Assembly (NCBI GenBank): GCA_029570205.1 | Contig: JAKQSI010000053.1 | Location: 1 to 64,000 of the forward strand | Direction: 5' to 3' | Length of the DNA stretch: 64,000 bases | DNA from: Candidatus Omnitrophota bacterium | GTDB taxonomy: Bacteria; Hinthialibacterota; Hinthialibacteria; Hinthialibacterales; JAKPRU01 | In this document: positions 1-64,000 of the stretch, piece by piece | How positions within the stretch are numbered: the stretch's first letter is position 1 | Layout of the letters: each line of letters begins with the position of its first letter | Position numbers and translations under genes: made by a program | Notes under the pieces: generated by a model | Told to the model about the DNA's origin: nothing | Database searches by the model: none | The model's input: only the letters and a program-made list of their open reading frames with translations

Positions 1-509
1 TCCAGGCAGGGACGCCTGGCCTACTTAGCTGCCAGGCAGGGACGCCTGGCCTACTTAGCTGCCAGGCAGGGACGCCTGGCCTACTTAGCTGCCAGGCAGA
101 GACGCCTGGCCTACTTAGCTGCCAGGCAGGGACGCCTGGCCCACTTAGCTGCCAGGCAGGGACGCCTGGCCTACTTAGCTGCCAGGCAGAGACGCCTGGC
201 CTACCGGGTAGCTGCCAGGCAGGGACGCCTGGCCTACTTAGCTGCCAGGCAGGGACGCCTGGCCCACTTAGCTGCCAGGCAGGGACGCCTGGCCCACTTA
301 GCTGCCAGGCAGGGACGCCTGGCCTACTTAGCTGCCAGGCAGAGACGCCTGGCCTACCGGGTAGCTGCCAGGCAGGGACGCCTGGCCTACCGGGTAGCTG
401 CCAGGCAGGGACGCCTGGCCCACTTAGCTGCCAGGCAGGGACGCCTGGCCTACTTAGCTGCCAGGCAGGGACGCCTGGCCTACTTAGCTGCCAGGCAGGG
501 ACGCCTGAC
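1..509. repeat. Tandem array of 17 palindromic 30/33-bp units
   Basis: Seventeen head-to-tail units begin at 1, 31, 61, 91, 121, 151, 181, 214, 244, 274, 304, 334, 367, 400, 430, 460 and 490. Each holds a 20-nt palindrome, GCCAGGCAGGGACGCCTGGC, with 7-bp arms and a 6-nt loop (AGGGAC or AGAGAC). A linker follows: CTACTTAGCT, CCACTTAGCT, or a 13-nt form CTACCGGGTAGCT that is itself palindromic. The units at 181, 334 and 367 carry the 13-nt linker and are 33 bp long. The first and last units differ slightly, and the array may extend beyond the left edge. There are no unique spacers, so it is not a CRISPR array. Confidence 0.95.
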
Positions 510-547
510 CTACTGGTGGGACAGGCCTCTGTGCCTGTCGATGGGCG
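490..547. repeat. Composite double-hairpin element at the array end
   Basis: The last array unit (hairpin A, 490-509) is joined by CTACTGGTGG to a second palindrome of the same 7-6-7 design (hairpin B, 520-539, arms GACAGGC and GCCTGTC), followed by GATGGGCG. The same A-linker-B-GATGGGCG order recurs at 8008-8065. This suggests the ancestral dispersed element is the A+B pair and that the array grew by amplifying A. Confidence 0.8.
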
Positions 548-631
548 AATGTGAGCAATCTCAGGTTGTAGAGTGGGCTTAAGCCCGTCTGCGGGCTAGC
601 TCACCGGCGGTCAGGGACGAATGCCGCCAGG

Positions 632-1141
632 TCACCAATGCTCGAATCGCACGATCTCTTCTATCGGAAGACGGCTTTTGCCGCGCGGCCGGTCCGCCGC
701 ATATCCCAGCGTTACAAGTTGCACCACACGAATGGCGTCCGGGATTCCCAGTAATTCTTTCACCCCGTCCTCTTTGAACGCGCCGATCCAGCACGTTCCG
801 AGTCCTTCCTCGGTCGCCTGAAGCGTCAGATGGTCGATCGCGATCGCGACATCGATGGGGTAGCACAGCTGTCCGCAGCGCATCACATGGTTGTCGGTTT
901 CCGCGCAGGCCGCGATCACCACCGGCGCTTCCCCCACAAATTTCTGCCCCATCGCAATGGCGGCCAGCTTCTGCCGCTTGTCAAAATCCTGCACGACAAC
1001 AAACCGCCATTCCTGACGGTTGCTTGCCGATGGAGCCAGTCGTGCTGCCTCCAGAACACGCATCAGCTTGTCTTTCTCAACCGGACGATTCTGATAAGCG
1101 CGAACACTATACCGTTGTCGAATGGCTTCACTGACGTTCAT
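632..1141 (-). CDS. Nitroreductase family protein
   Basis: This 169-residue protein fits the FMN-dependent nitroreductase family, which reduces nitro groups, quinones or other acceptors with NAD(P)H in the cytoplasm. The N-terminal RYSVRAY motif and the following PSASNRQEWRF segment match the FMN phosphate-binding region, and GTCWIGAF near residue 125 is the usual late motif. The start at 1141 is chosen because a good ribosome site (GGGAGGAG) lies just upstream; a longer open frame to 1189 has none. It stands alone, divergent from the YbjQ-like gene. The substrate cannot be read from the sequence. Confidence 0.9.
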   Translation of the reverse strand: MNVSEAIRQRYSVRAYQNRPVEKDKLMRVLEAARLAPSASNRQEWRFVVVQDFDKRQKLAAIAMGQKFVGEAPVVIAACAETDNHVMRCGQLCYPIDVAIAIDHLTLQATEEGLGTCWIGAFKEDGVKELLGIPDAIRVVQLVTLGYAADRPRGKSRLPIEEIVRFEHW

Positions 1142-1264
1142 GATCTCCTCCCTGCTTGTGATCTTTCTTCTAGCCTCTGACCGGCTCAAACAGCCGTATG
1201 ATCCCTCATCTTCTCAAGAAAAACCTGCCACCTGGAAGCCCGCACCACCCCGTCGTTCGTATCG

Positions 1265-1300
1265 GTCTCATTTGTCCTATTGGTCCCATCCTCTTCTTCA
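1265..1300. repeat. Pyrimidine-rich intergenic repeat (TCCTATTGGTCCCAT type)
   Basis: The stretch contains TCCTATTGGTCCCAT inside a run of C and T. Similar heptamer-based strings (TCCCATT, TCCTATT) occur between genes at 7905-7940 and 60755-60790. It looks like a short dispersed intergenic repeat; its function is unknown. Confidence 0.5.
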
Positions 1301-1375
1301 ATCCCCAATCCCCCGTTCCCTTCTTTATTTCCAGTCGCAATTCATAATTCGTAATTGACGGAGGATAACCATACC

Positions 1376-1702
1376 ATGCTGATTCTGACCACACCCAACA
1401 TTGAAGGAAAACGGATTGTCCAGTATCTCGGATTAGTCTCCGGCGAGGCCATTCTCGGCGCGAACGTCTTTCGCGATTTCTTTGCGGGAATCCGGGACAT
1501 TGTCGGCGGACGGTCCGCGGCTTACGAAAAAGAACTGCGAAAAGCGAAAGAGGTTGCTCTTGAGGACATGACCGACCAGGCCCGGGCGCTTGGAGCCAAT
1601 GCCGTCGTCGCCGTCGATCTGGACTATGAAACCATCGGCATCGGCAGCGGCAACATGCTGATGGTGAGTGCGTGCGGCACCGCTGTCATTTACCAGGACT
1701 GA
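1376..1702 (+). CDS. YbjQ/UPF0145 family protein
   Basis: This 108-residue protein matches the YbjQ (UPF0145, DUF74) family, small cytoplasmic proteins of unsettled function sometimes described as heavy-metal-binding-like, which form pentamers in solved examples. Diagnostic parts are the N-terminal beta strand ending in a Thr-Thr-Pro, [10 protein letters not shown], the long helix with [14 protein letters not shown], and the closing [13 protein letters not shown] plus a conserved VSACGTAV. The start at 1376 follows GGAGGATAACC. It lies 27 bp before the DUF89 gene and probably shares its transcript. Confidence 0.88.
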
Positions 1703-1729
1703 TCCCTGCTTCATCATGGGGATTTCACA

Positions 1730-2635
1730 ATGAGATATCGCAAGGAATGTGAGGAATGTTCGCGTCGCCAGGCCGAACGGGTGTTCCGCCTGGCCGTGCG
1801 GGACCCGCAAGTGCGCAACCGGCTTCCGCAGGATATCGAGGCTCTTCAAAAAGAGGTCGGACAGAAAGCGGTGGAAATCGTCAAGGCTTCGGATCCCCGC
1901 CGCAGCCCGGCGGAGGTTTCTTTCCGGGCCATTCTGGAGGCGCATCGGGTAACCGGCTGTGATGATCCGTTTCGTAAAGAAAAAGCGGAATCCAACGAAT
2001 TGGCTTTGAAATTGTATCCCAAACTCAGCGAACTGGCGCAGCAGGCCGATGATCCCATCCTGACAGCCTGTTTACTCGCCGCGTCGGGCAATATCATCGA
2101 CTTGGGCATCCAGGAGTCATTCGACCTGGAGGCCGCCATCTGTCATGCATTGGAGCAGGGTTTTCGACTCAGCCACTATGATCGACTCAAACGGGAACTG
2201 GAGAAAACGGATCGGCGCGGCGGGCTGCTCCTCTACATTCTCGACAATGCGGGAGAGATTGTATTCGACCGGATATTGATTGAGCAGATCCGAACTTATT
2301 TCCCGTCGATTCAAATTGTCGCTTCGGTGAACAGCGGCCCGGTACTCAATGATGCACTCATGGAGGATGCAGAGGCTGTCGGTCTGCGCGATCTCGTCGA
2401 GGTAATCGAGAATGGGCATCCGGACTTGGGGACCGTGCTGGAGCGCTGCAGCCCGCAATTTCGTGACATGTATTTCAGCGCGGATGTAATCATTGCCAAG
2501 GGCCAGGCCAACTACGAAACCCTGGACGAACAGCCCGAAAATATTTTCTTTATTCTCCAGGCAAAATGTAAACTCGTCGCCGAATCCCTGGGCGTCAGCC
2601 TCTATGATCCGGTGTTGGTAAAGAAATCTGATTGA
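1730..2635 (+). CDS. DUF89/ARMT1-like metal-dependent phosphatase
   Basis: A 301-residue protein of the DUF89 family (damage-control phosphatases, archaeal AF1104-like branch), which hydrolyse damaged or surplus phosphometabolites using a divalent metal. The N-terminal CEECSRRQ resembles the Cys-X-X-Cys head of this branch. The metal-site motif appears as DNAGEIVFD near residue 170, followed by a Rossmann-like strand (IQIVASVNSGPV) and the late motif SADVIIAKGQANYETL near residue 247. The length is usual for the family. It follows the YbjQ gene closely. The exact substrate is not readable. Confidence 0.85.
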   Translation: MRYRKECEECSRRQAERVFRLAVRDPQVRNRLPQDIEALQKEVGQKAVEIVKASDPRRSPAEVSFRAILEAHRVTGCDDPFRKEKAESNELALKLYPKLSELAQQADDPILTACLLAASGNIIDLGIQESFDLEAAICHALEQGFRLSHYDRLKRELEKTDRRGGLLLYILDNAGEIVFDRILIEQIRTYFPSIQIVASVNSGPVLNDALMEDAEAVGLRDLVEVIENGHPDLGTVLERCSPQFRDMYFSADVIIAKGQANYETLDEQPENIFFILQAKCKLVAESLGVSLYDPVLVKKSD

Positions 2636-2661
2636 TTCTCTTACCCTGTAAGATCCGGTAG

Positions 2662-2681
2662 GACAGGCCCCCGTGTCTGTC
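2662..2681. repeat. Solitary hairpin-B copy
   Basis: GACAGGC and GTCTGTC arms flank a 6-nt loop (CCCCGT), with one G-T pair if transcribed, and GGTAG precedes it. This is a diverged copy of the second hairpin of the element at 490-547, located between the DUF89 gene and carB. Confidence 0.6.
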
Positions 2682-2840
2682 AATCATCGGAAGCCTGCGC
2701 CTCCCTGCCCTCCGTCCTATCCCCTTCTTTCCTCCCCGGTAATCTTGTCCGATCTCCCGCCAACCCGCTATATTCACCGTCTGTGACAAATCTGTCGGGG
2801 TGTTTGTGCCGCACTCTCAGAGAATGATTGGAGGATCTCC

Positions 2841-5800
2841 ATGCCGCCACGGCAAGATATCAAAAAAATTATGATTATCGGGTCCGGGCCGATTGTGATC
2901 GGCCAAGCCTGCGAGTTCGATTATTCGGGAACCCAGGCCTGCAAAGCTCTGCGCAAACTGGGCTACGAGATTGTCCTGGTGAACTCTAATCCGGCTACGA
3001 TCATGACCGATCCCGGTATGGCCGATGCCACCTATATTGAGCCGCTGACCCCGCAGGTCATGGAAGAAATCATCGCCCAAGCCCGCCCGGATGCCCTCTT
3101 GCCCAACCTCGGCGGCCAGTCTGGTCTCAACCTGTCCTCCGAACTTGCCCGCATGGGGATTCTCGAGAAATACGGTGTCGAGTTGATCGGGGTCGCGGTG
3201 GATGCCATCGAACGCGGCGAGGACCGACTGGCATTCAAACGGACCATGAACGAACTCGGCATCGACATGCCCAAAAGCGAAATCGCCCACACCGTCGAGG
3301 AAGCGGAACGCATTGCCAAAGACCTGGGATATCCCGTGGTGATCCGTCCTGCCTATACGCTTGGCGGGACCGGCGGCGGCATAGCCTATAATCCCGAAGA
3401 CCTCCGCCGAATCGCCGCCCGCGGAGTTTCCGCCAGCCTGGTGGGCCAAATCCTTGTCGAGGAATCTGTCCTCGGATGGGAAGAACTTGAACTTGAGGTT
3501 GTCCGCGACGCCAAAAACCGGATGATTACGGTCTGTTTCATCGAAAACGTCGATGCCATGGGCATTCACACCGGCGACTCGTTCTGCACTGCCCCCATGC
3601 TCACCATCGCCCCGGAACTTCAGCAACGTTTGCAAAAATACTCCTTCGATATCGTCGAGGCCATCCAGGTTATCGGCGGAACTAACATTCAATTCGCTCA
3701 CGATCCGAAAACCGACCGCGTCGTCGTCATCGAGATCAATCCACGGACTTCCCGCTCTTCCGCTCTGGCATCGAAAGCAACCGGATTCCCCATCGCCTTT
3801 GTTTCCGCCATGCTCGCCGTTGGGGTGACACTGGACGAGATCCCTTACTGGCGCGATGGGACACTGGACAAATACACCCCATCCGGCGATTACGTTGTGG
3901 TCAAATTCGCTCGGTGGGATTTCGAAAAATTCAAAGATGTTCAGGATATCCTTGGAACCCAGATGCGCGCCGTCGGGGAGGTCATGAGCATCGGAAAGAA
4001 CTACAAAGAGGCTCTTCAGAAATCCATTCGCTCGCTCGAAAAAGGCTGCTATGGACTCGGATTCCACAAGAACCTCAATCAACTAACTCTTAAAGAACTG
4101 TACAAACTTCTCGCCGAACCGACCAGCATTCGTCAATTTGTCATGTACGAGGCATTACGGAAAGGCGCAGAGATACAGGACCTTTACGAGAAAACCCACA
4201 TCAAGCCCTGGTTCATCCGACAAATGAAAGAACTGGTGGAACTGGAAGAGGAGATCCTGAAATACAAAGGCAACACCCTGCCGGATGACCTGTTCCTGCG
4301 CGCCAAAACAGATGGTTTCGCGGATCGCTACTTATCCCAGCTGCTCTCAATCCCGGAGAAAGACTTGCGCGAGCGACGGAGGTCGCTGGGATTAGTCAAG
4401 GCGTATGATGCCGTCCCCGTGAGCGGCGTGGAAAATGCCGCTTATTATTATTCCACCTGCAACGCGCCTGACCGCGTACCGATCAGCCATCGACGGAACA
4501 TTATGATTCTCGGCGGCGGACCGAATCGAATCGGGCAGGGAATCGAATTCGACTACTGCTGTGTTCATGCCGCCTTTTCGCTCCGGGATGAAGGATTCGA
4601 AACGATTATGGTCAACTGTAATCCGGAGACCGTCTCTACGGATTATGATACTTCCGACAAACTCTATTTCGAACCGCTGACCATAGAGGACGTTTTAGGG
4701 ATCTATGAAAAGGAACAGCCGCAGGGTGTCATCGTTCAATTCGGCGGCCAGACACCTCTTAATATCGCTAATGAACTGGCGCAGGCCGGTGTAAAGATTC
4801 TCGGAACCGCCCCGGAGATGATTGACTTGGCGGAGGACCGCGACCGGTTCCACCGGAAAATGCAGGGGCTGGGCATCCCGCAACCGGAATCGGGAATGGC
4901 CAAAACGTTCGACGAGGCAATCGAAATCGCCGAGCGCATCGGCTACCCGCTCATGGTCCGACCGTCTTATGTACTCGGCGGACGCGCCATGGAGATCATT
5001 CACGACCAGGAAATGCTGAGGCATTACCTCGCCGTCGCGGTGGAAGTAACTCCCGACCGCCCCATTCTGATCGACAAGTTCCTGGAGAACGCCATTGAAG
5101 CCGAGGCGGATGCGATTGCAGACGGTAATGATGCCTTTGTCCCGGCGGTCATGGAACATATCGAATTAGCCGGTATCCATTCCGGCGATTCCGCCTGTGT
5201 CATCCCGCCGATCAGTATCCCGGTCAAACACCTGGAAACCATTAACGAATACACACGAATCATTGCCACGGAATTGAATGTTGTCGGTTTGATGAATATC
5301 CAGTATGCCATCAGGAACGACACCGTTTATGTACTTGAAGCGAATCCGCGAGCATCACGCACCGTGCCGCTCGTCTCCAAGGTGTGCGGTATTTCCATGG
5401 CCCGAATCGCTACACAGGTCATGCTCGGCAAAAAACTGTCCGATCTGAACCTGAAACACCGCCACATCCCCCACTACGGTGTCAAAGAAGCCGTGTTCCC
5501 CTTTTATATGTTCCCCGAAGTGGACCCCGTACTCGGCCCGGAAATGCGTTCCACGGGCGAGGTGCTGGGATTAGCCGATTCGTTCGGTCTGGCCTTCTTC
5601 AAGGCGGAGGAAGCCGCCAAGCCCGCGCTTCCGACCGAAGGGACCGTTTTGATTACAGTCAACGATGCCGATAAGCCCGCCTCACTCGATGTCGCGAGAC
5701 GATTTAAAGAACTCGGATTTCGTGTGGTGGCCACAGAGGGTACTCACAGGTTCCTGGCCGCCAATGGAATCGAAACCGAGGTAATCAACAAAATCTACGA

Positions 5801-6041
5801 ACCACGACCGAATCTGGTCGATGCCATCACGGACGGCAAAATCCAACTGGTCATCAATACCCCCATCGGAAAATTGGGGAAATATGATGACTCGTATATT
5901 CGAAAGGCGGCAATCAAATACAAAGTCCCCTATATCACGACCATGGCGGCAGCGGCCATCGCCGCAAAAGGAATTGAAGCCTGCCGGAAAGGTCGCGGTG
6001 GCGTCAAATCCCTTCAGGCCTACCACGCCGGAATGGAGTAG
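2841..6041 (+). CDS. carB: Carbamoyl-phosphate synthase large subunit
   Basis: At 1066 residues this matches the normal CarB length of about 1070. CarB makes carbamoyl phosphate from ammonia (delivered by CarA), bicarbonate and two ATP, for pyrimidine and arginine synthesis. The two homologous halves are visible: the first opens with IIGSGPIVIGQACEFDYSG and carries the ATP-grasp glycine loop GGTGGGIA near residue 175; the second opens with ILGGGPNRIGQGIEFDYCC near residue 555 and has LGGRAMEI. The C-terminal 130 residues (TVLITVNDADKP onward) are the MGS-like allosteric domain. The ribosome site is TTGGAGGATCTCC. No carA is in the window, so the small subunit must lie elsewhere. Confidence 0.97.
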   Translation: MPPRQDIKKIMIIGSGPIVIGQACEFDYSGTQACKALRKLGYEIVLVNSNPATIMTDPGMADATYIEPLTPQVMEEIIAQARPDALLPNLGGQSGLNLSSELARMGILEKYGVELIGVAVDAIERGEDRLAFKRTMNELGIDMPKSEIAHTVEEAERIAKDLGYPVVIRPAYTLGGTGGGIAYNPEDLRRIAARGVSASLVGQILVEESVLGWEELELEVVRDAKNRMITVCFIENVDAMGIHTGDSFCTAPMLTIAPELQQRLQKYSFDIVEAIQVIGGTNIQFAHDPKTDRVVVIEINPRTSRSSALASKATGFPIAFVSAMLAVGVTLDEIPYWRDGTLDKYTPSGDYVVVKFARWDFEKFKDVQDILGTQMRAVGEVMSIGKNYKEALQKSIRSLEKGCYGLGFHKNLNQLTLKELYKLLAEPTSIRQFVMYEALRKGAEIQDLYEKTHIKPWFIRQMKELVELEEEILKYKGNTLPDDLFLRAKTDGFADRYLSQLLSIPEKDLRERRRSLGLVKAYDAVPVSGVENAAYYYSTCNAPDRVPISHRRNIMILGGGPNRIGQGIEFDYCCVHAAFSLRDEGFETIMVNCNPETVSTDYDTSDKLYFEPLTIEDVLGIYEKEQPQGVIVQFGGQTPLNIANELAQAGVKILGTAPEMIDLAEDRDRFHRKMQGLGIPQPESGMAKTFDEAIEIAERIGYPLMVRPSYVLGGRAMEIIHDQEMLRHYLAVAVEVTPDRPILIDKFLENAIEAEADAIADGNDAFVPAVMEHIELAGIHSGDSACVIPPISIPVKHLETINEYTRIIATELNVVGLMNIQYAIRNDTVYVLEANPRASRTVPLVSKVCGISMARIATQVMLGKKLSDLNLKHRHIPHYGVKEAVFPFYMFPEVDPVLGPEMRSTGEVLGLADSFGLAFFKAEEAAKPALPTEGTVLITVNDADKPASLDVARRFKELGFRVVATEGTHRFLAANGIETEVINKIYEPRPNLVDAITDGKIQLVINTPIGKLGKYDDSYIRKAAIKYKVPYITTMAAAAIAAKGIEACRKGRGGVKSLQAYHAGME

Positions 6042-6278
6042 GTGGGGCGGTTCAAAATCGGATTCGGCTTCCTTTGCCCCCGGGAGGGGCCTGCTGCGAG
6101 GGTCTTTTTCGGTAGCAGAGGTCTCTGCCTGTGGCTGGTGACACTGGTTCCTGTGACGGTTCGCCCGAATTACGCCTTGGTTTATTCCCAAGAATAGGAT
6201 ATCCTCGGATCATGTTGAATAATGAATCGGCCTCGGGGGCTGAATCGAGGTAATCCCACAAATCGAAGGGAGCAATAT
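6042..6278. other. Intergenic region after carB
   Basis: There are 237 bp without a convincing gene. A short GCCCC/GGGGC hairpin at 6076-6090 lies upstream of a T-run at 6104-6108, but the T-run does not follow directly, so it is only a weak terminator candidate. A GAAGGGAG ribosome site for the pseudopilin gene sits at the right edge. Confidence 0.5.
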
Positions 6279-6854
6279 ATGCGACGTCGTGCCTTCACAT
6301 TGATTGAACTCCTCATTGTTGTTGCCATCATCGGAATTCTTGCGGCGATTGCCGTACCCAATTTCATGAATGCCCGAGTCCGCGCGAAAGTCGCGCGGGT
6401 TCAATCCGATCTGAAAGCAATTTCCACAGCCCTGGAACAGTACTATATGGATTGGAACAGTTACGTGGAGGACCATGACAACGATGCCGGCCCGTTTGGG
6501 TTCAAACGATTGACCACTCCGGTTGCGTATATGTCCGGATGGCCACGTGACCCGTTCCCCAGCAATCACCAGGAAAACCAGGTCGAGAATATGACTTACG
6601 AATTCGGGTCCGGCGATGCAAATGTCACGAACAGCACAAAACAATGGCCCTCTAATGCGTATGTGATTATTTGTTCCGGGCCGAATCTGGGCGAGGAAGT
6701 CAGTGGAAACGATTCATTTCCCTGGGGCCCTGTCTACATTCTGGAATTCGATATCAGCAATGGCGTGACCAGCAACGGTGACATCATCCGCATGGGCGGC
6801 GAATGGCACCGAGGTTTCATCTTCATGAACGGTGTCCCAGTTGCCGGCCACTAA
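6279..6854 (+). CDS. Type IV pilin-like / type II secretion pseudopilin
   Basis: A 191-residue protein with a classic class III signal: short basic leader MRRRA, then FTLIELLIVVAIIGILAAIA with the conserved Glu at mature position 5, and a long N-terminal helix. A prepilin peptidase would cut before Phe; the residue before it is Ala rather than the common Gly. The segment after the helix (KAISTALEQYYMDWNSY) is typical of GspG-like pseudopilins in candidate phyla. The start was taken at 6279 because GAAGGGAG lies upstream and the upstream extension would spoil the leader. No assembly ATPase or peptidase lies nearby, so it is an orphan pilin. The adjacent exported protein (6910) may be co-transcribed. 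Confidence 0.88.
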   Translation: MRRRAFTLIELLIVVAIIGILAAIAVPNFMNARVRAKVARVQSDLKAISTALEQYYMDWNSYVEDHDNDAGPFGFKRLTTPVAYMSGWPRDPFPSNHQENQVENMTYEFGSGDANVTNSTKQWPSNAYVIICSGPNLGEEVSGNDSFPWGPVYILEFDISNGVTSNGDIIRMGGEWHRGFIFMNGVPVAGH

Positions 6855-6909
6855 TCCACCGGATCTCCACAGTTGACAAGCGGGGAAGGCATGGGGCAGG
6901 AAAGGCACA

Positions 6910-7887
6910 ATGAAACAATTCTTGTGGCTCGCCGTTTTTCCCCTGTTTCTTTCCAACCATGTGATGGCTTGCCAGTACGTTACTGTCCGCGACGCCTGTT
7001 TCAATGAGAAACGGGATATGCACCGTCTCTGTGTGATTGCCCGGAAAGATGACCCCGAAGGCCGGCGAATCTACACCGAATTGCGGCGTTGGCTGGACGA
7101 TGAGGGCAGGGGCTTCAATGCGGAGTTGTTCTACGAGTCCCCGGATGATCCGGATGTCCAATGGCAGAATTACGGCATTCCCTCTGCGCCTCCTTCCACG
7201 CCGGTGACCGTTTTCTCCGGGTACCACAAACTCGGTAACCGAAAGTTTTATATCTGCCACTGGGAGCCGGGTCCCGCACCGGATGACTTGGCTGAACTCC
7301 TGACCTCTCCACTCCGCGAGAAAATCCGCACCGAATTGTTAAGCAAAATGGCGTTATTCCTGTACGTTCCCGGGACCGAAAATAAACAGGCCCGGCAGAT
7401 CATTGACGATGTGGCTCGCCGCTGGTCGGAAAAGGAAAAACAGGGAGTCTCTGTGCTGCAAATGGATCGCTCGGACCCGGCAGAGCGCGTTCTGCTCTCA
7501 TTTATGGCAATCGAAGATTCCGGACCGGAATGGACGGCCGTGATTTTCGGGCGCGGCAAAATGATGCCGCCCATCGTCGGGGATGATATCACAGAGGCAG
7601 AATTGGATCGGCAATTGGAGACTCTGGTGGGAGAATGCACCTGCCTTCGATCGGCCTCCAGTTTCGGTGTCGATCTCCCCATGATCTGGGATGCCACCGA
7701 GGATGCGCGAATTGTCCCGCTGCGGTCGCCGGAGGATGCCCTTCCAGCAGGAGTGGGAGCGCCGGCCGATCCCCTGTCTTCGAGCGCAGCGCCGGCAAGC
7801 GTCTTGTATACTCTTGTGGCCTTGTTCTCGGTCGTACTTCTAACTTCTGTCGCCATCCTCCTCATCCGAATCCGCTCCATCCGATAG
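6910..7887 (+). CDS. Exported protein of unknown function with C-terminal membrane anchor
   Basis: I do not recognise this 325-residue protein. The N-terminus is a signal peptide ending in VMAC, which is close to a lipobox, so Cys21 may be lipidated. The middle is hydrophilic with two alpha/beta-looking halves: one near residues 40-130, and one near 145-240 that includes a MALFLYVPG strand and resembles a thioredoxin-like layout only vaguely. A CTC pair sits near residue 245. A Pro/Ser/Ala-rich linker leads to one membrane helix at about 300-318 and a basic tail (RIRSIR). This implies a periplasmic domain held at the membrane. It follows the pseudopilin gene by 55 bp. Confidence 0.7.
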   Translation: MKQFLWLAVFPLFLSNHVMACQYVTVRDACFNEKRDMHRLCVIARKDDPEGRRIYTELRRWLDDEGRGFNAELFYESPDDPDVQWQNYGIPSAPPSTPVTVFSGYHKLGNRKFYICHWEPGPAPDDLAELLTSPLREKIRTELLSKMALFLYVPGTENKQARQIIDDVARRWSEKEKQGVSVLQMDRSDPAERVLLSFMAIEDSGPEWTAVIFGRGKMMPPIVGDDITEAELDRQLETLVGECTCLRSASSFGVDLPMIWDATEDARIVPLRSPEDALPAGVGAPADPLSSSAAPASVLYTLVALFSVVLLTSVAILLIRIRSIR

Positions 7888-7904
7888 TCATCCTCCCAAG
7901 ATTC

Positions 7905-7940
7905 TCCATCGGTCCCATTGGTCCTATTCATCCCATTCCT
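7905..7940. repeat. Pyrimidine-rich intergenic repeat
   Basis: The sequence TCCCATTGGTCCTATTC runs on into ATCCCATTCC. It shares its heptamers with strings at 1265-1300 and 60755-60790. It lies directly after the exported-protein gene and may be part of a dispersed repeat family. Confidence 0.5.
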
Positions 7941-8007
7941 TTCTTAGGAGCCTCCCTCTGGCGGGGTCGGTAATTGGAAAAAGAAAGCATGATTCCCGTC
8001 CTTTTTT

Positions 8008-8065
8008 GCCGGGCAGAGACGCTTGGCCTACTGGTGGGACAGGCGTCCCTGCCTGTCGATGGGCG
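8008..8065. repeat. Dispersed double-hairpin element (copy of 490-547)
   Basis: Hairpin A (8008-8027, arms GCCGGGC/GCTTGGC with two G-T pairs) is followed by CTACTGGTGG. Hairpin B (8038-8057, arms GACAGGC/GCCTGTC, loop GTCCCT) comes next, then GATGGGCG. The order and linker are identical to the end of the array at 490-547. The A arms change relative to the array but stay paired. Confidence 0.8.
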
Positions 8066-8071
8066 TTCCGA

Positions 8072-8371
8072 TCAATCCTTTTCCGCACTCATTACAATTC
8101 GACCGTTCACTTCCACATGGTCAATAATCCCCATAATCAGCTCACGAATGGGGGCAATTTCAATCTGAAACACCTGTTGAGCCGCCCCCGGAGCCGAACC
8201 GACCAGCACTGTATCGCCTTCCCCGGCTCCGACCGCATCCACTGCCAGTACCGAGGGGCCATCTGGATTTCCTTCCAGGTCCAGCGGTTGAATCAGGAGC
8301 AGCTTTCTTGCGTGGTAAGCCTCATGTTTCAGGGTGGAGACCGCGCTTCCGAGCACTTTTGCTATTCGCAT
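8072..8371 (-). CDS. EutN/CcmL family microcompartment vertex protein
   Basis: A 99-residue protein of the EutN/CcmL (BMC-P) family, pentamers that close the vertices of bacterial microcompartment shells. The opening MRIAKVLGSAVSTLKHE, the middle LLLIQPLD and the AVDAVGAGEGDTVLVGSA core are diagnostic, and the length is normal for the family. A weak AGG lies upstream of the start. No BMC hexamer shell protein or encapsulated enzyme is found within the window, so here it is an orphan gene between a repeat element and a STAS gene. It may serve a distant BMC locus. Confidence 0.9.
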   Translation of the reverse strand: MRIAKVLGSAVSTLKHEAYHARKLLLIQPLDLEGNPDGPSVLAVDAVGAGEGDTVLVGSAPGAAQQVFQIEIAPIRELIMGIIDHVEVNGRIVMSAEKD

Positions 8372-8537
8372 CGTTGAAACCTATTAAGAAAATTGTTCGT
8401 TATGATAGCGTATCGACACACAATCCCGGAGAGAAAGCCGTCATTTTTCCTTGCTTCCCTCTTGCTCGATGGGACCGTTGCGAGTACTGTATCATCGCAT
8501 AAGATCCGGTTGGAAAACAATACAACGGAGTTGAGCA

Positions 8538-8876
8538 ATGGTCGAGATGATTCAACGAGATGACCGGAATGAAGTCACCATTATTACCGTTCCGGCAAGA
8601 TTGGACGCCGTATTGAGCGAAAGTCTCAATCAGTTGTTCGGCGATCTGATGGCGGAAGGTCGATGCAAGGTGGTTGTCGATTGCCGGCATCTGGAGTTCC
8701 TGAACAGCATTGTCATCGGAATTCTGGTCAGCTTTCACCAGAAAGCCACCAAAAAAGGCGGCAATCTCAAGTTCGCCAATGTCCCGCTTCCCGTGGAAGA
8801 TGTCTTCCGTCTGACCAAGTTGGACCAGGTATTCAAATGGTATCCGAGCGTGGATGATGCGGTGGCCGATTTCTGA
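8538..8876 (+). CDS. STAS-domain anti-sigma-factor antagonist-like protein
   Basis: A 112-residue single-domain STAS protein. Such proteins bind anti-sigma kinases or other partners and are switched by phosphorylation of a conserved Ser. The alternating strands and helices are clear (EVTIITVPARLDAVLS, CKVVVDCRHLEFLNSIVIGIL), and the Ser in LEFLNSIVIG sits at the usual phosphosite. No partner kinase or phosphatase is adjacent. It has its own intergenic start with GGAG 13 bp upstream. The next gene, RicT-like, follows after 88 bp. Confidence 0.85.
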   Translation: MVEMIQRDDRNEVTIITVPARLDAVLSESLNQLFGDLMAEGRCKVVVDCRHLEFLNSIVIGILVSFHQKATKKGGNLKFANVPLPVEDVFRLTKLDQVFKWYPSVDDAVADF

Positions 8877-8890
8877 AACGTCGCTTACTC

Positions 8891-8922
8891 CAACTCTCTC
8901 CCACGGGAGAAAGCGGAGGGTG
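8891..8922. repeat. CTCTCCC...GGGAG intergenic palindrome
   Basis: CTCTCTCCCACGGGAGAAAG followed by CGGAGGGTG forms a small palindrome between the STAS gene and ricT. A related string lies at 9848-9883. Such CT-rich/AG-rich palindromes look like dispersed intergenic elements. Confidence 0.45.
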
Positions 8923-8964
8923 CTTTTCGCTCGACAGGCCTTTTCTCCGGGAAGGGTTTGATCT

Positions 8965-9765
8965 ATGGATGTGATGGATGTTCGTGTGCGCGAGTATCGG
9001 GCAATCGCGCGCTTCAAATCCGATCCCGTGGACCTTCCTGCAGGCGCTCATTGCCTTGTCGATGTGGAGGACGATCGGGAACTCGCTACGGTTCTGCGTC
9101 CCCGCTACGAATGGACCGAGGATTTGCCCCCGGAATTGGGTGTGTTTTTCGTTCGCCCGGCGGAGGATGCCGATCTCGCCCAGTTTTATCAGAATCGGCA
9201 GAAAGAGCGCGAGGCTTTTGTCCTTGCCCTTCAGAAGATCAAAGACCGTGAACTCCCCATGATCCTCGTCGCCGTGGAACAGACACTGGACGGCAAAAAG
9301 ATCCGCTTCTATTTTACCGCCGATGGCCGAATCGACTTCCGTGACCTGGTTCGCGATCTGGCGCACATTTTTCGAACCCGAATTGAAATGAGGCAAATCG
9401 GTGTGCGAGACCGCTCCCGCAAGGTCGGCGGATTCGGACCCTGTGGCGAGCAACTCTGCTGCAACCGGTTTATCAGTACATTCGATCCCATTACGATCAA
9501 AATGGCCAAGGAACAGAACCTGGCTCTTAACCCCTCCAAACTGTCCGGGGTGTGCGGACGTCTCAAATGCTGCCTGGCCTATGAGGTCGATACCTACCGA
9601 GTCTGTCGCAAAAACTTTCCGAATCCCAACCAGGAAGTGACAACCCCCATCGGAAGCGGTGTAGTGATCGAGCAAAACGTCATCAAGGGAACTGTTACCA
9701 CTCGTTATGAAGGTGGCCAGGCCCCCCGCGAATGGCCCATCGAGGATATCAACTTCCGGCAATAA
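8965..9765 (+). CDS. ricT: PSP1-domain protein, RicT (YaaT)-like
   Basis: A 266-residue PSP1-domain protein. In Bacillus the homologue RicT forms an iron-sulfur complex with RicA and RicF that adjusts RNase Y activity. The diagnostic Cys clusters are present: GPCGEQLCC near residue 155 and CGRLKCCLAYE near residue 195, with VGGFGPCG before the first. The N-terminus is longer and the C-terminus shorter than in some relatives. The start has GGGAAGGG about 10 bp upstream. No ricA or ricF is nearby. The family assignment is firm; the role in this organism is inferred. Confidence 0.92.
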   Translation: MDVMDVRVREYRAIARFKSDPVDLPAGAHCLVDVEDDRELATVLRPRYEWTEDLPPELGVFFVRPAEDADLAQFYQNRQKEREAFVLALQKIKDRELPMILVAVEQTLDGKKIRFYFTADGRIDFRDLVRDLAHIFRTRIEMRQIGVRDRSRKVGGFGPCGEQLCCNRFISTFDPITIKMAKEQNLALNPSKLSGVCGRLKCCLAYEVDTYRVCRKNFPNPNQEVTTPIGSGVVIEQNVIKGTVTTRYEGGQAPREWPIEDINFRQ

Positions 9766-9847
9766 GGTAGACACGCACGAAATATGGCATCCTGCCGGTG
9801 ATTGTGGCGCCTGACCCTTAGGCCCCCCACAAAAAAGTGTTTTTCTT

Positions 9848-9883
9848 CTCTCTCTCCCTCCGGGAAAGGGTCGGGGTAAGGGT
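9848..9883. repeat. Intergenic CT/GA-rich palindrome
   Basis: CTCTCTCCCTCCGGGAAAGG followed by GTCGGGGTAAGGGT forms an imperfect palindrome upstream of the CPBP gene. It resembles the string at 8891-8922 in content and place. A CAC/GTG mini-hairpin with a following T-run (about 9829-9845) may serve as a terminator for the gene ending at 9765. Confidence 0.45.
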
Positions 9884-9959
9884 CGTGATCCTGCCACCTT
9901 GCCTCAATGACATTGATTCCGAAGAACGGGGGAACCAAAATCACTTCTGAGGTAGCCTT

Positions 9960-10685
9960 ATGAATCTCAACTTCCGTCTCTGGCTCTGCCTCCTCCCTGC
10001 AATGACCGTCCCCATGGCAGGTTCGCTTTTCTATTTTGTCATTCTGGCGGGCAGGCCGTTGGGAAATACCGTCTTTCTCTTTACGAAATTGTTCCTGATC
10101 TTTTGGCCGTTGGCCGCCATTGCTCTCACCACGGGATTTCACCGAACCGGCCCGGCATTCAACCGACAGAAACATTTTCGCGCGCTTCCGCTGGGGGCGC
10201 TGTCTGGCCTTCTCATCGCCGGGGCCATGATTCTTCTGTACCGATTCACACCGCTGGGTGATTACGTTCGGTTTCACGCGGTTGAGGTTCGCGCCAAGGT
10301 AGAGGAAATCGGTATCCTGGATCGTTACATCCTGTTCGCGATTTTCGTTTCAATGGTTCATTCGTTCCTGGAGGAGTATTACTGGCGGTGGTTTGTATTC
10401 GGATCGCTGGATCGACTGGTAAGCCCCCTCGCCGCCTATTTCCTGGCGAATTTGGCATTCGCTGCACACCATTATGTCATTCTCAGCGGCTATTTCTCCT
10501 TCTGGGGAGCCTTCTTTTTCGGAACTTGTGTTGGGCTTGGTGGCGCGCTGTGGTGTCGGATGTATCGAACACAGGACAGCCTTGCCGGAATCTGGCTGTC
10601 CCACACTCTTGTAGACCTTGCCATTTTCGCAATCGGCTATGATCTGGTCTTCCGTCAGGTCCCCCTGCCCATTGCCCAAGGATGA
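9960..10685 (+). CDS. CPBP family intramembrane glutamic endopeptidase
   Basis: A 241-residue, strongly hydrophobic protein with about six to seven membrane helices. The three signature motifs of the CPBP (CAAX protease / bacteriocin-processing, Abi) family are present in order: EEYYWRW (EExxxR) near residue 140, FAAHHY (FxxxH) near 175, and SHTLVDL (HxxxD) near 217. Family members are membrane proteases or related scaffolds; the substrate here is unknown. It stands alone with 194 bp upstream and 391 bp downstream of intergenic sequence. Confidence 0.9.
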   Translation: MNLNFRLWLCLLPAMTVPMAGSLFYFVILAGRPLGNTVFLFTKLFLIFWPLAAIALTTGFHRTGPAFNRQKHFRALPLGALSGLLIAGAMILLYRFTPLGDYVRFHAVEVRAKVEEIGILDRYILFAIFVSMVHSFLEEYYWRWFVFGSLDRLVSPLAAYFLANLAFAAHHYVILSGYFSFWGAFFFGTCVGLGGALWCRMYRTQDSLAGIWLSHTLVDLAIFAIGYDLVFRQVPLPIAQG

Positions 10686-11076
10686 GAAAAGGAACTTCGA
10701 CAATCGTTGGGTCGAACAGGCGGCATCCTTGTCTGAAATTCCCTATAATTGTCAGCGTGGCAGACGTGGCACGCCCAAGTCATCGGCAAGATACCTGTGC
10801 GGCCCTGCCTCAACAAACGGCACATTGAGCCATGGGGATATCATGTTCTTCTCATTCCTGAAGATTATGCGACAAATCCCTGATGATTGCGTGTTCATCA
10901 CCGCCGAAACCGACCTTCAGGGAGCATCGGGGGGAGGTCAATCGCAGAGCCGAAAACAGGCTTTGTTTCTTCCTCTTGACTTGTGCAACACCTATATATA
11001 TACAGTGACTTTTGGTATCTTCATAAGAGGTAAACAGACTCGTTTTCCTCACCCATAGAATGAGGTCCGACAAAAG
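10686..11076. other. 391-bp intergenic region before the ABC importer
   Basis: No convincing gene is seen; an open frame through here has no family resemblance or ribosome site. A sigma-70-like promoter lies at 10976-11004 and a GAGGT ribosome site at 11062-11066. Confidence 0.6.
10976..11004 (+). promoter_or_regulatory. Sigma-70-like promoter for the sugar ABC operon
   Basis: TTGACT (10976-10981) and TATACA (10999-11004) are separated by 17 bp, a near-consensus housekeeping promoter. It lies about 70 bp upstream of the first permease gene and points at it. Confidence 0.6.
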
Positions 11077-12063
11077 TTGGTTTATCCCCTCTGGTATCTC
11101 GTGGCTCTTGTTGGATTCTGGAGCCTGATCCCCGCTTCCGCTTTTATCCTTGCCGACTGGATCAAAACCGGACGGCTCAAACTGCGTCAGAAGCACCACC
11201 AGTGGATATGGGCATACCTGTTCATGTCGGTGGCGCTCGCATGGGCCACGTTGTTCATGTTCTTCCCCCTGGCTCAGGCGTTTTATCAAAGCATGACCGA
11301 TTTCAGCCTCACCAGCGCCACCGCCACCCGGTGGGTGGGATTACAGAATTACCTGGAGATTCTGAAAGATCGGTTCTGGTGGCATACCCTGTGGATCACA
11401 TTCATCTATATGGTGGGCACAGTCCCGTTTGGTGTTCTGCTGAGTATGTTCCTGGCCGTGCAGATTTTGAAACAACCCACCACCATGCAGACCTTCTTTA
11501 AGGCCGCTCTCTACCTTCCGGGGGTCATCAGCGTCGTCGTGACAGCCGCAATCATGAAATGGATTTTCCACAGCGGAAACGGATTCGCCAACGCGTTTCT
11601 TCACGCATTTGGCCTGCCGCCACAAAACTGGTTCGGGAATCCGAACCTGGCAATGCCGGTGTTGATCGCGCTGGCCTGGCTCTCGGCATACGGCGTGGGG
11701 GTAATTATTTATTGCGCGGCCATCGGCAATATCCCGTCCACCTACTATGAGGTCGGCGAATTGGACGGGGCCTCCAACTGGACGGTCTTCTTCTCCATCA
11801 CCTGGCCCCTCGTGAAGCCGACCACGATTTTCGTAACCATTATCGGACTGATCGGCGCATTTCAGGTGTTCGCGCCCGCAATGCTGATTACACGCGGTGG
11901 CCCGCTTAATACCACATACTTCGTCAACTATCATATCTATCGAACCTTTTATTATGAAAACGACTTCGGTCTTGCCTCCGCGATGGCTGTTCTCCTGATG
12001 ATAGTCATTGTTATCGTTTCCGTTCTGAATTATCGCTGGCTGGCGACCGATGTGGAGTACTGA
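11077..12063 (+). CDS. Carbohydrate ABC transporter permease (MalF/UgpA type)
   Basis: A 328-residue inner-membrane permease of the carbohydrate-uptake (CUT1) class. It has an extra N-terminal helix, then the usual six, and the cytoplasmic EAA loop reads EVGELDGASNWTVFFSITWP near residue 228, where the ATPase docks. The start is a TTG at 11077: an in-frame stop at 11056 leaves no ATG, and GAGGT precedes the TTG by 10 bp. It abuts the second permease gene without a gap, so the two form one heterodimeric channel. No ATPase gene is in the cluster, so a shared ATPase is likely, as in many CUT1 systems. Confidence 0.92.
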   Translation: MVYPLWYLVALVGFWSLIPASAFILADWIKTGRLKLRQKHHQWIWAYLFMSVALAWATLFMFFPLAQAFYQSMTDFSLTSATATRWVGLQNYLEILKDRFWWHTLWITFIYMVGTVPFGVLLSMFLAVQILKQPTTMQTFFKAALYLPGVISVVVTAAIMKWIFHSGNGFANAFLHAFGLPPQNWFGNPNLAMPVLIALAWLSAYGVGVIIYCAAIGNIPSTYYEVGELDGASNWTVFFSITWPLVKPTTIFVTIIGLIGAFQVFAPAMLITRGGPLNTTYFVNYHIYRTFYYENDFGLASAMAVLLMIVIVIVSVLNYRWLATDVEY

Positions 12064-12924
12064 ATGAGTACGGCGGTAAAAACAACAGTGCAGTCCCGCC
12101 TGGTCGGCTTGATCGTGCTCCTTTTCTACACGGTCCTGTCGCTGCTCTCGTTGTATCTCATGGTGGTAAGCAGCCTGACCCACCTGGGAACCTCTTTTGA
12201 ATTGGCCGACCTGGACTGGTATCCGCGCGATTGGGCTTTCGAGAACTTTGCGACTTTTTTCGCGATTACACGAGGGATGGCCTGGACCTGGCTTCGCAAC
12301 AGCCTGGTTGTTGCTCTCGTTCCGACTGTGTTCAATCTCCTGTTTGCCGCCATGGCCGGTTATGCCCTCGCAAAACTCGATTTCCCCGGTAGACAATTCC
12401 TCTTCTGGTCCATCATCGGCGTAATGGCGATCCCGGCATTTGTCACATTGATCCCGCTGTACCAGATGATGTTTCGATTTGCCTGGTTTGATACGTTTTA
12501 TGCCCTGATTGTCCCCAAAATGGCAGGATTGGGCAGCATTTTTCTGTTCAAACAATACATGAGTACCCTCCCCAGCGATCTTATGGAAGCCGGGCGAATC
12601 GACGGCGCGTCGGAGGGAACAATCTTTACCAAGATCGTCTGGCCCATGGCCCAACCTGTCCTGGCGGTCATATTCCTGCTTGAATTTGTAGCCGCTTGGG
12701 GCGATTATTTCTGGCCTTATCTTGTAACGAATTCCACCGAACAAATGACCTTCCAGGTCGGACTGATGTCCATTATCGGGGTCGATCAGGGCACGGTTCT
12801 GCTTCAGGACTATGGAGCCATCATGGCCGGGTCACTGGTAGCCAGCCTGCCGGTTATTATACTGTTTCTGCTGCTTCAACGTCACTTCGTCCGTGGATTG
12901 ACTATCGGCGCGGTGAAAGGTTAG
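12064..12924 (+). CDS. Carbohydrate ABC transporter permease (MalG/UgpE type)
   Basis: A 286-residue permease with six predicted helices. Its EAA loop reads EAGRIDGASEGTIFTKIVWP near residue 180, the MalG-type partner of the preceding permease. The ATG starts directly after the previous stop, which implies translational coupling. The binding-protein gene begins four bases downstream. The imported sugar cannot be named. Confidence 0.93.
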   Translation: MSTAVKTTVQSRLVGLIVLLFYTVLSLLSLYLMVVSSLTHLGTSFELADLDWYPRDWAFENFATFFAITRGMAWTWLRNSLVVALVPTVFNLLFAAMAGYALAKLDFPGRQFLFWSIIGVMAIPAFVTLIPLYQMMFRFAWFDTFYALIVPKMAGLGSIFLFKQYMSTLPSDLMEAGRIDGASEGTIFTKIVWPMAQPVLAVIFLLEFVAAWGDYFWPYLVTNSTEQMTFQVGLMSIIGVDQGTVLLQDYGAIMAGSLVASLPVIILFLLLQRHFVRGLTIGAVKG

Positions 12925-12928
12925 TACA

Positions 12929-14479
12929 ATGAAAAGTGTACTGATGGCCGTTCTCAGCATTGCGCTTTTACTCAGTTGGCTCGGTTTTCTCACCTGGCTG
13001 GAACGTCCGACCGCTCTTGAGGGACAGGAAATCGGAGAAGCCAGGACCGATGAAATCGTTGTCTGGATTAATGAAATGCTGGGCACGCCGGATGAAGCCT
13101 ACTACTATGAATTACAGAATTGCTGGAACGCCACACATCCGAACGTGAAAATGAAACTCGCCATTATGAGTCACGCTGGATATGACAGTAAACTGCGTGT
13201 CGCCATCGCGAGCGGCCAGCCGCCCGATGTCTGTACTAGCGGTTTCGAAACTCTCCAGGCGCTGGAATCCATCGGGAAATCTCTTGATCTCGCTGCGCCC
13301 ATCCCGGAAGACATCCTCCCGGTCGAACACTTGAAAGCCATGGGTCCCGTGGTGGAAAGGGCTGCCATCCGTAACGGAAAAGCCTGTGTTTTCCCTCTCT
13401 ATCGCTACTGCTATGGCGGCGTTATGCTCGCCAACAGAACAATGCTCCTCGAAGCGGGGTATGACGACGATGAGATTCGGCGCAACGGATGGACATTCGA
13501 ACAATTTCGCGATGCCTGTAAACGAATGACCAGGGATCTCGACGGCGACGGGAAAACCGATCGATGGGGATATGCCTCCGCTTTGTCGCACATGGAACAT
13601 CTTCTGCTCAACGAATTTGGCCCCGCGATTTACGGCAAAGAGATCGCCACGGCGCAACTTCTCGGCTACGATGAACAAACGAAGCGTTGGACCCGCCACC
13701 CCGGACTGACTGAAGATCATTTTTACCGACTGTGTCTACTGTACCATCAATTGATTAACGTCGATAAAAGCTGGAACCCTAATTACCTGTCGATGACTAC
13801 TTATGAACTCCTGGATGAGCTGATTACACAGCAGAAGGTGGGAATGATGTTCGGCTCGATTCCCTGGGCGCCCATAGTTTACAAAGATCTTTGGGACCTC
13901 GAAGTAAAACAAGGCGTCAAGAAACCGAATCCGTTCCCCGACCTGACCTCGTTCTGGATGCCTACACTCCGGAAAGGTGACCGGCCAAGTCCCTCGGCCG
14001 GCGTGTACGGTTTCAGCGTGCTTAAACAGTCTTCTTACAAAGGGGAGGCCCACACATGGAATGCCTGTCGCGTGGCCTTGTTCCTCACGCACCCGGTTCA
14101 TCTCGCGCGTTCACAGATGCGCTTCTTCCGGCATCTTCCACCCGAACCCGAACGATTCGGAAAAATCTTTCCTGAATTGATAGATATGAAAGATCGGTGG
14201 GTGAAATACTACAATGAGGTAATGGATTCCGGCCTGTGGCACACATTAGGGGTCGATCCTGCTACAGCCCCGGATTTCGCCGCATACCAGGCCGTCAACA
14301 TGGAGGTCATCAACTGGCTTCGCAAAACGGGATTCGGTATTATAGAGCAAGTCATCTATCAGAAAATCACCCCGGAAGAGGGCGGGCGACGGTTATTCGT
14401 CGGAATCAAGGAGGCCGCTGACGGGGCTTACGAGAAACTCAATGTGACACCCCAGGTGGATGCAGGAGTTTCGGAATGA
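12929..14479 (+). CDS. Extracellular solute-binding protein of the sugar ABC importer
   Basis: A 516-residue family 1 solute-binding protein that would deliver the sugar to the two permeases encoded just upstream. An uncleaved-looking N-terminal membrane helix (residues 4-23, no lipobox) would tether it to the inner membrane. Family features are EIVVWINE as the first strand, then SGQPPDVCTSGFETLQAL and GWTFEQFRDACKRMTRD. A calcium-like loop DLDGDGKTDRWGYAS lies near residue 202, as is common in this family. At over 500 residues it is longer than the usual 420-450. The ribosome site AAAGG lies inside the end of the permease gene. Confidence 0.9.
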   Translation: MKSVLMAVLSIALLLSWLGFLTWLERPTALEGQEIGEARTDEIVVWINEMLGTPDEAYYYELQNCWNATHPNVKMKLAIMSHAGYDSKLRVAIASGQPPDVCTSGFETLQALESIGKSLDLAAPIPEDILPVEHLKAMGPVVERAAIRNGKACVFPLYRYCYGGVMLANRTMLLEAGYDDDEIRRNGWTFEQFRDACKRMTRDLDGDGKTDRWGYASALSHMEHLLLNEFGPAIYGKEIATAQLLGYDEQTKRWTRHPGLTEDHFYRLCLLYHQLINVDKSWNPNYLSMTTYELLDELITQQKVGMMFGSIPWAPIVYKDLWDLEVKQGVKKPNPFPDLTSFWMPTLRKGDRPSPSAGVYGFSVLKQSSYKGEAHTWNACRVALFLTHPVHLARSQMRFFRHLPPEPERFGKIFPELIDMKDRWVKYYNEVMDSGLWHTLGVDPATAPDFAAYQAVNMEVINWLRKTGFGIIEQVIYQKITPEEGGRRLFVGIKEAADGAYEKLNVTPQVDAGVSE

Positions 14480-14606
14480 AAACGAACGGCTTGAGACTTT
14501 CCCTGTTGAGTACCCCGGAGAAAGATTCAGGCCCTTTCGGTGCTGTTCTGATGTCTAATCACAACCGGATCGGCTGGTGCCGACCGGACGCAGCAAGGAG
14601 TTCCCC

Positions 14607-17288
14607 ATGAGTAGTTCTGCACAACTCGGCATCGCGCAAACGCTAGCCACCGTCTTTTTTCTCCTTTCTATTACGACGGTCGTGACCTGTGCCGCGCCCG
14701 GCGACTGGCCCGAGCCTCGCCGGAATCCGCATTTGACTACAATCCAACCGCTACCCGGCGAGATGGTGGATCCGCCTTCGATTCTGTCCGCTGTGCCGAT
14801 CTCTCCCTCTCGCCCCTCCATGCAGCCTGTCGTTGCGCCGGACGGTACAGAAACCTGCGGCTTGTGTATTGTCGGAGGCGCGCTACATTGTTTTAGTACG
14901 GGTGGCCGGGAGATTTGGAGATCCCACCCGCCGGGATTGAACTTCACATCCATCGAAGCCGCGGAGGATCTCGATCTGGACGGTCGCGTAGAGATTGCCC
15001 TCAAAGCCGGACGAACTGCCGATCCGTACAGTGCGGCCGTTCTTGTGTCCCTTGAGGATGGGAGCCTTCTTTGGAGCTACGATGTCGAGCCGATGTCCTA
15101 TGCCTGGTATCTTCATATTGTAGATGTCTTCCCCGAGAAACAGACCAAACAGGTGGTGGTTGTGATGCAGGGCTATCCGCCCGATGCCGAAAACGGCTAT
15201 ATCACTTTATTTGATTTTGTTCAGCCGGGCCAACCACCTGCGCAGCAATGGCGATATGCCTTCCATGATTATACCTGCTTTCCTACGTTATTACGCACGG
15301 ATCTCGACAGTGACGGGACGGATGAACTGGCTGTCGAGACCCATAGCCGAATGTGGCTCCTCGATGCCAGAACCGGCGCTGTCAAACAATTTATCGGGTG
15401 GGATCCTTCCCCAGGTAACATTCGCAGCTATGGCTTGGTCACATTCGTCGATCTGGACCCGAACGGCGGCGACGGCCGTGAGGACTTCCTGTGCATCGCT
15501 GATTTTAGCCATCACCAGGAGGTATTGCACAACAACAACGGGAAACTGGAATTGGCCTGGGTTCATGGGTGGCCGGACGAAACTGCGACTCGGAAGATCG
15601 TTTCTACCTGGCCGGAACCGCCCCGTGCCGATATAGACGGAGACGGCCGAATAGAAATTATTGCTTCCATGTATAATTCGGAGGACGAAAATCAGTGGCT
15701 GGTTCGAGTGTACGATGCGATGACCGGTGAATTGATTTACCGGAAGCCCGGCGCCGTAGCGTGTGCTGTCTATGATCTTAATGGGGACGGTAAAGCAGAG
15801 GTTGGAGTCAATCTCTCAACCGATCCGACACAGAGTGTATGGAAAGGCGCGCAACTTCTTACAATAGAGAATGGTGATTTCCAGGTGGTGTGGCAGGATC
15901 CATCGGCAACTTTCATCCGCCCGACCATACCCCCCGGGAACACTAGCCATTACCTCCGCTTTGAACGTGGGGGTCAGAAATTCGCCTTGGTGTATGACAG
16001 CGTGCGGGGTATCACGGAGGTGCCGTCGCCCGATGTCCCTGTTGTCGAGCCTGATTTCTCGAAGGTACCGAAGATTGCGGCCTCCGAATACCCGACCCTT
16101 CTGGCCGCGGATGTGACCGGGGATGGGAGAAACGAACTCCTGGTCTATTCCGCCCCGATACTGCGCATAGTTAGCATTTGCGATGACGGCAGTAATGAGG
16201 AACTGGCACAATATCACTCGAGTGGATTACCTGGCGTGGCCGATCTGGATGGAGACGGCTACTTAGAGATCATTACGGGAGAGGTCAGCATGACGCAGAC
16301 ACCTGTTGTCGAAGCACGGACTCCCGCCTTGGGAAACTGCCTTCTCTGGAGATCGGTCTTCCCGACTCCCGCGTTTTCCGGGTTGCCGTGGACTATGAAA
16401 CCTTTCTATGTGCGGCCGGGGCGATTCACCGGCAAATCGACTCCGGACCTCTATGTCTGGGCGGGGCTTCCTCTCGTTCGCAGCACCGTTGTCGATGGAT
16501 TAACAGGTGGCATCGTCTGGGAGAAAAGTGAAACATCCATTGGTCGCTATTGGGGGCCGACGCACCAACCTGCCGCTGTATACGACTACCTGGGGGATGG
16601 ATTCGACGATCTCATTGTTACAATCCCTGATTATTATGGAATTATCAGTGGACAAAATGGAAGATTTCTGTGCGGTCCGTCCTTTCCTCCGGATATATTT
16701 CATCAATCCAGCCAGGGACTGTATACGCTAACGGCGATTTTGGAAGAGACTACCGGGGACCCGACGGTTTGCCTGGTCGGGGGCCACTATTTCCAGGGAG
16801 CTATGTCGATCACGGCTCGCCGGAAGTGGTACAAGTTACCTGTCGTCGGTGAAAGCCGTTATGCAGCCGAAGGCTTTCTGCGGACAGAACATGGCGAATG
16901 GCTCCTCGGAGTCGGGCGACAGAACGGGTATTTCGGTTGCATCAATGTAGCCGACGGAACCTCCCGCTGGGAATATAATGCTCATGCCTCCATTGCGGAG
17001 ACATGCACAATGGACGTTGATGGAGACGGCCGGTTTGAGTTTATTCTCGCTACAAGCCATGGCCGATTGATCGCCTTGGGCGACGACAGCGGTTCTCCAC
17101 GGGTTGTCTGGACGGCGGATTTGCCCGCGGGAGCGGGATACGCGAGCTACCCGGCCGCGCAGTTCTCGCCGATCGCCGCAGATATGAACGCAGACGGCAA
17201 ATCCGAACTTGTTGTTCCCTGTCATGACGGATATGTCTATGTATTAGGCAAATCCGGGGAATACGTCGACAATTCGGACCGATATTGA
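14607..17288 (+). CDS. Secreted FG-GAP/VCBS-repeat beta-propeller protein, copy 1
   Basis: An 893-residue exported protein with a signal peptide ending near CAAPGDWPEPRRNP. It carries at least eight calcium-loop repeats of the type DxDxDGxxE, among them DLDLDGRVEIAL, DLDSDGTDELAV, DIDGDGRIEIIA, DLNGDGKAEVGV, DLDGDGYLEIIT and DVDGDGRFEFIL, consistent with FG-GAP/VCBS beta-propeller blades. The start at 14607 is fixed by GCAAGGAG six bases before the ATG. It is a close paralogue of the next gene (17323) and follows the sugar importer, so a role in binding or cutting a polysaccharide is plausible. No catalytic family was recognised. Confidence 0.85.
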   Translation: MSSSAQLGIAQTLATVFFLLSITTVVTCAAPGDWPEPRRNPHLTTIQPLPGEMVDPPSILSAVPISPSRPSMQPVVAPDGTETCGLCIVGGALHCFSTGGREIWRSHPPGLNFTSIEAAEDLDLDGRVEIALKAGRTADPYSAAVLVSLEDGSLLWSYDVEPMSYAWYLHIVDVFPEKQTKQVVVVMQGYPPDAENGYITLFDFVQPGQPPAQQWRYAFHDYTCFPTLLRTDLDSDGTDELAVETHSRMWLLDARTGAVKQFIGWDPSPGNIRSYGLVTFVDLDPNGGDGREDFLCIADFSHHQEVLHNNNGKLELAWVHGWPDETATRKIVSTWPEPPRADIDGDGRIEIIASMYNSEDENQWLVRVYDAMTGELIYRKPGAVACAVYDLNGDGKAEVGVNLSTDPTQSVWKGAQLLTIENGDFQVVWQDPSATFIRPTIPPGNTSHYLRFERGGQKFALVYDSVRGITEVPSPDVPVVEPDFSKVPKIAASEYPTLLAADVTGDGRNELLVYSAPILRIVSICDDGSNEELAQYHSSGLPGVADLDGDGYLEIITGEVSMTQTPVVEARTPALGNCLLWRSVFPTPAFSGLPWTMKPFYVRPGRFTGKSTPDLYVWAGLPLVRSTVVDGLTGGIVWEKSETSIGRYWGPTHQPAAVYDYLGDGFDDLIVTIPDYYGIISGQNGRFLCGPSFPPDIFHQSSQGLYTLTAILEETTGDPTVCLVGGHYFQGAMSITARRKWYKLPVVGESRYAAEGFLRTEHGEWLLGVGRQNGYFGCINVADGTSRWEYNAHASIAETCTMDVDGDGRFEFILATSHGRLIALGDDSGSPRVVWTADLPAGAGYASYPAAQFSPIAADMNADGKSELVVPCHDGYVYVLGKSGEYVDNSDRY

Positions 17289-17322
17289 TAAGTGACCGCA
17301 CGTTAATAAAGGAATCTGTGCC

Positions 17323-19938
17323 ATGCGATTCACGCGAAGCGAATACATGATTCTCTGGATGGCTCTCCTCGGCCCTCTGTGTCCGCATGCCGCGCCCGGC
17401 GACTGGCCCGAGCCTCGACAGAATCCGTATCGCACCGCCATTCAACCCTTACCTGGAGCAATGACCTCTCCACCGGATGTGTTGGCCCGGTTTCCGGTCG
17501 CTTGTGGCCGGCCGGACCTTCAACCATTTTGTGCGCCCGATGGTAAAGAATACTGGGCCATTACAATCATCGGAGGGGCGCTGCATTGCTTCAATACTCG
17601 GGGTAAAGAGATGTGGAGATCCCACCCACCCGGAATCAATTACTGGAGCATCGGAACCGTGGAAGATCTGGACGGTGACGGGCGAATTGAGATTGCGTTG
17701 AAATCCGGCCGACCGACAGAACCGTATGGCGCTGTTACGCTGGTCTCCTCGGTAGATGGGAGCCTTCTCTGGCGTTATGATGTCGATCCGATGTCCTACG
17801 CATGGTATCTCCATATCGGGCGTTATTTCCCCGGGGAAGGGTCGAAACAGATTATTGTTTTAATGCAGGGGTATCCTCCCGACAAGGATAACGGCTACAT
17901 CGCACTGTTTGATTGTAAGGAACCCGGGCAACCACCGTCGCAAATCTGGCGGTATGACTTCGATCACTATACTTGTTTTCCGCCCCTCCTTCGCACGGAT
18001 CTGGAGGGCGATGGCGTAGATGAATTGGCGATCATCACCCATAGTCGAATGTGGCTTCTTGACGTCTACACCGGAAAGGTCAAGCAATTCATTGCCTGGG
18101 ATGTTTCTCCCGGGAATTCGCGCAGCTACGGACTGAACCGGTTCGTCGATTTGAACGGGGATGGTCTTCAGGATTTCCTTTGCATCGCGGATTTCGCACA
18201 ACATCACGAGGTACTCCTCAATCAGAACGGTAAATTCGAACAGGCATGGGCGCACGGCTGGGATGAAAGCGTTACGACGAGAAAGATCGCGACCACTTGG
18301 CCGGAGCCGCCCTATGCAGACATTGATGGAGACGGAAAACTGGAGATCATTCTCTCGATGTTCAATTCGGAAAAGGAGAACGCCTGGCTTATTCGGGTGT
18401 ATGATTCCATTACCGGCGAACTCAAGTACCGCTTTCCAGGCCATGTCGCTGTCGCGATGAACGACATCGATCAGGATGGAAAAGCGGAAATCGCAGTCCG
18501 GGCTACATCCGATCCATTACAGACAGATAAAGGGCCGATCCAATATCTAGATCTTGTTGACAATACCCTCGAGATTATTCGCGCAAGCGGAGCCAAATCC
18601 CTCCCGGAGAATACATCCCCAGCCGCGAGTGAGAAGGCTGCGCTGGGAGTACAGGACGACTATGCGCGGCGAAGGGGCAAGGCGGCCGCGTCGATTCCTC
18701 CGCCTACGGCCTCCCTCGACTTTTCCGCTGTTCCTTCCGTTAAAGGTCAAGGGATTCCAACACTGTTCTGTGCCGATCTGGACACCGACGGTAAAAATGA
18801 AATTATTACGTATCTGCCCCCCGGCGAGATTACCGCGTGTTCATTCAATTCGACCGGTTGTGTTAATGAAATCCTTCATTACAAGTCGGACGGATTTCCG
18901 GCAATTGCGGATCTGGACGGGGATGGGAACCTGGAAATCATCACGGGAATGGTCAGGGAAACGGCTACTCCAACAGTCGAAGCGAGAACTCCCGCGTTGG
19001 AGAACCGAGTTCTCTGGCGGTCCGTGTTTCCGCCGGTGGACCGCCCGGGACTTCCTTGGACCAACAGGCCGCTCTACGTTTGCACGGGTCATTTCACCGG
19101 AAAAGATACACCGGACCTCTATGTATGGGCCGGCGTTCCACTGGTCCGAAGCGGCGTCCTTGACGGTCTGACCGGCCGGATCATGTGGGAACGCGGTGAG
19201 ACCGAAAAGAAGTTGTATTGGGGACCTGCAATAAATCTCGCTTCTGTGTACGACTACAATCATGACGGGAAAGAGGATCTTCTCTTCACGAATCCCGCTG
19301 ATTTGTGTATCTGCGACGGCCCAACCGGCGAGTGTCTCGCCGGACCGATGGATATGCTGAAAGTATTCCAGCAATCCAGCATGGGTTTGTATACATTTCC
19401 CGCTGTCTTGAAGCAAAAGAATACCGACCCTCCTGCCGTATGTTTGATCGGGGGCCATTATTTTATCGGAGTCCTGTCTATTCAGGGTACTCCGTACTGG
19501 TACCACCTTCCCACCGTCGGCGAGTGTCGCGCCGACCCGGAAGGTGTTCTGCAAACAGAGGAGGGAACCTGGCTAATGGGAGTCGGTAGGCAAAACGGTC
19601 ACTTCTCATGCCTGAACGCCTTAGACGGCAAGATGAGATGGGATCTGGACTTGCAGGCTGGTTGTGCCGAAATCTGTGCTATGGATGTTGACGGGGACAG
19701 CCGCCAGGAATTTGTAATCGCTACCAGTCACAACCGCGTGTATGCCATCGGAGACGACAGCGGAACCCCACGCCGTGCCTGGGAAGTAGAGATTCCCTCG
19801 GGAGCCGGGCTTCCGGGACATATCTACCCCGCGGGTTTAGGCGCGCCCATTTTAGCCGACGTCAATAAAGATGGGAACAGTGAAATCATTTTACCTCTTG
19901 CTGACGGCTATGTATATATATTAGGTTGCAAAAAGTAA
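17323..19938 (+). CDS. Secreted FG-GAP/VCBS-repeat beta-propeller protein, copy 2
   Basis: An 871-residue paralogue of the preceding protein, aligning from APGDWPEPRQNP to the final GYVYILG. It has about ten DxDxDG loops (DLDGDGRIEIAL, DLEGDGVDELAI, DIDGDGKLEIIL, DLDGDGNLEIIT, DVNKDGNSEIIL and others). The leader is shorter. A low-complexity stretch near residues 420-465 (rich in Ala, Pro, Arg) replaces a blade-like region present in copy 1. The ribosome site is AAAGGAATC. The 34-bp spacing shows tandem duplication within one operon. Long shared strings such as SYAWYLHI suggest a conserved ligand surface. Confidence 0.85.
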   Translation: MRFTRSEYMILWMALLGPLCPHAAPGDWPEPRQNPYRTAIQPLPGAMTSPPDVLARFPVACGRPDLQPFCAPDGKEYWAITIIGGALHCFNTRGKEMWRSHPPGINYWSIGTVEDLDGDGRIEIALKSGRPTEPYGAVTLVSSVDGSLLWRYDVDPMSYAWYLHIGRYFPGEGSKQIIVLMQGYPPDKDNGYIALFDCKEPGQPPSQIWRYDFDHYTCFPPLLRTDLEGDGVDELAIITHSRMWLLDVYTGKVKQFIAWDVSPGNSRSYGLNRFVDLNGDGLQDFLCIADFAQHHEVLLNQNGKFEQAWAHGWDESVTTRKIATTWPEPPYADIDGDGKLEIILSMFNSEKENAWLIRVYDSITGELKYRFPGHVAVAMNDIDQDGKAEIAVRATSDPLQTDKGPIQYLDLVDNTLEIIRASGAKSLPENTSPAASEKAALGVQDDYARRRGKAAASIPPPTASLDFSAVPSVKGQGIPTLFCADLDTDGKNEIITYLPPGEITACSFNSTGCVNEILHYKSDGFPAIADLDGDGNLEIITGMVRETATPTVEARTPALENRVLWRSVFPPVDRPGLPWTNRPLYVCTGHFTGKDTPDLYVWAGVPLVRSGVLDGLTGRIMWERGETEKKLYWGPAINLASVYDYNHDGKEDLLFTNPADLCICDGPTGECLAGPMDMLKVFQQSSMGLYTFPAVLKQKNTDPPAVCLIGGHYFIGVLSIQGTPYWYHLPTVGECRADPEGVLQTEEGTWLMGVGRQNGHFSCLNALDGKMRWDLDLQAGCAEICAMDVDGDSRQEFVIATSHNRVYAIGDDSGTPRRAWEVEIPSGAGLPGHIYPAGLGAPILADVNKDGNSEIILPLADGYVYILGCKK

Positions 19939-20110
19939 CGTTGATCGATATACCCGCTCCATTTGCGCAGGAGGCCGATATCATGGACGGGGCTGTTTCG
20001 GAAATCAGGTTGCCTGCTCGGAAACACTGTAATTCTTTTTGCGTTCATTGTACCGCTATTCATTATGTTGACGCAGTTGAAATCCCATGAAAGACCTGTA
20101 TAATCTGCCT
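19939..20110. other. Intergenic region before the toxin-antitoxin island
   Basis: The region contains a 35-codon open frame (19983-20090) with an AGGAGG eight bases upstream. Its stop overlaps an ATG at 20087, and the peptide resembles nothing I know. A promoter at 20077-20104 lies over its end, so it is more likely leftover sequence than a gene. Confidence 0.4.
20077..20104 (+). promoter_or_regulatory. Sigma-70-like promoter, apparently leaderless
   Basis: TTGAAA (20077-20082) and a perfect TATAAT (20099-20104) are 16 bp apart. Transcription would begin near 20111, exactly at an ATG, suggesting a leaderless mRNA for the small gene that follows. Confidence 0.65.
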
Positions 20111-20302
20111 ATGGACCGCTCGCAAATCCGGAGAAAAAATCGGTCGGACCGTACGGATGACGATTTTGTGCCCGGCACGATGGCCGAGCGCATCGCGCTT
20201 GTCTGGCCTCTCACACGGGAAGTCGCATCCCTGAACCCCGATTTCAATGTTGAACAGCGATCACAGTGACATATTACAGGCCTTAAACGTCGAGAAGGCT
20301 GA
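20111..20302 (+). pseudogene. Small conserved-type protein gene interrupted by a TGA
   Basis: The frame from 20111 encodes a peptide containing GTMAERIALVWPLTREVASL and FNVEQRSQ before a TGA at 20267-20269. The same frame then continues HITGLKRREG to a TGA at 20300-20302. From memory, a family of small proteins has the layout ERIALVWPLT...QRLQRHV...RRxG and often neighbours toxin-antitoxin genes. Reading CAG-TGA-CAT as CAG-CGA-CAT would restore the QRH motif, so one C-to-T change may have made the stop. It is either a recent pseudogene or a shortened version. The family memory is unchecked. Confidence 0.45.
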
Positions 20303-20368
20303 GTCCCTTCTTGTGGGCGCGTATGTCGCCGTTCAGTTGCCAACAAATCATCTCTGTCTGATGCGGTC

Positions 20369-20397
20369 TTGCAATAGTATCGTTATATGATATCATA
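20369..20397 (+). promoter_or_regulatory. hicAB promoter with overlapping operator palindrome
   Basis: TTGCAA (20369-20374) and TATCAT (20391-20396) are 16 bp apart. A perfect 12-bp palindrome, TATGATATCATA (20386-20397), covers the -10 box. The expected transcription start is at or beside the GTG start of hicA (20403). This layout suits autorepression by the HicB antitoxin. Confidence 0.6.
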
Positions 20398-20402
20398 ATA
20401 TC

Positions 20403-20657
20403 GTGGACGGCAAACACCGTAAGACACTAAGCGCTATATTCCAAAGGTCGGAACAAACCAACATCCCTTGGCGTGAGATTGAAGCATTATTCGTCCATCT
20501 GGGCGCGGAAATTACCGAAGGGAATGGTTCAAGAGTTCGCGTTGCACTGAAAGGCGTCCGGGCTGTTTTCCATCGCCCGCATTCGGGCAGGGAAGCCAAT
20601 AAGGGCACAGTCAAGTCCGTTCGCAGATTTCTCGAAGTGGCAGGAGTAAAACCATAA
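20403..20657 (+). CDS. hicA: HicA family toxin
   Basis: An 84-residue HicA-type mRNA interferase, which blocks translation by degrading mRNA when free of its antitoxin. It has a dsRNA-binding-like fold: the IPWREIEALFVHLGAEITEG opening, the catalytic His in AVFHRPHSG, and the tail NKGTVKSVRRFLEVAGV. It starts with GTG at 20403, with the promoter so close that the message may be leaderless. The antitoxin gene begins one base after its stop. Confidence 0.9.
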   Translation: MDGKHRKTLSAIFQRSEQTNIPWREIEALFVHLGAEITEGNGSRVRVALKGVRAVFHRPHSGREANKGTVKSVRRFLEVAGVKP

Positions 20658-20658
20658 G

Positions 20659-20985
20659 GTGGAATACAAAGGCTATATCGGCAAAGTTGAACTCGACGAG
20701 GAAGCAGGTATCCTGCATGGTGAAGTAATCAACATCCGCGATGTGATTACGTTTGAAGGAGCCACCGTTGAGGAGGTTCAGAGATCTTTTCAGGAATCCG
20801 TCGATGATTATCTCGACTTTTGCGCTCAACGTGGCGAATCTCCTGAAAAGCCCTTTTCCGGCAGGTTTCTTGTCCGCTTGCCCGCCGAGTTGCACCGAAA
20901 CGCCTTCATTCAGGCAAAACTGGCAGGCAAAAGTCTGAATGGGTGGGTCACTGAAGTCCTGCAAACGGCGCTCCATAGCCGGTAG
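20659..20985 (+). CDS. hicB: HicB family antitoxin
   Basis: A 108-residue HicB antitoxin. The N-terminal half is the RNase-H-like partner-binding domain (EYKGYIGKVELDEEAGILHGEV...ITFEGATVEEV), and the C-terminal half ends in a ribbon-helix-helix segment (LPAELHRNAFIQAKLAGKSLN) that should bind DNA, probably the palindrome at 20386-20397. It starts with GTG preceded by the sequence at the end of hicA. It neutralises HicA and likely represses the operon. Confidence 0.9.
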   Translation: MEYKGYIGKVELDEEAGILHGEVINIRDVITFEGATVEEVQRSFQESVDDYLDFCAQRGESPEKPFSGRFLVRLPAELHRNAFIQAKLAGKSLNGWVTEVLQTALHSR

Positions 20986-21039
20986 CACATTCAGATCGAG
21001 ATTCTTCCGACGGGAGCAAAATGATCCCGCATTCCCCCC

Positions 21040-22218
21040 TCACGCGTACCACCCGCACCGCTCCACAACCTCATACAACACCATCAGATTCTCCGGCGGG
21101 ACTCGTGGGGCAACAGAGCAGGCCGAGCTGAGAATATACCCGCCCCCCGGTCCCGCAATACGTACCCGTTCCTCCGCCGCCTTTCGGACATCCTCCACTG
21201 TTCCCAAAAGCAACGTATTGACCGCATCCAGATTGCCTTTGATAAACATCCGTCCGCCGATCATCTCCACCGCCCGGGCCAGATCGATATTCCCCAGCGG
21301 CGGCGGGTCCAGCGTGTCGATCCCGTCCGTGCCGGTCTTTTCCATCAGGTCCAGCCGGTCGCCGATCGCGCCGCACGTGTGGATATAAACAGGGACATTC
21401 CGCTCCGATTTGATGCCTTTGATGACCCGGTGTTCAAAAGGCAGAACGAACCGTTCATACATTTCCCGCGAGATGAATCCCCCACCCGCAAAGGCGGAGG
21501 AAATCAATATTGCATCGATTCCCCGACTTGCCTGCCCTCGGCCCAACTCGATCGCGCCTTCTGCGAACCGAGAAAAAATCGCTTCGCATTTCTCCGGTCG
21601 GTCCACAAGTGAGGTCAGCGCATCCTCCATCTCAAACATCTCCATAAACTGGGAAAACGGCGAGAAAATCTCCGAATGCACGGAGAGACGGTTCCCCGCC
21701 AGTTTCAGCGCTGTCTCAATGGTGTCGTATTGGTAAAAAGGGAAAAAATCGCCTGGCGGACGTGTTTCCGTATCGAACGCCCAGCGGTACGGGCATTTCA
21801 TGCCGGTAATGTCGTGCGGTTCGGCATACCAGCACAACGCGGGATCGACCTCGGCTACAGAGGGAATGGCCGGCTTGTTCTCCGGCGGGAAATAGTGCGC
21901 ATTGTCGTCCTTCGGAACATCCGTATATCCGCCCGACTTCCAAAAAATTCGCCATCCGTTTTCGCGCTCGTCTCTTCGGTCAATCCAATCCCGCCAGTTG
22001 GGAGGCCTTCCAGGCAAATTCACCAGAATGCCCTCAAAATGATACCGGTCCGCCAGTTCGACCAGCGCCCTCACAAATGTGTCCCCATCATGCCAGATCT
22101 CCACCGGATCATAATTGGTATGCAGAAAATAATGCCCCACAGCCAACTGGCACATCAACGGAACTCGGTCGGGTTTGTCGCACTCCATGGCGATTCTTAT
22201 GCGTTCTTTTCCGGTCAT
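21040..22218 (-). CDS. Uroporphyrinogen decarboxylase-like (MtaA/CmuA-type) protein
   Basis: A 392-residue TIM-barrel protein of the URO-D superfamily, closer to MtaA/CmuA-type methyltransferases and their uncharacterised relatives than to heme-pathway HemE. It begins TGKERIRIAMECDKPDRVP, a hallmark of this branch. It contains VPVYIHTCGAIGDRLDLM with a possible zinc-binding His-x-Cys, DTLDPPPLGNIDLARA, and the closing GGGYILSSACSVAPRVPPEN. The ATG overlaps the stop of the upstream glycosyltransferase (ATGA), and its ribosome site GGAGGAAAAG lies within that gene. The coupling to a glycosyltransferase is unexpected. The substrate is unknown. Confidence 0.85.
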   Translation of the reverse strand: MTGKERIRIAMECDKPDRVPLMCQLAVGHYFLHTNYDPVEIWHDGDTFVRALVELADRYHFEGILVNLPGRPPNWRDWIDRRDERENGWRIFWKSGGYTDVPKDDNAHYFPPENKPAIPSVAEVDPALCWYAEPHDITGMKCPYRWAFDTETRPPGDFFPFYQYDTIETALKLAGNRLSVHSEIFSPFSQFMEMFEMEDALTSLVDRPEKCEAIFSRFAEGAIELGRGQASRGIDAILISSAFAGGGFISREMYERFVLPFEHRVIKGIKSERNVPVYIHTCGAIGDRLDLMEKTGTDGIDTLDPPPLGNIDLARAVEMIGGRMFIKGNLDAVNTLLLGTVEDVRKAAEERVRIAGPGGGYILSSACSVAPRVPPENLMVLYEVVERCGWYA

Positions 22219-24026
22219 GTCTTTTCCTCCAGCCACTCCATAATCTGCCGGATTCGGGGAGCAAACGTATGTTCCGCGAGGACTTTCTCTCGTCCGGCCT
22301 GCGCGATCTTTTTGCGTTCGCCCTCGTGCGAAAGGTAATATTCGATTTTCTCCGATAGTTCTTTCGGATCTCGGAACGTATCCAGATGAACACCCGGTTC
22401 AAAAAGTTCCTCAAAAACGGGGCGATACTCCGTCAGCAGGAAACCGCCACAGGCCAGGGTATCGAAGATTCGGAGCGGAACCGATTCAAGAAGCGCGGGA
22501 TTGACCAGGCAGAGATTGATTTTTGCGCGGTGATAAAGATGCGGCGTTTCCGTTGTGTAATCCAGCGAACGCCCTGCGTATGCCGAGCAGACCGGCCCCA
22601 CAAGATCGGGATTTCGCCACAGGCTGTCGCCATAGACCCTCAATCCGTAGGGCAACGCGGCAGACAAGAACATGCGTCGGATTTCGGTTGTCGCGACCTG
22701 GAATGGAAGCCGGGGAGCCATCGTCCCCCAAACGGAAACGTATTTCGAACCGATTTCGGTCAAAGCCGATTGCAATACATCCGGTCTGCCTGCGGGTCGG
22801 TTGTTCACAGCGGCTCGAACCTCCTGCATCAACACAGAAGTCTCTTTCAGATGTTGTTCCAGGAAAGGTTGATATAAGCGGAATCCCGTTGCTCCCACAT
22901 AAGCAACATCGGGAAATCCCAGATCGCCGGGCGGCCTGGAGTCATTCGGATTCCACTGCGAAAATCCTGTCGCAAAGTGCAGATGATTGACTTTGCGGAA
23001 TCCCATGTCTCTCAGTTCATCGACATGCTGTGGTTCCAGTCCCAATGCCAAGTCATAGCATTCGGGATCGACGGGAATCCGGGTGACAAATGACGGGCGA
23101 TCCAGGAACCAGAGCACGCGACGGATTCCGGCATTCCCCATGGAACGCAGCTCGGCGTCGGAGAACTTGCTGCTGTAAGCAGCGATGTGATATCCGGGAG
23201 TGACACCTCCGCAGGTTTCCACCCAGGCTTTCTCGTTGGGGAAGAAATTCTTCAATCCTTCGGGGCGATCCACAACCGCAACTGTGCAGCCCAAAGTCTG
23301 CGCATCCTGCGTAAATGCCCGGGATATTTCAGCCAGAGAATTGGAAGCGATCACCCAGTGCCTCGAATTGGGGAGACCGGGATTCGGTGCAGAAGCGGAT
23401 TCCTTCAATGCGCGAATCCGGTCCGTGATTTTCGCAAGCGTCTCCTTTTCGGAAGGAATCAATCCCCTTCCCGGAACCAATATACAATCATGCAGCAGCA
23501 GCGAAGGATGTTGTTCCAGCAGTCCCATCAGACCCTCGGCGCATTTCGCCCCGAAGAACAGACAAACACGAGGGTCGGCTAAGAACGGCCCACATTCCAT
23601 TCGATTCAGACATTCCCAGAGGAGCTCAATATTTTCCTCACAGAGAATCGCGCGGGTCGGAAATTCCTTGCGCAACAGGAATGGAAGAAGGGCTTGCAGG
23701 GAATACCCCAATCCGATATTCCATAGAATCACCAGCCCCTGTCCGGGAATGCTTACGTCTTTCCACAGTCGCAGGGCAGTCTCTCTGGGATTGGGAGGCG
23801 GATGCAGCCAATGGTCTCCAAAGGAATCACGGCAGGAAACCACCGTTTCTCCATTCTCCAATGTCGAGATCGAAATGGCCGAATCCGCCCCGTCACCCCT
23901 TCGTTTCGCGCGAAGATGCGCTTCGAGGCTCGCCGCCAGACGGTCGAACCGACTTGCCAGGAGACGGACATTCCTCTCTGCCACAGAACAGGAAGAGTTG
24001 GGCGAAGTCACAATGAGAACCTCCAC
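22215..24026 (-). CDS. CgeB-like glycosyltransferase
   Basis: A 603-residue cytoplasmic protein. The C-terminal third matches the CgeB-type glycosyltransferase domain: LPYGLRVYGDSLWRN, then SVPLRIFDTLACGGFLLTEY, then an EELFEPG motif and the GREKVLAEHTF helix. The middle has GYHIAAYSSKFSD and DLALGLEPQH, as in CgeB proteins. The first 200 residues (GQGLVILWNIGLGYSLQALL, CEENIELLWECL) resemble the N-terminal part of motility-associated DUF115-type proteins, so this may be a fusion of the two. It is translationally coupled to the URO-D-like gene downstream and divergent from the ABC-2 permease gene. Confidence 0.8.
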   Translation of the reverse strand: MEVLIVTSPNSSCSVAERNVRLLASRFDRLAASLEAHLRAKRRGDGADSAISISTLENGETVVSCRDSFGDHWLHPPPNPRETALRLWKDVSIPGQGLVILWNIGLGYSLQALLPFLLRKEFPTRAILCEENIELLWECLNRMECGPFLADPRVCLFFGAKCAEGLMGLLEQHPSLLLHDCILVPGRGLIPSEKETLAKITDRIRALKESASAPNPGLPNSRHWVIASNSLAEISRAFTQDAQTLGCTVAVVDRPEGLKNFFPNEKAWVETCGGVTPGYHIAAYSSKFSDAELRSMGNAGIRRVLWFLDRPSFVTRIPVDPECYDLALGLEPQHVDELRDMGFRKVNHLHFATGFSQWNPNDSRPPGDLGFPDVAYVGATGFRLYQPFLEQHLKETSVLMQEVRAAVNNRPAGRPDVLQSALTEIGSKYVSVWGTMAPRLPFQVATTEIRRMFLSAALPYGLRVYGDSLWRNPDLVGPVCSAYAGRSLDYTTETPHLYHRAKINLCLVNPALLESVPLRIFDTLACGGFLLTEYRPVFEELFEPGVHLDTFRDPKELSEKIEYYLSHEGERKKIAQAGREKVLAEHTFAPRIRQIMEWLEEKT

Positions 24027-24137
24027 GTTTTCATGCTAACCGCATCGACAGGAAACGTATAGATACGATTGGCGAAACCAATGGGACACATCTTCTCTAA
24101 TCCTCGCACAATTGCAAAAATGGCGGGGGTGAGAATG

Positions 24138-25016
24138 ATGGAACGAATACAACCTTCCGAACAGGAATTGGAGAAAAAAAAACCGTCCTTGCGGGCGCGT
24201 CTCGCCCATTGGCTTCAATATCGAACCCTGTTGTGGGAGTTTCTCAAGCGGGACCTTCAAGCTCGATATGTCGGCTCCACCATGGGATTGTTCTGGTCCG
24301 TAATCAATCCCATCATCCTCCTGGGCCTCTATACTTTCGTGTTCGGTTTTGTGGTCAAACCGGACTTTACCGGCAGATTCATTCCCGATACGTCGACCCC
24401 GCTGGATATCGCGCTGTATATTTTCTGCGGTCTCTTGCCCTGGTATTCGTTCCAGGAAGCCATCGTACGCTGTACTACCTGCATTGTGGATAATGCGCAC
24501 CTGATCCGCCAGATCCGATTTCCAGCGAAGATTCTTCCGGCCTACCTGGTGCTGTCCAGCGTGGTCAATCAGATCATCGGAACAGTGGTTTTGGTGATCG
24601 GCATTTGGCTGATTCGTGGAACCCTGAGCGTGACCATGCTCGCCTTTCCGATCATTCTGCTTTTCCAGAGCATTCTTGCCTTTGGGCTGGGATTGTTTCT
24701 GGCAACCTTGCACGTCTATTTGCGGGACACCGCACCCCTCGTGAGCATCGCCGTAATGATTGTAATGTGGACAACTCCGATGTTTTACGTGCGGGAAATT
24801 CTTCCACCCCGCATCGACACCCTGGTGTTATGCAATCCGTTCTCGCACCTGATTCTGCTGTATCACAACATCTTTCTGCTGAAAACCTGGCCTTTATGGA
24901 CGGATTGGCTGTGGATTGTCAATTGGGCGGTGGTTATTTCGATGTCTTTCCTTGCATTTTTCATCGGATATCGTATCTTTACAAGATCCCACAGAGAGTT
25001 CATCGACGTGATCTAG
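24138..25016 (+). CDS. ABC-2 type polysaccharide/polyol export permease
   Basis: A 292-residue permease of the ABC-2 class (TagG/Wzm/KpsM type) that exports lipid-linked polysaccharide across the inner membrane. It has the opening LLWEFLKRDLQARYVGSTMGLFWSVINP, which is diagnostic, six predicted helices, and the re-entrant-type LLPWYSFQEAIVRC segment. The start is uncertain: ATG at 24138 has GGGGGTGA five bases upstream, while a TTG at 24069 would add 23 residues. The expected Wzt-type ATPase gene does not follow; an MgtE gene does. It is therefore an orphan permease or part of a split system. Confidence 0.85.
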   Translation: MERIQPSEQELEKKKPSLRARLAHWLQYRTLLWEFLKRDLQARYVGSTMGLFWSVINPIILLGLYTFVFGFVVKPDFTGRFIPDTSTPLDIALYIFCGLLPWYSFQEAIVRCTTCIVDNAHLIRQIRFPAKILPAYLVLSSVVNQIIGTVVLVIGIWLIRGTLSVTMLAFPIILLFQSILAFGLGLFLATLHVYLRDTAPLVSIAVMIVMWTTPMFYVREILPPRIDTLVLCNPFSHLILLYHNIFLLKTWPLWTDWLWIVNWAVVISMSFLAFFIGYRIFTRSHREFIDVI

Positions 25017-25166
25017 ACGGTTTGTTTGCCTGTTCCGTCGAAAAATCGATAGGGAATACCGTGGAAGATCCTTTACCAGAATTGTCGAAGCCGGAACCGC
25101 GCCAGGGGAGCATGAATCGTGCTCCGGATATCGCGTGGCCGACCGGCTTATGGAAACGAGACCTTC

Positions 25167-26537
25167 ATGCGTCACCAGGTACAAGTGCGTACAGCGGAAC
25201 AAATGACGCACCACCTGCGCAGGCTTCTGCGCGAGGTTGCTCGTCCCCGTCTTGGTTCCTATTTGTCTGCCTACCATAGCGCCGATCTGGCCTCCGCGTT
25301 TCCCCACCTGGACCCCGAAGAACGTTCCATTCTCTGGAAAAGCCTGGAACCCGCCAAGGCCGGGCGAGTTCTGTCGCAATGCCCTGAGGAGATTCAGGTC
25401 GCGTTTCTCTCGGAGGTCGATCCCCCATTGGTGACACAAATCGTCAGCCAGATGGAGCCGGACGACGCGGCGGATTTCGTCGAACTCGTCCCGGATGAAC
25501 GCCGCGCAGAAATCCTCCAGGCCCTTTCTGATGAGGTTACCCGCAAGGTGGAGCAGCTGCTCAATTATCCGCCGGACACCGCCGGTGGTCTTATGAGCAC
25601 CCAATTCATCTCCTTTCCGGAGGGCACAACGGCCGCGGAGGCGATCCGGTCCCTGCGAGAATCTCCACCCCGTAAGATTTATTACAATATCTATGTCGTG
25701 AACAAGGATGGGGTTCTGCTGGGCTGGTGTACCTGGCAGCAACTGGTGCTGGCTGACCCGCAGACTCGTCTCGAAGAACTGATCCCCGCCCGCTGCCCAT
25801 CGGTCGATGCACTCACTCCCCAGGAGGAGGTCGCCCGGCTGGTTGCAAAATACGATATCGCCGCCATCCCCGTGGTCGATATCGACGGCAAACTGCTGGG
25901 CACCATCACCAATGACGATGTTATCGACGTCATCGCCGAGGAAGCCTCGGAGGACATGATGCTCGTCGCGGGCGGCAGCGAACTGGAACTGCACCAACCG
26001 TCCGTTGTGAAATCAGTAGCCTCCCGGATGCCCTGGCTCGCAATCACCTTCGCAGCCGGTTGCATCAACGCTTTTCTCATGGGACGATTGGAATCGATCA
26101 CCGTGCCCACAAATCTCGTCGCGATTCTATTTTACGTCCCGATGACCATGGCCATGGGAGGCAACGTCGGTCTTCAAACATCTACCATGACCATACGACG
26201 GCTGGTTCTCGGAGAAACCGATTTGGGAACCTTATTCATGGATCTCTGGCGCGAATTGAGGGTCGGTCTTCTTATGGGAGTGACGTTCGGAATTACTGTG
26301 GGGACTGTCGCCGGATACATCCTTCCTTCGCGCGATCCGACTTTGGGAATGGTCGTTGGATTGGCGCTGTTTCTTGCTGTGACAGCTTCCGCTCTGATGG
26401 GTGCGATTGTCCCGATCGCATTTCACAAGTTCTCTGTCGATCCCGCGGTGGCTTCCAGCCCCCTGGTCACCGCCGTAAACGATCTCACCTCACTGACAAT
26501 CTACGTCACCATCGCCTTTCTGCTGTTGAATCATTAG
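25167..26537 (+). CDS. mgtE: Magnesium transporter MgtE
   Basis: A 456-residue Mg2+ channel of the MgtE family. The order is an N-terminal helical domain (to about residue 120), tandem CBS domains (about 125-250, with TAGGLMSTQFISFPEG and IAAIPVVDIDGKLLGTITNDD), and five membrane helices from about 275. Pore hallmarks are seen in VAILFYVPMTMAMGGNVGLQ and in SSPLVTAVNDLTSLTIY with the conserved Asp. ATG at 25167 gives the normal length; a GTG at 25119 with AGGGGAG upstream would add 16 residues. Its stop overlaps the stop of the opposing HDOD gene. Confidence 0.95.
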   Translation: MRHQVQVRTAEQMTHHLRRLLREVARPRLGSYLSAYHSADLASAFPHLDPEERSILWKSLEPAKAGRVLSQCPEEIQVAFLSEVDPPLVTQIVSQMEPDDAADFVELVPDERRAEILQALSDEVTRKVEQLLNYPPDTAGGLMSTQFISFPEGTTAAEAIRSLRESPPRKIYYNIYVVNKDGVLLGWCTWQQLVLADPQTRLEELIPARCPSVDALTPQEEVARLVAKYDIAAIPVVDIDGKLLGTITNDDVIDVIAEEASEDMMLVAGGSELELHQPSVVKSVASRMPWLAITFAAGCINAFLMGRLESITVPTNLVAILFYVPMTMAMGGNVGLQTSTMTIRRLVLGETDLGTLFMDLWRELRVGLLMGVTFGITVGTVAGYILPSRDPTLGMVVGLALFLAVTASALMGAIVPIAFHKFSVDPAVASSPLVTAVNDLTSLTIYVTIAFLLLNH

Positions 26538-27409
26538 GGATTCGCCGGACCGCGGGGTATCAACAATTCCCCAATCGAAGCGATGTGCTGATCCAACTCG
26601 GCGGCAACCCGGTCCAGTATCTCCCGGGTGATTTGTTTCTGCTCCGTCGCTGTCCTGTCCAGCGGATACTGAAGCTGCCTAAGCTCCACACCGTATCCCC
26701 GCTCGATCACCATGACATCCGCCGCATGAACAATCACGGTCACCAGGGAACCTTCCGGAGTCACGGAAGGATAATGGTGATTTTGAATGGCATCCACCAA
26801 CTCATGCGGGAAGTTCCAGCGATCCGCAAGAGCGGCGCCGACCTCCGGATGCGTGTAACCCAGGGTCTGCTGTTCCGCCTCCAGCAGGCTCAGATTCGCC
26901 CGGGTCATCAGTTCAATCAAAGTGGATTCGGTATCCTTGATCTGGCGATGAATCACAACCTTTCCGATATCGCGAAGCAAGCCGGCTGTGAACGCCGTGT
27001 CGTGAAGGCTTGGACGGATGTGGTAAGCAATCTGCTGACTGGCAACGGCACACGCAAACGAATTCGTCCAGAGTCCGCCCGCGCCGTGCCCGTAAATTGT
27101 TCGGTCACTCCCCAGGAGATCGCAGATTGTGCAGGTCAACACAAGATTCCGCACGGTGTGGAAACCCAGATACATGATCGCCTGGCTGAGAGAGGAGATC
27201 ACGCGAGGTAATCCATAATACGCCGAATTGCAGAGACGAAGGATGTTGCCGGTCAGACCCGGATCCTGCGAGATCACCCCTGTCAGCTGATTCGCGGTCA
27301 CATCCGCATCACGCGTCATCCGCATCACGCGAACGGCCACATCCGGCAGAGCGGGAATTTCCTTGACATTCTTGAAAATTGCTTCAAATCGGGATTCTTC
27401 TCTGCTCAT
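26534..27409 (-). CDS. HDOD domain protein
   Basis: A 291-residue single-domain HDOD protein. HDOD is a degenerate HD phosphohydrolase fold often found in signalling proteins with no proven catalysis. Hallmarks are EIPALPDVAVRVMRM, then QLTGVISQDPGLTGNILRLCNSAYYGLP, the TAGLLRDIGKVV segment where HD would be expected, and EQQTLGYTHPEVGAALADRWNFP. In HD terms the metal-binding pair is changed (RDIG in place of HDIG). ATG at 27409 was preferred to a TTG 60 bp upstream. It overlaps the end of mgtE tail to tail. Confidence 0.88.
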   Translation of the reverse strand: MSREESRFEAIFKNVKEIPALPDVAVRVMRMTRDADVTANQLTGVISQDPGLTGNILRLCNSAYYGLPRVISSLSQAIMYLGFHTVRNLVLTCTICDLLGSDRTIYGHGAGGLWTNSFACAVASQQIAYHIRPSLHDTAFTAGLLRDIGKVVIHRQIKDTESTLIELMTRANLSLLEAEQQTLGYTHPEVGAALADRWNFPHELVDAIQNHHYPSVTPEGSLVTVIVHAADVMVIERGYGVELRQLQYPLDRTATEQKQITREILDRVAAELDQHIASIGELLIPRGPANP

Positions 27410-27530
27410 CGCGTTTTTTGGATCCGTACAAATATCTGTGGAACTCACACAGGAAATCGGAGTGGTCAATCAGTCGGGAATCTGCCGGTCAACACCCGCC
27501 AAACTGGTCTGGAAAAACAGGAATCCGCGC

Positions 27531-27833
27531 TTACCGCTCTTCCCTGGGGGTCTCCGCATTGATCCGCTCTTTCATCAACTGGCCCGGTTTGAAGCTGATG
27601 TGACGTTTGGCCGGAACGGTAATGATCTCACTCGTCTTCGGATTCCTCGCTTTTCGTTCGGGAGTGCTCTTCACCTTAAAAATACCGAAATTGCGGATTT
27701 CGATGTTGCCGTCACGCGACAGACCTTCGCACATCGCATCGAACATCGTCTGCACAATCTCTTTGACACTGGCGAGATCAAAACCGGTCTTGGCTGCGAC
27801 CTCTTTCACAATATCCTTTTTTGTGCTTGTCAT
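27531..27833 (-). CDS. HU/IHF family DNA-binding protein (copy 1)
   Basis: A 100-residue histone-like protein that bends and compacts DNA as a dimer. It has TKKDIVKEVAAKTGFDLASV at the N-terminus, the IEIRNFGIFKVKSTPERKARNPKTSE arm region and the TVPAKRHISFKPGQLMKE ending. ATG at 27833 has GGGAG eight bases upstream. A candidate promoter with an embedded inverted repeat lies at 27892-27944. A second HU-like gene is at 34810-35124; the two differ mainly at their C-termini. Confidence 0.93.
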   Translation of the reverse strand: MTSTKKDIVKEVAAKTGFDLASVKEIVQTMFDAMCEGLSRDGNIEIRNFGIFKVKSTPERKARNPKTSEIITVPAKRHISFKPGQLMKERINAETPREER

Positions 27834-27891
27834 ATCTGCCACTCCCGGAACGTCTTTACGTCCGTGCGTTCTTGTGTTCCGATTCCCCCAT

Positions 27892-27944
27892 ACTTTAGCC
27901 GATTCATAGGGATCAGGTCAAGCGATAAGTTTAGTCGCTTGACC
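27892..27944 (-). promoter_or_regulatory. Candidate HU promoter with 10-bp inverted repeat
   Basis: On the minus strand TTGACC (27921-27916) and TAAAGT (27897-27892) are 18 bp apart, pointing at the HU gene. The -35 box forms the proximal end of a perfect 10-bp inverted repeat, GGTCAAGCGA at 27916-27925 and TCGCTTGACC at 27935-27944, separated by 9 bp. No T-run follows on either strand, so an operator is more likely than a terminator. Confidence 0.5.
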
Positions 27945-28007
27945 ATCTTATGCAACAAAATCAGGTTGGACAAGCGCAAGACCCCCCAAATCGAAGATGA
28001 AATGCGC

Positions 28008-30029
28008 TCAGGTTCTTGCAGCCGGGGATTTCACGGAAGGGGGCCGTCGCCCGCTTGATCCCCAGGAACGTGTCAGGTAGTTGCGGATAAGGCGGTTGAT
28101 CCGGACCTCCGAATCCTTGAAACTCGGCGCCCGGCCCGATACACCGTGATCTCCACCGGGGGGAAAAATCCACCGGACACAAAGAGGGGAAACTTCACCC
28201 TGGCGCAGGTCAAGCCGACATCCCAGCAACATCCGCAGAATGCAGATACCGACAATTTTAACCTGCTTCTGAAGCGGCCATGCGCCTTGTTCTCCCCCCT
28301 CCACAGGCACAATCAGGTCGGTCCGATCGTTTCCGATCGCTCGCAGAACCGACCGCGCCTGCGGGGAGAGGTCCATGCCCATTTCAAATCTCAAAACAAC
28401 TCCGCCGGAAGTAGGATTGTCAATAAAAAGATCCACGGGCGATGTCGAGCCTTCCTCCTCCGCCAAATCCAGAAGAACCTCGATCAGGAGATCCAACACC
28501 TGCCCCAGAACCGTATCAACTGTCCAAACCGACGACTCGTTTCGTGAGGAATGAAACCGAATGGAAATCATGCGAGAAAAGAGGTCCGCCGCTTGCAGAT
28601 GCCGTCCAAGCCAGGGGCCGATCGGCAGCGGCCCGAAATCGCTTGGTTCCAGGCCCCCTACCTGCCTCAAGGCCGAAAGACGCGCCAGCACATCCACATG
28701 ACTGTCAAGTAACTCCCAAATTACAGGGACTTCCGGCAGGTTCTTACGCTCACTCAGAATTGCGGACAACCACGGCAATAATTCATGGAATAAAAATCGC
28801 TCCGTGAGGGGCGCAAGCCAGTCCCGGCTGCCTGGAGTATCCTCCATCCGCAAGAGCAGCAAAACATAAACAAGCCCATCCTCTTCGCGGCGCAAAACAA
28901 TGGCTGTAGCCCGGCCCGTGGTACGCCCGCCCCGAAGCGGGTCCGGAACTTCCCACGTACATGCATCGCGATCCGGCCCCGACTGGCCTGCCACTCGTTT
29001 CACCAGACGAATCAGCGTTTCCTCCGTCAACACTCCCCCCTCTTGCCCCAACAGGTGCATCCATCTCTCCGCTACCGAATTCTGTGCAAGAATACTCCCT
29101 TTCCCATCCGTCAATACCGCGCCATCGGAGGTACTCTCGAACAGCTGCTGAAACGCATACATCGCCATCTCGTGTTCCCGCTCCGAATTCTCAGACTCCT
29201 GGGTAGAATGCGCTTGCAGCTCGTGGTAGCTGGATTCGGTTTGTCTCAGGCTGTCTTCTAAGATCACAACACGCTTTTGCTGTTGTGCCAGTCCATCAAG
29301 GACCCGGTTCACTTGTTCACCCAAATCGGCCAACTCGTTCGGCAAAGCGGCCGTGTTGACTCGCCCCCGGAATCCGCTGTTGATGATATAACGAAGGCGG
29401 TCCGCCGTTTCCACAACTCGTGCAGACAGAGTCGTCCGATACATTAGCACGCCCAGGAGAATCCCCAGAAAACCCACGGAAGCAGCCACAAATGCGGTCT
29501 GAACCAAAAGACGATTCACAATCTCACGGACACGACGATTGTCCCAGAGAATCCGCAACTTCCCCCAATAACTTCCGTCCGGCGTTCGAACCGAGTAGAA
29601 CGCTTCCCACCGGGACGGAAAAACAAACGGCTCCTCGCTCGCAAGGACTTCCTGCGAAGAAAGGTCCTCTCGCCACGGACCGACCGTTCCTTGACCTTCG
29701 TCGTTCTCCGACGGAACACTGGAGGCATCCACTTTGCCGTACTTGTCGATCAGGGAAATCTCGCGAATGTAAGTATGAATGCCCGCCAATTCACACAAAA
29801 CCCGTTCGTTCGCTTGCTGGACTGAGGGATCGACAGGGTCCTGGGAAACGGTGAGTCGGTTCGCCGTCGATTCCGCCAACAACAAAACCTCCTCGCGGAA
29901 CGTCTTCCCCTCCTCTGCATAAACTCTCCAGGAAAGAATCACCCCCGTCAGCGTTACAGCCAGCGCTGCCGCCAATCCTAACTGAAACGAGAAACGGAGC
30001 CCCTGGTTCATTTGCTTGGTGCGCGCCAT
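28008..30029 (-). CDS. Membrane sensor protein with degenerate histidine-kinase-like C-terminus
   Basis: A 673-residue membrane protein: transmembrane helix 1 at about 14-36, a periplasmic sensor region to about 172, helix 2 at about 175-197, a HAMP-like linker (ADRLRYIINSGFRGRVN), a coiled coil near 245-290, and a PAS-like domain near 295-395 (LFESTSDGAVLTDGKGSILAQNSVAERW). The last 270 residues align only loosely with a kinase core. No clear H-box or N-box is seen; the expected Asn region reads QVLDLLIEVLLDLAEE. A degenerate or pseudo-histidine kinase is the best reading. No response regulator is adjacent. The start is uncertain, since no strong ribosome site is visible. Confidence 0.65.
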   Translation of the reverse strand: MARTKQMNQGLRFSFQLGLAAALAVTLTGVILSWRVYAEEGKTFREEVLLLAESTANRLTVSQDPVDPSVQQANERVLCELAGIHTYIREISLIDKYGKVDASSVPSENDEGQGTVGPWREDLSSQEVLASEEPFVFPSRWEAFYSVRTPDGSYWGKLRILWDNRRVREIVNRLLVQTAFVAASVGFLGILLGVLMYRTTLSARVVETADRLRYIINSGFRGRVNTAALPNELADLGEQVNRVLDGLAQQQKRVVILEDSLRQTESSYHELQAHSTQESENSEREHEMAMYAFQQLFESTSDGAVLTDGKGSILAQNSVAERWMHLLGQEGGVLTEETLIRLVKRVAGQSGPDRDACTWEVPDPLRGGRTTGRATAIVLRREEDGLVYVLLLLRMEDTPGSRDWLAPLTERFLFHELLPWLSAILSERKNLPEVPVIWELLDSHVDVLARLSALRQVGGLEPSDFGPLPIGPWLGRHLQAADLFSRMISIRFHSSRNESSVWTVDTVLGQVLDLLIEVLLDLAEEEGSTSPVDLFIDNPTSGGVVLRFEMGMDLSPQARSVLRAIGNDRTDLIVPVEGGEQGAWPLQKQVKIVGICILRMLLGCRLDLRQGEVSPLCVRWIFPPGGDHGVSGRAPSFKDSEVRINRLIRNYLTRSWGSSGRRPPSVKSPAART

Positions 30030-30062
30030 TTCGATTGGTATACGACCTTCCCACCCTCATAT

Positions 30063-30107
30063 AAAATGAAAAAGAGGGGCATGACTCGTTATCGGAGTAT
30101 GCCCCTC
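30063..30107 (-). terminator. Rho-independent terminator of the 1380-residue protein gene
   Basis: On the minus strand a hairpin with GAGGGGCAT/ATGCCCCTC arms plus an inner ACTC/GAGT pair (30107-30074) is followed by CTTTTTCATTTTA. It lies 68 bp past the stop at 30176 and before the sensor gene. Confidence 0.85.
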
Positions 30108-30175
30108 GCTATATAGTCATGAATAACAGAACCGATTGCCGGATCGCGCTAAGAGAATCGACACCCGACCATTTC

Positions 30176-33100
30176 TTACTGAGGCGGCAGAACGATTCCG
30201 TTGCCGGAAATACGGCCGATTTCCAGATCCCGAGCGATGTCGAATCCCAGAAACGGAGGATTCTCAATCGGTGTCGCCGCGCCGATTGCATGAATTCCGC
30301 CGTAACCATCCAGGACATAGAATCCATCGCTGCCGTCACCGACTACACCGTCTCCGTTAGAGTCAAGCGGGTTGACCACAATATCGCGAGCAATATCGAA
30401 TCCGAAATAGACAGGCGCCGGATTCATCACCAGAGCCAGATCGCCCGCCGTTCCCGGAATCTCCGTATCCAGAGGCGGCGCTCCCAGGAACCCGCCCGCT
30501 GTGGCATAAACCTGACCCAAACCGTTCAGCATCACCAGATCGCGGACTTGGCCCTGCGCATCTGTGACAATGTCGAACGCCCGGAAGAGATCGGCATTCA
30601 CAAGCACATGCGGGTTCTGCAACGGCGGTGTTGTGGTTGTGCCGTAGTGATGAATCACTCCCCAGCCGTCCATAATCATGTAACCGACAGGCTGGTTTCC
30701 GTTGTAGACCACTTCCAAATCACGCGCAAGATCGGCGCCGAATCCGCTCTCGACCAGACTTGCATCGAACAGACCTTCAGCATCGAACACCGTATCGATT
30801 ACACCGTTACCGTTCAGGTCTTCCGCCGGTATCGTAATCTCTCGCATCCCCAAGCTGGGGTTATTGGGATCAATCCATACAAACTCAACCATTTCCGGGT
30901 CCAGAATTCCGTTCCCGTTCACATCTTCCGTGCTGAACGCAAAGATATCGTATTCTCCGTTTCCATTGCTGTCTTCCAGGAAAATGGAGCCATCTAACCG
31001 GACGCGGGGAGTATCTGCCGTGACTCGCGTATTCCCACTCGCGATGATCCGATCCCGAACCAAGTCACTAAAGAACGGCGCATCTCCGAGTGTCCTGACA
31101 AATCCATTACCCGCCAGGACATAACCGGACACCGTGTTGTTTGCCGTGGAAGTGATTTCCAGATCCCGCGCAATGTTAGAATCTAAGTAGAAATCATCTT
31201 CCACAGAAGGCGCGCTGGAGCCACCAATCGGCCCGATAACCCAGCCATCGGCATAAAGTTGATAATAAGTCCCCGTGGCGTCCCGTGCCTCGGCAAGCGC
31301 ACGCATCCTGTCAGTTAAGTAAAAGAGGCCGCTCCCTACGGTCCCGCCTGGCGTGTGAATCGCCCCGAATCCGTCCATCACAAGATAGGGAACCGCTGTT
31401 CGGTGAGGCATGACATTGACAGGATTGCTCATATTCCCGGCCGCATCACGGGTAATCACAACAATCGTGTCGCGGTTTCTCGTATCCACGGTAACATAGA
31501 AACCTCCGGCGCTGTTGGCTGTTGTCACAGCCAGAAGCTCGAGAAGGCCGGCGTCACCGTAAATCGCCACCCTGCACCCTTGCTCTACAGCCCCATCCTG
31601 CCCCGTAATAGCATTCGCTGTGACCGAGATAAGATTCGGGTTGGGATCGACCGCCTCGACATCCAGCGAAACCGGAATCGGATCGGGACTGTAGTTGCCG
31701 AACTGGTCCATCAACGCAATAAATACCCTCTTGTGGCCCGAATAGGTCTGCGTACTCGCGCTCCAGAAGTTGTATCCCAGATTCAGGTTGTTCGCTCCCG
31801 GAATAGGAATGAAGTATCCCGGCGGCAATCCGATTCCAACCAAATTCCCATACGGAGCGCCGAGCAGCGCGTTCATGGGTTTCACGTCAAGCAACTGGAT
31901 ATTATGAATATCCCAAACATCGAGCGTTTCGCTGTCATCCTTGTTTGCGAGAACGAAGACGAAGTTCAACGCATCCGCTGGCAGCCTCGGACCGACCGTG
32001 GCAAAGTTCGGAAAGATATTCAGTACGTTCAGAATGTCCGGTGCTTCCGAACCATTCTGAACCAGCTGAACATCGTCATCCGTGAAGATCAAAGGAAGAA
32101 CTGTGGCAATCTCGGGTCCGCTCCGGTCAAATCCGGAACCATCGCCCGTGGAGATCTTCATAGAGCCGATAAATCCACCGGTGAATGGATCCCGGGCAAC
32201 CAGATAGAACTCTTTAATCAAGGTTGTCGAATTGAACACCGTAGCGTCCGGCAAATAAGTCGGGATCTGAAGAGGATGATCGAGACTCCCGTCCGCTTGG
32301 GAAATCGGTGGAAAATCGAGATCCGTAAGGGGAAGCCGGAACAACAACCCATCGGTTTTTTCGGCAAACGCCACAACCGCCACACCCGGCATCGGTCGCC
32401 CCGGATTCGCCGCATCTTCCACGACAACCTTCAGCTGAGCCGGAACCGTCGGACCGTTCAAGGTGAAATTGAGATTCGTGAATTTCACCAGAGAAACACC
32501 CGCAGCGGCTTTGCTCAGAACAACCTGCGTGTACTGACTGAAATTCCCGGCACGGTCAACTACCTGAATATAGACAATCTGGCTGGCGATTCCCTGAATG
32601 CTGACCGTAAATACACCGGCCCCATTGGAGCTCGTTTGTGCAATGGCGCCCGACAAGACTCCGGCCGGCAGACTCGCCACGACCTGCCCTGTCTGCGCTG
32701 TATTGAGAATGTCCGCATTGACCGAATCCAGGCCGATTACAATGATTCCGGAATTCGGTTCCGCCGTGCCCGTTATTGTCGTTGTGGGATATCCGACCGC
32801 TACATCGGCTTGGGTGACAACGGCGGGCTGAGCCGTATTATCGATGATCAATCTCGGCAGAAGACTGACGTTTCCTGCCGGATCGATCAGTGTGATATCA
32901 ACGGTGGGAGAACGCGGAACATCGAACACAAACGAACCATCGGTTGCATCCGCCCAGGTTGTGCCGAGCCAGAAGGGTCCCCCTTCGCTGATGGCGTCCA
33001 CTTGTTCTGCACGCACCACCAGTATCGAACCCGGTTCGACCACTCCCTGGATTCGCCCGACAAGCCCTGCGGCGGCCAGAGCCGCATTATCCTCGGCTTT

Positions 33101-34318
33101 TGCGACCGTCGGTCCCTCAAAAACTGTAGCCACCGTATCGGGATTTGTGAAAGCAATACCCTGTGCTGTGTTTCCGAAACGGTCTTGAACCAGGAGTGTC
33201 GCCTGACTTAAAGAAATATACATATCCCCACCCGCGTTAACCGCCTGGTGTATCTGCAGGGCGGACAACGCACCCTGATAATCGCAATTGGCGGAACCCA
33301 CAACTACGACATTCCCGTCAACTGTCTGAACCGCATGGACACTGGAAAAAGCCTCCGCCGTGGTGGCCGGACCGTTGGCCATCGCCACCACACCTGCGGG
33401 CAAGGGGAATGTCCCATCCGGATTCCGACTGTTATTCGTTGTGAAAGTCAACGCGGCCGAGTCCAGGTCCGCCGTGACATCATCCTGAATCGCTGCGGTA
33501 TAAACCTGACCCGCCTGCGTCGTAATCCGCAAGTAAAGTTTGCTTTCGGGATACAGAGTGCGTGTTGAAGGCGCGGTATCCGCAATCGTCGGACGGGAGG
33601 AACTCAAATCCGGTATCGACCACGGATTGATGTTGCCGTCGCTGACATACGTGTTGCGGACGTTCTTCAGACTCTGCGTGTTGAATACACGGTAATTCAG
33701 CCACTCGGTCTCACTACCGACCGCGCTGCGCGGTACGCTGAATACCTCCACTTTGGCTCTCTCGGGAACAGCGCCTGGGAGGCCTTCGAATTCGTCGGTG
33801 AAATTCGGCCGCTGAGTCAGAAGCGCCTTGCCGAAAGTGATACCCGCAGTATCCGACACAATGTCAATGAGCTTGTGCGGGTCCCCGCTCGCCGTAGTGA
33901 AATCGATGGTGAACGTGGCGGTGAACGGCGTTGCGGGCGTGGTCGGGTCCGTGATTTCAACCCGAAGCGTCTGGCCCTGAGCTCCCAAGGAGACGAGAAT
34001 CGGGCTTTCCGAAGGCGCAGGGAACGATCCCAACGCGCCGGCGGTTCCACGGCCAACTTCGATGAAGGTCGGATATCGGACAATAACCGTGCTCCATCCC
34101 GGAACGGAACCCGTCAGTCCATAAATCGTGATCCTGGCCCCATCGTTCACGAGCAGGACATCGCCCACCCGCGAACTATCCGCCGGATTCTCCGTCTGCA
34201 AATGCACACGAGAAACCGTCGCATTCTGTGCCCACACCGGGGCAGACAAGAGGCTGCTTACCATCAACAACCCGCTCACAAGGGCAACCGTGGTGAAAAG
34301 CCTATCGGCCTTTTTCAT
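30176..34318 (-). CDS. Large secreted protein with Ig-like domains and GYVLDGYGGIH-type repeats
   Basis: A 1380-residue exported protein. The signal peptide (KKADRLFTTVALVSGLLMVS...) ends at VWAQ. The first half holds bacterial Ig-like segments with pairs such as VTQADVAVGYPTTTITGTAE and DPAGNVS/DRAGNFS/DAAGNMS. The last 350 residues hold at least four repeats built on ARDLEI and a GYxxxDGxGxIHxxG core, mixed with DLNGNGVID and DVNGNGILD calcium-type loops. Such architecture fits a cell-surface or matrix protein. ATG at 34318 is chosen because AGGAGG sits seven bases upstream; the earlier ATG at 34324 is too close. A strong terminator follows at 30063-30107. Confidence 0.8.
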   Translation of the reverse strand: MKKADRLFTTVALVSGLLMVSSLLSAPVWAQNATVSRVHLQTENPADSSRVGDVLLVNDGARITIYGLTGSVPGWSTVIVRYPTFIEVGRGTAGALGSFPAPSESPILVSLGAQGQTLRVEITDPTTPATPFTATFTIDFTTASGDPHKLIDIVSDTAGITFGKALLTQRPNFTDEFEGLPGAVPERAKVEVFSVPRSAVGSETEWLNYRVFNTQSLKNVRNTYVSDGNINPWSIPDLSSSRPTIADTAPSTRTLYPESKLYLRITTQAGQVYTAAIQDDVTADLDSAALTFTTNNSRNPDGTFPLPAGVVAMANGPATTAEAFSSVHAVQTVDGNVVVVGSANCDYQGALSALQIHQAVNAGGDMYISLSQATLLVQDRFGNTAQGIAFTNPDTVATVFEGPTVAKAEDNAALAAAGLVGRIQGVVEPGSILVVRAEQVDAISEGGPFWLGTTWADATDGSFVFDVPRSPTVDITLIDPAGNVSLLPRLIIDNTAQPAVVTQADVAVGYPTTTITGTAEPNSGIIVIGLDSVNADILNTAQTGQVVASLPAGVLSGAIAQTSSNGAGVFTVSIQGIASQIVYIQVVDRAGNFSQYTQVVLSKAAAGVSLVKFTNLNFTLNGPTVPAQLKVVVEDAANPGRPMPGVAVVAFAEKTDGLLFRLPLTDLDFPPISQADGSLDHPLQIPTYLPDATVFNSTTLIKEFYLVARDPFTGGFIGSMKISTGDGSGFDRSGPEIATVLPLIFTDDDVQLVQNGSEAPDILNVLNIFPNFATVGPRLPADALNFVFVLANKDDSETLDVWDIHNIQLLDVKPMNALLGAPYGNLVGIGLPPGYFIPIPGANNLNLGYNFWSASTQTYSGHKRVFIALMDQFGNYSPDPIPVSLDVEAVDPNPNLISVTANAITGQDGAVEQGCRVAIYGDAGLLELLAVTTANSAGGFYVTVDTRNRDTIVVITRDAAGNMSNPVNVMPHRTAVPYLVMDGFGAIHTPGGTVGSGLFYLTDRMRALAEARDATGTYYQLYADGWVIGPIGGSSAPSVEDDFYLDSNIARDLEITSTANNTVSGYVLAGNGFVRTLGDAPFFSDLVRDRIIASGNTRVTADTPRVRLDGSIFLEDSNGNGEYDIFAFSTEDVNGNGILDPEMVEFVWIDPNNPSLGMREITIPAEDLNGNGVIDTVFDAEGLFDASLVESGFGADLARDLEVVYNGNQPVGYMIMDGWGVIHHYGTTTTPPLQNPHVLVNADLFRAFDIVTDAQGQVRDLVMLNGLGQVYATAGGFLGAPPLDTEIPGTAGDLALVMNPAPVYFGFDIARDIVVNPLDSNGDGVVGDGSDGFYVLDGYGGIHAIGAATPIENPPFLGFDIARDLEIGRISGNGIVLPPQ

Positions 34319-34409
34319 TATCATTCCTCCTCAGGTTCCTGAGTTAAATCTACCCAGTGCTAGTCGCATCGAGCCGGCTTCGTTTCACAACGATCCGTCT
34401 TCGACCTTA

Positions 34410-34817
34410 CTATACCCCAACAGCCTGGGAGAGAGCCACCGGGCTGTCGATTTCCACATCCTGCATTGCTTGACTCCGGATATCCTCCACCGTGACATTC
34501 ACGGCGGAAACCGAATGTCCGATCATCTCTTCGATCCAATGTTTCACTTCACTCTGAAGAGTCGCCGCAATCTGCGGGATGGGCATTTCATCCCACAAAG
34601 TCACGTTCAAATCCACAACCACATCCCCGGCGCCGACCGCCACTTTCACTCCGCGAACCACATCGCCATTCCGTAAAAATCCCTCCGCCCGTTGAACATC
34701 CAAACCACCGATAGCCGCCACACCAGGCGCCCGACAGGCACACAGAGCGGCAATCGTGGCAAACACATCATCCGCGACACTCGGATCGCTCAAATTCGTC
34801 GTGGTGATCTCATCCAT
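34410..34817 (-). CDS. Asp23/Gls24 family envelope stress protein
   Basis: A 135-residue protein of the Asp23/Gls24 (DUF322) family. Family members are small, often membrane-associated proteins linked to cell-envelope stress and, in some phyla, fatty-acid regulation. Characteristic are VFATIAALCACRAPGVAAIGG, the VKVAVGAGDVVVDLNVTLWDEMPI beta region and the VNVTVEDI ending. The ATG overlaps the end of the upstream HU-like gene by eight bases, so translation is coupled. Confidence 0.88.
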   Translation of the reverse strand: MDEITTTNLSDPSVADDVFATIAALCACRAPGVAAIGGLDVQRAEGFLRNGDVVRGVKVAVGAGDVVVDLNVTLWDEMPIPQIAATLQSEVKHWIEEMIGHSVSAVNVTVEDIRSQAMQDVEIDSPVALSQAVGV

Positions 34818-35124
34818 TTTCTCTTGGCAATTTCTCCGCTGCTATGGCTCCTTTAGCCACTCGATCTCTCATATATTTGCCGGCCTTAAATTGTACAATA
34901 TTTCTTGCCGGAACGTCAGCAGATTCTTTTGTCACCGGATTCCTTCCCACCCGCGCCGGTGTGCGTTTCACCCGAAATACACCAAAATTACGAACTTCAA
35001 TACGCCGCTCACGGGCCAGGGTTTCAATGAACGAATCAAATACGCATTCTACAATGGTCTTCGTGTGACTTTTTTTCTGGCGCGTCCGTTGCGCGACGAT
35101 TTCAATAATTTCTTTTTTGGTCAC
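34810..35124 (-). CDS. HU/IHF family DNA-binding protein (copy 2)
   Basis: A 104-residue HU-like protein. It begins VTKKEIIEIVAQRTRQKKS, with the DNA arm in IEVRNFGVFRVKRTPARVGR and the NIVQFKAGKYMRDRV ending. The true start is probably the GTG at 35124, which matches the family N-terminus; the open frame runs further upstream but only with a TTG. It differs from copy 1 and ends in a longer tail (AEKLPRENG). It lies downstream of the tRNA and is coupled to the Asp23 gene. Confidence 0.88.
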   Translation of the reverse strand: MTKKEIIEIVAQRTRQKKSHTKTIVECVFDSFIETLARERRIEVRNFGVFRVKRTPARVGRNPVTKESADVPARNIVQFKAGKYMRDRVAKGAIAAEKLPRENG

Positions 35125-35235
35125 GGCGATTTCTCTGTCTGCCCAGTGGCTCGAAAAGAATCCTTCTTCTTCCGTAAACACCACCTCTGCCTTCAACAGT
35201 GCGACACAGCGTCACAGCCTGCGCCGCATAATGAA

Positions 35236-35307
<72 letters not shown>

Positions 35308-35393
35308 TCACTCCTTCTTAAACAGTCTCCAAACGACCGTACGTTCCTATCGTCCTCGACGCACCTGATTTCTAACGATTAAGGTAAATCTAC

Positions 35394-35420
35394 AGTATAG
35401 CGATGCCCTTCTTATGTCAA
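35394..35420 (-). promoter_or_regulatory. Candidate tRNA-fMet promoter
   Basis: On the minus strand TTGACA (35420-35415) and TATACT (35399-35394) have near-consensus boxes with a short 15-bp spacer. They lie about 90 bp upstream of the tRNA 5' end. The spacing is suboptimal, so confidence is moderate. Confidence 0.45.
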
Positions 35421-35542
35421 GGCGAATTTTGCCTCCGCGGACACAGAAAAACACTCCCTGTCGGCATTATTCCAGGTTTATATCCCAAACGGACAATCCC
35501 GAGAAACCTGATCGGGAAGTGGACCGGTTATCCGGACCGCTT

Positions 35543-35851
35543 TCAAGACGGTTGTTCTTCCTTCGACTTGACAACCACTTCACCCTTTCGAGTATAGCCT
35601 AACCGCTCCCGAACCGCACCCTCCCAAGCCAGGGGATCCGTCTCCAGGGCTTTCGCCTCTGCTCGCAACCGATCCCGCTCCCTCGTCAGGTCCGAAATCT
35701 CCGTCTGAACACGCTTCACTTGCTTCTTAAAAACCGCCAAACGCTGATGCCGTTCGGCAACAAACCATCCACCGACAAGTACCGCTGCCACCAGCAGAAT
35801 CATCAGGGCCGGTGTAAACAGGTCGTGCAGGATGCCGTTCTTCAGATTCAT
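35543..35851 (-). CDS. Septum formation initiator, FtsB/DivIC-like
   Basis: A 102-residue protein of the FtsB/DivIC family, which links early and late parts of the cell-division machinery. It has a single N-terminal membrane helix (about 14-31), then a coiled coil (LAVFKKQVKRVQTEISDLTRERDRLRAE) and the family tail with DPLAWEGAVRERLGYTRKGE, where Glu-Arg-Leu-Gly is typical. It starts 15 bp after the stop of eno. The eno-ftsB order is conserved in many bacteria, which supports the call. Confidence 0.88.
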   Translation of the reverse strand: MNLKNGILHDLFTPALMILLVAAVLVGGWFVAERHQRLAVFKKQVKRVQTEISDLTRERDRLRAEAKALETDPLAWEGAVRERLGYTRKGEVVVKSKEEQPS

Positions 35852-35866
35852 CTAAGTACCGTAAAC

Positions 35867-37520
<1,654 letters not shown>

Positions 37521-39710
37521 ATGCGAGAGGCTTCGCAAACGTTGCATAAATTGATTCACCGGCAGACTCTCTTATGGCTGATGCCGGTGTTGCTTGTCTC
37601 CGCGGGCTGTAAGACCGTTTCGCCCCGGAAGGCTCCTTCCGCCATGATGGCCCCGCCTGAAGTTTCCTCGGTTACGCCGCCTGTCCAGCCGGAAACGTCG
37701 GTTGATGTGGAACCACCGGCGACGGTCGAGGACATCACCGGGGAGCGGAAACTGACCAAGGGGCAAGAGAACCTGATCCTTCAGGAGCTATGGGCCGGAA
37801 CACTGGCGCACCAGAAAGGGGAGATTGAGGAGGCCCGTCTCCACTATCAACGGATTCTTGACATTGTGCCGGATTCTCCTCATGCGCTATGCCAAATGGC
37901 AAAGACTTATTTGGAAACAGAGAATTATGATGAGGCATTGAAGTATGCGGAGAAAGCGGTCCAGGCGGATCCCTCTAAGACCGATGCCCTCGAGATCCTG
38001 GGCCAGGCGTATGCGCAGAAAAAAGAATATGCCAAAGCCGCCGAGCAGTACCGGCGGATTCTGGAACTAAACCCGCATTCCATTCCCGCTTTGCAGCAGC
38101 TGGCGGAAATGCGGGCGCTGGATGGAAAAGTCGATGAGGCGGTGGAGATCTATCGGCAGCTGGTCGTGGCCGATCCGGGCCGATCCGGGCTGTATTATTT
38201 TTTCATTTCCTCGATTCTGACCGATGCGCAGCGGTATCCGGAAGCGATTGAGGCTTTTCTGAAACTCCTTGATGAGTACCCCGATCATTACAAAACCTAT
38301 TTTGATATTGCCGATTTATATGAGAGGCTGGGCAAGGTCGATGAAGCAGTGGATGTTTTTCTTCGCGCTTTGAAACAGGGACCGCCGCCCCAGGTGGAGA
38401 CACTGGTGCGTTCACGCCTGGCCCGTCTGTATTTACGTCGCGGCTCGCGCGCGGAGGCCTATGCGCAATATGCGCGGATTCGCCAGCTGAATCCGGAGGA
38501 CAAAAGCGCCGTGTCTACCATGGCCCTGCTCCTTCTGCACGACAAGGAGTATGACCGTGCGCTCGGCCTGGCGGATGAATTGCTCGCGGCGGACCCCATG
38601 GATCTTCAGTCCGTCTTGCTCAAATGCGACATTCTCGCGCAAAAAGATCAGTGGAAAGAGAGTGCGGACCTGTTCCTCAAGTCTTTTCAGGATGTCATTG
38701 AGCAAGTCGCCAAAGGACAATTTACACCGGACCGCGCGGATGAGTTTTGTGCCGCCCTGCTGGAGGCCAAAACACGGGTTTTGTTTATCCGATCCCAGCG
38801 GGTCGATGCGCTGATTGGGGTACTGCGTGATGGAATTCAAAAATGTCCCGAAAGTCGCTATTTCCCGCTGGCGCTCCTTGTCACGCGCGTGGAGGCCGAT
38901 CAGAAAGACGCTCAGCTGACCGAGGAGATCGAACAGGTCCTTCGGCAATGGGATTCCTCGGTAGGAGAGAACGATCGCAAGAATTATCTGCTTTATCTCG
39001 CGGCATTATACGAGAATGGGACCCTCGGAACTCTCTCGGAGGGCGAATTTGCGCCGATCGTCATCGACATTCTTCTTCAGGCATCCGAGAAATTCACGGA
39101 TGATGCCGCCTCTCCCCTGATCCTCTCTATTCTTCAGTTCAATGCAAACGACTGGGCCAATGCGGAAAAATCCCTTTTGCTTGTGACACAACGAACCCCC
39201 CCCAGCGATCCCAAACACCAGGAGGCGCTTGAACGTCTGGCATTGGCCTGCGAGAAAATGAAACGGGTGGATGATGCGGTTGGTGTGATTCGCAAGATGA
39301 TTGAAATCGCGCCGGAAAAAGCCTCCCCATATAATATGCTGGGATATCTGTATGCGGAAAATAACCGGAACCTGGAAGAGGCGGAGACCCTTGTCAAGAA
39401 AGCCCTGGAAATTGCCCCGAACGACGGGAATTTCATCGACAGCCTCGGATGGGTGTACTATCGCCAGGGCCGATATCAGGAAGCGTTAGACACATTGATT
39501 CTTGCCAGGCAGAAAAGCGGGCAAGACCACCCGGTGATTTGCGACCACTTGGGAGATGCCTATCAGGCGATGGGAAAGATACCCGAAGCAGTTGAACTCT
39601 GGCGGCGCGCTCTCGAAATCGGTCCGCAGTATCCGTTCGATTTCACCCCTGAATTCAAGCGCGCTGTGGAAGACAAAATCCGCAAATCGGAACAGCAACT
39701 GACACCATGA
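37521..39710 (+). CDS. TPR-repeat lipoprotein
   Basis: A 729-residue lipoprotein. The signal peptide ends in the lipobox LVSAGC with Cys30 as the lipidated residue, followed by a Pro/Val-rich linker to about residue 75. From about 90 onward there are many 34-residue TPR units, for example QKGEIEEARLHYQRILDIVP and KKEYAKAAEQYRRILELNPH, and a final block near 600-700. TPR lipoproteins usually assemble envelope or export complexes. It overlaps the next gene by four bases (ATGA), suggesting co-translation with the YqeK-like enzyme. Confidence 0.88.
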   Translation: MREASQTLHKLIHRQTLLWLMPVLLVSAGCKTVSPRKAPSAMMAPPEVSSVTPPVQPETSVDVEPPATVEDITGERKLTKGQENLILQELWAGTLAHQKGEIEEARLHYQRILDIVPDSPHALCQMAKTYLETENYDEALKYAEKAVQADPSKTDALEILGQAYAQKKEYAKAAEQYRRILELNPHSIPALQQLAEMRALDGKVDEAVEIYRQLVVADPGRSGLYYFFISSILTDAQRYPEAIEAFLKLLDEYPDHYKTYFDIADLYERLGKVDEAVDVFLRALKQGPPPQVETLVRSRLARLYLRRGSRAEAYAQYARIRQLNPEDKSAVSTMALLLLHDKEYDRALGLADELLAADPMDLQSVLLKCDILAQKDQWKESADLFLKSFQDVIEQVAKGQFTPDRADEFCAALLEAKTRVLFIRSQRVDALIGVLRDGIQKCPESRYFPLALLVTRVEADQKDAQLTEEIEQVLRQWDSSVGENDRKNYLLYLAALYENGTLGTLSEGEFAPIVIDILLQASEKFTDDAASPLILSILQFNANDWANAEKSLLLVTQRTPPSDPKHQEALERLALACEKMKRVDDAVGVIRKMIEIAPEKASPYNMLGYLYAENNRNLEEAETLVKKALEIAPNDGNFIDSLGWVYYRQGRYQEALDTLILARQKSGQDHPVICDHLGDAYQAMGKIPEAVELWRRALEIGPQYPFDFTPEFKRAVEDKIRKSEQQLTP

Positions 39711-40336
39711 ATCTCTCAAAAGAACCTGACACGGTGGCGGACCTTCTTACCGCCCTGAAGGAGGTTTTGTCTCCCGAACGGATTCAGCACTGTATCGGTG
39801 TTCGGGACACCTCGGTGGAGTTGTACCGGGCCTGGAATGGGGATTCGGCGGACATCGAAATCCTGGCGCAAGCCGCGCTTCTTCACGATGTGGCGAAAGA
39901 AATGGATGGCGAGGCGATGCGGCAGGCGATTGCCGAAGGCTGGATTGTGTTCGGTAATGACCTGCTGGAAACGCGCGGCCTGGTTCATGCGCCTCTGTCG
40001 GCAGTGTACGCGGAGCGCCGGTTCGGCCTGCAAGACAGGGACGCTCTGTTTGCCATCGCCTATCATCCCACGGGGCATCCCGATTTCGGCGATCTGGGCC
40101 TGGCGATTTTTCTCGCAGACTATCTGGAGCCGAACCGGACATTCGAGAACCACCGGGAAGTGTTGCTTTCATTGGCATACAAGGACCCTGTCCCAGCTGC
40201 GTTGGAAGTTGCCCGGCAGAAAATCGACATTATGAAACTGAAGAATCGCTCCCCGCACCCGGTCTCAATCGCGTTTCACGATCACTTGCAGCAACGCCTC
40301 GAACCGGAAAAAGCCGCCGGTAAAATGCCGCTGTGA
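39707..40336 (+). CDS. YqeK-like HD-domain hydrolase
   Basis: A 209-residue HD-domain protein resembling YqeK, which hydrolyses diadenosine tetraphosphate symmetrically. Seen are SPERIQHCIGVRDTS with the first His, AALLHDVAKEMD carrying the HD pair, a later His in GLVHAPLSA, and the signature AYHPTGHPD...IFLADYLEPNRTFENH. In YqeK the late motif is I-x-x-H-T-T-G; here it is AYHPTGH. The normal next gene, RsfS, is absent; instead it is coupled to the TPR lipoprotein. Confidence 0.85.
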   Translation: MNLSKEPDTVADLLTALKEVLSPERIQHCIGVRDTSVELYRAWNGDSADIEILAQAALLHDVAKEMDGEAMRQAIAEGWIVFGNDLLETRGLVHAPLSAVYAERRFGLQDRDALFAIAYHPTGHPDFGDLGLAIFLADYLEPNRTFENHREVLLSLAYKDPVPAALEVARQKIDIMKLKNRSPHPVSIAFHDHLQQRLEPEKAAGKMPL

Positions 40337-40461
40337 CCTAAAGATATCTCCCTGTATCTCTCCCGGCGGAATAGAGAACAGTACGATTGTTCGTGATTGA
40401 GTCCGCAATCCGCCTCAATCCACTATTCATCCTTCGTCCTTCATCGTTTACAATCGGCGCC

Positions 40462-41412
40462 ATGCCACATGAGCCGATCCACCCGATTATCGAATTGACC
40501 GAACAGGAGGCCGCAAGCGTTCTGTCTTCGTGGCTGGACCGCGAGGTGCAGGTTCATGCTGTGCGTCGGCTGGTCGGGGGGTGTGTCAATACGGTGGTGC
40601 GGGTGGATTTCGATGGGGATGAGGTGGTTGTGAAATTGTCGCGCCTGGTGGGAGACTCGAAACTGGACGAGGAATGCGATGTCCTGAAATTCTTTGAGCA
40701 AGTCCCCTCGTTTCGTGTCCCGCGCCTGTTGTATCGGGATATTTCGGGCCGGTCGGTTCCGTACTCTTTTTACATAATGGAGTACCTCAATGGAGTGAAC
40801 ATGGCGGATGCCTCTTCCATGCTGGGAGCCGGGGACCGTATGGTGATCGAGCGGGAAATCGCCGAGGCGGTGGTGAACCTGCATGAACTCCGTCGTGAGC
40901 AGTTCGGCCCCTGTACCGGCGACGAGCAGGATCGGAAATGGAGCGCCTGTTTCGGTCGGCGGTTCGACCGCACTGTTGCGCAAATCCGCGAGAAACAACT
41001 CCTTGAACCGAATATCCTGGAACAGGTTATAGAAATTAAAAGGGCCTTTTGCCCCCTGTTGGATACGGCGGCTGCGCCGGCGCTGACCCATGGAGATATT
41101 TGGGCGACAAATATCATTCTGTCGCCTGCAAGCGGGGCTTGGTCGCTGGGGGGATTTGTCGATCCGGGCGGGCTGTTTGCGCACCCGGAATATGAACTGG
41201 CGTACCTGGATATCTGGAACACAGTGGGAAGGACTTTTCATGAGATTTACCGGTCTTATCATCCGATTGAGCCGGGTTATGAGTTGCGTAGACTTTTCTA
41301 CTGGCTTCATACATTGTTGATTCATGTGCGTGCATTTCAGTCCGATTACTATCGTTCCGCTGCGCACCAGTTAATCGAGCAAATGATTCGGATGGTGAGG
41401 AAAGGGAGATAG
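40462..41412 (+). CDS. Fructosamine-kinase/APH-like phosphotransferase
   Basis: A 316-residue kinase-fold protein of the aminoglycoside phosphotransferase superfamily, close to fructosamine-3-kinases. The nucleotide-binding beta region is RLVGGCVNTVVRVDFDGDEVVVKLS, the linker VPYSFYIMEYLNG, the catalytic loop LTHGDIWATNIIL (His-Gly-Asp with Asn), and a metal-binding FVDPGGLFAHPEYELAYLD. Fructosamine kinases carry HGDLWxGN here. ATG at 40462 is chosen because it fits the family N-terminus, although no clear ribosome site precedes it. The substrate is not known. Confidence 0.82.
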   Translation: MPHEPIHPIIELTEQEAASVLSSWLDREVQVHAVRRLVGGCVNTVVRVDFDGDEVVVKLSRLVGDSKLDEECDVLKFFEQVPSFRVPRLLYRDISGRSVPYSFYIMEYLNGVNMADASSMLGAGDRMVIEREIAEAVVNLHELRREQFGPCTGDEQDRKWSACFGRRFDRTVAQIREKQLLEPNILEQVIEIKRAFCPLLDTAAAPALTHGDIWATNIILSPASGAWSLGGFVDPGGLFAHPEYELAYLDIWNTVGRTFHEIYRSYHPIEPGYELRRLFYWLHTLLIHVRAFQSDYYRSAAHQLIEQMIRMVRKGR

Positions 41413-41433
41413 ACGGTTGATACCCCCTTCAAT

Positions 41434-41504
41434 CCCCCCGTAAACGGGGGGAAGAGTTTCGCGGCCAACGGGGGAACATTTTCCCTCCCCGTTTACGGGG
41501 AGGG
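41434..41504. repeat. Pair of CCCCGTAAACGGGG hairpins
   Basis: Two strong palindromes lie between the kinase gene and the FAD gene: CCCCCCGTAAACGGGGGG at 41434-41451 and one with arms CCCTCCCCGT/ACGGGGAGGG at 41483-41504. Both contain the CCCCGT..ACGGGG core in opposite orientation. They could stop transcription, although no T-run follows, or be a dispersed element. Confidence 0.65.
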
Positions 41505-41639
41505 CCGGGGAGGGGTTCTTGACGGTGTTGGTGGGGAGGGCTGGCGGTTCTTCAGTCCACTTTGTCCACAATGTTCGCTCCGGTTTCCGCCGGAATGATG
41601 GGGAACATGGGACATTATACAATATGGAGGTCACATTAC

Positions 41640-42938
41640 ATGCATGTCGGTATTATCGGTGGCGGAATGACCGGACTGGGCGCGGCGGATGAGCTCTCGC
41701 GCAACGGGATTCGCTGCACGGTTTTCGAGAAGGACAGCGCTCTTGGGGGATTGGCCGGGTCGTTCCAAATCGACGGGGTGTACCTGGAGAAGTTCTATCA
41801 CCATTTGTTCACCAGCGATACCGCCGCGAAAGAGATGATCGAACGTGTGGGGCTGGCGGACGACTTGCAGTGGCTGCCGACCTCGAACTGTTACTATCTC
41901 AACCGGATATACCGTCTCAGCACCCCCCTGGACCTGCTTCGATTTACTGCCGTCGGATTCATGGATCGCATTCGCCTGGGCGCGTTGGCTCTCAGGGTCC
42001 GAACGGTGAAAGACTGGAGACCGCTGGAGCAGATCACCGCGCGTGACTGGCTCATACAAATGGCCGGGGAAGGGGTTTACCGTGGGGTGTGGGAGCCGCT
42101 GCTGCGCGGCAAATTCGGGCGCTATGCCGATGAGGTGGCGGCCGTGTGGATCTGGAACAAACTGAAATTGCGCGGCGGGTCGCGTGGCAGCAAACAGGAA
42201 GAACGTCTGGGGTATGTTCGCGGGGGATTCGGACGGGCGATTGATTTGTGGGAGAAGCAGCTCCGCGAACGCGGCGTGGCGTTCCATTTGAATTCGGAGG
42301 TGAGCCGGGTTCAGGCGGAGAACGGTTCCGTAACCGGCCTGGTGGCCGATGGGCAATTCCTCGCTTTCGACAGTGTTCTGATGACTGCCGCTCCGGAAAT
42401 CCTGCTTCAACTTGCCCCGGATCTCCCATCGGAATACCGGCAACAGCTCGCCAAAATCAAGTATCTTGCGAATACCTGCCTTGTGATGCGCCTGGATCGA
42501 TCCCTTTCAGATGCGTACTGGTTGAATGTGGGAGATCCGTCGATCCCGTTCACCGGCGTCATCGAACACACCAACATGCAGCGACCGGAGGACTATGGCG
42601 GGGCGCATATCGCTTACCTGTCGCGGTACCTGGATACGGATGATCCTTATTACCAAATGAATGCAGAGCCGCTTCTGGACGCCTATTGTCCGTATCTGGA
42701 ACGGATGTTCCGTGGGTTCAGCCGGGACTGGGTCAAACAGGTGTGGAGATGGCGGGAACGTTACACCCAGCCGTTGATCGGCTTGAATTACTCCAGGATC
42801 AAGCCGCCGTTTGAGACTCCGCTCAATCACCTCTGGCTCTGCTGCATGGCTCAAGTTTACCCGGAGGATCGGGGAACGAACTACGCAATTGTCTACGGTC
42901 GGAAGGTCGCCGGGGAGATGCTTCGGATGAGCGGATAA
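41640..42938 (+). CDS. FAD-dependent amine-oxidase-like protein (protoporphyrinogen oxidase/UDP-sugar mutase type)
   Basis: A 432-residue flavoprotein. The N-terminus HVGIIGGGMTGLGAADELSR is the FAD dinucleotide-binding loop, followed by VFEKDSALGGLAGSFQIDG. The order FYHHLFTSD, PLLRGKFGRYADEVAAVWIW and RGGFGRAIDLWEKQLRERG matches NAD(P)-binding amine-oxidase-like proteins that are common in polysaccharide clusters. The C-terminus has YPEDRGTNYAIVYGRKVAGEM. The start at 41640 has GGAGGT nine bases upstream; longer versions disturb the Rossmann start. Its position at the edge of the exopolysaccharide genes suggests sugar or lipid-carrier modification. The substrate is unknown. Confidence 0.82.
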   Translation: MHVGIIGGGMTGLGAADELSRNGIRCTVFEKDSALGGLAGSFQIDGVYLEKFYHHLFTSDTAAKEMIERVGLADDLQWLPTSNCYYLNRIYRLSTPLDLLRFTAVGFMDRIRLGALALRVRTVKDWRPLEQITARDWLIQMAGEGVYRGVWEPLLRGKFGRYADEVAAVWIWNKLKLRGGSRGSKQEERLGYVRGGFGRAIDLWEKQLRERGVAFHLNSEVSRVQAENGSVTGLVADGQFLAFDSVLMTAAPEILLQLAPDLPSEYRQQLAKIKYLANTCLVMRLDRSLSDAYWLNVGDPSIPFTGVIEHTNMQRPEDYGGAHIAYLSRYLDTDDPYYQMNAEPLLDAYCPYLERMFRGFSRDWVKQVWRWRERYTQPLIGLNYSRIKPPFETPLNHLWLCCMAQVYPEDRGTNYAIVYGRKVAGEMLRMSG

Positions 42939-42971
42939 CGCGGTTCTTGGGTAGGAGTGTCCGCGGCGCTG

Positions 42972-43721
42972 TCACGCTTTCTCGATCCACCCCTCGGCGC
43001 CGCAACGGGGCACGACCGGGTATTGGTCGTACGCGGCGCACACAGGGAGATCGGCTCCCAATCCGAGACCTTTCAGCGCCCGCCCGTGCCGGGATTGTTC
43101 CAGAACTGCAAGCGGATCGTCCTGGTGCGATTGAAAATAGTCCAACGCAGCGACCGCCGAGTCGGCGAGATCGAATCGCGAGGGCGAAATGCTTTGCAGG
43201 CCGTTCAGGATTCCCCCGGCGGCGAAGAAATCCTCCAGGCCAAACTCCCCCTCCTGACCCGCGCAAACACAGAGAATCCGTGCAGGCGAATCGGATTCCA
43301 GGCGGCTGTGCAGGAACTCCACAACTGCCGAAAGGTTCACCAAAGCGCCCGCGATGACACATCGCGCTGTATGGGAACGCACAAGCGCGACGGTTCCATT
43401 GGTTGTTTTCAGTACGATCCGTCGGTTACGGACCCGTTCGGGCACAAATTCACGCGGGGAGTTCCCCAAGTCAAATCCCTCCGGCGGGAGACCGCCGACT
43501 TCGCCGCAAAGCAGCGCCGACTCCCCATCCCGGCGCAGGTTCTCGGAAACCCGAACGGCTTCCTCTACCGTCATTACCGGAAAAATCCCACGCGCCCCGG
43601 AATGAAGCGCGGCGGCAATACTGGTTGTCGCACGGAGCACGTCGATTACCACGACCACGCTTTGCTCCAATGCAAAATGGGCCAAACCGTTGGGTATTAT
43701 GACAACATCTAGTGGAATCAT
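42972..43721 (-). CDS. 2-phosphosulfolactate phosphatase-like protein (ComB family)
   Basis: A 249-residue ComB-family protein. ComB removes phosphate from 2-phosphosulfolactate in coenzyme M synthesis in archaea; many bacteria carry homologues whose role is unclear. Motifs are VVVIDVLRATTSIAAALHSG, CGEVGGLPPEGFDLGNSP, LKTTNGTVAL and CAGQEGEFGLEDFFAAGGI. The start at 43721 removes a non-homologous 91-residue upstream extension. The gene lies 46 bp downstream of the PilZ-STAS gene, probably in one operon. No coenzyme M genes are nearby. Confidence 0.88.
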   Translation of the reverse strand: MIPLDVVIIPNGLAHFALEQSVVVVIDVLRATTSIAAALHSGARGIFPVMTVEEAVRVSENLRRDGESALLCGEVGGLPPEGFDLGNSPREFVPERVRNRRIVLKTTNGTVALVRSHTARCVIAGALVNLSAVVEFLHSRLESDSPARILCVCAGQEGEFGLEDFFAAGGILNGLQSISPSRFDLADSAVAALDYFQSHQDDPLAVLEQSRHGRALKGLGLGADLPVCAAYDQYPVVPRCGAEGWIEKA

Positions 43722-43767
43722 TGTTCTAAGTGCTGAGATAAGAATCCTGTCGGTATCTCCCCGAAAA

Positions 43768-44622
43768 TCAGCCGGAGGATCCGGATGAAGGGTCCGGGCC
43801 GGACGGCGAATCGGTTGTTCCTTCCGATGTTGGATCATCTGTGGTACGCGGTCCCGATTCGAGTGCATCCAGCCCGCTGCACAGAGCATCCCGCGCTTCC
43901 TGCACCGTTGGAAATCCACGAATCTCCCCCAGTACTTCCAGGCACCAGGACTGCGAGCTGACCACCGCCAGGGCATACGCGAGATCCTGCTCATTCAATT
44001 CGCTTCGCAGTCGGGTACAGAACTTCTCGACGGAGATTCGGTTTATGTCCGTCAATCCTGAAAAATCCACGAGGACGAGACATTGACGGATATCGTGGAC
44101 AACATCCTTGGCCAGATCGATCGCCGCGCCCGGTGTAAGCTTGCCTTTTACAGAAAATGTTCCAACTCGCTCCGAGTAAGAGAAATCGGCGCGCAGAGGT
44201 GGGTTGCGTTTTTGTGCCAGGGGATAAGTTCGACCTTCGTCCGACACATTGTCGAATCGAACCGCGAATTGCTGTTTCGCCGGAAGTACCCGCGTGATCT
44301 CGCCCTTCGATCGTCGAAGCCTGAATTGTCTACCCAGCTTTTTCAGCATGGTCTCAAAACGCTGCACGTCGGGGGCCGACAACAATGGGGCCAGTTGTTT
44401 GAATCCCTCCACGTCCAGACCTTCAATCAACTCCAGAACAAGCCCCTTTTTGATCCCACCATGAGATGGGAATCCCGCCAATAAACTCCCGCTTAAACTG
44501 AAATCCACCATCTGTGCTCCCCAGCACAGGAGAGAACCTTCTTCGCGAACCAGAACGGGACGGTTGATGACACGGCGAGGCGCACGGGATGGAAATCGCG
44601 CGGTCGAACGAGGTTTGAACAT
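43768..44622 (-). CDS. PilZ-like and STAS-like two-domain protein
   Basis: A 284-residue cytoplasmic protein with two parts. Residues about 10-135 look like a PilZ domain: basic RAPRRVINR followed by the DFSLSGSLL motif (DxSxxG), the c-di-GMP-binding pattern. Residues about 150-245 resemble a STAS domain: VGTFSVKGKLTPGAAIDLAK and CLVLVDFSGLTDINRISVEKF. The tail is Ser/Pro/Gly-rich. The pairing suggests a c-di-GMP-responsive partner-switch component. It lies between the ComB gene and the Wzc-like gene, on the same strand, so a role in regulating the polysaccharide system is a reasonable guess. Confidence 0.7.
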   Translation of the reverse strand: MFKPRSTARFPSRAPRRVINRPVLVREEGSLLCWGAQMVDFSLSGSLLAGFPSHGGIKKGLVLELIEGLDVEGFKQLAPLLSAPDVQRFETMLKKLGRQFRLRRSKGEITRVLPAKQQFAVRFDNVSDEGRTYPLAQKRNPPLRADFSYSERVGTFSVKGKLTPGAAIDLAKDVVHDIRQCLVLVDFSGLTDINRISVEKFCTRLRSELNEQDLAYALAVVSSQSWCLEVLGEIRGFPTVQEARDALCSGLDALESGPRTTDDPTSEGTTDSPSGPDPSSGSSG

Positions 44623-44844
44623 GTCTCAATCCTGGATTCCGGCCCACCTGAATCGATCCCGCCCCCAGTGAAGCGGATGTCTATTAGCCGGTCATTCTAT
44701 CTGCAATCCCCCAGACCCGACCGAACTCAATAAATTATGCGATATTCCTGCATCCGACAATACCAGCTGTCGTTTCTATGTCGGCGCCCGGATTTACATA
44801 ACAGTTTTTTCACCTCTGTCTGCCTCAAGCGGATGATGGTTCTA
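44623..44844. other. 222-bp intergenic region
   Basis: No gene is seen. It separates the Wzc-like gene end (44845) from the start of the PilZ-STAS gene (44622) and so may hold the latter's promoter; I did not find a convincing -35/-10 pair. Confidence 0.5.
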
Positions 44845-46968
44845 TCAAATGGTCAAGGATTCAAGGAAGGGGGTGGCAGATTTCTTCTCGGATGCTGCGG
44901 AAGTCAGAATATCCAGTTGATATAATTCCAGGCGGTTCATCACCAAACCGATGATTTTGCCGCCGGAGGAATGAATGCGACGCACGGCCATTTGAATTTC
45001 GCGCGATGTGGATTGTCCGCTGCCGGATATGAACAGGCTGACATCCGTCATGCTGCCGAGCAGCGCCGAATCGGCGGCAATCAATCCGGCCGGAGCATCC
45101 ACAAGAATCCGGTTGAATTCCTTTTCCAACTCCGACAGAAGCTCCCGCATTTTCGGCGATCCGATCAGCTCCACGGGGTCGCAGGTCACCCGGCCTGCCG
45201 GAAGGATTGTCACACCGAGGATATCCACGCGCTTTAATGCGTCCTGGATGGGAAGAGAACCCGTAAGCAGATCGCACAATCCCGGAACAAGATCTTTTTC
45301 AAACAGGGAATGAATCTGGGGTGAGCGCAGGTTGCCGTCTACCAGCGCCACGCGATGCCCTTGCTGGGCCAGAACGGATGCCAGGTTGACGGCGACAGTT
45401 GTTTTACCTTCCCCCGGTCGTGCGCTGCAGAGAGAGACTTTTCGAATCCCCTGCCGTTCGAGCGCCAGGTCCAGAAATCTCCCTAACGACCGGAATGCTT
45501 CCGCCGTGGGAGAATGGGGCAAGTCCTGGGTTATCCGGCTGACTGAAAGCGGACGGGGTATTTTGAAGACCGGGATCGCGGAGACTGTCGGCAACCCGGA
45601 AGCCCGTGATGCCTCATCGGGACTCCGCACCTTGCGGTCATGGAATTCGAGGAGGCACGCCAAAGCAATGCCGCCGCACAAGCCGCAGACCAGCGAAATC
45701 AGAAGCATAAACTGGGGCGAATGCCTTTGCGGTGTTGCGGACGCTTGCGCCCATGAATGCACCCGAACTTCCTTGATCCGGACAGGATGGTCGTTTTCCC
45801 CGGAGGCTTTCTCCCGATTGATTCGTTCCGACAACGCCTCTCGTTCGGAGCGCATTTGCTCCAATTCGTCCTCCAGCGAAACGATGGTTGAATAGCGCTG
45901 GTTGTCTTTTTCCAATTGTCCTGCCAACTGCGTGTGTTGGTCTTCCAGCGCGGTCAGTTCACGACGCGCCTGCTGTTGTCGCGCCTTCGCCCGTTCGATG
46001 ATTCGGTTTTCCTCATTGCGGATTTCGGTTTCGAGTGCGTCACGTTGACGCTGGAGCGTGATGTAAGTCGGGTGACGCCTCCGATAGCGTTTCGAGACCT
46101 CTTGCCATTTCGCGTCGATTTCCTTCCATTGTTCTCGAAACCGGTCGAGGTTCTCGGACCGGAGGATTTCCCGATTGACTGTGCCGTCCGCCCGAAACAG
46201 GCTGTTGTAGTTCATTTCGGATTCAACCGCTTCCGCTTCGGCAGTTCGCAACCGATCCACGAGCTCGGTTTGTCGGACGACCGTATCGGAGATGCTTTGC
46301 ACAATCTCCGCGACGCTTCGGCCTTCTTTGAGAGTCTCAATTCTCTCTTTAATCTCCCGAATCCCTGTGTCGATCTTCGCAAAGGTTTCTCGGTCTTCCG
46401 CCGGGAGGGAAACCGTAAAACCGGCCCCCGCTGCGATTTCCTCCGCGATCGCATTGGCAAACGACGCCGAAATAATCGAGTCCGGAGAGGTAAACTCCAC
46501 ATAGACCAAATCTTCTTTTTCAGCGTCTCCCCGCACAGCCACCTGGCATAAGAATGCGCATGTGACCCGACGTTGAACCGCAGGGGGCAGACTCTCCAGG
46601 GTTCGACTGCCGGAGGCCGTCGAGATTCCTGACCGTGACAACATCCATCTTTTCGGTCGGTTGAGCACGTCCATTTTCCGGACGATTCTTCCCGGAAAAT
46701 CGTCCTGACTGATACATCGTTTCAGTTCATCCGCGAGGGCATTCGAATCGGGTGGAGTTTGTCCGTCCGTTGTGGCAATCGTTTCAACGTGTAGACAGGC
46801 CGTGGCGCGGTGGGATGTTTGATGCAGGCGATGTGTTACAAATACCGAAGCGGCTGCGGCAGCGGTCACCCCCAGAACAACCCCCCGATGCCGATACAAG
46901 AGGGAAACGGCGGAACGCAGGCGGCCGATAAACTGTTTGAGGGCGGAACGCGATTTCATACGCCTCAC
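44845..46968 (-). CDS. Wzc-like polysaccharide co-polymerase / BY-kinase-type protein
   Basis: A 707-residue inner-membrane protein of the chain-length regulator plus P-loop kinase type. Helix 1 is near residues 29-46, a long periplasmic coiled-coil region (about 200-400) follows, and helix 2 is near 425-443. The cytoplasmic part has Walker A SARPGEGKTTVAVNLA near 515, an A'-like VALVDGNLRSP (usual DADLR altered), and a Walker B-like ILVDAPAG. The C-terminus (TSAASEKKSATPFLESLTI) lacks the usual Tyr cluster. GTG at 46968 overlaps the stop of the Wza-like gene (GTGA); an ATG three codons on is an alternative. Confidence 0.88.
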   Translation of the reverse strand: MRRMKSRSALKQFIGRLRSAVSLLYRHRGVVLGVTAAAAASVFVTHRLHQTSHRATACLHVETIATTDGQTPPDSNALADELKRCISQDDFPGRIVRKMDVLNRPKRWMLSRSGISTASGSRTLESLPPAVQRRVTCAFLCQVAVRGDAEKEDLVYVEFTSPDSIISASFANAIAEEIAAGAGFTVSLPAEDRETFAKIDTGIREIKERIETLKEGRSVAEIVQSISDTVVRQTELVDRLRTAEAEAVESEMNYNSLFRADGTVNREILRSENLDRFREQWKEIDAKWQEVSKRYRRRHPTYITLQRQRDALETEIRNEENRIIERAKARQQQARRELTALEDQHTQLAGQLEKDNQRYSTIVSLEDELEQMRSEREALSERINREKASGENDHPVRIKEVRVHSWAQASATPQRHSPQFMLLISLVCGLCGGIALACLLEFHDRKVRSPDEASRASGLPTVSAIPVFKIPRPLSVSRITQDLPHSPTAEAFRSLGRFLDLALERQGIRKVSLCSARPGEGKTTVAVNLASVLAQQGHRVALVDGNLRSPQIHSLFEKDLVPGLCDLLTGSLPIQDALKRVDILGVTILPAGRVTCDPVELIGSPKMRELLSELEKEFNRILVDAPAGLIAADSALLGSMTDVSLFISGSGQSTSREIQMAVRRIHSSGGKIIGLVMNRLELYQLDILTSAASEKKSATPFLESLTI

Positions 46969-48062
46969 CCGGATTCAGATGCTTTGTTTCGAACGAGAAT
47001 AACATCTCCCTCTTGAACGGATATATCCTCTGCCGTCGCGGATTGAATTGTGGCGAGCGGGTACTGCATCGTCCGGAGCGGGCTGGGACGGATCAGTTTC
47101 AACATTTCTTCGTTACGGTTCTCTTTGAATGCGATCGACGGAAGAATCTGTTTCAGGGTCAGATCGTCTTCCCACTGTCGAACCCCCGGCTCGACCACGT
47201 TCCCGCCCACATAGTACAAACCTTTTCCCAGCACAGTCACACAGTCCCCATCCTGCAAATCCAGGTCTTTGGCCCGCAGGTTGTTTCGAATTGCAGCCGG
47301 ATCGACCAGGATTTCATCGGTTCCTTCGCGTCTCACAACAATCCATCCGGTCAATTCGTTTTCCTTCAGACCCGCCTCGGCCAGGAAATCGAACAGCGTA
47401 ATGCGTACAATCCTGGCTACATCCACCGGCTCCTTGACCGCGCCGGTGAGCCTGATCCGTCCGGCTTCAGGGACAATAATCTCATCGCCGGGACGCAACA
47501 TGAAATTGAGCATCTTGCCCGCAAGTCCCTTGGAAAAAAGCAGGTGACGGTCAATCCGAACTTCTCTGGGACGTTTCCGTCCGCGAAGAATGATCTCCGA
47601 GGCCGCGCGGTCTTCCAGAATCCCGCCTTGATGTTCAAGGGCATCTCGAATCCGCATTTTCTCCTGTAACGGTGTTGCCCCCGGCTGCCCCACAGCTCCC
47701 TGAACCTCCACGACATATCCCGGGCGCTCTTTGATTTTCACACTCGCACGGGGAGTCCAGAGGTATTCCTCATCGACCAGGCGTTTCTCAATATGTCGGG
47801 CCAGCTCCGTCGGAGTTTTCCCTGCGGCCTCCACCTTCTGCAACAGCGGAAATTGGAAAGTTCCGTCACGGCCCACTTCGCGAGTCATGGTCAGCATGGG
47901 TTCGTCCTGAACTTCGATTTCGAGAATATCTCCCACGTCGATCACAAACTCATCTGCGGCCCAGACATAACCGCTGAAATTCAATGAGACAGGGATGAAA
48001 AAAACGACCAGGATGGGCAGAATCTTCCTGAGGAGGTCAACAATGGAGGCAGTTGTATTCAT
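46965..48062 (-). CDS. Wza-like polysaccharide export protein (SLBB domains)
   Basis: A 365-residue exported protein of the polysaccharide export family. The signal region ends near VWAADEF; the Poly_export domain starts DEFVIDVGDILEIEV and runs through RVGRDGTFQFPLL-type strands to about residue 120. Two SLBB-type repeats follow: VVEVQGAVGQPG and IRLTGAVKEPVDV, with a third-like YYVGGNVVEPGVRQW. Such proteins form the outer-membrane channel for capsule or exopolysaccharide. The ATG at 48062 has GGAGCGA upstream. No lipobox was found, unlike many Wza proteins. It is coupled to the Wzc-like gene. Confidence 0.88.
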   Translation of the reverse strand: MNTTASIVDLLRKILPILVVFFIPVSLNFSGYVWAADEFVIDVGDILEIEVQDEPMLTMTREVGRDGTFQFPLLQKVEAAGKTPTELARHIEKRLVDEEYLWTPRASVKIKERPGYVVEVQGAVGQPGATPLQEKMRIRDALEHQGGILEDRAASEIILRGRKRPREVRIDRHLLFSKGLAGKMLNFMLRPGDEIIVPEAGRIRLTGAVKEPVDVARIVRITLFDFLAEAGLKENELTGWIVVRREGTDEILVDPAAIRNNLRAKDLDLQDGDCVTVLGKGLYYVGGNVVEPGVRQWEDDLTLKQILPSIAFKENRNEEMLKLIRPSPLRTMQYPLATIQSATAEDISVQEGDVILVRNKASESG

Positions 48063-48389
48063 TCGCTCCGTGCTTTCCCGAAGATTCAAGACCGGCGCCG
48101 AATACCGTCCGGCGGACTACCCGGCGCCGATCTGCAATCAGTTCATAGTGACTTGGGCACGGCATCCCATGCCCGATGCTCTCCCGCGTGCTTGTGCCGA
48201 TCAGGCCGCTCCACCCTCGGCTTGCCCCCAGCCGGCAGAGTAGCCGGACGGCAGGGGAACATTCGCCTCTATTCTATGTTCCCGCATCCGGATTTCGCAA
48301 TAGATATGCCAATCGCGGCTTGGCGCTCTTCCCAGAACGTCCACAGTGAGGCATCCTGTGCCGGAACTTGTTACAGGGGCGGAGCTCAC

Positions 48390-50276
48390 ATGAAATCCTT
48401 CCTTCGAAAACTCTTCCGAAATCCGATCCTCATGGATTACGGAATGCTTGTGGTTCTCCTTGTGGTCAGCCTCTTTCTCAGCTGGGCCACCTATCGAGAG
48501 GGGGAGGCCATCACGGGAGTGGAAGGGGGCAGAAGTCTGGCCGAGAGCGCAGCCGGTCGGTTCCCCGGCGGTGTCTTCATCGTCATTTCCTCTAACACCG
48601 GCGCCGATTCTTCCGCATTGCCCGATTCGGAGTCGGTCCTGAAAACCTTGAACGATCTTCACTGCACCGTGGCGGCTGTCATTCCCGCCGCGGATTCGCT
48701 TCCGGCCTTTCGACGGGAGGTCCGCGAGGCGTATCGAAATCAAGCAAAAATAGACGGGATTATTCTGGTCGATTCGTCGAAGGAGCGTTGGCTGCGGTCT
48801 GCCCTGCGCGGTCTCGAAACCGAACGGGAACCTGCCGTGATTCTTCCGGTTCGTCGTAAGGAATCCGTTTTCCTGAAACAAGAGAACCTGGTCAACATTG
48901 TCCGCCAGGCATCTGTCATTGCCATCATTGCTGCCGGAATGACGATGGTCATTATCACAGGTGGGATCGACCTGTCCGTGGGGTCTCTGGTGGCGTTCTC
49001 CGGTGTGGTGACGGCGCTTTGCCTGAAACAGGCGGGCGGTGTTCCGCTTGTCGGATTGATTGCGCTGATTTTTCTTTTCGGTGGAATGGGAGGATTCAGC
49101 CTTGGAATGGTATTCGGAAGAAGACGATGGGGGCTGCTTGCCGGGGTCGCAATATCCATATTTCTTGCTTTTCTTTCAGGAACATCTGCGCAAAATCATG
49201 TCCTTGGGATCAGACCGGTTCTGCCGGCCACGGTTCAGGCCGTGAAAGATGCCGCGCAAAGTCAGGCCGGTGGTTTGTATCTGTTTTATGATGGGGCCAA
49301 GCCGGGTGCGCAGGAGTTTATTGAAAAACTCAAGCAGACGCTCGCCACACAGACTCAAATCCCCGTTCTGGGCGAACGATGTGTTCTCGCAACCGAATCC
49401 GTCTCCGTTGAAGAGGCCGCCAAAGAGGCCGCCGAAGAAATCCTCGGTTCCCAGCCCGACTTGAAAATCCTGTTCGGCATGGATCGGGACATTCATTCCG
49501 GTCTGAATCGCGCCATTGATGCGGTCGGCGCAACCGAGCGCCTCGTCGCGGTTCGTGCCGTAACCGATAAAACCGGGCTTGTTTTATTTGCCGTGGTTGT
49601 GGGGATTCTGGTGGGCTGCCTGGGCGGGGCCATGTCCGGTGTCGTGATTACAGGCTTCGGGATACCGCCGTTCATCGCGACCCTGGCGATGATGCTGGTC
49701 GCGCGCGGGATCTCACGATATCTATGCAGTGGCGTGCCGATCTGGGATCTTCCGGAGGAATTTGAGTTCATCGGGAACGGGTATCTGTTCCAGGAGGCGC
49801 TGGGAAACAAGATGCCTGTGCCGGTGGCCGTTATGATTCTCGTTTTTCTGGTGGGGCATTTTGTTTTGTCCGACACACGTTTTGGAAGGTATCTTTATGC
49901 CGTGGGTGGAAATGAAGAAGCGACCCGGTTGTCGGGTATTCAGGTCAATGCGGTTAAGTTCTTTGCGTATGTCATTACGGGCGGGCTGTCTGCGGTTGCC
50001 GGGATTATCATGGCCGCGCGGCTGCAATGCGGTCATCCTGAAACGGGAGCGCTGTATGAATTGTATGTCATCGCGGCGTGCGTGGTCGGCGGAACCAGCC
50101 TCATGGGAGGACAGGGCAAGATCCTCGGCTCGCTGATCGGGGCGCTCTTGATCTGGGTGATCTTCAACGGATTGAATCTTCTTTATGTGGACAGCTATTT
50201 ACAGCAGGCCATTCTTGGATTAGTGATTTTCGTGGCCGTTTTGTTGGACCAGGCCAAGAAGCGTTTTTCAGGCTGA
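48390..50276 (+). CDS. RbsC-like sugar ABC permease with two binding-protein-like insertions
   Basis: A 628-residue permease, about twice the usual 320. The RbsC core is clear: helix 1 (17-33), ENLVNIVRQASVIAIIAAGM plus the signature TGGIDLSVGS (190-199), then FGIPPFIATLAMMLVARG (423-440), GGNEEATRLSGIQVN (506-520) and ending in LGLVIFVAVLLDQAKKR. Two extra blocks interrupt it. Residues about 40-160 hold GGVFIVISSNTG and AKIDGIILVDSS, like the N-lobe of a sugar-binding protein. Residues about 265-395 hold GGLYLFYDGAKPG and AEEILGSQPDLKILFGMDRD, like the C-lobe. GGGGCGGAG lies upstream of the ATG; a 79-residue extension is not supported. No ATPase gene is adjacent. Confidence 0.85.
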   Translation: MKSFLRKLFRNPILMDYGMLVVLLVVSLFLSWATYREGEAITGVEGGRSLAESAAGRFPGGVFIVISSNTGADSSALPDSESVLKTLNDLHCTVAAVIPAADSLPAFRREVREAYRNQAKIDGIILVDSSKERWLRSALRGLETEREPAVILPVRRKESVFLKQENLVNIVRQASVIAIIAAGMTMVIITGGIDLSVGSLVAFSGVVTALCLKQAGGVPLVGLIALIFLFGGMGGFSLGMVFGRRRWGLLAGVAISIFLAFLSGTSAQNHVLGIRPVLPATVQAVKDAAQSQAGGLYLFYDGAKPGAQEFIEKLKQTLATQTQIPVLGERCVLATESVSVEEAAKEAAEEILGSQPDLKILFGMDRDIHSGLNRAIDAVGATERLVAVRAVTDKTGLVLFAVVVGILVGCLGGAMSGVVITGFGIPPFIATLAMMLVARGISRYLCSGVPIWDLPEEFEFIGNGYLFQEALGNKMPVPVAVMILVFLVGHFVLSDTRFGRYLYAVGGNEEATRLSGIQVNAVKFFAYVITGGLSAVAGIIMAARLQCGHPETGALYELYVIAACVVGGTSLMGGQGKILGSLIGALLIWVIFNGLNLLYVDSYLQQAILGLVIFVAVLLDQAKKRFSG

Positions 50277-50285
50277 GGAGACGCC

Positions 50286-50390
50286 ATGCTGCGGCGACGC
50301 AAACTCAAAACAGTCCGACTGTTTTTTTTGACACTTTATACGGCGTTGATCTACCTGCTGATCAAGATCCGGGGCAAAATCAAGGCCTGA
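50286..50390 (+). CDS. 34-residue single-helix membrane protein
   Basis: This is a small gene directly after the permease stop, with GAGGAG seven bases before its ATG. The peptide has a basic start (MLRRRKLKTVR), a hydrophobic stretch (LFFLTLYTALIYLLI) and a basic end (KIRGKIKA), consistent with one membrane helix. It is unrecognised. Its position between the permease and aroB, with a good ribosome site, argues that it is real. Confidence 0.6.
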   Translation: MLRRRKLKTVRLFFLTLYTALIYLLIKIRGKIKA

Positions 50391-50436
50391 ACGGCAATTC
50401 GATTCCTGCGCGGGAATCGGAGGAAATGGGCATCCC

Positions 50437-51588
50437 ATGAGAGAAATCACGGTCAATCTCCACGAACGCAGCTACAAGATTCTTGTTGAAAAAGGCACGC
50501 TTCAACGGGTTGGACGACGTGCCGAGCGGTTGGGACTGCACTCGCCCATCGCGGTGATTACCGATCCCACGGTGCAGAATCTCTATGGGGACGTGATCTG
50601 CACAATGCTTCGGAACCAGGGATACCAGTTCGGCCTGCTCTGCATCCCCGGTGGGGAAGCCTGTAAGAATCTCGATACGGTGCGGGTGTTGTACGATCAA
50701 ATCATTGACCTTGGTGTCGAACGTCAGGGCGGTATTGTCGCTCTCGGCGGAGGGCTGGTGGGCGATGTCGCGGGATTTGTGGCTGCAACCTACCTGCGCG
50801 GAATTCGTTTCATCCAGGTGCCGACCACTCTCCTGGCCCAGGTCGATGCCAGTGTGGGTGGAAAAACCGGCGTGGATCACCCCAAGGGGAAAAACCTCAT
50901 TGGTGCGTTTCATCAGCCCAGCCTGGTTTTAATCGACCCCTCCACGCTCAAGACCCTTCCCACGCGGGAACTCCTCTGCGGCCTGGCGGAAATCATCAAG
51001 CATGGAATCATCGGCGATCCCAAAATCTTCGCGTTTGTTCAAAAGAACCTGCGCGAACTGCTTTCGGTTGACGAGGAAACCTACGCGGACCTGGTCGCAC
51101 GGAACTGCCGGTTTAAAGCGAAAGTGGTGGAACAAGATGAAAAGGAAGGCGGGTTACGCGCCATCCTGAACTTTGGGCACACCATCGGACATGCGATTGA
51201 ATGTCTCACCGGCTACACTCGGTATCTTCATGGGGAAGCAGTTGCCATCGGGATGCTGGTCGAGACTCTTATCGGCGTTCGGATGGGAATCTCTTCGGAA
51301 GAGCTGTTTGAAGAGATTTTTGCCGTGATCCGTGATGCGGGATACCCGCTTGATCTACCCGATGTTTCTGCGGAGCAAATCGTCGAAGCCATGCGACGCG
51401 ACAAGAAAGTTGTGCAGGGGACCATCCGTATGGTCATTCCCAAACGTCTCGGACAGATCGAGGTCCGCGAAATCAAAGAGGAGCGACGGATCCTGGAATC
51501 CTGGAAAGACTTGCAGAGTCGGCTGCGAACAATCGGAACTTCCGACAAGATGGATGCCCCAACCCGCAATGTGGGGGCCACAACCTGA
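50437..51588 (+). CDS. aroB: 3-dehydroquinate synthase
   Basis: A 383-residue AroB-type enzyme that cyclises DAHP to 3-dehydroquinate in the shikimate pathway using NAD+ and a metal. Hallmarks are VALGGGLVGDVAGFVAATYL, the VPTTLLAQVDASVGGKTGVDH motif, GLAEIIKHGII, and metal-site His residues in LNFGHTIGHAIE and LHGEAVAIGM. The Arg and Lys in RDKKVVQGTIRMVI are also seen. The C-terminus is about 25 residues longer than usual. Its position in a polysaccharide neighbourhood may be incidental, although aroB homologues also make cyclitols in some pathways. Confidence 0.92.
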   Translation: MREITVNLHERSYKILVEKGTLQRVGRRAERLGLHSPIAVITDPTVQNLYGDVICTMLRNQGYQFGLLCIPGGEACKNLDTVRVLYDQIIDLGVERQGGIVALGGGLVGDVAGFVAATYLRGIRFIQVPTTLLAQVDASVGGKTGVDHPKGKNLIGAFHQPSLVLIDPSTLKTLPTRELLCGLAEIIKHGIIGDPKIFAFVQKNLRELLSVDEETYADLVARNCRFKAKVVEQDEKEGGLRAILNFGHTIGHAIECLTGYTRYLHGEAVAIGMLVETLIGVRMGISSEELFEEIFAVIRDAGYPLDLPDVSAEQIVEAMRRDKKVVQGTIRMVIPKRLGQIEVREIKEERRILESWKDLQSRLRTIGTSDKMDAPTRNVGATT

Positions 51589-51613
51589 GACGTTTTTTTT
51601 CGATGACACATTC

Positions 51614-52897
51614 ATGACCCGAATTGCGATTGTATCGACGGAACTCCCTGTGTTTCTGCCCGCGCCGACGGCCGGCGGCGGTGTGCGGATTGGGGGGATT
51701 GGAGCCGGACTTGCCGACCGGGGACATGAGGTTCTTTATTTTATTCCTCGGTCTGTACTGGGAGAAATCACACACGAGCAGGTGCGTGTTTATCTTCCCG
51801 AAACGCTGGATCGCGCTCTTGCCGAGTCCGGGATAGAAATCGCCCTGTTTGAGCAATGGCAGCCTCTCTCGTTCCTGAAAGAGCGCCTGGAAATTCCGAC
51901 TGTTGTGGACTTGCCCGGCCCGCTTCTGTTGGAATATCTGTGGCGGGAGCCGGGGGCGGTAAACCGGCATATCATGGACAAGATCCGCTGCCTGTCTCTT
52001 GCGGATGCGTTCCTGATCGCAACGCCGCGACAGGAGTATTACTACGCGCCCTGGCTGCTTCTTGCCGGTGTGGATCTGACAAAGCGGCGTCCCATTCTCT
52101 GCCCGTTCGGTTTGCCGCTCCTGCCGAAATGCCGACAGGGAGTTGTGGCCGATGAACCGCGATTTTTCTTCGGCGGCGTTTTCTGGCCCTGGCAGAATCC
52201 GGCCCCGGCGCTACGCGTTGTCCTGGAGCGGATGAATCGCCTCCGACGGGGGCAACTCGTCATTGTCGGCGGCCCGCATCCGTATCACAGCCATCCGCAC
52301 ACCGAGGCGGAATTGTGGGACATCCTGGACAACCTGCACACATCGTTTCTCGGAACCCTGCCGTTTCAGGATTATGTGAATGAACTGCGCCATTCCGCGG
52401 TGGCCCTGGATCTCGGACCCTCCACGATAGAACGCAGCATTGCCTGTCCGCTTCGGACCGGCACGGCGCTCTGGGCGGGGACGCCCGTGATGATCTCTCC
52501 TGACTCCGCCTGGGCGGATGGTGTCGCTCAGCATCATGCCGGGTGGATCATCCCCAGCGCGACAGATCCGCTGTTTATCGAAACAGTGGATGCCATCCTC
52601 AAAGAATCGGTGGATATTAAAATCCGCAGCGAAGGGGCGCGTACCCTTACCGAACAGTCTCTCGATGCAAAAATAAATGCCGCCGATCTGGACCGATATG
52701 TTTATAGTCCCGAGCGCAGGGAGGTCTCTCCCATACGACTCGACAGCCGGTCTGTCGAGCGTGAAGACCTTCTCCGTCTGTTGCAGCGAAACATAGCGGA
52801 GTTGGAGAATCAGCAAGACCGCTTGCAGGCCGATCTCGATTCGATCCGCTCCCATCCGCTTTTCCGACTCTACAAACGATTGCGAACATTCATCTGA
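51614..52897 (+). CDS. Glycosyltransferase-like protein (GT-B fold)
   Basis: A 427-residue protein that looks like a GT-B glycosyltransferase. The N-terminus TRIAIVSTELPVFLPAPTAGG with GIGAGLADRGHEVLYFIP is the acceptor-side fold. The donor side has RFFFGGVFWPWQNP, then LVIVGGPHPYH and SFLGTLPFQDYVNELRHS, near residues 180-265. A coiled tail closes it (LLQRNIAELENQQDRLQADL). The start at 51614 fits the family N-terminus but has a weak ribosome site. It begins 25 bp after aroB. Confidence 0.8.
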   Translation: MTRIAIVSTELPVFLPAPTAGGGVRIGGIGAGLADRGHEVLYFIPRSVLGEITHEQVRVYLPETLDRALAESGIEIALFEQWQPLSFLKERLEIPTVVDLPGPLLLEYLWREPGAVNRHIMDKIRCLSLADAFLIATPRQEYYYAPWLLLAGVDLTKRRPILCPFGLPLLPKCRQGVVADEPRFFFGGVFWPWQNPAPALRVVLERMNRLRRGQLVIVGGPHPYHSHPHTEAELWDILDNLHTSFLGTLPFQDYVNELRHSAVALDLGPSTIERSIACPLRTGTALWAGTPVMISPDSAWADGVAQHHAGWIIPSATDPLFIETVDAILKESVDIKIRSEGARTLTEQSLDAKINAADLDRYVYSPERREVSPIRLDSRSVEREDLLRLLQRNIAELENQQDRLQADLDSIRSHPLFRLYKRLRTFI

Positions 52898-52908
52898 AAG
52901 GAATCTTT

Positions 52909-54051
52909 ATGAAAACACACACGCTTGTCCTGGTTACGCTGTTCCTGTCCATCGGGACAACTGTTTTTGCTCAGGGTCAGGCTTCCGACCAAGGATTTGT
53001 ACCGTTATTCAACGGGACAGACCTGAGCGGCTGGCAGCTCGCGGGCGGAGAGAAAATGTCGTTCTCCGTGCGGGATGGCGCGATCTATTGCGACGGGACT
53101 GCGAACTATCCGCACTGGCTTCGGACGGAACGCATGTATGAGAACTTTGTTCTTCGTTTCGAATTCAAAGTTCCCGGCTGGTGTGAGAACGGCCTGTATA
53201 TCCATGCTCCCCTGTTCGGGCGTTGTTCGAATGTGGGACTCGAATTTCAGATCAGTCATGATGTCGGCACCAGTGTGAAATCCACCGGCGCGATTTTCCC
53301 CGTTGTTCCTCCCATGGTGGCGGCCGCCAAAGACAAGAACCAATGGAACTCGGCGGAGATTATGATGAATTGGCCGATCTACCAAGCCACTCTGAACGGC
53401 CAGGTCATTCAAAATGTCAACCTGGAAGAACACCCGGATCTCCAATATCGACCGCGTTCGGGATATATCGGCCTTCAGGACAACGGGTGGGAAACCGGAT
53501 TCCGCAATCTGTCCATCCGGGAATTGCCGGGGCAGGAGCAGTGGATTTACCCGCTGAACGGCAAGGACCTGGATGGATGGGAACTGCTCGGAAGACACTC
53601 GCCGAATGGGGGCGGGCAATGGCGCATGGAAGATGGCGCGCTGGTTGCATCCAACGGGGATGGTCACCTGGTGAACAACCTGGACTTCAAGGATCTTGAG
53701 ATTCAGCTGTATGTCCGCACGGAGGACATCGCGAACGGCGGAGTCTTCTTCCGCTGGAAGGATGAAAAAGATCGGGGGTATGAGATTCAGATCTTCGATA
53801 ACCCCGATTCCAATCACCAGACCGGCAGCCTTTATGGAATTGCGCGCGCCAGCCACATGCCGGTCCGGTGCGGAGAATGGTATCCCTTGCAGATCATTGT
53901 CAAAGGACCGCGCTGCATTGTCCGGTTGAATGGGGAGACCGTGGTCGATTACGACAAACTCGAGACGATCCGACCGGGGCATATCGCTCTGCAAATGCAC
54001 AAGGAGAATTCAACGATCCGGTTCCGCGATCTCCGCGTGAAGAGGTTATGA
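52909..54051 (+). CDS. Secreted protein with two DUF1080 domains
   Basis: A 380-residue exported protein. The signal peptide ends at VFAQGQ. Two DUF1080 (3-keto-disaccharide hydrolase-type) units follow: residues about 30-205 from FVPLFNGTDLSGWQL to GYIGLQDNGWETGFRNLSI, and residues about 213-378 from IYPLNGKDLDGWELLG to GHIALQMHKENSTIRFRDLRV. The family is a concanavalin-like beta sandwich seen in carbohydrate-degrading loci. The paired organisation is notable. It starts 11 bp after the glycosyltransferase gene and ends convergent with the Wzy-like gene. Confidence 0.9.
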   Translation: MKTHTLVLVTLFLSIGTTVFAQGQASDQGFVPLFNGTDLSGWQLAGGEKMSFSVRDGAIYCDGTANYPHWLRTERMYENFVLRFEFKVPGWCENGLYIHAPLFGRCSNVGLEFQISHDVGTSVKSTGAIFPVVPPMVAAAKDKNQWNSAEIMMNWPIYQATLNGQVIQNVNLEEHPDLQYRPRSGYIGLQDNGWETGFRNLSIRELPGQEQWIYPLNGKDLDGWELLGRHSPNGGGQWRMEDGALVASNGDGHLVNNLDFKDLEIQLYVRTEDIANGGVFFRWKDEKDRGYEIQIFDNPDSNHQTGSLYGIARASHMPVRCGEWYPLQIIVKGPRCIVRLNGETVVDYDKLETIRPGHIALQMHKENSTIRFRDLRVKRL

Positions 54052-54142
54052 ATCCCTGGATCTGGTGATACATCTTTCCGGTGGCTTTTTCTCCCCTTCT
54101 CCTGCCAGGGCGATGGTTGGAGTGTGAGTTCCGACATCCGCA

Positions 54143-55555
54143 TCAGCGCCCCATTAGTGCACCTGTGCCCAAATTCGCCGTGCCTTTCCTGTTATGAGTC
54201 ACAATCTTGCCTGCAATATGATTCCGAACTTCCACAGGCAGCGCCCCTTCCGCCCTCCGGGCGTGATAAAGCGTCGCATAGGTGATGCCAAGAAATGCCC
54301 AGAAATAGAAACCGAAAATCCTCTCTTGGAAAAGACAATGAACCACATTGGCGATGAACCCCAGAAAACAGCCTAGAAGCAATGAGTCCCAGGGTTCGCC
54401 GTGCCGAATCCGAGTCGCGGCCTGGAGATGCCGATACACGGTGATCAGCAGAAACGCGGTCGCAAATAAACCGGCCAGGCCCGTTTCCGCCCCGAAACGA
54501 AGGTAAAAATTGTGGGGCGTGTGAGATCGGCTCAGAAGATCCTGAAGGATCGGGTCACCCATATACGGGGCATATTCGTGGTAATACGAGGAATAGTTTC
54601 CCAGTCCGACCCCGTTGAACGGATGAGCCAAAATCATCCTCAGTCCCACTTGCATCAGGTACTTTCGGCTGTTGATGGAAGAACGGACAGTCTGCTCTCC
54701 CGGAACGGCCGGATGCGTCAATCCTTCAAGCGTTGAGATACGTTGCTGGGCGAACGGGGAAAACAAAAGCGCCTGATAGAAAACAAATGCCAGCGTCCCC
54801 ACAGCAATCAGCGCCCGTATCTTCTGCCTCATCGGGAACCGCAGCAGCATCACTGAAGCGGTCGCAAAAAGCGAAACCCATGTCCCGCGTGTGCCGGCAA
54901 ACACAATGGCAATCAGAAGAACCGGCAATAAGGCCATCACCCAACCGCTCCAAGCGAAACGCTTCCTGCTGAAAAACAAAATACACACGCAGATACAAAT
55001 GATCGGCTCAAAATAAAAACCGATTTCATTGGAGGATAACCATGTGATATCCCAAATCTCGGCAGAACGAGGCGCAAAACCTGCCCGGGATGCGCGAATC
55101 ACCATCAGAATGGCACAAATCCCCGCGTTGAGCGCGTTGCCGATCAGGAAACTCTTATACACGTTGGAAGCAAGCAGGGCATTCACCACAATATAGAAAA
55201 AAAGAAAATAACAGCACCAGCCCGCAAGAAACTTCAGCCCCTGCATGGGGTAGGTCGTATCGAGCAAAGATAGAAGACCGGCAATAAGAAAGAATGCACA
55301 AGCAGAGAATAACGGGATCTGCTTAATTGGCGGTTGAGAGGAGGTCAATGACTTGCCCACATAAGCGAACCCGACCAGCAAAAACGCACAAAGAAATCCA
55401 TAAGGAATCTTGGATGTGTACACGTCCTCGAGTGTGCGCGTTCCGAAAAATCGATTCGTAAAAAACGCAATAAACGGAAACGCAAACCACAACCAGGACG
55501 GTCGAGAAAGACCGACCAGCAGTAGCGGAATCCCTGCGAGAAATAGAATCTCCAT
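54143..55555 (-). CDS. O-antigen ligase/polymerase family protein (Wzy/WaaL-like)
   Basis: A 470-residue membrane protein with about 11-12 predicted helices. It carries the Wzy_C-type motif region near residues 305-365: FNGVGLGNYSSYYHEYAP, then RSHTPHNFYLRFGAETGLAGL, with the conserved His. An earlier Arg pair in FAGTRGTWVSLF is typical. Such enzymes polymerise lipid-linked repeat units or transfer glycans. No flippase is visible nearby, so Wzx must be elsewhere. Confidence 0.87.
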   Translation of the reverse strand: MEILFLAGIPLLLVGLSRPSWLWFAFPFIAFFTNRFFGTRTLEDVYTSKIPYGFLCAFLLVGFAYVGKSLTSSQPPIKQIPLFSACAFFLIAGLLSLLDTTYPMQGLKFLAGWCCYFLFFYIVVNALLASNVYKSFLIGNALNAGICAILMVIRASRAGFAPRSAEIWDITWLSSNEIGFYFEPIICICVCILFFSRKRFAWSGWVMALLPVLLIAIVFAGTRGTWVSLFATASVMLLRFPMRQKIRALIAVGTLAFVFYQALLFSPFAQQRISTLEGLTHPAVPGEQTVRSSINSRKYLMQVGLRMILAHPFNGVGLGNYSSYYHEYAPYMGDPILQDLLSRSHTPHNFYLRFGAETGLAGLFATAFLLITVYRHLQAATRIRHGEPWDSLLLGCFLGFIANVVHCLFQERIFGFYFWAFLGITYATLYHARRAEGALPVEVRNHIAGKIVTHNRKGTANLGTGALMGR

Positions 55556-55653
55556 CCGGCCGGATACCTTAATGGGAGAGACAGAAAGAATCGTGCGCTT
55601 TCGATGGGACTTCGTTTACTCCAACGATGCCCGGACACCCATTCCGTTTCCTG

Positions 55654-58600
55654 TTATCCCCCCGTCCAGGAGTTGTACACAGGGTGCGCAAACGAAGTGT
55701 CGTTTAGAACACGGAAGGTTTTCTTCAGCTGCATCGGATTCAAATCCCAGACTTGTACCCAGAACGCATTGTTGGCGCGGGCGTATCCCGTTGCGATCAA
55801 TTCGTCATCCCCGTCCAGGTCCGCATCCATGGCAAAGTACTCGCTCAAAGATGGATCCTCGAATGCCGGGTCGTTCAACAGTACGATACTGCCGCCCAGT
55901 TTTACTCGATTCGCCAAATCCCACCGTTGAACCCAAATCCGGCCACGAGCCTCATTGGTAATCCCGATCGCCAGTAGTTCTTTTTTACCGTCACCGTCGC
56001 CGTCCGCCAAAACAAATCGATTCCCCTCAGGATAAGCGAATTCCGCGCTGTCAAGGAGCTTCAATCCTCCGTATTTCAGGACTCCGCTGTTCGGATTCCA
56101 GACCTGGACCCAGGTCCGCTTGACCGTTTCATTGGTCACACCGATGGCAACCAATTCGTCATTCGGGTCGGAATCAACATTCCCGGCCAGAAACTGGTTC
56201 AAAAGCGGCAATGAGAACTCCGCGGAGCTCAGGATACGGAAAGAGAATTTCTGGAAATGATTCAGTGGATTTCTCACTTGGCAGTACGTCCGGGGCGGGG
56301 TCTCGTTGGTTACTCCGACACTAAGCAATTCATCTGTCCCATCCGCATTCACATCCGCCACCATATTGTGATGCCATGCCGGATTCGTATAGTCGAAAGC
56401 GGAATCGAACAGCAACCGGATGGTTTTCAACCGAATGCCTGTCTCCGGCTCCCAAGTCTGGAGGTAGTTTCGCCAGGATACCCCCCCCAGCGTCGCCACT
56501 CCGGTAACCAGCAATTCCATGTCGCCGTCATTATCGACATCGGCAGGCATGCACTCGGTCCACTGGGGAGACTGATATGCCGGGTCTTCCAGAACACGGA
56601 AACTCGGACGGATCTTTGTGCCGGTCATCAGATCCCGAACGGAAATCCAGGTTTTCACGGTCCCCTCTTCTGTGATATCCGCTGTCACCAATTCGTGTGT
56701 CCCGTCGCCGTCGAAATCCATTGTCAAAAATCGATCCCATTGTGGATAGGCATACTCGGCATAAAGATATCCGTCTATCAGTTTTCCCCCGCCGAGCCGC
56801 AGCCCGGTCAACGGATTGAAGACCTGCGACCACACTTGGGGATTTGTATGGTTGGTAAATCCGATGGCGACAAAATTGCCCGGATTGGCAATAATCCGCC
56901 GCGGAGATCGAAAAATTCGGAATTTCGCTGAGGCTGTGCCCGTCGATAAGCCCGCGTTCTGGGCCAGAAAGACCGATTGAAAATCACCCACCTGCGTCGC
57001 CGAGGGAACCCAGCTGAAAACTCCCTGGTCGGCAAACGACAGGAAGGAACTCCCTGCCGGACCCGACAGCAAACTCAACGTGACCGACGGCCACCCGGGA
57101 TCCGTCGCGTTGACAGTCAGATTGATCCGATTCTCCACTCGGCCTCCAATGGCCGTTGTCGGGCTTACCGGCTTCCCGCCGTATGAAATTGTGATCACCG
57201 GTGGAGGAACCGGGGTGGAAACCGGGGGCAATGTCGGCGTCACCGTCGGAGTGGGTGTATCTGCCGGTGTACTTGTGGGCGTATTAGTCGGCGTCACCGT
57301 CGGCGTATCTGTCGGAATATCTGTCGGCGTGTTTGTCGGCGTGTCCGTCGGAATTTCCGTCGGGGTATCCGTTGGCGTATAGGTTGGCGTATAGGTTGGC
57401 GTATTTGTCGGAATATCTGTCGGCGTATTTGTCGGCGTGTCCGTCGGAATTTCCGTCGGGGTATCCGTTGGCGTATAGGTTGGCGTATTTGTCGGAATAT
57501 CTGTCGGCGTGTTTGTCGGCGTGTCCGTCGGAATTTCCGTCGGGGTATCCGTTGGCGTATAGGTTGGCGTATCCGTCGGAATATCTGTCGGCGTGTTTGT
57601 CGGCGTGTTTGTCGGCGTGTCCGTCGGAATTTCCGTCGGGGTATCCGTTGGCGTATAGGTCGGCGTGTTTGTCGGCGTGTCCGTCGGAATTTCCGTCGGG
57701 GTATCCGTTGGCGTATAGGTTGGCGTATTTGTCGGCGTATAGGTCGGGCTGGGCGTGTCGGTTGGAGTCGGCCCCACAACAATCACTTGGCTCACACTCA
57801 TTACCCGGTTGTTGTTTTCATTCCATTCTGTCACAGATTGCCCGGAGTCCAGGAACACGTACAGATAGTATGTTCCGGGAGTTCCCGGCACGTTTACAGT
57901 CAGGCTGACATTGCGGGAGCTGCCGCCGAGCATGAGAGATGCCCTGTCAGTCGGCGAAAGCGCCAAATCATCCCCGTTTCCGATATTCTGATCCGAGGAT
58001 AAGTACACGGTACTTGTGTGTAGATCGGCAATCTTCTGGAAAAACGATCCCAGCCCGTCATTGTACTCGACATAAGTCACATCGAGTGTTCCGCCCCCGG
58101 CCGGAAGCAAAAGCGAACTCGTGATGATCGGACCGGAGGTCAGCGTCAGATCCGGCCCCGTGGTCCCCAGCGTCGGAGTCGGCGTCACGGTGAAAGTCGG
58201 AGTGACGGTCGGCGTTGCAGTTGGCGGACTTGTCGGGGTATATGTCCGGGTTGCCGTGGGAGTCCGTGTGGGTGTATTGGTGGGCGTAAATGTCCGGGTT
58301 GATGTCGGAGTCCACGTCCGCGTTGGAGTCCGTGTTGCCGTGTTCGTCGGCGTTGGAGTTGGATCGGAGACCGTTATAGGCTGCGAAGTCCGAATGTACC
58401 TGTTGTTGCTTTCATTGGTCTCCGAGACATCACCATCGGCATCGATCACAACCACCAGATAATAAGTCCCGGCAGGGACTGCGAAACTGACCGTTGTGGT
58501 CACCTTCTGGTTGCTCCGTCCCGGAATGCCGGAAGAAACGTAGCAAGGAAAAACCTCTATATCATTGCCGATTTGCGTGTCGGATGAAAGATAATGACGG

Positions 58601-58800
58601 TTTGTATGACCTCCGGCGGAGGTACCCTGCGCATTCCGAACCGTATAAGTGAAATCGAGAGTGGCTCCCTCGCTTGAAACACTCCTTGAAGAGGTAATAG
58701 AGGGATTGCTGTTGAATCGCAAATCCGGCTGAGCCTCCACTGAGGAAATCCAAGTCCCAATCAGGACCACAAAAAGAGCTCGTGCGAGCCAACGGTACAT
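55654..58800 (-). CDS. Secreted CARDB / Thr-Pro-linker / FG-GAP protein
   Basis: A 1048-residue exported protein. The signal peptide (MYRWLARALFVVLIGTW...) ends near SSVEA. Two CARDB-type domains follow (residues about 22-145 and 215-345, each ending near ESNNRYI/ENNNRVM). They are joined by Thr-Pro linkers of 4-residue repeats; the second runs from about 347 to 530. A cadherin-like segment comes next, then about six 70-residue FG-GAP-type units (FDGDGTHELVTADI, DVDNDGDMELLVTGV, DGDGDGKKELLAIGI). It is a probable surface or matrix protein. ATG at 58800 gives the signal peptide. It is divergent from the PglC-CapD-like gene. Confidence 0.82.
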   Translation of the reverse strand: MYRWLARALFVVLIGTWISSVEAQPDLRFNSNPSITSSRSVSSEGATLDFTYTVRNAQGTSAGGHTNRHYLSSDTQIGNDIEVFPCYVSSGIPGRSNQKVTTTVSFAVPAGTYYLVVVIDADGDVSETNESNNRYIRTSQPITVSDPTPTPTNTATRTPTRTWTPTSTRTFTPTNTPTRTPTATRTYTPTSPPTATPTVTPTFTVTPTPTLGTTGPDLTLTSGPIITSSLLLPAGGGTLDVTYVEYNDGLGSFFQKIADLHTSTVYLSSDQNIGNGDDLALSPTDRASLMLGGSSRNVSLTVNVPGTPGTYYLYVFLDSGQSVTEWNENNNRVMSVSQVIVVGPTPTDTPSPTYTPTNTPTYTPTDTPTEIPTDTPTNTPTYTPTDTPTEIPTDTPTNTPTNTPTDIPTDTPTYTPTDTPTEIPTDTPTNTPTDIPTNTPTYTPTDTPTEIPTDTPTNTPTDIPTNTPTYTPTYTPTDTPTEIPTDTPTNTPTDIPTDTPTVTPTNTPTSTPADTPTPTVTPTLPPVSTPVPPPVITISYGGKPVSPTTAIGGRVENRINLTVNATDPGWPSVTLSLLSGPAGSSFLSFADQGVFSWVPSATQVGDFQSVFLAQNAGLSTGTASAKFRIFRSPRRIIANPGNFVAIGFTNHTNPQVWSQVFNPLTGLRLGGGKLIDGYLYAEYAYPQWDRFLTMDFDGDGTHELVTADITEEGTVKTWISVRDLMTGTKIRPSFRVLEDPAYQSPQWTECMPADVDNDGDMELLVTGVATLGGVSWRNYLQTWEPETGIRLKTIRLLFDSAFDYTNPAWHHNMVADVNADGTDELLSVGVTNETPPRTYCQVRNPLNHFQKFSFRILSSAEFSLPLLNQFLAGNVDSDPNDELVAIGVTNETVKRTWVQVWNPNSGVLKYGGLKLLDSAEFAYPEGNRFVLADGDGDGKKELLAIGITNEARGRIWVQRWDLANRVKLGGSIVLLNDPAFEDPSLSEYFAMDADLDGDDELIATGYARANNAFWVQVWDLNPMQLKKTFRVLNDTSFAHPVYNSWTGG
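57230..57770. repeat. 12-bp minisatellite encoding Thr-Pro linker
   Basis: In the second linker of the CARDB protein the DNA repeats in 12-bp steps (codons for TPTN, TPTD, TPTE, IPTD). These group into longer blocks of about 60-100 bp, for example strings containing GTCCGTCGGAATTTCCGTCG recurring near 57343, 57439, 57523, 57619 and 57679. The near-identity at DNA level suggests recent expansion, and length may vary between strains. Confidence 0.85.
58170..58366. repeat. Short second Thr-Pro repeat
   Basis: The first linker of the same gene is also 12-bp based (TPTPTxTATRTPTRT) but more diverged than the 57230-57770 block, which suggests it is older. Confidence 0.6.
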
Positions 58801-58845
58801 GGAAATCGTTCCCAACTTCTTCGCTTCTGCGGCGATGACCTTCAT

Positions 58846-59369
58846 CCGGACTCGGTTACCAAAGATTCAGGAGATACGAGCAAAAAGCCAATTTTGAATA
58901 AGATAGCACATCTTCCATTGCGAAAACAAGTCAAAAAAAAGAATCCACACACATTCAATAATAATTATCGTATTTATTTTCGCAATCATTAGGCCATTAT
59001 ACTCCCAAGGATTAACATTCCCGCAATATTCCCTTAAAACCACATCTTTTCAGCCAAGATTACACTTGTGGCGAGTCCATTGAAACATTATGTTGCAAAT
59101 ATCTTCAGCCCCAGTGTTCTCTGATTTGCTCAAATCGCTCCGTTTTTCTCATCTTGCGAAAGGTTTTGTGGTAGCAGATTGTCTCACAATGAGACATTTC
59201 TCTGAACGCCAACATACCTTGCCCACACCATCGAGATAAATAAACCGCTGATTGTCGCTTTCAATTCTTTGTGTTTAGCGTATAATCGTTTTGTATTCTC
59301 ACAATGAAATGAAATGCTTTTTTGTTTGCACGAAGAAGGAGTCTTGTTTGAGCGGAACTGGATAACGAA
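58846..59369. other. 524-bp AT-rich divergent intergenic region
   Basis: No gene is seen. It is clearly richer in A and T than its surroundings. It includes a palindrome at 59180-59196, a TATAAT at 59281-59286, and a direct copy of TCTCACAATGA at 59297-59307. It must hold the promoters for both flanking genes. Confidence 0.6.
59180..59196. promoter_or_regulatory. Inverted repeat TGTCTCA-CAA-TGAGACA
   Basis: Perfect 7-bp arms are separated by three bases, about 190 bp upstream of the PglC-CapD-like gene. Its central TCTCACAATGA recurs at 59297-59307, about 11 bp past a TATAAT, which suggests a regulator binding at both sites. Confidence 0.5.
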
Positions 59370-60740
59370 ATGCCGCGCTTAGTAGACTCGGCTCTTTCGG
59401 CGCTCATCCTGCTTGTATGTGCCCCCCTGATCGCAGTGATCGCGCTTGCAATCCACCTCGAAAGCGGAGGCCCTGTTTTCTATCGTCAGGAGCGGATCGG
59501 CAAGGGCGGCAAGCCATTCCTGTTATTTAAGTTCCGCAAGATGCCCAAGGACCTGCCGAAACAAGGCCCCATGTTGACCGGGCGTTTCGACCCCAGGCTG
59601 ACCCATGTCGGCCGATTCCTGGAAAGAACCAAGCTGGACGAGCTCCCCCAGCTCCTGAATGTCCTTCGGGGCGACATGACTCTGGTCGGCCCGCGACCCG
59701 AAGTGCGCAAGTTCATCTCCCATTATCCCGAAAAGTGGAAGACTGTCCTGTCGGTCAAGCCCGGCATAGTGGGGCTGAACCAGGTGTGTCATCGGAACGA
59801 ATCCGAACTGTTTCCCACGGATTGCTTGGATATCGAGGAGTATTACATCCGCCATATCCTGCCCGACAAGCTGGATACCGACATCCGGTATGTGGAGCGT
59901 CGTGGATTCTGGTTTGACTTGTGGATTCTGCTGCGGGCGGCTTGGGTCACCCTCTTTGGAACAGTGACTTTGCGGTCCATGGAAGCCTACCGGAGCTATT
60001 TTGCAATCCTCATTCTGGACACTTGTCTTGCGGTAGCCTCCTACATCCTGGCGTACAGCGTGCGTTTCAGTGGACAGGTTCCTGTGCAGGATCGGGAGTT
60101 ACTCTACCGGATGCTTGTTCCCGTGGCTTTGATTCGCGCGTTGGTTTTTGCGGTTTACGAGACGCCTCGTCACGTTCCCGGATATTTCTCTGTGCATGAA
60201 GTCGGGGTTGTTTTGCGTTCCATTGTGATTGGTTCCCTCGGGATCCTGGGCTATGCCTTTCTGGCGAACCTTCGCGCCCATTCTCGTGCAATTTTCTTCA
60301 TCGATTCGGCATTCCTGGTGATCTTATTGCTGGGATATCGGTGGGCTTGGGCATGGTGGAAACACCGAAGCGGTAATTCGGTGGGGAGTCCCAGGGTCGT
60401 AATTGCCGGTGTGAATCACGAAACCGTCAGGATTATCGAGACGCTCCAGCGAATGAGGGAGAAACTGATCGAGGTAATCGGAGTTGTCGACACGGATGCA
60501 ACCCGCCGTGGACACCATATCGCCGGAGTCGAGATCATCGGACTGGCCGGGGAAATGGACCTGCTCTTGGGAGTCCATCATATTGATGCTGTCCTGATGG
60601 TTCGAAGCGCCTTGTCCGACATAATCGCCGAGCGGATCGAGCAAATCTGCGGTGACCATAATGTGAAAGTGTTCATCGTTCCGGAATTAATCAACACCAT
60701 CGAGACCATCGTCCCCAAACCCACAGCCCACCGGCAATAG
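59370..60740 (+). CDS. PglC-type initiating sugar transferase fused to a CapD-like N-terminal half
   Basis: A 456-residue membrane protein. Residues 1-195 are a bacterial sugar-1-phosphate transferase that starts polysaccharide units on undecaprenyl phosphate: helix near 8-28, PVFYRQERIGKGGKPFLLFKFRKM, then RTKLDELPQLLNVLRGDMTLVGPRPE with the catalytic Asp-Glu. Residues about 205-335 are four further helices, and about 340-450 form a nucleotide-binding-like domain (SPRVVIAGVNHETVRIIE to NVKVFIVPELIN), as in the N-terminal part of CapD/PglF proteins. The SDR dehydratase domain that should follow is absent. The usual WbaP order (helices, Rossmann, transferase) is reversed. The ATG at 59370 has only a weak ribosome site. 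Confidence 0.85.
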   Translation: MPRLVDSALSALILLVCAPLIAVIALAIHLESGGPVFYRQERIGKGGKPFLLFKFRKMPKDLPKQGPMLTGRFDPRLTHVGRFLERTKLDELPQLLNVLRGDMTLVGPRPEVRKFISHYPEKWKTVLSVKPGIVGLNQVCHRNESELFPTDCLDIEEYYIRHILPDKLDTDIRYVERRGFWFDLWILLRAAWVTLFGTVTLRSMEAYRSYFAILILDTCLAVASYILAYSVRFSGQVPVQDRELLYRMLVPVALIRALVFAVYETPRHVPGYFSVHEVGVVLRSIVIGSLGILGYAFLANLRAHSRAIFFIDSAFLVILLLGYRWAWAWWKHRSGNSVGSPRVVIAGVNHETVRIIETLQRMREKLIEVIGVVDTDATRRGHHIAGVEIIGLAGEMDLLLGVHHIDAVLMVRSALSDIIAERIEQICGDHNVKVFIVPELINTIETIVPKPTAHRQ

Positions 60741-60954
60741 ACCTGTAACTCACCATTGGCCCTTATCTGTCCCATTCATCCCATTTTCTTCTGACTGCTT
60801 CGAGTACAACTCTCGCACTGTTCCCGTTCCTCCCCTCCCAACACCGTCCCCTTTGTGTATCACCCCATCGACAGGTGACCGGCAAGAATAATTCCCTGTA
60901 TTATACTATGTATATACAATAAACACAAAAATCTTTAACTGGAGATTCGCAACC
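60741..60954. other. Intergenic region with repeat and promoter-like box
   Basis: It contains the pyrimidine-rich repeat at 60755-60790 and, nearer the dehydrogenase gene, a TATACT at 60902-60907 with no good -35. A GGAG ribosome site precedes the GTG at 60955. Confidence 0.5.
60755..60790. repeat. Pyrimidine-rich intergenic repeat
   Basis: The stretch contains GTCCCATTCATCCCATT, sharing heptamers with the strings at 1265-1300 and 7905-7940. All three lie between genes. Confidence 0.5.
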
Positions 60955-62367
60955 GTGGGAAACATCGAATTATTCCAGCAGGTTAATCAGAATTTCGACA
61001 GGGCAGCGAAGCATGTGAAGTATCCGGAAGGGCTTCTGAAACAGATCAAAGCCTGCAACGCGACCTATCGCATGGCGTTTCCGCTGAAACGAGACGATGG
61101 AAGCCTTGAGGTGGTTTTCGCGTGGCGGGCCGAGCACAGCCAGCACAAACTCCCCACCAAGGGCGGGGTCCGATTTGCCGACAATGTCAACGAGGACGAG
61201 ATAAAAGCCCTGGCCGCACTGATGACCTACAAATGTGCGGTTGTGAATGTGCCTTTCGGGGGTGCAAAAGGCGGCATCCGGATCGACAGGCACAAGTACT
61301 CCGAGAGTGAACTTGAACGAATCACGCGCCGGTACACCTATGAGCTGGACAAGAAAAATTTTCTGGGACCCGGCATAGATGTGCCCGCGCCGGACTATGG
61401 AACAAGCGCGCGGGAAATGGCCTGGATGGCGGATACCTATATCCAACTTCATCCCGGCCAATTGGATGCCCCGGCGTGTGTTACCGGCAAACCGATTTCT
61501 CTCGGCGGTGTGCGGGGACGGAAAGAGGCGACCGGACACGGCGTTTTCTTCGGCATCCGCGAGGCCTGTCGAATCGCCGAGGACCTGCGTCCCTTCGGAT
61601 TGTCACCGGGATTGCAGGGCAAGCGTATCATAATTCAGGGACTCGGGAATGTGGGTTATCATGCGGCCCGGTTCCTCGAGAAGGGCGGCGCGAAAATCAT
61701 CGCTATTGCGGAACACGACGGCGCGATCGCCTGCGAGAGAGGATTCGATGTCGAAAAGGTCAAGCAATACTTCCTCGACCACGGAACCGTTCTCAATTTC
61801 CCAGCCGCTACGAATATCCCTGACACGGCGGACGCCTTGGAACTGGAATGCGATATCCTTGTTCCCGCCGCATTGGAGAATCAGATCACTCTGTCCAATG
61901 TGGATCGAATCCGGGCAAAGATCGTCGCTGAGGCCGCTAACGGGCCGACGACTGCCGACGCCGGCGAGGAACTCGAAAAGAGTGGCGTGCTGGTCATCCC
62001 GGACATTTACCTGAACGCGGGGGGTGTCACCGTCTCCTATTTCGAGTGGCTGAAAAATCTTTCGCATGTCCGGTTCGGTCGTCTCAGCAAGCGGTTCGAG
62101 GAAAACACAAATACAACCATCCTGCGGGAAGTGGAACGCATGACCGGCAAGCAAATCCCCGCAGAAACTCTGGCCCGATTGGTCCATGGCGCAGATGAGG
62201 AAGACCTGGTCAACTCCGGGTTGGAGGAAACCATGATCTCCTCGTACCACGAAATCCGCGAAATTAAGAAGAAACATGACGGTCGAATTGATTTGCGCAC
62301 GGCGGCATTCATTGCGGCCATCGATAAAATCGCCCGCTGCTACCTGGACTTGGGCATTTTCCCTTGA
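60955..62367 (+). CDS. Glu/Leu/Phe/Val dehydrogenase family, glutamate dehydrogenase-like
   Basis: A 470-residue cytoplasmic enzyme that interconverts glutamate and 2-oxoglutarate plus ammonia, or acts on a related amino acid. Key parts are LPTKGGVRFADNVNEDEIKA, then VNVPFGGAKGGIRID with the catalytic Lys, GPGIDVPAPDYGT, and the Rossmann loop IIQGLGNVGYHAARFLE near residue 224. It closes with VAEAANGPTT and DIYLNAGGVTVSYFEWLKN. A GTG start at 60955 follows GGAG. Sequence alone does not fix the substrate or the NAD/NADP preference, but the length and motifs favour glutamate dehydrogenase. Confidence 0.92.
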   Translation: MGNIELFQQVNQNFDRAAKHVKYPEGLLKQIKACNATYRMAFPLKRDDGSLEVVFAWRAEHSQHKLPTKGGVRFADNVNEDEIKALAALMTYKCAVVNVPFGGAKGGIRIDRHKYSESELERITRRYTYELDKKNFLGPGIDVPAPDYGTSAREMAWMADTYIQLHPGQLDAPACVTGKPISLGGVRGRKEATGHGVFFGIREACRIAEDLRPFGLSPGLQGKRIIIQGLGNVGYHAARFLEKGGAKIIAIAEHDGAIACERGFDVEKVKQYFLDHGTVLNFPAATNIPDTADALELECDILVPAALENQITLSNVDRIRAKIVAEAANGPTTADAGEELEKSGVLVIPDIYLNAGGVTVSYFEWLKNLSHVRFGRLSKRFEENTNTTILREVERMTGKQIPAETLARLVHGADEEDLVNSGLEETMISSYHEIREIKKKHDGRIDLRTAAFIAAIDKIARCYLDLGIFP

Positions 62368-62529
62368 GATGTGCCGAAAGTCTCTTGATCCCCTCCCAGG
62401 AGATGGAAGAACTGTGATAGAATAAGATGAGTTCTCTATCGAGACGTACTGGTCATGGGGTACAGTTCCCGGAACTTGGCCATCTTTTCGGGGAGAAGGC
62501 GATAATGCTCTTGCCGGGATGAGTGTTAC

Positions 62530-62850
62530 ATGGCGAAGAACACTATGGATCTGGTTCGGGCTGCTGCGGAGAAGAGGCTGCTTTTCTTGCCTCATGCCAT
62601 GCGACAAATGTCCCGATTCGATCCGATGATCACCACCGAAGAGGTTGCGATTGCTATTCGTTCTGGGGAGATCGTCGAGGATTATCCGGAGGATGTTCGC
62701 GGACATAGCTGTCTGATGATGGGAGTTGGACAAGAGGATCGTCCAGTCCATATTGTCTGTTCTCCTAAGACAGACTATCTGGCAATCATCACGGCCTATC
62801 TCCCTGACACCTACAGATGGGATCAAGGTCTCAAAAGGAGGCTGAAATGA
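62530..62850 (+). CDS. DUF4258 family protein (probable toxin of a toxin-antitoxin pair)
   Basis: A 106-residue DUF4258 protein; this family groups near RelE/MqsR-like small toxins. Typical are FLPHAMRQMSRFDPMITTEEVAIAI, GEIVEDYPED, and RPVHIVCSPKTDYLAIITAYLPD. The stop overlaps the next start (ATGA), and that gene encodes a YgiT-type zinc-finger protein, the usual partner. Toxicity is inferred from the pairing. Confidence 0.85.
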   Translation: MAKNTMDLVRAAAEKRLLFLPHAMRQMSRFDPMITTEEVAIAIRSGEIVEDYPEDVRGHSCLMMGVGQEDRPVHIVCSPKTDYLAIITAYLPDTYRWDQGLKRRLK

Positions 62851-63062
62851 AAGAATGCATTCATTGCCAGGGAATCATGCGCAGATCCACAGCCCCTTTT
62901 TCCGTGGATCGCAAGGGATATCATCTCCATTGGGAAGCCGTTCCTGCATGGGTTTGCGAGCAATGCGGTGAATCGTATTTTGAATCGCGAGAAGTGGATC
63001 TGATTCAACACGCGTTAATGGCTCTGGATCGTGAGAGCGATGCACTGTTGTCCGCGATTTGA
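62847..63062 (+). CDS. YgiT-type zinc-finger protein (MqsA-like antitoxin)
   Basis: A 71-residue protein with two Cys-X-X-Cys pairs, CIHC and CEQC, as in the N-terminal zinc finger of MqsA/YgiT. A conserved VWVCEQCGE-like segment reads AWVCEQCGESYF. The HTH domain of full-length MqsA is absent, so regulation may need another protein. AGGAGG lies five bases before the ATG. It is coupled to the DUF4258 gene. Confidence 0.85.
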   Translation: MKECIHCQGIMRRSTAPFSVDRKGYHLHWEAVPAWVCEQCGESYFESREVDLIQHALMALDRESDALLSAI

Positions 63063-63099
63063 GCGAAGATCCAAAGGACCATCCGACGCTCTCTTCCAA

Positions 63100-63128
63100 C
63101 CCATCCCCCGCTTCGGTTGCGGGATGGG
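63100..63128 (+). terminator. GC-rich hairpin after the toxin-antitoxin pair
   Basis: CCCATCCC with CCGC pairs with GCGG and GATGGG around a TTCGGT-type loop, one C bulged. No strong T-run follows, so it may be a terminator or just a stable hairpin. Confidence 0.5.
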
Positions 63129-63187
63129 CGCAATTATGTGAAGATGAGCCATCCGATTCAACAGGTATCCCAAGGAGGAAATCCCCC

Positions 63188-64000
63188 ATGAAACCACATA
63201 CAACCATGGCAGTTGCGGCGATTTTCGTTTGCGTTGTTGTGGCTCCGGCCATATTCGGCGATTCCGCCATTCAGGAGATCGTTATCAAGAACGGCAAGTT
63301 CAGCCAGGAATGGTGCCCGATCAATGTCCCGGTCGAAAAGGCCATCGCACCCGGCGATCTGCAATACCTGAAATGCCCGGATGGAACCTGCCTGTCTGTC
63401 CAGGTGCGCCCGGAAGAAACCGGCAGTGTGATTACATTCATCCTGCCGAAATTAGAAGCCGATCAGACCTTGCGCCTTGTTCCGACAAACACCTCAAAAG
63501 AGGAACAGCCAATGCAGGTTCAGAAAACGGCGGATTATCGGATCGACATCAAGGCGGGCAATACCCTCATCACCTCGTATTGCTTCCAGCCGGATTCGGA
63601 AAAACCTTACCTGTACCCGGTCATCGGCCCGAAAGGGACACATTTGACCCGTGGGTTTCCCATGGAAAATCTGGACTTTGAAAAGGAATTGAAGGCGCAG
63701 GATCATCCGCATCATCGCTCGTTCTGGGTAGCCTATGGCGATGTCAACGGCGGCGACTTCTGGATGATGGGGAAAGACCCGAACCACCGCGACGCCCAGA
63801 AGACCGATGAGATTGCGGTCACACAGTCCGGGCCGGTGTACGGAAGGCTTCTTGCCAGGAACAGCTGGGTGAAGGCAGACGGGCCGCGAGCCGTTTCCGA
63901 ACAGCGGGAATACATCTTTTACAATACACCCGAAGAAGCCCGCGTGATCGACAGCATTGTGACATTTACCGCGACGGATGGGGATGCTCTGTTCGGCGCT
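63188..64000 (+). CDS. DUF6807 (PmoA-like) secreted protein, 3' end beyond window
   Basis: This is the first 271 residues of a gene running off the right edge. A signal peptide (MAVAAIFVCVVVAPAIFG) is followed by a beta-rich domain. Diagnostic for the DUF6807 family are PYLYPVIGPKGTHLTRGFP, the DHPHHRSFWVAYGDVNGGDFW segment with its clustered His, and REYIFYNTPEEARVIDSIVT. The family is common in sugar- and glycan-degrading loci of planctomycete-type bacteria; its function is not settled. AGGAGG lies nine bases before the ATG. Confidence 0.88.
   Translation, partial: MKPHTTMAVAAIFVCVVVAPAIFGDSAIQEIVIKNGKFSQEWCPINVPVEKAIAPGDLQYLKCPDGTCLSVQVRPEETGSVITFILPKLEADQTLRLVPTNTSKEEQPMQVQKTADYRIDIKAGNTLITSYCFQPDSEKPYLYPVIGPKGTHLTRGFPMENLDFEKELKAQDHPHHRSFWVAYGDVNGGDFWMMGKDPNHRDAQKTDEIAVTQSGPVYGRLLARNSWVKADGPRAVSEQREYIFYNTPEEARVIDSIVTFTATDGDALFGA

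Follow-up and report, generated by a model that had tools for sequence, protein, structure and literature searches.

An RbsC-type permease with two predicted periplasmic insertions related to the C-lobe of RbsB-type binding proteins

Can a sugar permease carry the substrate receptor of its own transport system within its polypeptide chain? This question is raised by P0001, a permease of 628 aa that is encoded in the window (the whole 64-kb stretch of DNA that was analysed), as the first-pass annotation had interpreted two insertions in this protein as the N-lobe and the C-lobe of an RbsB-type binding protein, split and held in the channel, and had regarded the absence of an adjacent ATPase or binding-protein gene as fitting with a self-contained system.

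Architecture and topology of the permease

The gene begins with an ATG at position 48390, and a GGAG motif is found 5 bases upstream. The features are the following (coordinates are those of the window):

48381..48384, plus strand: Shine-Dalgarno-like GGAG (direct sequence reading)
48390..50276, plus strand, including the stop codon: RbsC-type (CUT2, BPD_transp_2) permease P0001, 628 aa, with two insertions that are predicted to be periplasmic (Pfam, NCBIfam, intact orthologs in G008 and G009)
48426..48494, plus strand: TM1, about residues 13-35 (hydropathy, positive-inside count)
48498..48875, plus strand: insert 1, residues 37-162, in the predicted periplasmic loop between TM1 and TM2; resembles the C-lobe half of an RbsB-type binding protein (hhalign; PF13407 matches in relatives; predicted helix/strand alternation)
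48882..49031, plus strand: TM2-TM3 with the GGIDLSVG signature, about residues 165-214
49041..49190, plus strand: extra transmembrane hairpin, about residues 218-267; its predicted cytoplasmic turn contains GRRRWG, and it would bear insert 2 to the periplasm
49191..49574, plus strand: insert 2, residues 268-395, located ahead of TM4; the second domain that resembles the C-lobe half of an RbsB-type binding protein (hhalign P 1.7e-8; PF13407 match of the G001 homologue)
49575..50273, plus strand: conserved permease core, TM4 to C-terminus, residues 396-628

P0001 shares the motifs GGIDLSVG, PPFIATL and GGNEEAxRLSGI with the RbsC/CUT2 permeases (PF02653, TC 3.A.1.2). Pfam and NCBIfam assign residues 393-623 to BPD_transp_2 and RbsC, respectively, with 138 bits for PF02653 (cutoff 26.8), and the RbsC model (ribose permease) is the best of NCBIfam, its score of 254 being below the equivalog cutoff of 398. 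Relative to the ordinary RbsC of E. coli (321 aa), there are three additions, namely insert 1, the extra transmembrane hairpin and insert 2, and thus two predicted periplasmic domains of about 125 aa each plus a hairpin that the first-pass annotation had not listed. The length of the permease, its RbsC signature and the two inserted blocks had been read correctly, as the frame, the family matches and the orthologs bear out. These orthologs have the same length, share 96% and 91% identity with P0001 and come from two further species of the genus (G008 and G009), whose genomes were deposited as ‘Candidatus Omnitrophota’ MAGs. Three species of one genus therefore have the architecture with both inserts in intact form, and P0001 is not an assembly fusion. 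The phylum was sampled here with 14 genomes. In comparison with the G009 ortholog, insert 2 has a dN/dS of 0.05 and comes close to the core (0.035), whereas insert 1 is at 0.21. Purifying selection thus acts on both inserts, and insert 1 is the less constrained one.

A search of PDB sequences revealed no related solved permease, and the topology was derived from hydropathy and charge. With four K/R and no acidic residue, the N-terminus MKSFLRKLFRNP is most likely cytoplasmic, and TM1 would consequently exit to the periplasmic side, where insert 1 would be located. The extra hairpin would then lead into the cytoplasm and out again, which places insert 2 on the periplasmic side as well. The positive charge of P0001 resides in the N-terminus, in the hairpin turn GRRRWG, in the GRYLYAVGGNEEATRLSG loop and in the C-terminal KKRF. 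Both inserts are thus predicted to face the periplasm, i.e. the outer side that the first-pass annotation had assumed for them.

Kinship of the inserted domains

To which proteins are the inserts related? In profile-profile comparisons (hhalign) with a profile of 43 binding proteins, both aligned on the C-lobe, the insert-1 family with a score of 40.9 (P 1.2e-5) and insert 2 with a score of 57.2 (P 1.7e-8). When the lobes were separated, the C-lobe profile scored 40.9 with insert 1 and 56.4 with insert 2, as compared to 18.4 and 11.9 for the N-lobe profile. The latter values fall inside the range of shuffled columns, for which the best of 150 shuffles reached 19-22, and reversed-profile controls resulted in P values of at least 0.038. 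As the N-lobe and C-lobe profiles of the binding proteins also match each other (score 30.8), the assignment of the inserts to a lobe depends on this specificity and not on the fold.

P0001's own inserts have no binding-protein match in Pfam, PF13407 (Peripla_BP_4) included, and when joined they match a ribose binding protein among the PDB sequences weakly (E 0.42). In relatives, PF13407 is found directly: insert 2 of the homologue from G001, a genome of the same class and another family, matches it with 1.8e-6 at profile positions 107-213, which is the C-lobe, and 4 of 19 insert-1 domains of other phyla do so as well, the best with 2.1e-7 at positions 105-193. Among 24,736 Pfam families, PF13407 is the best one for this insert-1 domain as well as for the G001 insert 2, and the runner-up for the insert-1 domain is another periplasmic binding protein family (0.005); the bit scores of the PF13407 matches in relatives (31.2 and 28.1) lie under the curated cutoff of 35.1. 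A Pfam family that is dedicated to the inserted domain was not found. Structure predictions were of low confidence, with an AlphaFold2 pLDDT of 35 for full-length P0001 and of 48 for insert 1 alone (the alignment consisted of three near-identical rows), and a Foldseek search of the PDB with the insert-1 model gave no meaningful match. The secondary structure in these models alternates between helices and strands as expected for a binding-protein lobe, and the fold of the inserts is thus deduced from sequence profiles and predicted secondary structure.

Judged by these profiles, both inserts are relatives of the C-lobe of RbsB-type binding proteins and neither is a relative of the N-lobe. The relationship to RbsB that the first-pass annotation had recognized is thereby borne out, but its distribution of an N-lobe to one insert and of a C-lobe to the other has to be replaced by two C-lobes, as the profile-profile and the Pfam matches lie on the C-lobe only. 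An origin of insert 2 by internal duplication of insert 1 was considered but not supported, with 202 of 1000 shuffles scoring as high in Smith-Waterman alignments and a profile P of about 0.002.

Despite their C-lobe matches, the inserts differ from RbsB-type binding proteins in several respects: an N-lobe and a hinge are absent by the N-lobe profile scores, the domains are set between transmembrane helices, and the sugar contacts are lost. In insert 2 of P0001, the RbsB contacts R141, N190 and D215 are replaced by E, D and V, respectively (hhalign with RbsB as reference; D215 was placed by hand beyond the aligned block), and N190 is exchanged by D in the G001 insert 2 as well. The C-lobe contacts of RbsB thus appear not to be conserved, a mapping that is specific for ribose, as other ligands use other residues. 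While the kinship part of the split-binding-protein idea stands, these differences make a two-lobe cleft less likely. Within the insert-1 family, conservation peaks beside the membrane, in EQHPTG after TM1 and in WPxFL before TM2.

Distribution of the inserts and possible partners

An independent occurrence of the two inserts had been named in the first-pass annotation as evidence against its reading, and it was observed: insert 1 is present without insert 2 in no fewer than 23 permeases of at least three other phyla. The family lists of the centre genomes G286, G309 and G038 do not overlap among the families listed, and these genomes therefore appear to represent three separate phyla. To calculate a maximum-likelihood tree, we used the part of the permease core that follows insert 2 and is free of insert sequence. 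In this tree, all 23 insert-1-only and all 4 double-insert permeases fall into one clade (97/94), and their clustering is far above that of shuffled labels. Insert 1 was therefore probably acquired once. Within the clade, the double-insert branch (93/73) is separate and lies beside the insert-1-only branch (100/97). As for insert 2, it either arose in this lineage, or it arose earlier and was lost in the insert-1-only branch, and the tree fits both scenarios.

In the sampled genomes, insert 2 was seen only in this genus and in the family of the same class to which G001 belongs. The G001 gene carries both inserts and is interrupted within the hairpin region by a frameshift (C1, around 1140354-1141439), which is due to a sequencing error or marks a pseudogene. 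In three other phyla, of which 132, 80 and 392 genomes were searched, no further double-insert permeases were found; this sampling was partial, with few candidates per genome and no positive control there. A named insert-1 permease was not among the eight best plasmid matches, and two weak insert-1 matches (L026 and L027) were judged from their translations to be due to chance. An extra TM3-TM4 hairpin without insert 2 was observed in two other RbsC permeases (L004 on C119 and L122 in G333) in different parts of the tree; the hairpin was thus dismissed as a marker of the insert-2 lineage.

A binding-protein gene adjoins the permease gene at 17 of the 23 insert-1-only loci, and an RbsA-type ATPase gene does so at 15, with short flanks at two of these loci (L169 and L170), where only RbsA is visible. 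Insert 1 therefore generally accompanies a binding protein and does not replace it. Neither gene is in view beside any of the double-insert permeases, and a BLAST comparison with reference binding proteins and RbsAs detected none in the whole window. The absence noted in the first-pass annotation is therefore real, but it does not argue for a self-contained system, as the genome scatters such genes. Three of its seven RbsC genes and four binding-protein genes stand alone, with unlinked permeases on C1 and C114, binding proteins on C105, C109, C42 and C48, and an RbsA on C16. The latter is the one of three RbsA-type genes in the genome that has neither permease nor binding-protein neighbours, and an orphan ATPase of the kind that the first-pass annotation proposed to look for thus exists; the ATPase gene on C42 sits at a contig end. 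The missing neighbours of P0001 are consequently uninformative, and the orphan RbsA on C16 and the four unlinked binding-protein genes could be its partners in trans.

Several other genes were noted on the way. In the window, the permease gene is flanked by genes for Poly_export/SLBB, Wzc-like AAA and O-antigen ligase (Wzy_C) proteins (44845-48089 and 54143-55555, both minus strand), and AroB (50437-51588) and a 3-keto-disaccharide hydrolase (52909-54051) are encoded between these polysaccharide export and ligase genes. At 55654-58845 on the minus strand, there is a 1063-aa frame in which PTPT/TPTxTPTD repeat linkers separate CARDB-like and FG-GAP-like parts (assigned by eye). In G000, an 851-aa frame comprises a complete RbsA-type double ATPase and an RbsC-type permease (C20, 175.8-178.3 kb, minus strand; L058, 3289-5841) and is followed by a second RbsC gene, and a 1256-aa frame near an ABC ATPase has two partial, N-lobe-like Peripla_BP_4 matches at profile positions of about 14-121 and 19-121 (L068; C28, 18180-19415). 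Frames similar to the latter are present in G006, G008 and G009.

Possible roles of the half-lobes

Which function may such half-lobes have? In importers such as GlnPQ and OpuA, the membrane domain is linked to complete two-lobed binding domains (PMC8025302, PMC11065425). P0001 resembles these systems in that binding-protein material is covalently joined to the permease on the predicted outer side, but it differs from them because its RbsC-type chain is interrupted by half-lobes and a complete domain is absent. Another comparison is offered by the maltose system, for which contacts of MalE with the periplasmic P2 domain of MalF are cited in PMC3150292. Like MalF P2, the inserts of P0001 are large domains that are placed between transmembrane helices, and MalF works with MalE as a separate binding protein. 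MalF belongs to CUT1, a permease family that is different from CUT2. To our knowledge, MalF P2 has not been described as being derived from a binding-protein lobe.

Although the double-insert loci lack an adjacent binding-protein gene, we lean on balance towards the view that the degenerate half-lobes, as parts of the permease, provide a separate binding protein with a dock or gate, similar to MalF P2 in role, and that they do not constitute a self-contained receptor. It is unlikely that they are instead a structural or regulatory relic, i.e. the decayed remains of an ancestral fusion of binding protein and permease that now stabilise the permease or plug or regulate the channel without binding a sugar or a binding protein. 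Such a decay would explain the lost contact residues, the evolution of insert 1 at a faster rate than the core, and its variability between phyla with a conservation that is focused near the membrane, but the inserts are under purifying selection, which is strong in case of insert 2, and they have been retained in one clade over several phyla.

It is improbable that P0001 is a self-contained receptor in which insert 1 and insert 2, or copies of them across a dimer, form a ligand cleft from two C-lobes, making a separate binding protein dispensable. The co-occurrence of both inserts in two divergent lineages (the own genus and G001), the almost core-like constraint on insert 2, the lack of an adjacent binding-protein gene at all double-insert loci and the presence of an unlinked RbsA would agree with this idea, but it would have to work with neither N-lobe nor hinge and with lost RbsB contacts, insert 1 alone is found beside an ordinary binding-protein gene in many genomes, and unlinking of genes is usual in this genome. 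A pseudo-symmetric cleft between both C-lobe-like inserts, either by themselves or across a dimer, would give the permease its own receptor made from two copies of one half; this appears quite improbable. Unrelated Rossmann-like domains that resemble binding-protein lobes in fold only are very improbable. Alpha/beta domains of such type are indeed common, the two lobe profiles weakly match each other, and designed Rossmann-like proteins and flavodoxins lead the PDB profile search (E 0.0045-0.03), but PF13407 is ahead of the next Pfam family, another binding-protein family, by four orders of magnitude for the insert-1 domain and is matched on the C-lobe segment, and the shuffle controls are far lower than the real scores.

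In the view that we favour, P0001 is a member of a CUT2 subfamily that has a degenerate RbsB-type C-lobe in the predicted periplasmic TM1-TM2 loop, and in this lineage a second C-lobe-like domain is located on an extra membrane hairpin ahead of TM4. Provided that the permease dimerizes like RbsC, four half-lobes would ring the periplasmic mouth. They most likely do not trap a sugar. A diffusible binding protein supplied in trans would instead dock onto them as a tethered platform or gate, and the half-lobes would couple this docking to the channel. Transport would be powered by an RbsA-type ATPase that is encoded elsewhere in the genome.

In a limited search of the open-access literature, we found no description of permeases with such inserts. 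Insert 1 appears to mark a previously unnoticed permease family that still has an ordinary binding protein, and insert 2 appears to be a rarer addition. Binding-protein material would thus have entered the loops of sugar permeases in the form of half-lobes, with insert 1 probably arriving once in a broad family that covers at least four phyla including that of the window, and with a second half-lobe in this lineage. These permeases may therefore offer a natural test for the contribution of the individual binding-protein lobes at the permease, be it docking, gating or ligand capture.
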